Below, one piece after another: positions 1-23,107 of a DNA stretch of 23,107 nt. Both the position numbers and the translations under genes were made by a program. Source of the DNA: a virus; the IMG/VR virus record IMGVR_UViG_3300025276_000224, positions 1 to 23,107 of that record, one strand, 5' to 3'. The number at the start of each line of letters is the position of its first letter. Position 1 is the stretch's first letter. The notes under the pieces are model-generated. The model made no database searches. It worked only from the letters and a program-made list of their open reading frames with translations, and was not told where the DNA came from.

Positions 1-1
1 T

Positions 2-271
2 CTTTCCGGAATACTTTCGTATATTATTAGAAACCTATTAATACAGGTAGAGAAATACGAAGACATTACAGTAGACCAGACACAGTACCTACAGCGAATA
101 TCGGATCTCATTGGAGATTCTAAGAAACATTTGCAAGAGCTTGATGAAAAGGGTACATTTAAGTCGGATGACGAAGTCGGAACTTTCTTTACTGCAATGC
201 AGAACGTACAATTAGAGCTAAATAAATATATGCTCCCAGAAAATTATGGCAAGAAAGAAAGCAAAAGCTAA
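2..271 (+). CDS. C-terminal end of an unknown phage protein (5' truncated)
   Basis: An open frame runs from the window edge to a TAA at 269-271, giving about 89 codons with no internal stop; the start lies upstream of the window. The visible tail is charged and helical in character (LIQVEKYEDITVDQTQ, then DLIGDSKKHLQELDEKG), ending in the basic KKESKS. I do not recognise a family. The frame overlaps the start of the sigma-factor gene by 26 bases in another frame, so the last residues are encoded by the bases that also encode the first residues of the sigma factor. The overlap suggests translational coupling. Reality of this gene rests on the unbroken frame, the strand and the tight packing typical of the rest of the window. 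Confidence 0.6.
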   Translation, partial: LSGILSYIIRNLLIQVEKYEDITVDQTQYLQRISDLIGDSKKHLQELDEKGTFKSDDEVGTFFTAMQNVQLELNKYMLPENYGKKESKS

Positions 272-950
272 TTACTTCACATCCGAAACAGAAGACTATA
301 TAAAAAAGTACAATGTATCTACTAATAATGAATATAGAAACGAGATCTTTACCGGTCACATCTACCTTCCCTTCTATAAATTAGCAGAGAATATAATACA
401 TACATTTAAGTTTTACTACACTGATGTAGATAAAATAGAAGATCTAAAGCATGAGATAGTATCGATGTTGCTTGAAGAGAAGATTATGAAGTTTGATCCC
501 GATCATGGAGCTAAAGCATACTCTTACTTCGGTACAATAGTAAAACGTTGGTTAATTAACTACAACAATAAGAATTACAAGAACTTAAAGAAGGTCGGTA
601 CCTTCGATGAAATGCAAGAAGGGTATAATCCTTCCATCTTACCTAACGAAGACGGTTCCATAACACTTGGGACTTTCCTTGATATCTATGTAAAGAATAC
701 TTATGAAGTATTAGAAGAGCTATTTCCAAAGGAAAATGAAAGAAAGATAGCAGATGCAATACTCACCATCTTCAAAACAAGACAAGACTTAGATATTTTC
801 AAAAAGAAAGCACTATATATTTACATCAGAGAAATGACTGATTGTGAAACTCCTCACTTAACTAAAGTAGTCAATAAACTTAAAGTTGAGTTCTATGAAT
901 TATATGAAAAATATAATAATGTGGGACTTATTAAAACAAAGTTAGTTTAA
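246..950 (+). CDS. gp55: gp55-like sigma factor for late transcription
   Basis: This 234-residue protein resembles the T4 gp55 family of divergent sigma-70 factors that redirect host RNA polymerase to late promoters. The clearest signal is a region-2-like block at residues 82-104: KFDPDHGAK followed by AYSYFGTIVKRWLI. The 'D-P-x-x-G-A-K-A-Y-S-Y-F' pattern and the following aromatic/basic helix are typical of T4-like marine phage late sigma factors. Residues 186-222 are helical and may form the C-terminal core-binding part. T4 gp55 is shorter (185 residues). In T4, gp55 works with the sliding clamp gp45 and co-activator gp33; neither is identifiable here. The start ATG lies inside the upstream gene with only a weak purine-rich leader. 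Its position directly before structural genes fits control of the virion module. The family call is from motif recognition only. Confidence 0.8.
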   Translation: MARKKAKANYFTSETEDYIKKYNVSTNNEYRNEIFTGHIYLPFYKLAENIIHTFKFYYTDVDKIEDLKHEIVSMLLEEKIMKFDPDHGAKAYSYFGTIVKRWLINYNNKNYKNLKKVGTFDEMQEGYNPSILPNEDGSITLGTFLDIYVKNTYEVLEELFPKENERKIADAILTIFKTRQDLDIFKKKALYIYIREMTDCETPHLTKVVNKLKVEFYELYEKYNNVGLIKTKLV

Positions 951-951
951 A

Positions 952-961
952 ACTATTTATA
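952..961 (+). promoter_or_regulatory. candidate late promoter element before the 977 gene
   Basis: ACTATTTATA in the 26-base gap between the sigma gene and the next gene, ending 15 bases before the ATG at 977. It contains TATTTATA (954-961), which matches the T4 late element TATAAATA at six of eight positions and is its reverse complement. The same core recurs in the other larger gaps. A good Shine-Dalgarno sequence, AAAGGA, follows at 965-970. Promoter function is inferred. Confidence 0.5.
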
Positions 962-976
962 TGTAAAGGAATTATT

Positions 977-1342
977 ATGGATAGTAGTAAAGAAATATTT
1001 AAAGGTAAATCTCTTTCAGACTTATTCGGGGAGATATACGATAACTCAAAAGAAACTAAAGGTCAAGTTAAAGCATTAATTGGAGAACTTAAACCTCTTA
1101 TAGAGAGCATTGGAGATGCTACTCTTATTGTACCTATGATTAAAGAGTACATGGAGATTGGAGTTAAAAACGATGATGCACTAATTAAATTAGCTACCAT
1201 TATACAGAGAATAGAATCAGCACAAGCTAAAGGTGAAGGTGGAGACATTTTTGACTTTGATTCTCTACAGGATTTATTAGCTGAAAGCGAAGAAGTAAAA
1301 GAAGAAGTAGAAGTAACTAAGAACAAAACAGAAGAAGAGTAG
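977..1342 (+). CDS. small acidic protein of unknown function
   Basis: The 121-residue product is probably all-helical and acidic at the end. Residues 1-85 contain a regular helical block (LIGELKPLIESIGDATLIVP, then KEYMEIGVKNDDALIKLATI), and residues 90-121 form an acidic tail rich in Glu (EEVKEEVEV). There is no signal peptide or membrane segment. The ATG is preceded by AAAGGA at a six-base spacing, the strongest ribosome binding site in this part of the window. The gene lies after the sigma factor and overlaps the spike gene by one base (TAGTG), so it is probably co-translated with it. I do not recognise the family. Size and charge would be compatible with a small chaperone or a transcription accessory factor, but nothing seen decides this. 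Confidence 0.8.
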   Translation: MDSSKEIFKGKSLSDLFGEIYDNSKETKGQVKALIGELKPLIESIGDATLIVPMIKEYMEIGVKNDDALIKLATIIQRIESAQAKGEGGDIFDFDSLQDLLAESEEVKEEVEVTKNKTEEE

Positions 1343-2529
1343 TGAGTTTTATAGACTATAACTTTAGAACACAAGCACAACCAGTAGGAGATATTAGACC
1401 TGTTGGGGAAACATCTTTAGCACCTGCTAGAGTTATCGATATAATTATGGATGATGAACATCCAGATTACGATGCTTATGGTGGTCCTAATAGTATAGGA
1501 ATGGTATACTACCGATTTATTAATCAAGAAGGTATGGATACTACTGAAGAAGGAGACTCAGACTATACCGGACAAGCATTCCCCTTAACAACTTCACATA
1601 GACTTTTACCATTAAAGAATGAGATAATTCTCTTAACTAAAGGACCAGATCCGTTAGTAGATGAAGGATCAGGAACAGGTAGAATATACTATACAACTTC
1701 TTACTCTATATGGAATCACCCTCATCATAATGCTATACCAGTTAAGACAGCAGATAAACCAGAAGAAGTAAACATAGGTACTGGTATTGAGTTAGATAAT
1801 ACCGTATCACCTTTGCAACCTTTCCCTGGAGATGTTCTAATGGAAGGTAGATTAGGTCAATCAATAAGATTTGCAGGTGGGATATCTACCAAATCAATAT
1901 TTACAGATGAATCTAATATTAATAAACCCTTAATCATTATAAGCAACGGTCAGAAGGAAACTGAAGAAGGATTCTCACATATTGTAGAAGACATTAACGA
2001 AGACCCGTCTTCTATTTACATGACCAGCGATAACATTATACCCCTTACTCTTGCTAATGATAAGAGGGATAGCTATGAAACATCCCCTGATTTGCCTAGC
2101 TCTTATAAAGGTTCCCAACTGTTATTGAATAGTGATAGGCTCACTCTAAATGCTAGAGAGAGCGACATCCTTTTATCAAGTAAGACTTCTGTAGGTATTA
2201 ATTCCAACACAGTTAACATAGATGGGAAAGAGTATTTATGTGTAGATGCTGACAAGATATATTTAGGATCTAAAGCTAGAATAAACAAAGGAGCTAATAA
2301 GCAACCAGTCGTACTAGGGCACAGAATGGAAGCTTTCTTAGGAGATATGTTAGATCAACTAATTTCCATATCAAAAGCTTTAGGTAAAGCTAAAACAATT
2401 AAAGGAGACCCTATACCAACCATTAACCTTAGAGGAGCATCAGCACAATTAGTACTGAAGCAATTAAAGAACCAACTTAACCCTAGCGGCGGGAGTACTT
2501 TAAAATCTAAAAAAACCTTCGTAGAATAA
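1342..2529 (+). CDS. gp5: baseplate central spike / hub protein, gp5-like without lysozyme
   Basis: The 395-residue protein fits the membrane-piercing spike at the baseplate centre. Residues 22-105 look like the OB-fold of gp5-type proteins: a beta-rich block with LAPARVIDIIMDDEHPDY and the strand LLPLKNEIILLTKGPDP. Residues 156-178 contain GDVLMEGRLGQSIRFAG, a hallmark of these phage hub proteins. Residues 235-310 are short repeated beta strands (LLLNSDRLTLNA, ILLSSKTSVGINS, then VDADKIYLGSKA), as expected for the intertwined needle. T4 gp5 is 575 residues with a lysozyme domain in the middle; here no room or motif for a lysozyme is seen. The GTG start overlaps the upstream TAG by one base; the next gene starts in the overlapping TAATG. 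A spike that lacks lysozyme implies that any cell-wall enzyme is encoded elsewhere. Confidence 0.7.
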   Translation: MSFIDYNFRTQAQPVGDIRPVGETSLAPARVIDIIMDDEHPDYDAYGGPNSIGMVYYRFINQEGMDTTEEGDSDYTGQAFPLTTSHRLLPLKNEIILLTKGPDPLVDEGSGTGRIYYTTSYSIWNHPHHNAIPVKTADKPEEVNIGTGIELDNTVSPLQPFPGDVLMEGRLGQSIRFAGGISTKSIFTDESNINKPLIIISNGQKETEEGFSHIVEDINEDPSSIYMTSDNIIPLTLANDKRDSYETSPDLPSSYKGSQLLLNSDRLTLNARESDILLSSKTSVGINSNTVNIDGKEYLCVDADKIYLGSKARINKGANKQPVVLGHRMEAFLGDMLDQLISISKALGKAKTIKGDPIPTINLRGASAQLVLKQLKNQLNPSGGSTLKSKKTFVE

Positions 2530-3350
2530 TGCCATGTAGTATACCTCCATCGAATCTCGCCCTCTTTATAGCCCAGTACCTTGCTAAGTTAGAAGCTTTT
2601 ATTATAGCCAAGGTTTATGAAGAGATTAATAAGATAATAGAACAACTACTAGGTCAGGTATGTCCGCCGGTAGAAGAAATAAAAAAAATACTTAAGGTAC
2701 GGGATACCCTAGTTAATATGATTAATGGGTTAGAAAAGAAAATAGAACCTGTTAAAAAGTTCGGAGAGATACTTAATCCTCCTATAATGGCAGCTAAAGC
2801 AACTGTTCTTATATTAGAGCAACTTCCACTACCATCAACTATAGGTATACCACCCGGCCCTGCCGGAGGTGTAATTTTCTCTTTATCTACAGGAGCACAG
2901 AATAGATTCTCTCAATTACTTAATATTGCTTGTCAGATAGTCGATTTACTATCTAAAGACCAGAAAGCTATAATGGATTTAACCGAAATTAGTTTTGATG
3001 GATTAGAACCTATAAAACAGAAATTAAAGAGTATAGATATAAAACTATTTGAATGTGTTGATAAGTTACCCATTAAACAGAAACAGGAGATAATGGAATC
3101 AATACAGAACCTACCTTCTAACTCAGGGATAAGCACCTCAGCAACAGATGGTTCAGGAAAATTCTTTTATAAAGAATATACTATAACAATTCAAGAGGAT
3201 AAAAACTCACCTAAGTATGCTAAATTAAGGTATGCTCAAGTAGAAAATGCTAACGGAACAGTCCTATTAAGGGGTGAATCATCGTTTAGTTCCTCAACAA
3301 GAGTACTAATAGACGAAATAAAATTTAGAATTAACAATCAACTTCCATAA
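2529..3350 (+). CDS. virion-associated protein of unknown function, helical N-terminus with beta C-terminus
   Basis: The 273-residue product is of unrecognised family. Residues 10-80 and 125-195 are long amphipathic helical stretches (for example KVYEEINKIIEQLLGQV and DLTEISFDGLEPIKQKLKSI). They are joined by a hydrophobic Pro/Gly-rich stretch at about 100-122 (LPLPSTIGIPPGPAGGVIF) that could be a fusion-like or membrane-contacting loop. Residues 205-273 switch to short beta strands (YKEYTITIQEDK, KLRYAQVENANGTVLLRGES). It starts at the ATG inside the stop of the spike gene (TAATG), so translation is coupled to it. That position suggests a partner of the spike or hub, such as a hub cap or tape-measure-associated protein; this is inference from position only. 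Confidence 0.75.
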   Translation: MPCSIPPSNLALFIAQYLAKLEAFIIAKVYEEINKIIEQLLGQVCPPVEEIKKILKVRDTLVNMINGLEKKIEPVKKFGEILNPPIMAAKATVLILEQLPLPSTIGIPPGPAGGVIFSLSTGAQNRFSQLLNIACQIVDLLSKDQKAIMDLTEISFDGLEPIKQKLKSIDIKLFECVDKLPIKQKQEIMESIQNLPSNSGISTSATDGSGKFFYKEYTITIQEDKNSPKYAKLRYAQVENANGTVLLRGESSFSSSTRVLIDEIKFRINNQLP

Positions 3351-3354
3351 CCTA

Positions 3355-3364
3355 ACTATTTATT
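3355..3364 (+). promoter_or_regulatory. variant of the TATTTATA element before the 3368 gene
   Basis: ACTATTTATT, one base from the shared element, in the 17-base gap. It ends only three bases before the ATG at 3368, so a transcript from it would be nearly leaderless. It may instead be an AU-rich translation signal or chance. No Shine-Dalgarno sequence is present. Confidence 0.3.
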
Positions 3365-3367
3365 AAT

Positions 3368-3811
3368 ATGAAACTAGACCAACTACGTAAAATTATACGT
3401 GAAGAAATCAGATCAGCTGTCAAGGAAGAGTTACAAGATGTAATGAACGAAGCAGTTAGAGCTGCTAGCACGCCTAATGTGAAGGTAGCTAGCGAACACA
3501 AACCAGTAGTCGCTACACCAGCAACTCCTTCAAAGATGAATCCACAAATGGAAAAATCATCTTTAGACGAAATGTTAGCAATGACTAAAGCTAATATGAC
3601 AAATGAGGAATACAAGAATGTATTCACAGGAACAACAGCGAATGCACAAGGTGGAATACCTTCAAGAACTAACACAGCATCTACGATGGCTACACAAATG
3701 GGTGCATCATCAGGTAGAATGCCAGGTATTGATATATCGCAATTAGATTTTGTTAAAAAAGCAGGACAGGTATTATCCGCAGCAGAAGCAAAGAAACCGA
3801 CAAACAATTAA
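3368..3811 (+). CDS. small protein of unknown function between hub and gp25 genes
   Basis: The 147-residue product begins with a charged amphipathic helix, LRKIIREEIRSAVKEEL (residues 5-21), a pattern seen at the N-terminus of many small proteins of T4-like marine phages. Residues 30-60 are Pro/Ala/Thr-rich and probably disordered; residues 63-85 are helical (SSLDEMLAMTKANMTNEEYK); the remainder is Gly/Ser/Thr-rich, ending with a helix near FVKKAGQVLSAAEAKK. No enzyme motif, signal peptide or membrane segment is visible. It is three bases upstream of gp25 in the same transcription unit, so a role in baseplate assembly is plausible but unproven. The antisense strand is also open over nearly this whole length; I attribute that to codon bias. 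Confidence 0.75.
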   Translation: MKLDQLRKIIREEIRSAVKEELQDVMNEAVRAASTPNVKVASEHKPVVATPATPSKMNPQMEKSSLDEMLAMTKANMTNEEYKNVFTGTTANAQGGIPSRTNTASTMATQMGASSGRMPGIDISQLDFVKKAGQVLSAAEAKKPTNN

Positions 3812-3814
3812 TAT

Positions 3815-4225
3815 ATGGCATTTGAAGCAAAGAAAATAAATGTATTAGATCTACAGCCTAGAAAAGCAGTAGGTGTATCTTTGCCATTTTCTAATAAGGC
3901 AGTTTTTAACTCTACTTATGAGACTAAAGAAGCAATAAAAGCAAACCTTATTAACTATATATTAACAGGAAAAGGAGAAAGATACTTTAATCCAACATTT
4001 GGATCAGGAATTAGAAACCTACTATTTACTAATATCAATAGAGACACTTTAACAGACTTAGAGTTTTTAGTTAGAGATGCTTTACAGCAGTACTTTCCAA
4101 GACTAGAAATAATAAAACTAGACTTAAAAGATGCACCAGATTCTAACATGGTAAGTTTTACTTTAAATTTTAAACTAACAGACACTCAAGTAGAAGATGA
4201 GATAACAATTAATTTTGAACAATAA
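3815..4225 (+). CDS. gp25: baseplate wedge protein gp25
   Basis: The 136-residue protein matches the gp25/GPW family (T4 gp25 is 132 residues), which joins the wedge to the tail sheath and is related to type VI secretion TssE. The diagnostic block lies at residues 38-71: an amphipathic helix (KANLINYILTGKGERYF), then NPTFGSGIRNLLF, corresponding to the conserved 'P-x-F-G-S-G-(I/L)' core of the family. A helix follows (DLEFLVRDALQQYF, residues 81-94), then alternating strands (VSFTLNFKLTD). It starts three bases after the previous stop and its TAA overlaps the gp6 ATG (TAATG). The gp25-gp6 neighbourhood is a common arrangement in contractile injection systems and supports both calls. Confidence 0.9.
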   Translation: MAFEAKKINVLDLQPRKAVGVSLPFSNKAVFNSTYETKEAIKANLINYILTGKGERYFNPTFGSGIRNLLFTNINRDTLTDLEFLVRDALQQYFPRLEIIKLDLKDAPDSNMVSFTLNFKLTDTQVEDEITINFEQ

Positions 4226-6033
4226 TGGCTCAAGATATTAACATAAAATATACAGACAAAAACTTTTCTAGCCTAAGAGGGCAATTAGTAGAATTAGCTA
4301 AAAACTATTTTCCTGACGCCTATAATGACTTTTCTGCAACATCACCTGGAATGATGTTTATGGAAATGTCTGCTTATGTAGGAGATATACTTTCTTTTTA
4401 CCAAGACAGTCAATTACAAGAAACATTCCTACAGTATGCTAAAGATCCGGGTAACCTTTACTCGATGGCATACATGATGGGATATAAACCTAAACTGACA
4501 TCAGCATCTACAGTTAACATAGAATTAACACAAAGAGTAGCAGCAATCTCTACAGGTTCAACCTACCTACCTAACTTTAACCAAGCACTTAGATTAGGTG
4601 AGAATACAGTCATAACAGCAGGCTCAGAGAATTTTGTTTTAAATACAAATGTAGACTTTAGCTTTTCAAGTTCATATGATCCTACCTTAGTTACAATATA
4701 CAGTATTGACTCAAGCGGTAACCCAACAGAGTACGAATTAAAGAAAACAGCACCAGCTAGTTCTGGAGAAATAGTAACTAAAACCTTTAGTGTTGGAGCA
4801 GCATCTAAGTTTCTTACTTTAAGTATTGACGACCAATCTATTATAGGGATAGTAGACCTAAAGGATGGTGGAAATCAACTATACACCGAAGTCCCTTATT
4901 TAGGACAGGATACAGTCTTTACAGAAGCTGTTAACTCCGGTACTAATAAAAACCAAGTTCCTTACTTGCTTACAGCAACAAGAACTCCTAATCGATACGT
5001 AACAAGGTTTAACTCAACAGGTAAACTACAGATTCAATTTGGATCAGGAATGTCTACAAGTGATGATGGAGTATTCTTACCTAACCCAACAAATGTAGGC
5101 TCAGGAACAAATCAAGGAGTACGTAGAGCAGATCATGCTTTTGATCCATCTAACTTTATGTTCTCTAGTGCGTATGGAAATGCACCTTCTAATACAACAT
5201 TAACAGTTCGATACCTTAAAGGAGGTGGTATAGATTCAAATATAGGAGCAAATACAGTAACAGGTTTTACAGCATCTACATTAACTGCTACAGATACAGC
5301 TTACCAAAGCACATTATCAATAACAAACCCAGAACCAGCAGTAGGAGGTAAGGATGCAGATTCAGTAGATGAGATAAGACAGAATTCGTTACGCTCTTTT
5401 AATGAACAAGGTAGGATAGTAACTAAGCAAGATTATGCTTTCAGAGCTATGACAATGCCATCTAAGTTTGGAGCTATAGCAAAAACAAGCGTAGTAACAG
5501 ATATAGAGGTTCCAACTGCTAATGCAAGTACTTATAACCCATTAGGGGTATGTTTATATGTGCTAGCCTACGATAATAATAAGAACTTAGTACAAGCTAC
5601 ACCGCAGTTAAAAACAAACCTAAAAAAGTACATAACAGAGTTTAAATCACTTACTGAGGGATGTACTATAAAAGATGCATTTGTTATTAACGTTGGAGTT
5701 AAGTTTGATATAATTACACTACCTAGTTATAACTCTAGAGAAGTAATACTTAAATGTACACAAGCAGTACAGGATCACTTTAATGTAGATAAGTGGGCTA
5801 TTAACCAACCTATTAACCTCTCGACAATCTACACTCTTTTAGATAGAATAAAAGGAGTACAGACAGTACAAGACGTAAGAGTAGAAAGTAAAGTAAACGG
5901 AAACTATTCCACTTACGATTACGATATAAAAGGAGCAACAATGAATAACGTAGTTTATCCATCGTTAGATCCTATGATATTTGAAGTAAAATACCCGAAT
6001 AACGATATTCAGGGAAGAGTAACAACATTATAA
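4225..6033 (+). CDS. gp6: baseplate wedge protein gp6 (baseplate J family)
   Basis: The 602-residue protein is a gp6-type wedge subunit (T4 gp6 is 660 residues), which forms the inner iris of the baseplate and triggers sheath contraction. The N-terminus is characteristic: residues 12-60 contain NFSSLRGQLVELAKNYF, then SPGMMFMEMSAYVGDILSFY, the block by which these proteins are recognised. Residues 75-100 have MAYMMGYKPKLTSAS. The baseplate-J core is at about residues 382-425, with DEIRQNSLRSFNEQGRIVT followed by KQDYAFRAM. The C-terminal part (residues 480-600) is alpha/beta with INQPINLSTIYTLLDRIKGV, typical of the J-like end. It follows gp25 by a one-base overlap and precedes the next gene by one base, so the three are one translational chain. 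Confidence 0.9.
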   Translation: MAQDINIKYTDKNFSSLRGQLVELAKNYFPDAYNDFSATSPGMMFMEMSAYVGDILSFYQDSQLQETFLQYAKDPGNLYSMAYMMGYKPKLTSASTVNIELTQRVAAISTGSTYLPNFNQALRLGENTVITAGSENFVLNTNVDFSFSSSYDPTLVTIYSIDSSGNPTEYELKKTAPASSGEIVTKTFSVGAASKFLTLSIDDQSIIGIVDLKDGGNQLYTEVPYLGQDTVFTEAVNSGTNKNQVPYLLTATRTPNRYVTRFNSTGKLQIQFGSGMSTSDDGVFLPNPTNVGSGTNQGVRRADHAFDPSNFMFSSAYGNAPSNTTLTVRYLKGGGIDSNIGANTVTGFTASTLTATDTAYQSTLSITNPEPAVGGKDADSVDEIRQNSLRSFNEQGRIVTKQDYAFRAMTMPSKFGAIAKTSVVTDIEVPTANASTYNPLGVCLYVLAYDNNKNLVQATPQLKTNLKKYITEFKSLTEGCTIKDAFVINVGVKFDIITLPSYNSREVILKCTQAVQDHFNVDKWAINQPINLSTIYTLLDRIKGVQTVQDVRVESKVNGNYSTYDYDIKGATMNNVVYPSLDPMIFEVKYPNNDIQGRVTTL

Positions 6034-6034
6034 T

Positions 6035-7204
6035 ATGGCACTATATAGAATATTTCCTGAAAAAGACGCTTTTGTGTATACAGAAGGTCCTCTAGCGAAC
6101 ACAGGTAGAGATGCACTCCTTGAAGTAGGAGGGTATCCAACATCTGCCGGAGGGCAAACAGTTAGATCCTTAATTCAATTTGATCTAGCAGAAGTTAAAT
6201 CAGTACTAACCTCAAAAGTAGGTATAACATTACCAGCAGTAACAGGTTACTCTGCTAGTTTACATCTATCTTTAAATTATGCAGCAGAACTACCAATAGA
6301 ATATTCACTTAACGTTCACCCCTTAGCAGAAGCTTGGGATGAAGGTACAGGTAAATTCGGAGATATGCCAATTAATAAATCTGGTTGTAGTTGGAATTAT
6401 AAAAAAGCAGGTACAACTACTCGCTGGACAACAGGAAGTGAGAGCTTAACATCAAGTACCGGTAACGGATTTACTTTAACCTCTAACCTACTTTATACTA
6501 CTGGCTCATATAAAGACAGCCTTAAAGGTGGAGGGTATTACTACTTTACTACAGGATCAGCTCCTATAGTTCTTTCTGGAAGTGCTGCTTTTACTAAGAA
6601 CTCAGACCATGATTTAGATGTAGATATAACTAAAGCAATACAGTACCACACAAGTGATTATATTCCGAACTACGGCTTTATAGTTAAGATGCCAAATACT
6701 TTAGAGTATAATGTGTCTTCATCAGTAAGGTTAAAATACTACGGAGAAGATACAAATACTATTTACCCTCCTTATTTGGAGATTAAATGGGACGATTACG
6801 CACACTCATCTTCTTTATCAGAAATTACAGATACTGAAGCTGTTGTAAGTATAAGGAATAATAAAGGAAAGTACACAGATGAGGGTAAACAACGTTTCAG
6901 AATACATGCAAGACCTAAGTACCCTACTCGTACATATACCACCTCCTCTGCATATACCTCTAACTACTCACTCCCTACAGCATCATATTGGGGACTAAGA
7001 GATGAGAATACAGAAGAAATGGTGTTTGACTTTGATACAACGTATACAAAGATAAGTGCAGATAATACTTCTAACTATTTTGATATATACATGGATGGAC
7101 TTCAACCAGAGAGGTATTATAAGCTTTTAATAAAGACTGAAATAGACGGAACAACAACTGTAATTGATAACGATCAAATATTCAAGGTAGTAAGAAATGG
7201 CTAA
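6035..7204 (+). CDS. virion protein with DNRLRE/CBM96-like N-terminal domain
   Basis: The 389-residue protein starts with RIFPEKDAFVYTE, then NTGRDALLEVGG and RSLIQFDLAEV (residues 5-55), followed by strands ending at AEAWDEGTGKFGD (to about residue 108). This order (Asp start, 'N-x-G', a strand ending in Phe-Asp, and a Trp-x-Glu-Gly turn) matches the DNRLRE/CBM96 beta-sandwich family, which includes carbohydrate-binding modules. Residues 170-250 are further beta strands and the last 110 residues look like another sandwich (YFDIYMDGLQPERYYKLLI). It lies in the baseplate cluster, one base after gp6 and overlapping the next gene by eight bases. A structural or glycan-binding role at the baseplate is likely; glycan binding itself is inferred from family resemblance only. 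Confidence 0.75.
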   Translation: MALYRIFPEKDAFVYTEGPLANTGRDALLEVGGYPTSAGGQTVRSLIQFDLAEVKSVLTSKVGITLPAVTGYSASLHLSLNYAAELPIEYSLNVHPLAEAWDEGTGKFGDMPINKSGCSWNYKKAGTTTRWTTGSESLTSSTGNGFTLTSNLLYTTGSYKDSLKGGGYYYFTTGSAPIVLSGSAAFTKNSDHDLDVDITKAIQYHTSDYIPNYGFIVKMPNTLEYNVSSSVRLKYYGEDTNTIYPPYLEIKWDDYAHSSSLSEITDTEAVVSIRNNKGKYTDEGKQRFRIHARPKYPTRTYTTSSAYTSNYSLPTASYWGLRDENTEEMVFDFDTTYTKISADNTSNYFDIYMDGLQPERYYKLLIKTEIDGTTTVIDNDQIFKVVRNG

Positions 7205-8174
7205 AAAAGTAGAAATAAAGAAGACTGTATTTAACCGTAAGGAATTTAATGGAGTTGTCGATAGCAAGTTTAGGTTCTTCACAGAACCAGAACCTGTTAC
7301 TGATCCAGATACGGTTCAAGAGTTATTTAGACTATACGATAAACTATACGCATTAGTACCAATCGAAGGAGAAGAACAAACTCATCAGTACCTAGTAGAA
7401 AGAAGCTCAGAACTATATAAAATAGATGTACAGTTAGAAAGTATACAGCCCCTATTAGATGAGATCGCATCATTAAGAACTCAGAATTTAGAAGGTAATA
7501 GACGTATACTAGAATTAGAAATGCAGTTAGCTAATGGAGGAGAAATTAACTTTAGCGATGGTGAGCAAATGGCTTTACTGAGAACACAGCTCGATACAGC
7601 AAATAGCGCAATTGCATCACTGGAGGTAGCTAACACCTTAGCAAATCAAGCAACAACACAAGCACAAGATGCTGCTACTGCCGCAGCTGAAGCTGCTACT
7701 GCTGCTAGTCAAACATCCAGTTCTGCTACAAATACAAGCCAGAGCAATAAGTTTACAGAGGAAATTATTGAACTATTTAATAAGCCGAATACAGAGTACT
7801 ACCATGCTAAACGTTTGTTAAGTGAAAAGAAATATTACAGTAGAGCTTTTCGAAGAATTAACAATAGTTGGAATTACAGCTCCTACAACTTTTTAGCCGG
7901 AGTATCTCAATACTCATGGCTAGTAGAAGATAATGGCGACAATAACCGTCGTGGTAGGTATAGGTTTAAATTATTGTTTGACAACTTAGATGATGCAAGA
8001 CGTTTGACTATGGCTTACGTTGTTAAGAACTTAGAAACTGCAGGTTATCAAGCAAGTGAGATAATTAATGCAGTAGAAGAAATAAACAACTTTAAAGGTA
8101 ATGTTCGAATGAGACTTATAGAGTATAGAGATAGTGATAAAGAGCCTAAAGCGGGTTATAACATAGTAACATAG
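7197..8174 (+). CDS. coiled-coil virion protein with Ala-rich linker, unknown family
   Basis: The 325-residue product has three visible parts. Residues 1-75 are mixed and charged. Residues 75-150 form a predicted coiled coil with heptad spacing (ELYKIDVQLESIQPLLDEIA, RILELEMQLANGG, LRTQLDTANSAIASLEVAN). Residues 152-184 are an Ala/Thr/Ser-rich stretch (QDAATAAAEAATAASQTSSS). Residues 190-325 are a compact aromatic and basic domain (KRLLSEKKYYSRAFRRINNS, YQASEIINAVEEINNF). Architecture suggests a trimeric rod-like connector in the baseplate. The ATG overlaps the preceding gene by eight bases. I do not recognise the family; an analogue of a T4 wedge protein such as gp7, gp8 or gp53 cannot be excluded. 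Confidence 0.75.
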   Translation: MAKKVEIKKTVFNRKEFNGVVDSKFRFFTEPEPVTDPDTVQELFRLYDKLYALVPIEGEEQTHQYLVERSSELYKIDVQLESIQPLLDEIASLRTQNLEGNRRILELEMQLANGGEINFSDGEQMALLRTQLDTANSAIASLEVANTLANQATTQAQDAATAAAEAATAASQTSSSATNTSQSNKFTEEIIELFNKPNTEYYHAKRLLSEKKYYSRAFRRINNSWNYSSYNFLAGVSQYSWLVEDNGDNNRRGRYRFKLLFDNLDDARRLTMAYVVKNLETAGYQASEIINAVEEINNFKGNVRMRLIEYRDSDKEPKAGYNIVT

Positions 8175-8184
8175 GTAAGAAAAT

Positions 8185-11100
8185 ATGGCTAAAATTACAT
8201 ATACATTATTAGATAGAGAATATAGTTCTATCCCAGAGAATGAAAATTACTCTGCTGGAGACCTTAATCTTATAGAAAATTATCAAGTAAACAAAGAGTT
8301 TAATCCTGATACTAACTATATAGAGAGTCACTTCTATACACTAAACAACCAGAAAGTATTTTCAGTATATGATCAAGATTTAGCTTCAAATGTAGAACTA
8401 GACGCTGAAGGCCGTATAACTAACCTAGACCTACAACCAGAAAAGCTTTCAATAGATAATGGCTTTACAGGTGTGGATCATAAGATAGTTTACCACTTCT
8501 TAAATGATTTATATACAAATTCAAACAGTAAACAGCAACTCTTTATTAACTCTATCTCACAAGATAGAAAAGAAATACTACTTTACACAGACTCCCTAGA
8601 AGTTAATACATTAATTAACAAAACAGAGACTCTTAAAGAGAACTTAAAAAGTAAAGCCTACTTTGAGGAGTATTGGTTGAACCTTGGAGAGAATGATCTG
8701 TTTATAGTAACTAATGTTGACGTCTACGAATTAGACGATAAGTACACGATTGCTATAAAGCTTTATGAACCGCTATCAAAAGAGTACGACTTAAAGCAAG
8801 AAGTACAGCTTGTAGAGAAGGTAAGTGATTCTATAGTAGTAGAAGTTCAAGTAGAAGTTGAGGACGAGATTGAAACTGGACCAAAGCTTAGAGGAGCTAA
8901 TTTTAACATTGAACTTGAAGATAATAACCCTGTACCAACAGAGTACTTTAATTATGATGAATTATTTAGCTTTAGTACAGCTAACAGCAATAGAGAAATA
9001 TATTCACATATTAAAGATAGTAGTGTAGACATAAATATAGACTACTCAGACTATAAAAACTTTATACACTTTTCATCAGCTCAAGAAAGACTAAAAAACT
9101 TTAAATATAAAGTACAGCTTTTAGAGAGTTACGATGGAAGTAAACTATCAATTACTAACTCCACTAACAACTCAGGCAGTTTAGTAAAGTTTGATAATCT
9201 AATTAAAGGCATACTAGGTAATTTTGACCACTACGAAAAGGAACTGTATTTTACGAGCAGCTCCCACTCTTGGCCTAAATCTACAACATCAAAACCTCAT
9301 ATAAACCTACACTCTACTTCATCAATAAGTAGCGACTGGTATACAGCTCAACTAAATAGCGCATCAAACTACGATACATCCAACTACGACGTACTCTCTG
9401 CAACACTACCTTCTTATATAGCAGAAGACACTAACAATAGTAATGCAATCCTCTTTGTAGATATGATCGGTCAGCATTTTGACAATCTATGGATATATAC
9501 AAAAGCAATAACTGATAAGTACGACAACGATAATAGAGTAGATGTAGGTATATCTAAAGACCTAGTTAGAGAGGTATTAACTAGTTTCGGAACTAAACTA
9601 TATAACTCTACAGAAGGATCAGATGATTTATTTAAATATCTAATAGCAGATAGCTATGATAGTGGCAGCAGTGAAGAGGTGGTAAACACCTTCACAACAG
9701 TACCGGGTTTATCTGCAGACCTACAACCTGCTTCAAGAAAAGAGTACGAAGGAGATTTATACAAAAGGATATACCACAATTTACCTTTCCTTCTAAAAAC
9801 TAAAGGAACTGAAAGAGGGCTAAGAGCACTTATAAACTGTTTCGGAATACCAGCAGACTTTTTAACCATTAAACAATACGGAGGAAACTCAATAGAGTCA
9901 TCTAAGTTTTTTGGGTACGAAGAAGACAACGTACAAGCTTCTTATAAAGTAAGAGTTGAAACAAGAGCAAGCGGATCAGTCGGTAACGTATTATCTCAGT
10001 TTAAGTCTATACAGAAAACAGAAACCGAAAGAACATCTGATACACATAGGATAGAGGTGGGATTCTCTCCATCTGACAGTGTCAACGCTTATATAATTGC
10101 ACAGGTAAACAGTACATTCTCTATTGATGATTACATCGGAGAACCGCAGGACCTGTATAATAGCTCATACAGTAAATTAGATAAGTATGCTTCTACTTTA
10201 CTAAGCACTAATGTGGAAAGGTTCCAATTAAACGACTTCGTTAGGATACTTAAGTTCTACGATAATGTTGTTTTTAAGATGATTAAAGACTTCATACCTG
10301 CAAAAGGGACACTAGATACCGGTATTATAATAAAACCAAATCTATTAGATAGGTCGAAAATCAAATCACCTAAACTAAGTGGTACCAGACCAGAGTACAG
10401 CGCTTCAATTGATACAGCTTTTGTTACTGGTTCAGACGGTGGAGCTTATGATATGAACTCTATCAGTAAAACTACCTCTCATGTCCTTAAGGTACCTACT
10501 ATGTCAGGCTCTGTAAATAGGAACGTGATAGATGAAGCTCCTAAGTTTAATGGAGAACTTAGTGGGAGTATGATAGAAATTACAGACGGAGAATTAAATG
10601 AAAAAAATATATTTAAACAAGTTAAAATACCAGCTCTTAATTACGACATATTAAAAATAAATGAAGGCTCAGGAGCAACGTACACTTCTTTCCAGATGAG
10701 TACAGCAATATCACTAACAGCAACAGCATCTTGTGCTATATCATCCCCAACTTATACAACTCTCTACCACAACGATACTGGTAGTTATCCATCTACAGTT
10801 GGTACCTATATATTTACTGATATAGCCGGGAGCAATACATTCACTGGAGACACTGCTAATAGGTGGTATAGAATGAATAACGGACATACAATACTTATAT
10901 CCGGTTCAAGCACAGGACCAAACGGGTACGTAGGTCAAGTAACAAGTTGTGGGGATTTTGATTCTACCGCACCATCTGGTTATACAGCAACATGGAATAC
11001 AACAACTATAAACGGCTCCAACTTTACTGCTGTACCGTTCACAATACATAACGCTACATCTGGTGATACTTTTCAAGCAACCGCATCCCTAGCAGCTGAT

Positions 11101-12342
11101 GCAACTGAGGTAGCGTACACTACAGGTACTATCTATAACTCTTCAATGAACGCTTCTATAGATACCACAGATATTGCAGACGGCCCTAACGTATTACTTA
11201 ATATTAAACTAGTAGATGCAGCAGGTAATATAGGTTCACCAGCAACAGTATCATCAGGTATTAATTCAACATTAACAGCTAGTATAAAAGCTGTAAACGG
11301 TCCTTCAGGTTATTCAGTTAAGTTCTACACTAGCAGTACTTTTGGTACAGAGGAAACAGCAAATAGTACTGGTAATTTTTACGTAAGAGTAGAAACTATA
11401 GCAAATGGAACACGAGGTACTATTGGACTAGTATTAACATCAACTGGATTTAATTCTAGTACATTCTCTACTACAGCAGCAATAAATAACTCATTAAACA
11501 ATACGCCGAATGTAGCATTTACAATACCACGGTTCTCTAATACCCTAAAGAACGGGACAATTACCGCTTCTGTAACAATAACTGATCAAGCAGGTAATGC
11601 AGGGGCAGCAGTTACAGATACCGTAACACTCTTTATAGTAGATGGAAACTTAACAATAGCAAGTGGAACATCCACCATATCCTCTAACTCACAGTATAAG
11701 TACCTCAAGGTAGATAGTCTTACTCCAGCTAATTCTAGTTGGTCAATAACTGAGAGTCAAACCTTTACATCATTAGGACAATCAACCGGAACAGGAGCAG
11801 ACAGCAGCATACCAGCCCTCTTTACTACTAACACCTCCTCATCAGGTAGAAGCTCTACATTCCTTCTTAAAATTAATAACGTAACAGTAGATTACTACAC
11901 AGTATACCAACAAGGATCAGGTGGAGGAGGATCAGGTGGAGGAGGATGTGTAGCACCATTTACTTTAATTTTAATGAGTGACAATTCACAAAAACAAGCA
12001 TTGCACATAGGGATAGGAGATGAAATTAAAACTCAACAAGAAACTTCATTAGAATGGGTTAATGCTAGAGTAAGTGAAAAGAAGATAATTACAAGTACTA
12101 GAATAAAAATATTACTTGGAGACACCGAAGTTGTAGTATCACCTAAGCATAGATTCTACGTAGATAATAGACAAGATTATGTACATGCAGATGAATTAGT
12201 AGACGGAGACGTACTTAGCGGAGAACCTTATAACGGTACAGAGGAGTACCACGAAGGAGATGTAATTAAACTTTCAGTTGAATATGCTAAAACGTATATA
12301 TCAAATGGGATACTATCTCACAACGTTAAAGGTATCGAGTAA
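8185..12342 (+). CDS. large baseplate/tail protein with Ig-like, BACON-like and C-terminal Hint domains
   Basis: The 1385-residue protein is modular. Residues 1-790 form the virion part. It contains LPFLLKTKGTERGLRALIN (about 530-556), which resembles tail-protein-I style motifs, and FVRILKFYDNVVFKMIKDF followed by PAKGTLDTGIIIKP (about 683-720), a block common in marine phage structural proteins. Residues 859-925 form a small beta domain (LYHNDTGSYPSTVGTYIFTD). Residues 926-1027 and 1028-1150 are two Ig-like domains, the first ending in LVDAAGNIGS and the second containing ITDQAGNAGAA. Residues 1152-1243 look like a BACON domain ending in YYTVYQQ. A GSGGGGSGGGG linker (1244-1254) then leads into Cys1255, the start of a Hint domain that ends at His1379-Asn1380. 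Only VKGIE follows. SD-like AGGTAAG precedes the ATG. The Hint domain should cut or transfer the chain after residue 1254; this is inferred from its motifs. Confidence 0.85.
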   Translation: MAKITYTLLDREYSSIPENENYSAGDLNLIENYQVNKEFNPDTNYIESHFYTLNNQKVFSVYDQDLASNVELDAEGRITNLDLQPEKLSIDNGFTGVDHKIVYHFLNDLYTNSNSKQQLFINSISQDRKEILLYTDSLEVNTLINKTETLKENLKSKAYFEEYWLNLGENDLFIVTNVDVYELDDKYTIAIKLYEPLSKEYDLKQEVQLVEKVSDSIVVEVQVEVEDEIETGPKLRGANFNIELEDNNPVPTEYFNYDELFSFSTANSNREIYSHIKDSSVDINIDYSDYKNFIHFSSAQERLKNFKYKVQLLESYDGSKLSITNSTNNSGSLVKFDNLIKGILGNFDHYEKELYFTSSSHSWPKSTTSKPHINLHSTSSISSDWYTAQLNSASNYDTSNYDVLSATLPSYIAEDTNNSNAILFVDMIGQHFDNLWIYTKAITDKYDNDNRVDVGISKDLVREVLTSFGTKLYNSTEGSDDLFKYLIADSYDSGSSEEVVNTFTTVPGLSADLQPASRKEYEGDLYKRIYHNLPFLLKTKGTERGLRALINCFGIPADFLTIKQYGGNSIESSKFFGYEEDNVQASYKVRVETRASGSVGNVLSQFKSIQKTETERTSDTHRIEVGFSPSDSVNAYIIAQVNSTFSIDDYIGEPQDLYNSSYSKLDKYASTLLSTNVERFQLNDFVRILKFYDNVVFKMIKDFIPAKGTLDTGIIIKPNLLDRSKIKSPKLSGTRPEYSASIDTAFVTGSDGGAYDMNSISKTTSHVLKVPTMSGSVNRNVIDEAPKFNGELSGSMIEITDGELNEKNIFKQVKIPALNYDILKINEGSGATYTSFQMSTAISLTATASCAISSPTYTTLYHNDTGSYPSTVGTYIFTDIAGSNTFTGDTANRWYRMNNGHTILISGSSTGPNGYVGQVTSCGDFDSTAPSGYTATWNTTTINGSNFTAVPFTIHNATSGDTFQATASLAADATEVAYTTGTIYNSSMNASIDTTDIADGPNVLLNIKLVDAAGNIGSPATVSSGINSTLTASIKAVNGPSGYSVKFYTSSTFGTEETANSTGNFYVRVETIANGTRGTIGLVLTSTGFNSSTFSTTAAINNSLNNTPNVAFTIPRFSNTLKNGTITASVTITDQAGNAGAAVTDTVTLFIVDGNLTIASGTSTISSNSQYKYLKVDSLTPANSSWSITESQTFTSLGQSTGTGADSSIPALFTTNTSSSGRSSTFLLKINNVTVDYYTVYQQGSGGGGSGGGGCVAPFTLILMSDNSQKQALHIGIGDEIKTQQETSLEWVNARVSEKKIITSTRIKILLGDTEVVVSPKHRFYVDNRQDYVHADELVDGDVLSGEPYNGTEEYHEGDVIKLSVEYAKTYISNGILSHNVKGIE
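10961..11913 (+). other. beta-domain stack (two Ig-like domains and a BACON-like domain) in the 8185 protein
   Basis: Residues 926-1243 of the 8185 gene product. The Ig-like parts show the recurring pattern of strands followed by 'D-x-A/Q-A-G-N-x-G' (LVDAAGNIGS; ITDQAGNAGAA). The last part, with the core ANSSWSIT and an end in TVYQQG, fits the BACON pattern of a tryptophan core and a final strand followed by Q-x-G. Such domains are typical of secreted Bacteroidota proteins and phages infecting them, and often bind glycans. Domain boundaries are approximate and the BACON assignment is moderate. Confidence 0.6.
11914..11943 (+). repeat. perfect 15-base tandem repeat encoding a Gly/Ser linker
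   Basis: GGATCAGGTGGAGGA occurs twice in direct succession (11914-11928 and 11929-11943). It encodes GSGGG twice and, with the following GGA, gives GSGGGGSGGGG immediately before Cys1255 of the Hint domain. It resembles flexible linkers used in protein engineering but uses the same codons as its surroundings. It is likely to be prone to slippage. Confidence 0.95.
11947..12324 (+). other. Hint (intein/hedgehog-like) autoprocessing domain, 126 residues
   Basis: Residues 1255-1380 of the 8185 product. Block A is Cys1255 with CVAPFTLILM and then GIGDEIKTQ. Block B is VVVSPKHRFYV with His1322 three residues after Ser1319, the S/T-x-x-H arrangement that aids the N-S acyl shift. Blocks F and G are VIKLSVEYAKTYISNGILSHN, ending in the conserved His-Asn. 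There is no space for a homing endonuclease. The residue after Asn is Val1381, not Cys, Ser or Thr, and the C-extein is only five residues. Standard splicing is therefore not expected; the layout is that of a bacterial intein-like type A or phage C-terminal Hint domain. Cleavage before Cys1255, perhaps with attachment of the upstream chain to a nucleophile, and after Asn1380, are the expected reactions. Confidence 0.85.
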
Positions 12343-12359
12343 ATAAAAAATTGAATAAA

Positions 12360-12369
12360 ACTATTTATA
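12360..12369 (+). promoter_or_regulatory. candidate late promoter element before the 12380 gene
   Basis: ACTATTTATA, identical to the element at 952-961, in the 37-base gap after the Hint-bearing gene. It ends ten bases before the ATG. The rest of the gap is almost pure A/T, with no hairpin terminator and no Shine-Dalgarno sequence. A transcript from it would have a leader of only a few bases. Confidence 0.5.
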
Positions 12370-12379
12370 ATTAAATAAT

Positions 12380-14071
12380 ATGCCAAGTCAAGGAGTATTT
12401 GCTAATCAAGCACCAGATAGCGGATCCATTAGGGTCCTATATCAAACGATAAATAACAAAGATGTTGTAAAAGCTATAACTGTATCTGATGTAGATGTTA
12501 ATGGTGACAATATAGCTATATCTCTTACGGAACTAAATACACTATCTCTTCCTATAACAAGCTCAGGAGTTAATACAGAACTAGAAATTACCTCTATAAA
12601 ACAAAAAAACGGATTCCACTTTTTAGACGTGCAAGACATTACTGTTAATACGATTTCTCAAAGTAATGCCTCACCTATAGCAGTAGCACCCTACCTTACA
12701 GAGACTTTCTTCTATAACGACTACAACGCAATAATTAGTAACGCTGAAACCTCAAGAACATCCTTCTTAAGGTACGATGTAGACAGAACAGGAGGACAAT
12801 TAAAACCGTCCAACTATAACGCCCTCACCGGTATACAAGCAGCGACTATAAGTAATATGGACTATGAAACAGCTGGAGTAGCAATATCTGCCTCTTTAGT
12901 TACAAGCTACTCAGTAGGTGCATCAGTTGCTTTTTTAACATCATCTGTAGTTAGTGTACTTGACGACGAAGACTTTACCTTTAGGGTTGGGCCACAAGAA
13001 ATAAATGCAGCTCTAGGCTTTCCTCAAACACCAGTCTTATCCTTAACTAATAAAAACTTTCACTCTAGCGGAGGTACCCTACAGGTAACTAGCTCACTAA
13101 AGTTACGTTTTTCATCAAATGCTAATTTTGCTGCTGGAAGCGGAGTAAACTCAACACAACTTTTAGCTGAACAGGTTTACGAAGACGGAGTTACTAATTC
13201 AAAAATTGGAGAAATAAACCATAGAATAACTTCCGGCTCTTATAGCGGTACAATCTATATGAGATTAGAGCAAACTAATGTAATAACGTCTGCTAGTACT
13301 ACTACTCAAACTATACCAATCACATCGTTTTTACATAATAACTCAGAATCAGATGACTTCTTAAACATTAACATACATAGAGATTTTGATGAAGATCAAA
13401 TTCCATATGCTGCAAAAGCACCTGTTCAAGACTCCAACTATACTACTAGCGGAATAGTAAATGCTAGGTATAAAGGAACTAAAACAGATTCATCTGACTA
13501 TTCAGGTATAGAACCTGCAATAGCAGCACAGCCTTTTCAAGCAGCTGTTTACACAGTTACTGAAGATGATAATTTTATATGCTCTCAATCGTTAGCTGAT
13601 AGAAATATAGAGGACTTCTTATTTATAGGATCTAGCACTTCGCCAATAGTTGAAACTTCAAGCCTAGGTTTTGTAACAGGGTCAAATGGAATAGTACATG
13701 CAACTGGTTCACAAGTGGATATTTTCCTTCAATCTCCAAAATTTATTAAACAAATTCAACAAGGAGTTGTGCTAAGAATAACTAATGGGTCAAACACAGA
13801 ACTACTACAGGTTAATTCTATAGAAACTGCTCCACTACTTGGAGCAATAAGACTTAATGTGATTAGACGTTACGGTAATGAATCATCTACACACGTCTAC
13901 CCTGTAAACTCTGTAATTTCTAAATTTACAGATAACCGATTATTTAAGATAGAAGGTAATAGGTTAATAGCACTTACAGAGAAAAAAGTATGGGTAAAAG
14001 ACAATAGAACAATACTAAAAACTAGTCAAAACGGATATGTAACCGAATTAAGTACAACGTGTACTATATAA
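12380..14071 (+). CDS. virion structural protein, unknown family
   Basis: The 563-residue product is beta-rich and Ser/Thr/Asn-rich, as in tail and fibre proteins. There is no transmembrane or signal region. Early conserved-looking blocks are FANQAPDSGSIRVLY (residues 7-21) and FFYNDYNAIISNAETSR, then TSFLRYDVDR (about 110-137). The last 50 residues are RLFKIEGNRLIALTEKKVWV followed by a basic turn, which looks like a defined C-terminal beta domain. It is the first gene after the Hint-bearing protein and has its own promoter-like element. Position between baseplate and fibre genes suggests a baseplate rim, fibre-connector or tail-decoration protein. The family is not recognised. Confidence 0.75.
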   Translation: MPSQGVFANQAPDSGSIRVLYQTINNKDVVKAITVSDVDVNGDNIAISLTELNTLSLPITSSGVNTELEITSIKQKNGFHFLDVQDITVNTISQSNASPIAVAPYLTETFFYNDYNAIISNAETSRTSFLRYDVDRTGGQLKPSNYNALTGIQAATISNMDYETAGVAISASLVTSYSVGASVAFLTSSVVSVLDDEDFTFRVGPQEINAALGFPQTPVLSLTNKNFHSSGGTLQVTSSLKLRFSSNANFAAGSGVNSTQLLAEQVYEDGVTNSKIGEINHRITSGSYSGTIYMRLEQTNVITSASTTTQTIPITSFLHNNSESDDFLNINIHRDFDEDQIPYAAKAPVQDSNYTTSGIVNARYKGTKTDSSDYSGIEPAIAAQPFQAAVYTVTEDDNFICSQSLADRNIEDFLFIGSSTSPIVETSSLGFVTGSNGIVHATGSQVDIFLQSPKFIKQIQQGVVLRITNGSNTELLQVNSIETAPLLGAIRLNVIRRYGNESSTHVYPVNSVISKFTDNRLFKIEGNRLIALTEKKVWVKDNRTILKTSQNGYVTELSTTCTI

Positions 14072-14087
14072 AAAGCTTAAAACTATA

Positions 14088-14095
14088 TATTTATA
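14088..14095 (+). promoter_or_regulatory. candidate late promoter element before the 14115 gene
   Basis: TATTTATA in the 43-base gap, within the longer run ACTATATATTTATAATAAA from 14082. It ends 19 bases before the ATG at 14115. No terminator hairpin or Shine-Dalgarno sequence is evident in the gap. Confidence 0.45.
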
Positions 14096-14114
14096 ATAAA
14101 TTAAAAGTGTAAAA

Positions 14115-14774
14115 ATGGGATACCTTAATAACTCAGTCGTCACTGTTGACGCAATCTTAACAAAAAAAGGAAGAGAACTTCTCGCAAGAGGCGACGGGTC
14201 TTTTCGTATTACACAGTTTGCATTAGCAGATGATGAAATAGACTATACTCTGTATAACACCTCTCATCCTTCTGGATCAGCTTACTTTGGTGAAGCAATC
14301 GAAAACATGCCTCTATTAGAAGCATTTCCAGATGAGACTCAAGTAATGAAATATAAACTTACCACTCTTCCAAGAGGTACTGCAAAGCTACCTATACTAG
14401 AAGCAGGGTATGCATCTATTACATTAAAGCAAGGAGCATCTTTAACTATTACACCACAGACTTTAAACTTCTTAGGTACTTCACAAGCATTTGAATCAAG
14501 TGGGTATACGGTAATGATAGCAGACGTAAGGTTACTTTCTAACTTTACAGGAGTAGGAATACAGACATCAGAATCAGACAGATTAAACCAAACTACTACC
14601 TTAGGAACTAATGTTTCTAAAACAGTAATAGGTACTTCTATCAATATATCAGGAACTACTATTAATACGTTATATGGAGCTTCTTCTAAGACTCTTACAA
14701 GTACTATAACCATAATAGGAAGAGACAGTGGAGCAAGAATCACTATTCCAATCAAAATAACTAAAGTAAACTAA
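14115..14774 (+). CDS. conserved phage virion protein, unknown role
   Basis: The 219-residue protein has a strongly patterned N-terminus: YLNNSVVTVDAILTKKGREL, then GDGSFRITQFALADDEIDYT and FGEAIENMPLLEAFPDE (residues 3-75). I associate this block with structural proteins of marine T4-like phages, where it precedes the paralogous proteins encoded next. Residues 100-219 are beta-rich with short Thr/Ser-rich strands (INISGTTINTLYG, ITIIGRDSGARITIPIK). No enzymatic motif is seen. It lies six bases before the 14781 gene and shares its transcription unit with the two paralogs and the first fibre. A connector or baseplate-periphery role is inference from position. Confidence 0.75.
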   Translation: MGYLNNSVVTVDAILTKKGRELLARGDGSFRITQFALADDEIDYTLYNTSHPSGSAYFGEAIENMPLLEAFPDETQVMKYKLTTLPRGTAKLPILEAGYASITLKQGASLTITPQTLNFLGTSQAFESSGYTVMIADVRLLSNFTGVGIQTSESDRLNQTTTLGTNVSKTVIGTSINISGTTINTLYGASSKTLTSTITIIGRDSGARITIPIKITKVN

Positions 14775-14780
14775 TAAGAT

Positions 14781-15785
14781 ATGTCATTTAAACAATTCGA
14801 TAACGAAGACGTAATAGTAAGTGCAGACTCAATATCATCTACCGTATGGTCGACTGATACCTACTCGCTTACTACTTTTGAAACATCTTCTACACAGGAA
14901 GCAGCAACGAGCGGCGACTACTACTTAAATGTATATCAAACAGGTTCTGCACTTTCAACAGCAGCTACACAGTTCTCAATCGCATACGGACACAAAGACG
15001 GACTTGGATCAACTCCATACAACGCCAATGTTGCCGGTAAAGCACCAACATCTACAATTTTTGGTCAATACAGAAATTTAGTACTTGGAGATGAAGAGAA
15101 AGAATTACTTTTTGGAGGTATAGCTTCTACAAAGGGATTTTACGCTATAACTGTAGATAGAGCAAGATATAAAGAAAAACTCTTACCGGGTACATTCTCT
15201 TTAAGTTTAGCAGACGGTACAAAGACCGTAGTATTAACTGATAACAGCGCACAAACCTCTACCGTATCATACAACGATGCAGGAAGAGTTTACCAAGTAA
15301 TAAGTGGATCAGCCGGAACTGCACATGATGGCGGAACAGGTTTCTCTTCTACAAACGGATACGTTGCTTCATTTGGTTTATTCTTACCAGACATCGGAGT
15401 AATACTATTAAATGCTCAAGCTCTAGACAACCACTTACCTAACCTTAATTTTACAACAGGGTCAGTAATAGCAGGAACAGGAAATAACGGTTTACTGCAA
15501 ACAAGAATAACTAACTTCAGCATGAACTCAGAAGAAACTATATCTTCTAATTACGTTTTTGTTAGAGTTAGAAACGGGGAATTTAATTACTCTAACAACC
15601 CTTCTAATATAACAGGTTCAGGAGAGTTAAGACATAACTCAATGGTAAACAATCCTCAATCATATATTACATCTGTAGGACTTTACAACGACAATAACGA
15701 TTTACTAGGAGTAGCTAAATTATCTAAACCTTTATTAAAGGATTTTACTAAGGAAGCTCTAGTAAGAATCAAACTTGACTATTAA
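14781..15785 (+). CDS. virion structural protein, first of a tandem paralog pair
   Basis: The 334-residue protein and its neighbour share an order of conserved blocks. A strand with basic residues and 'P-G-(T/S)' appears here as AITVDRARYKEKLLPGTFSL (about residues 127-146). A Gly-rich middle with YVASFGLFLPDIGVILLN follows. Then comes a C-terminal domain with GEFNYSNNPSNITGSG (about 268-283) and SYITSVGLYNDNNDLLGVAK, ending VRIKLDY (294-334). The C-terminal block, with 'E-(F/Y)-N-(Y/F)-S-x-N-P-S' and 'T-x-V-G-L-Y-N-D', is common to a family of phage structural proteins I recognise by pattern but cannot name. It is three bases upstream of the second copy. The function is probably a tail-surface or fibre-connector subunit. 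Confidence 0.8.
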   Translation: MSFKQFDNEDVIVSADSISSTVWSTDTYSLTTFETSSTQEAATSGDYYLNVYQTGSALSTAATQFSIAYGHKDGLGSTPYNANVAGKAPTSTIFGQYRNLVLGDEEKELLFGGIASTKGFYAITVDRARYKEKLLPGTFSLSLADGTKTVVLTDNSAQTSTVSYNDAGRVYQVISGSAGTAHDGGTGFSSTNGYVASFGLFLPDIGVILLNAQALDNHLPNLNFTTGSVIAGTGNNGLLQTRITNFSMNSEETISSNYVFVRVRNGEFNYSNNPSNITGSGELRHNSMVNNPQSYITSVGLYNDNNDLLGVAKLSKPLLKDFTKEALVRIKLDY

Positions 15786-15788
15786 TGA

Positions 15789-16832
15789 ATGGCTGCTTAC
15801 AAAAAACTAAAAACAGAAGATTCATATATAACAACGTATGTAGCTCATAAGACTTACTCCATTAGTGGAAGTCAACATAGCGAGTTCGGTGTAGAAACAT
15901 ATATAGGTATCTCCGGTTCTGGAGCTTGGTTACCAAGTGGTGCAGATTCAAGATTAGATGGAACAGATAAGCAACATTATACTCGTTTAGTCTACAATAG
16001 TATTCACCACTTATACTACTCTGGATTTGAAAAAGGAGAACCTGTAGACATAGTAAATGAAATGTCTGGTTCTGCATACGAAAACTATCTTCAGAGTTCT
16101 TATACTGTAAACCAGAGAAGAGCACAAGATAAGTTTACCGTATTATCTATACCTAGAAAACATGTAGGTGATAATATTAAACCAGGTAGTATTAGACTAA
16201 CCACTCCAACACAGATATCAGGTTCAAATTTTGTATTTACCGGAAGCGATGCTAACGGGAACTATGCTAGTGAGAGTTATGCTCAAGAAATAGATACGAT
16301 TTATGGAGGAACTAATGTACTTAATGATGGAGAGTATGTTGAAAATGAAGGTAGCTATATAAACGAAACAGAAGAAGAGTTTGTAGTTCCTGGATTTGAT
16401 GATTACGGTACAGCCTTAATAGATGATGGGAATGGAAATTTAATACTTTCTGCCTCTAGCCCTAACAGGGTAGTAGGTAACGTTATTTATTCACACGGCT
16501 TAGTTATCATAACGAACCCAGCAGTAGGTTCATACTACGCAAACTATTTCTCAGGAAGCTTAACTTGGCAATCATCTCATCCTATTTATACTTATAATTA
16601 CCACTGCCCTATTAAAGAAGAAGAATATAACTTTAGTTTAAATCCTTCTATAATAAAAGACGTAAGTGGATCAAGAGCTGACAATACTACTGGTAGTTAT
16701 TTTGATCCTTACTTCACAACAGTGGGACTATATAACGATGCAAACGAACTAGTAGCTGTAGGTAAAATGGCACAGCCCGTACCTGTATCAAACAATAATG
16801 AAACAACCGTAGTCGTAAAATTAGATATGTAA
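15789..16832 (+). CDS. virion structural protein, second of a tandem paralog pair
   Basis: The 347-residue product shows the same block order as the gene before it: FTVLSIPRKHVGDNIKPGSI (about 116-135), a middle region with GNVIYSHGLVIITNPAVGSY, then KEEEYNFSLNPSIIKDVSGS (about 277-296) and YFTTVGLYNDANELVAVGK, ending VVVKLDM (308-347). Overall identity to its neighbour is low and the N-terminal halves differ, so the duplication is old or the two were acquired separately. The N-terminal region has a strand-rich segment with SISGSQHSEFGVETYIGISG. It starts four bases after the TAA of its paralog. The two may form alternating subunits of one ring or shaft; that is inference. Confidence 0.8.
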   Translation: MAAYKKLKTEDSYITTYVAHKTYSISGSQHSEFGVETYIGISGSGAWLPSGADSRLDGTDKQHYTRLVYNSIHHLYYSGFEKGEPVDIVNEMSGSAYENYLQSSYTVNQRRAQDKFTVLSIPRKHVGDNIKPGSIRLTTPTQISGSNFVFTGSDANGNYASESYAQEIDTIYGGTNVLNDGEYVENEGSYINETEEEFVVPGFDDYGTALIDDGNGNLILSASSPNRVVGNVIYSHGLVIITNPAVGSYYANYFSGSLTWQSSHPIYTYNYHCPIKEEEYNFSLNPSIIKDVSGSRADNTTGSYFDPYFTTVGLYNDANELVAVGKMAQPVPVSNNNETTVVVKLDM

Positions 16833-16834
16833 TC

Positions 16835-18472
16835 ATGGCAATAACTCTAAGAAAAAATAAAGGATCCGCACTATCTTATGAAGAATTAGATATTAATTTT
16901 CATGAGTATTTCTACTCAGCATCTGTTAGTTCAGATAGCAAGCAATTAACTTTACACTACACAGGTAGTAGTCTAAAGAGTGCAGGTGGAATTAATATAG
17001 CGTTAAATACCTATACCGGTTCTTCGGTAGTAGCAGGAGCTGTGAATACATTCCAGTACAACTTAGATGGAACAAATTTAGGTGGAGCAGCAGGACTAAT
17101 CTACGATGCATCAAAAAATGGAGTAGCAATAGGTACTTCATCTTTAGAGACTGGAGAAAAATTTAGGCTAGAAGGCGGTGACATGGTACTAGATGATAGT
17201 TCATTTTACCTTGCACAGGGTAGTCTATCAGCTAGTTTAGCTTATGGAGGTACAACAAGAGACCTTACAATTAGAAACCACCACAACAATGGTAACTCTG
17301 ATATAGTATTTCATACTGGAGCTGCTGAAGCACTGAGAATTAAAGGAGACGGAAAAATTACTCATAAAGGTAGTTCATCCGCTCTAGGAGATTTTGTTAT
17401 TAGCGGTAGTATTATATTTGGAAAGACCCATGTAGATACTTACAGATCTAAATTATTTACTTGGGATTCAGGAAATCCAAGAATAGAAAGTAACACAGGT
17501 AATAACCTATTAATTGGAAACGAAAGAGGTATAATTTTAGAAGGACCTCAATCAGCACACGTAGTAATGGGTATTCAATCTGCTACAGGTAACGAAGCTT
17601 TTGCTATTATGTCAGCACCTCCTACTTCTAGTGCTGAGCCAACATACACAAGGCTAGTAGCTAATTTTGCTGCAGACGGTAAAGTTGGAATAGGAACATC
17701 TAATCCTCCATCAGGATATCAACTGAGTGTAGTAGGTAGTATTTCCGGATCTAATGGACTTAATCTAGCCGGTAATGCAGTTATAACAGGTTCCATAACA
17801 ACTAACGCTAACTTAGTAGTTAGTCAATCAGCAGTACTATCAGGTACCTTAACCCTTAACTCAGTCGCTACTGCTTCTTCAGCTACTAATTATAACTTCT
17901 TAGTAAGAGAGTCAAGTGGGGCAGTAACAAAACAGGTTAATGCAGCACCAATTCCACAAGGAGGAATTATAATGTGGTCAGGAGCAGTTCAATCACTACC
18001 TACAGGCTGGAATCTTTGCAACGGAGCAACATATAATTCTATAGCAACACCAGACTTAAGGAATAAATTTATAGTATCTTCAAACAATACCACAGGTACA
18101 CCTACAACAACAATATCAGGAAGTGCTGTAGCAACTGGAGGTAATACAAATCACAATCACTTTGGTACTGTAAATGCTACAACATTATCTACAAATCAAA
18201 TACCTTCTCATACGCATACGTATAAAGATTCGTACTACATAGAGGTTAATAATCCCGGTGTAGGAGCTAATGGAGCTATAAGTGGAGTTGACTATGTCGG
18301 TTCTACTGCATATAAAGGAAGTGGAGATAGTGATACAGATAACAAATACGTATACTATAGAAACGGTACTACAAATAGCACAGGAAACGGTGCAGGACAT
18401 AATCACAGTATAACTACATCATACCACGTTCCAACCTTTTATGCCTTAGCATTTATTATGTATACTGGCTAA
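16835..18472 (+). CDS. short tail fibre with collar-type C-terminus (gp12-like)
   Basis: The 545-residue protein has an N-terminal module (ITLRKNKGSALSYEELDINF, residues 3-22) that is shared with the next gene and probably docks to the baseplate. The middle (about 120-365) consists of short beta repeats such as GKVGIGTSNPPSGYQLSVVG, a shaft pattern. The C-terminal part is a tail-collar-like tip: PQGGIIMWSGAVQSLPTGWN (about 372-392), then CNGATYN and DLRNKFIVSS. Three His-x-His motifs follow at 440-442 (HNH), 459-461 (HTH) and 522-524 (HNH), and the end is VPTFYALAFIMYTG. In T4 gp12 such motifs bind a metal ion in the receptor-binding trimer. The product should bind the host surface, and T4-type fibres of this kind normally need a chaperone. 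Confidence 0.85.
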   Translation: MAITLRKNKGSALSYEELDINFHEYFYSASVSSDSKQLTLHYTGSSLKSAGGINIALNTYTGSSVVAGAVNTFQYNLDGTNLGGAAGLIYDASKNGVAIGTSSLETGEKFRLEGGDMVLDDSSFYLAQGSLSASLAYGGTTRDLTIRNHHNNGNSDIVFHTGAAEALRIKGDGKITHKGSSSALGDFVISGSIIFGKTHVDTYRSKLFTWDSGNPRIESNTGNNLLIGNERGIILEGPQSAHVVMGIQSATGNEAFAIMSAPPTSSAEPTYTRLVANFAADGKVGIGTSNPPSGYQLSVVGSISGSNGLNLAGNAVITGSITTNANLVVSQSAVLSGTLTLNSVATASSATNYNFLVRESSGAVTKQVNAAPIPQGGIIMWSGAVQSLPTGWNLCNGATYNSIATPDLRNKFIVSSNNTTGTPTTTISGSAVATGGNTNHNHFGTVNATTLSTNQIPSHTHTYKDSYYIEVNNPGVGANGAISGVDYVGSTAYKGSGDSDTDNKYVYYRNGTTNSTGNGAGHNHSITTSYHVPTFYALAFIMYTG

Positions 18473-18488
18473 TAAGATAATTAGAGCG

Positions 18489-18496
18489 TATTTATA
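18489..18496 (+). promoter_or_regulatory. candidate late promoter element before the giant fibre gene
   Basis: TATTTATA followed by ATAAAGGAC in the 40-base gap; it ends 16 bases before the ATG at 18513. AAAGGA at 18499-18504 is a usable ribosome binding site. It is a near match to the elements at 954-961, 12362-12369 and 14088-14095. Confidence 0.5.
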
Positions 18497-18512
18497 ATAA
18501 AGGACTTATAGA

Positions 18513-21500
18513 ATGGCAATAACTTTTAGAGATGAAAAAAACGCTCCTTTAACGCATCAAGAAGTAGATGCAAATTTCAGGTCGTTTTTTTTCACAGCTT
18601 CTTTTAGCGAAAATAACTTATCACTACAGAGAAAAGACGGTGTAACCGTAAATGTTCCAGTTGGAGGACAAGCATTCGCTAACTTTCAAGCTAATGGTGG
18701 ATCAATAGGAAATGTTTATATTGCCAATAGTCAAGTGACAGGTAGTAGAATGATTCTTGACCTACTTCAAGGGCAGTTTTACGACAAAACAAAAGGACCC
18801 GGATCAGTAGACGGAACTCTTTCTTCTGACGAATGGTATATAGATTTTGATCCTGCAGCATCAGCACCTTATTTTGTACATTTTGGATCTAATTTTGCTA
18901 TATCTTCTAGTGGGTTTTTACACGCATCAGGGGCAATAATTGAAGGTAATATTACAGCATCTTCTGGATTAATTGGAGGATTTAGCATCACACCAGATTC
19001 TATACACGGTCCTACAACATTAGGAGTACCCTCCTTCTTTATATCCGGTTCAGCAGGTGCTACAGGATATTTCATATCATCATCTAAATTTAACGTTAAA
19101 GGTAACGGAGATATAACCGGTTCAGCAGTACTCTTCTCAGGAGGTAAAATAGCAGGATGGGATATAACTAATAGCCAGATAAAAAAATCTACTAATATAA
19201 TATTAGATGCAACTAACGAAAGCATCTCAATTAAAAATGCAACCTTTGGACACCCAGGAATACAGTTACAGTACAACAGTGGTACATCTAGATTTTATGT
19301 AGGAGATGGAACTGGAAGCTTTGTTAAGTTCGACGGTACAAATGTAGAAGTAGCAACCTCTATACTAGCAATTTCAGCATCAAATATAGAAATATCCTCT
19401 GTAGAAGCTTCTATGTCTTTAGGTGCAGGAATAAAGTTACTAGGTTCTTCATCTACTATAGAAGTAGGCCAAGGAAATAAAGTAAAATTAGTTTCAACAG
19501 CAACGGATGCTTTCTTGATAGCTGGTTCTAAAACTACTTTTGGAACTAATGATGCAGGGATAATAATCGGAATGGATGCATCTGTTCCAACCTTAGATAT
19601 TACTAAGGATGCAAGTAACTACGTAAGGTTTAACAGCACCAGTGGTATTGATATTAAAACCGATACATTTAAGTTAGACACGACTAATTTTGATATAGAT
19701 TCAAGTACTCAAAGACTTAATATATTCAACTCAGCATCTGCAGAACTAATAAGATTAGGGGAAATATCTGACGCTGCTTCAGACCTCTACGGTATTAAGA
19801 TATTTAATGGACTAGGTACTGGAAGTGCCAACACCATTGCGATGTTTGGACAACAGGGAAATAAAATAGGGGGTTGGGAAGTTACTGACTCACAAATAAG
19901 AACAGTTCCTTCAGCAGGATTTGGAGGAGCTTATGGCTCTACCGAAAACGGACTTATAATACACTCAAGTGGTCGATTAGAATCATCTAACTTTGTTACA
20001 AATGTAAAAGGTTGGAGAATAGATACATTAGGTAACGGTTCAGCAGAATTTGAAAACATGAGAATACGTGGTACTTTACGTACTACTGTATTTGAAAAAG
20101 AGTCTGTAAACGTTGTTGGTGGTCAATTAATGATTGCTAACTCAACTACAATAGAACCTTTACGATCTGAAACAGGAACAATCATAGCTGGATCATCTTC
20201 TTATGCAGCAAACGCAGTTACATTCTCTGTAGCTAACGTTTCTGGTTTTAAAGAAGGAGAAGTATTAAAAATTAAATCTGTAGGAAATACAGGATTCACT
20301 GTAGAGTATTTATATGTAACAGGATCTAAAAGATACTCATCAGACTCTTCAATAGTATACGAAACAGGTTCATTAGATCCAGACGGACTATTTGGAGAGT
20401 TATACGTAGGTAGAGGTTACGGAGGAGCAGCACCTTCTGTATCATCCTCATTAACAACAATTACCTCAAATATAAGTACAACATCTGAAACCTCTATTAA
20501 TGTAACCTCAAACTCAGGTCTTCTTCTTCAAAGTATAATTAAAATTGGAACAGAGAGACTTAAAGTAACAGGCATAGAAGGAACAGTACTAACTGTAATT
20601 AGAGGGTACCACGATTCACCAGCTGACTCACACGGAGTAGGAAGCACTTTATTCTTAATAGATACAGATAAGGAGTTCTTAAGCGGATTAGTTTCTTCAC
20701 CAGTAGCTTATAACGAAGGACAGGTTATAGTTTCTACAGGAGTATACAATCCGTCATTAGATATTTCATCTGGTTATATAATGATGAATGCTAACCCAAG
20801 AGACATTTCTACTCCCTACATGGATATAGTAGAGAGAACAGGATCTGGAGTTTACGATTTACAGCTTAGGTCTAGACTTGGAGACTTATCAGGACTTTCA
20901 TCAGGATATTTATACGGTAATAACGAACCAGGATTTGGACTTTATACTGAAAACGGTTTCTTTAAGGGAGCTATAACAGCAGAAACTGGATCGATAGCAG
21001 GTATACTTCATGTTGCTACGGTAGCAGGAGGACTAGAAACTGGACAAAAGATATCAATTGGTAGAGATGTTTCAGGAACTAATGACGGTATATATGTTAA
21101 TAACAACAACTACTGGTATACAGATGGAGCTTGGAAAGTAGGAGGATCAAGTAACTTTATTTCATTAGATAATTTTACAAATGGTAACTTAGTAGTAAAG
21201 ACACAGACATTTACTTTGGATACTCCAACGTTTATGATTTCAAGTTCTTTAAACAGTGGAACGCTAACAGCAGGTGTTTCTGCAAGTGCTATAACCAATA
21301 CAGCAGGAGAAGGGATATACCTTGATGGTACCGGTAAGTTTAGAGTAGGTACGCCTACATCAGGTAATAATTACATATACTGGGACGGATCAACTCTTAA
21401 TATTAAAGGTGCAATTGACATCACAGGCGGTACTGGAGCAACCTCAGCAGACTTAAATGCTATATCAGCATCATTATCTAGCTCACTTGCAACACAAATA

Positions 21501-23107
21501 TCAGCTTCAGATGCAACTTTATCTGGATCAATCGCTACAACTTCAGATACATTAGACGGAAAAATATTTACAGACAGTTCAGGTAAAGCAGTAAGACCTC
21601 CAACAGCATCAGCTGAAGGACTCTATATGGCATCTACTAACTTAGGATTCTATAAAGATGGTGAATGGAAAACCTACATGGACAATCAAGGAGACTTCTT
21701 CTTAACTGGTTCAGCAGGAAATAAACTAGCATGGGATTCTTCAACTGGAGTATTAGAAATTGCAGGAGCAATCAATATAACAGGAGGTAACGCTGCTACT
21801 ACAGACTATGTAACAGGAAGTACAGCTACACTATCTGGTTCCTTAGCAACAACCATATCATCATCTAATGCTACACTTACTACCTCTATAAGCTCTTCAA
21901 CAGCTACCCTACAAGACGGAATAGATTCAGCAAATAACGTAATTGCAGGTAAGGTCTCTATTTTAAGACAAAATTCTGCACCATCTTCAGCGTCAAGAAC
22001 AGTAGGAGATATGTGGATTGATTCTGACGACGGCAACAAAGTATATGTTTGGAATGGTACAGTATGGGCAGCAACACCGGATGGAACTTATGATCAAACA
22101 GTACTTATTAATAATACCTCAGCTTCTTTATCTTCATCAGTAGCTTTAGATATATTTACAGACAGCACAGGAAAGCTTGTAAGTACCCCATCTACTTCTT
22201 CAGCAGGTCTTTACCTTGGAGATGACGCTTTAGGATTCTATTCAGCAAGTGAATGGAGAACCTATATGGCTAACAACGGTAACTTCTTCCTAACTGGTAG
22301 CGATGGAAACTACTTAGCATGGGATGGAGGAGCATTAACCATACAGGGTTCAATTAATATTACTGGAGGTAATGCAGCAACTAGTGCTAGTGTAGCAGAT
22401 GCTCAAACAGCAGCTGAAACCTTTGCCTCAGCATCATCTGCAGTAGCAATTAATAGCGGATCAGCAGCAGCAACAGCAGCACAAACAGCAGCAGAAGCAA
22501 CCGCAGCAGCAGCCTTAGATACAGCAACCGGATCATTAGAAACTACTATAAATACTTTAAGTGGAAGTACATCAGCATCTCTTGCTACCCAAGCAGAAAC
22601 AAATGCAGCACTTACATTAGTACAAGACGGTTTAAACTCTATCTTTAGACAAAATGAACCTCCTGCTACTGCAAGTAGACATCAAGGAGATGTATGGATT
22701 GATCAAAATGATGGTGAAAAATTATACATATTTAGCGCATCAGTCTGGACACCAGCATCTGATACTACATATGATCAAGAAACACTAATTACAAATACAT
22801 CATCATCAGTAGCATTAGATACCTTTACCGACTCAACAGGTAGAATAGTTACCACACCAAATCCTTCTACCGCAGGTCTTTACCTTGGAGATAGTAATCT
22901 AGGTTTCTACTCAGCATCAGCCTGGCAAACATACATGGCTGATAACGGTAACTTCTTTTTAACAGGTAGTGACAGTAACTATTTAAAGTGGGACGGTAAC
23001 GGATTAACAATAGCAGGTACAATAAACATAGTAGGAGGTAACGCTGCTACTACAGACTTCGTAACAGGAAGTACAGCCGGTGCAATAGCAAGTGGATCAG
23101 CAGCAGC
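18513..23107 (+). CDS. giant tail fibre protein with tandem modules (3' end outside the window)
   Basis: The frame is open from the ATG at 18513 to the end of the window, at least 1531 codons, with no stop in my full translation. The N-terminus (AITFRDEKNAPLTHQEVDAN) repeats the docking module of the preceding fibre gene. Further in, three copies of a 'G-x-I-G/A-G-F/W' turn (near residues 152, 211 and 451) are followed by FRIDS-like turns and GLYTENGFFKGAITAE. From residue 1018 the protein is built of tandem units with FLTGS, WD and INITGGNAAT, and halves with GDMWIDSDDGNKVYVWNG. This is the style of tail-tip and fibre proteins whose repeats fold as beta shafts and small sugar-binding lobes. 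It should act in host recognition. Confidence 0.85.
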   Translation, partial: MAITFRDEKNAPLTHQEVDANFRSFFFTASFSENNLSLQRKDGVTVNVPVGGQAFANFQANGGSIGNVYIANSQVTGSRMILDLLQGQFYDKTKGPGSVDGTLSSDEWYIDFDPAASAPYFVHFGSNFAISSSGFLHASGAIIEGNITASSGLIGGFSITPDSIHGPTTLGVPSFFISGSAGATGYFISSSKFNVKGNGDITGSAVLFSGGKIAGWDITNSQIKKSTNIILDATNESISIKNATFGHPGIQLQYNSGTSRFYVGDGTGSFVKFDGTNVEVATSILAISASNIEISSVEASMSLGAGIKLLGSSSTIEVGQGNKVKLVSTATDAFLIAGSKTTFGTNDAGIIIGMDASVPTLDITKDASNYVRFNSTSGIDIKTDTFKLDTTNFDIDSSTQRLNIFNSASAELIRLGEISDAASDLYGIKIFNGLGTGSANTIAMFGQQGNKIGGWEVTDSQIRTVPSAGFGGAYGSTENGLIIHSSGRLESSNFVTNVKGWRIDTLGNGSAEFENMRIRGTLRTTVFEKESVNVVGGQLMIANSTTIEPLRSETGTIIAGSSSYAANAVTFSVANVSGFKEGEVLKIKSVGNTGFTVEYLYVTGSKRYSSDSSIVYETGSLDPDGLFGELYVGRGYGGAAPSVSSSLTTITSNISTTSETSINVTSNSGLLLQSIIKIGTERLKVTGIEGTVLTVIRGYHDSPADSHGVGSTLFLIDTDKEFLSGLVSSPVAYNEGQVIVSTGVYNPSLDISSGYIMMNANPRDISTPYMDIVERTGSGVYDLQLRSRLGDLSGLSSGYLYGNNEPGFGLYTENGFFKGAITAETGSIAGILHVATVAGGLETGQKISIGRDVSGTNDGIYVNNNNYWYTDGAWKVGGSSNFISLDNFTNGNLVVKTQTFTLDTPTFMISSSLNSGTLTAGVSASAITNTAGEGIYLDGTGKFRVGTPTSGNNYIYWDGSTLNIKGAIDITGGTGATSADLNAISASLSSSLATQISASDATLSGSIATTSDTLDGKIFTDSSGKAVRPPTASAEGLYMASTNLGFYKDGEWKTYMDNQGDFFLTGSAGNKLAWDSSTGVLEIAGAINITGGNAATTDYVTGSTATLSGSLATTISSSNATLTTSISSSTATLQDGIDSANNVIAGKVSILRQNSAPSSASRTVGDMWIDSDDGNKVYVWNGTVWAATPDGTYDQTVLINNTSASLSSSVALDIFTDSTGKLVSTPSTSSAGLYLGDDALGFYSASEWRTYMANNGNFFLTGSDGNYLAWDGGALTIQGSINITGGNAATSASVADAQTAAETFASASSAVAINSGSAAATAAQTAAEATAAAALDTATGSLETTINTLSGSTSASLATQAETNAALTLVQDGLNSIFRQNEPPATASRHQGDVWIDQNDGEKLYIFSASVWTPASDTTYDQETLITNTSSSVALDTFTDSTGRIVTTPNPSTAGLYLGDSNLGFYSASAWQTYMADNGNFFLTGSDSNYLKWDGNGLTIAGTINIVGGNAATTDFVTGSTAGAIASGSAA
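21564..22151 (+). repeat. tandem module A of the giant fibre (196 residues)
   Basis: Residues 1018-1213. It starts IFTDSSGK, carries GLYMASTNLGFYKDGEWKTY, then GDFFLTGS, LAWDSS and INITGGNAAT. A coiled-coil-like Ser/Thr-rich stretch follows, and it ends with ILRQNSAP, GDMWIDSDDGNKVYVWNG and a TYDQ block. It is the first full unit; a degenerate half unit lies upstream at about 21307-21437. Confidence 0.85.
22152..22820 (+). repeat. tandem module B of the giant fibre (223 residues)
   Basis: Residues 1214-1436, starting IFTDSTGKLVSTP. It has the same blocks as module A (GLYLGDDALGFYSASEWRTY, FFLTGSDGN, WDGG, INITGGNAAT, then IFRQNEPP and GDVWIDQNDGEKLYIFSA). It is 27 residues longer because of an Ala/Thr-rich stretch at about 22461-22530. 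Confidence 0.85.
22821..23107 (+). repeat. tandem module C of the giant fibre (cut by window end)
   Basis: Residues 1437-1531 are visible, starting TFTDSTGRIVTTP, then GLYLGDSNLGFYSASAWQTY, FFLTGSDSN, WDGN, INIVGGNAATTDFVTGSTAG. A 44-base stretch at 23034-23077 differs at only two bases from 21783-21826 in module A. Confidence 0.85.

Follow-up and report, generated by a model that had tools for sequence, protein, structure and literature searches.

A Hint domain at the C-terminus of a putative phage baseplate protein, and a lysine conserved after His-Asn in a family of related domains

Gene content of the fragment and structure of the carrier

The DNA analysed here, referred to throughout as the window, is a 23,107-base IMG/VR virus fragment (IMGVR_UViG_3300025276_000224) from a marine phage. 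An open reading frame at positions 8185-12342, with its stop codon at 12340-12342, was translated to give a 1385-aa protein, termed the carrier, whose end reads GGGGSGGGG-C1255VAPFTLILMSDNSQKQ...VVVS1319PKH1322RFYV...KTYISNGILSH1379N1380-VKGIE-stop. The features of the locus are listed below; the family named there is the set of related Hint domains described in the following section.

3815-4225, + strand: gp25-like baseplate wedge gene, context (PF04965, E 1.7e-12; phrog_261)
4225-6033, + strand: baseplate J/gp6-like wedge gene, context (phrog_219, E 1.9e-17; PF04865)
8185-12342, + strand: carrier gene, putative 1385-aa tail/baseplate protein with a variable C-terminal half (open reading frame; homologue of immuto gp109)
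11422-11640, + strand: part of an Ig-like stretch upstream of BACON (weak PF19077 Big_13 match, E 0.009)
11641-11913, + strand: BACON domain, residues 1153-1243 (homology to segments of relatives)
11914-11946, + strand: Gly-rich linker GSGGGGSGGGG, residues 1244-1254, up to the predicted scissile Gly-Cys bond (translation)
11947-12324, + strand: Hint domain, residues 1255-1380 (AlphaFold2, Foldseek, HMM match to BIL and intein structures in the PDB)
11947-11949, + strand: Cys1255, predicted nucleophile of the N-S acyl shift (invariant in the alignment of relatives)
12139-12150, + strand: block B motif SPKH with His1322 (His invariant in the alignment of relatives)
12319-12324, + strand: His1379-Asn1380, predicted site of Asn cyclisation (SHN in 49/49 non-redundant members)
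12325-12339, + strand: C-terminal tail VKGIE, residues 1381-1385 (translation)
12328-12330, + strand: Lys1382, +2 from Asn, proposed acyl acceptor (Lys at +1 or +2 in all 60 family domains)
16835-18472, + strand: tail-collar fibre gene, context (PF07484; phrog_5795, E 3e-23)

The carrier was found to share 44% identity over 822 aa with gp109 of Flavobacterium phage immuto, and the gene order is alike in the two. In the window, a gp25-like gene, a J-like wedge gene and two further genes precede the carrier, and it is because of this synteny with wedge genes that the protein is labelled a baseplate protein. A preliminary description of this DNA, made from the sequence alone, had used the same label; gene order upholds it, while the N-terminal part of the protein itself resembled nothing known in profile and structure searches. 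A profile of this part gave only chance matches against the PDB, and the predicted structure of the N-terminal 761 aa had a pLDDT of 50 and no meaningful fold match. The far end of the protein had been described as Ig/BACON. BACON was confirmed through relatives, since residues 1153-1243 matched the equivalent segments of related proteins (BLASTP E 4e-9 and 6e-7) and those segments match Pfam BACON or BACON_2 (E 7e-8 and 3.7e-7); the Ig-like part corresponds to the weak PF19077 match.

The Hint domain and its relatives

Cys1255, S-x-x-H at 1319-1322 and His1379-Asn1380 were all present in the translation exactly as previously described, and 126 residues extend from Cys1255 to Asn1380. The isolated domain matched PF14890 (Intein_splicing) with an E value of 5e-5, which is below threshold at the curated cut-off, and NCBIfam gave an intein-containing family with an E value of 8e-7. 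An alignment of 48 non-redundant family domains, with identities down to 28%, was used both for an HMM and as the input to AlphaFold2. Its invariant columns are Cys1, G24, T29, the block B His68, T116, Y117, S124, His125 and Asn126. Against the PDB, the HMM matched BIL2 (4e-13), the BIL 2lwy (5e-11) and many inteins. The AlphaFold2 model of the domain had a pLDDT of 95.4 and a pTM of 0.87, and in Foldseek it matched BIL2 of Tetrahymena BUBL1 (TM 0.84-0.88), the Clostridium BIL 2LWY (0.85), the Ssp DnaB intein (0.84), gp41-1, RecA and other inteins, and hedgehog (0.74); all of the 50 best matches listed were Hint or intein structures. Fold prediction and comparison had been named beforehand as a possible refutation, and the predicted fold is that of Hint, so that the finding of a complete Hint domain at the C-terminus survived with profile, model and Foldseek in agreement. 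The block F position is occupied by His in 40 of 49 family members and by Lys in the window domain and its clade, and the residue preceding Cys1 is Gly in 14 of the 49. Comparison with the closest relative gave a dN of 0.14 and a dS of 0.82, and the low dN relative to dS indicates purifying selection where the domain is present. Predicted fold, family conservation and selection thus support a complete Hint domain with its catalytic residues intact and a chemistry that would be non-canonical.

A search for the same C-terminal domain across phages, as the preliminary description had proposed, returned relatives as well as many homologues that lack it. When the conserved part of the carrier was used as query, 80 loci were retrieved, of which about 20 encode the domain; about 15 marine phages besides that of the window have it at the corresponding C-terminus. 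The loci that encode it include three ending in HN-GK (L140, L152 and L178), and three others have a more distant Hint close to the same carrier end (L167, L169 and L181). Most other complete homologues have unrelated C-termini with no Hint, and immuto gp109 is also without the domain. Since homologues occur with the domain, with a distant one or with none, the module is optional and swapped.

Beyond the carrier homologues, alignment searches yielded some 80 more family loci. Their carriers are unrelated proteins, among them J-like tail tips (phrog_5616, phrog_31), DUF4815/phrog_358 proteins and Pro-rich proteins, and the Hint may be C-terminal, internal or N-terminal; in most C-terminal members, 1 to 31 residues follow the Asn. 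In five proteins (L082, L083, L084, L086 and L087) the Hint is at the extreme N-terminus, with Met-Ala ahead of the Cys and 340-373 residues beyond HN-KG. Two proteins (L078 and L081) each have two tandem family Hints (residues 33-169 and 220-353 in L078), which are followed by HN-KK and HN-KS. On one contig (L080, shared with L028) two tail genes, a 362-aa upstream open frame starting near 3416 and a J-like tip protein (ORF 4979-7348), both end in a family Hint with HN-VK. In L079 a second, different Hint-like domain with a Gly linker (residues about 640-789) directly follows the first and ends HHN-VPINEQ. A phage tail protein (L117) and a protein from an archaeal MAG (L200) share a similar post-Hint segment, LC/IC-x-E-x-Y-x-QGYL...GY..WA.

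No second family domain was found within the window. The window Hint as query had no match in isolate phages, and with relatives as queries 50,697 phage records contained one clear member, an unverified gut sequence; the other matches examined were inteins (in terminases, helicases and the like) or other Hints. A close-family scan of bacterial genomes found none. In the literature searched, no description of a virion Hint family was found, which its near-absence from sequenced phage records may explain. The virion-wide Hint family, together with its invariant Lys, is new here.

A lysine following His-Asn

The preliminary description had singled out the Val after His-Asn. Val1381 is indeed at +1 in the window, and relatives mostly have V, I, N, A, G or K there, with Thr in two; the informative residue is instead Lys1382, since every family member has Lys at one of the first two positions after Asn. 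Among 49 non-redundant domains, Lys was at +1 in 25 and at +2 in 24, and once further members had been added it was at one of these positions in 60 of 60, as was His-Asn ahead of it. The expectation, calculated from 4.6% Lys at positions +3 to +25, is 9% per domain. Family retrieval was independent of the residues at +1 and +2. Both Lys codons, AAA and AAG, are in use, and the tree requires five or more switches of Lys from one of the two positions to the other and no loss of it. Some proteins stop exactly at the Lys, with tails of IK, NK, GK or K.

Controls were drawn by an unconditioned DNA motif for ANG(I)xVHN. The 64 other viral Hint or intein ends had Cys, Ser or Thr in 61 cases, another residue in three, and Lys at +1 or +2 in none. 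The 68 bacterial and archaeal ends had Cys, Ser or Thr in 56, Lys at +1 in 11 and Arg in one (L208), so that in this sample Lys is the usual residue where the intein nucleophile is absent (11 of 12). Pattern and protein surveys of Bacteroidota gave few matches, and those with a readable Hint end had HN-K. Lys also stands at +1, instead of Cys, Ser or Thr, in what appears to be a ribonucleotide reductase intein from an archaeal MAG (L248).

Two broader generalizations were discarded. That Lys is universal in all Hints without Cys, Ser or Thr was rejected, as viral examples, including phage NCTB, lack it. An association of Lys at +1 with internal domains and at +2 with C-terminal ones held in 55 of 60 raw cases, but the Lys position follows clades and is not independent of descent, and the association was therefore not used as evidence.

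Relationship to known systems and proposed processing

Within the Hint superfamily the window domain is BIL-like; it is neither a canonical intein nor a Hog domain. It has the Hint fold by AlphaFold2 and Foldseek, along with Cys1255 and the block B His1322. As in type A BILs, it has a terminal His-Asn and no obligatory +1 nucleophile, and lies in a variable region of a non-conserved protein. A canonical class 1 intein would have Cys, Ser or Thr at +1 and be inserted in a conserved site with a real C-extein; here Val1381 is at +1, and the domain lies in the variable C-terminal half with five residues behind its Asn. The sterol-recognition region of a Hog domain is missing, the stop codon coming five residues past Asn, and no toxin domain follows the window Hint as in PT-HINT.

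BIL2 of Tetrahymena thermophila BUBL1 (PDB 6Y75, 6TMM) was the best match to the phage domain by both profile (4e-13) and fold (TM 0.88), and in both a Gly-Gly end precedes the Hint (an RGG motif in BIL2, PMC9200820). The two are about 20% identical, and BIL2, which has a zinc-binding His pair (H48 and H125), lies between ubiquitin-like domains in a ciliate whereas the phage domain is the last in its protein. Type A BILs such as that of Clostridium thermocellum (2LWY, TM 0.85) share Cys1, the block B His, the terminal His-Asn and the lack of a +1 nucleophile; in reviews their +1 side is described as lacking a nucleophile and a conserved Lys is not mentioned, whereas the phage family sits on virion proteins. 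Bacterial C-terminal Hints, mostly from Bacteroidota (L190, L191, L203, L232 and L256), end in His-Asn-Lys and 0-4 further residues, with BIL2 as the nearest structure; they differ from the phage family in their carriers, in an identity of about 24%, and in having Lys at +1 rather than +2. One of them belongs to Flavobacterium sp. LMO8, the host of immuto: its own 635-aa protein (L190) ends in a Hint with HN-KN, and the phage homologue is without the domain. For three of these Hints (L190, L191 and L256) the best Pfam match was AXH (ataxin-1), with E values down to 8e-20, and bacterial AXH labels may therefore really denote Hint domains. The pretoxin Hint PF07591 (PT-HINT) was matched by 30 of 48 family members and not reached by the window domain; the phage family differs in having no toxin domain and no immunity gene. 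The "large intein domain protein" of phage NCTB (BN7874_132, L436) likewise has a Gly-rich linker and a C-terminal Hint and adjoins another large gene, but it belongs to another subfamily, with a post-Asn tail of APVDQKH and no Lys at +1 or +2. As outlined in PMC7078468, the RTX self-processing (clip-and-link) module cuts the chain and then attaches the C-terminal acyl group so created to a Lys close by; it is an unrelated, calcium-dependent domain acting on an Asp-Pro bond, and so a functional analogue only.

Two of these systems bear on the chemistry. In type A BILs that lack a +1 nucleophile, a thioester is formed and the chain is cut at Asn, with ligation through a free amine possible and cleavage dominating (PMC4031507). 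BIL2 is reported to form an isopeptide bond to a Lys epsilon-amine and, with no need for ATP, to attach its ubiquitin-like domain to other proteins (PMC8616854). We consider it very probable that the window domain is self-processing, and the best reading is that of an active type-A-BIL-like Hint module which processes the end of its own tail protein, where activity and acceptor, as well as the chemical steps and the choice of cis or trans, are what we infer. Cys1255, assisted by His1322, would attack the Gly1254 carbonyl (N-S acyl shift) to give a thioester on the Gly-rich linker; the amine of Lys1382 would then capture the acyl group in an isopeptide bond, within the same chain or on a neighbouring tail copy; and cyclisation of Asn1380 would free the Hint. 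The BACON end would be left carrying an isopeptide-linked Lys tail, or joined to a neighbouring subunit. This scheme is favoured because an amine seems to be required in the precursor even where it is the last residue, most simply as the acyl acceptor before Asn cyclisation. As a whole, with Lys as acceptor, we give it slightly less than an even chance. The Lys could be electrostatic or catalytic rather than an acceptor, and one bacterial end without Cys, Ser or Thr has Arg (L208). The solved BIL2 construct has Met-Gln after its (mutated) Asn, so that its acceptor Lys is not at +1 or +2 there. C-terminal Hints of other phage subfamilies also do without the Lys (HN-AP in phage NCTB, and the second domain of L079). 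The change of block F His to Lys in the window may weaken or slow Asn cyclisation, and a cis product that adds merely five residues has no obvious benefit.

The main rival to Lys capture is self-removal of a C-terminal cap. Hydrolysis of the thioester, or attack on it by a small thiol, would detach Hint and tail and leave a protein ending in Gly1254. The Hint would then serve as a removable cap during assembly or folding, and the Lys would only tune its active site. Cleavage is the dominant outcome in type A BILs (PMC4031507) and feasible for every C-terminal member however short its tail, and a C-terminal site, set off from BACON by a flexible linker, is well suited to a cap that can be discarded. 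We nevertheless hold it to be somewhat unlikely, as it leaves the invariant Lys (60/60) unexplained, N-junction hydrolysis needs none of the His-Asn kept in 60 of 60, and internal and N-terminal family Hints are not caps. The preliminary description had proposed a covalent tether, formed when an amine on a second virion protein or on the host surface takes over the thioester. BIL2 is reported to conjugate its ubiquitin-like partner to other proteins (PMC8616854), family domains occur on tip, baseplate and fibre-type proteins, and one phage has the domain on two neighbouring tail genes; a foreign acceptor, however, would need no built-in Lys after Asn, and with the protein stopping where it does there is no target-recognition part like the hedgehog sterol-recognition region. 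Such conjugation in trans is improbable in our estimate, and attachment to a host amine, thiol or glycan found no specific support. A conserved Lys built into the protein suggests that the acceptor is in the same molecule or in an adjacent copy. What stands of the original proposal is a complete, catalytically intact Hint with a putative non-canonical chemistry; its statement that standard splicing is ruled out was too strong, as splicing still occurs in type A BILs that lack a +1 nucleophile, if less often than cleavage (PMC4031507).

An inactive or purely structural relic of an intein would fit the loss of the block F His in the window clade, but it is very unlikely, given that the remaining catalytic residues do not vary in any of 48 domains carried by unrelated proteins and that dN/dS is low. 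Least credible, to the point of being nearly dismissed, is a canonical mobile mini-intein near the protein end: the Hint fold is common to inteins, but the +1 residue is not Cys, Ser or Thr, the C-extein has five residues, there is no endonuclease, and the domain is not in a conserved active site, with homologues differing across the whole C-terminal half.

With Lys capture as the favoured scheme, an extension of it may be put forward as a speculation that we think unlikely on balance: these virion Hints would make up a class with Lys as acceptor in place of the +1 nucleophile of inteins, and neighbouring tail subunits would be joined by isopeptide bonds as the Lys of each copy takes over the Gly-thioester of the copy before it, so that covalent chains or rings arise in the baseplate or tail tip without ATP. 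More generally, the family domains suggest that phages process their own tail proteins by covalent trimming or joining, with no need for enzymes or an energy source. If the domains are active, phage tails would mature or cross-link themselves by built-in intein-like chemistry, of which no account was found in the literature searched. The invariant Lys offers a simple, testable idea for Hints without the usual nucleophile in phages and bacteria alike, and a small self-acting domain that forms isopeptide bonds, if this is what it is, would be a useful tool for protein ligation.
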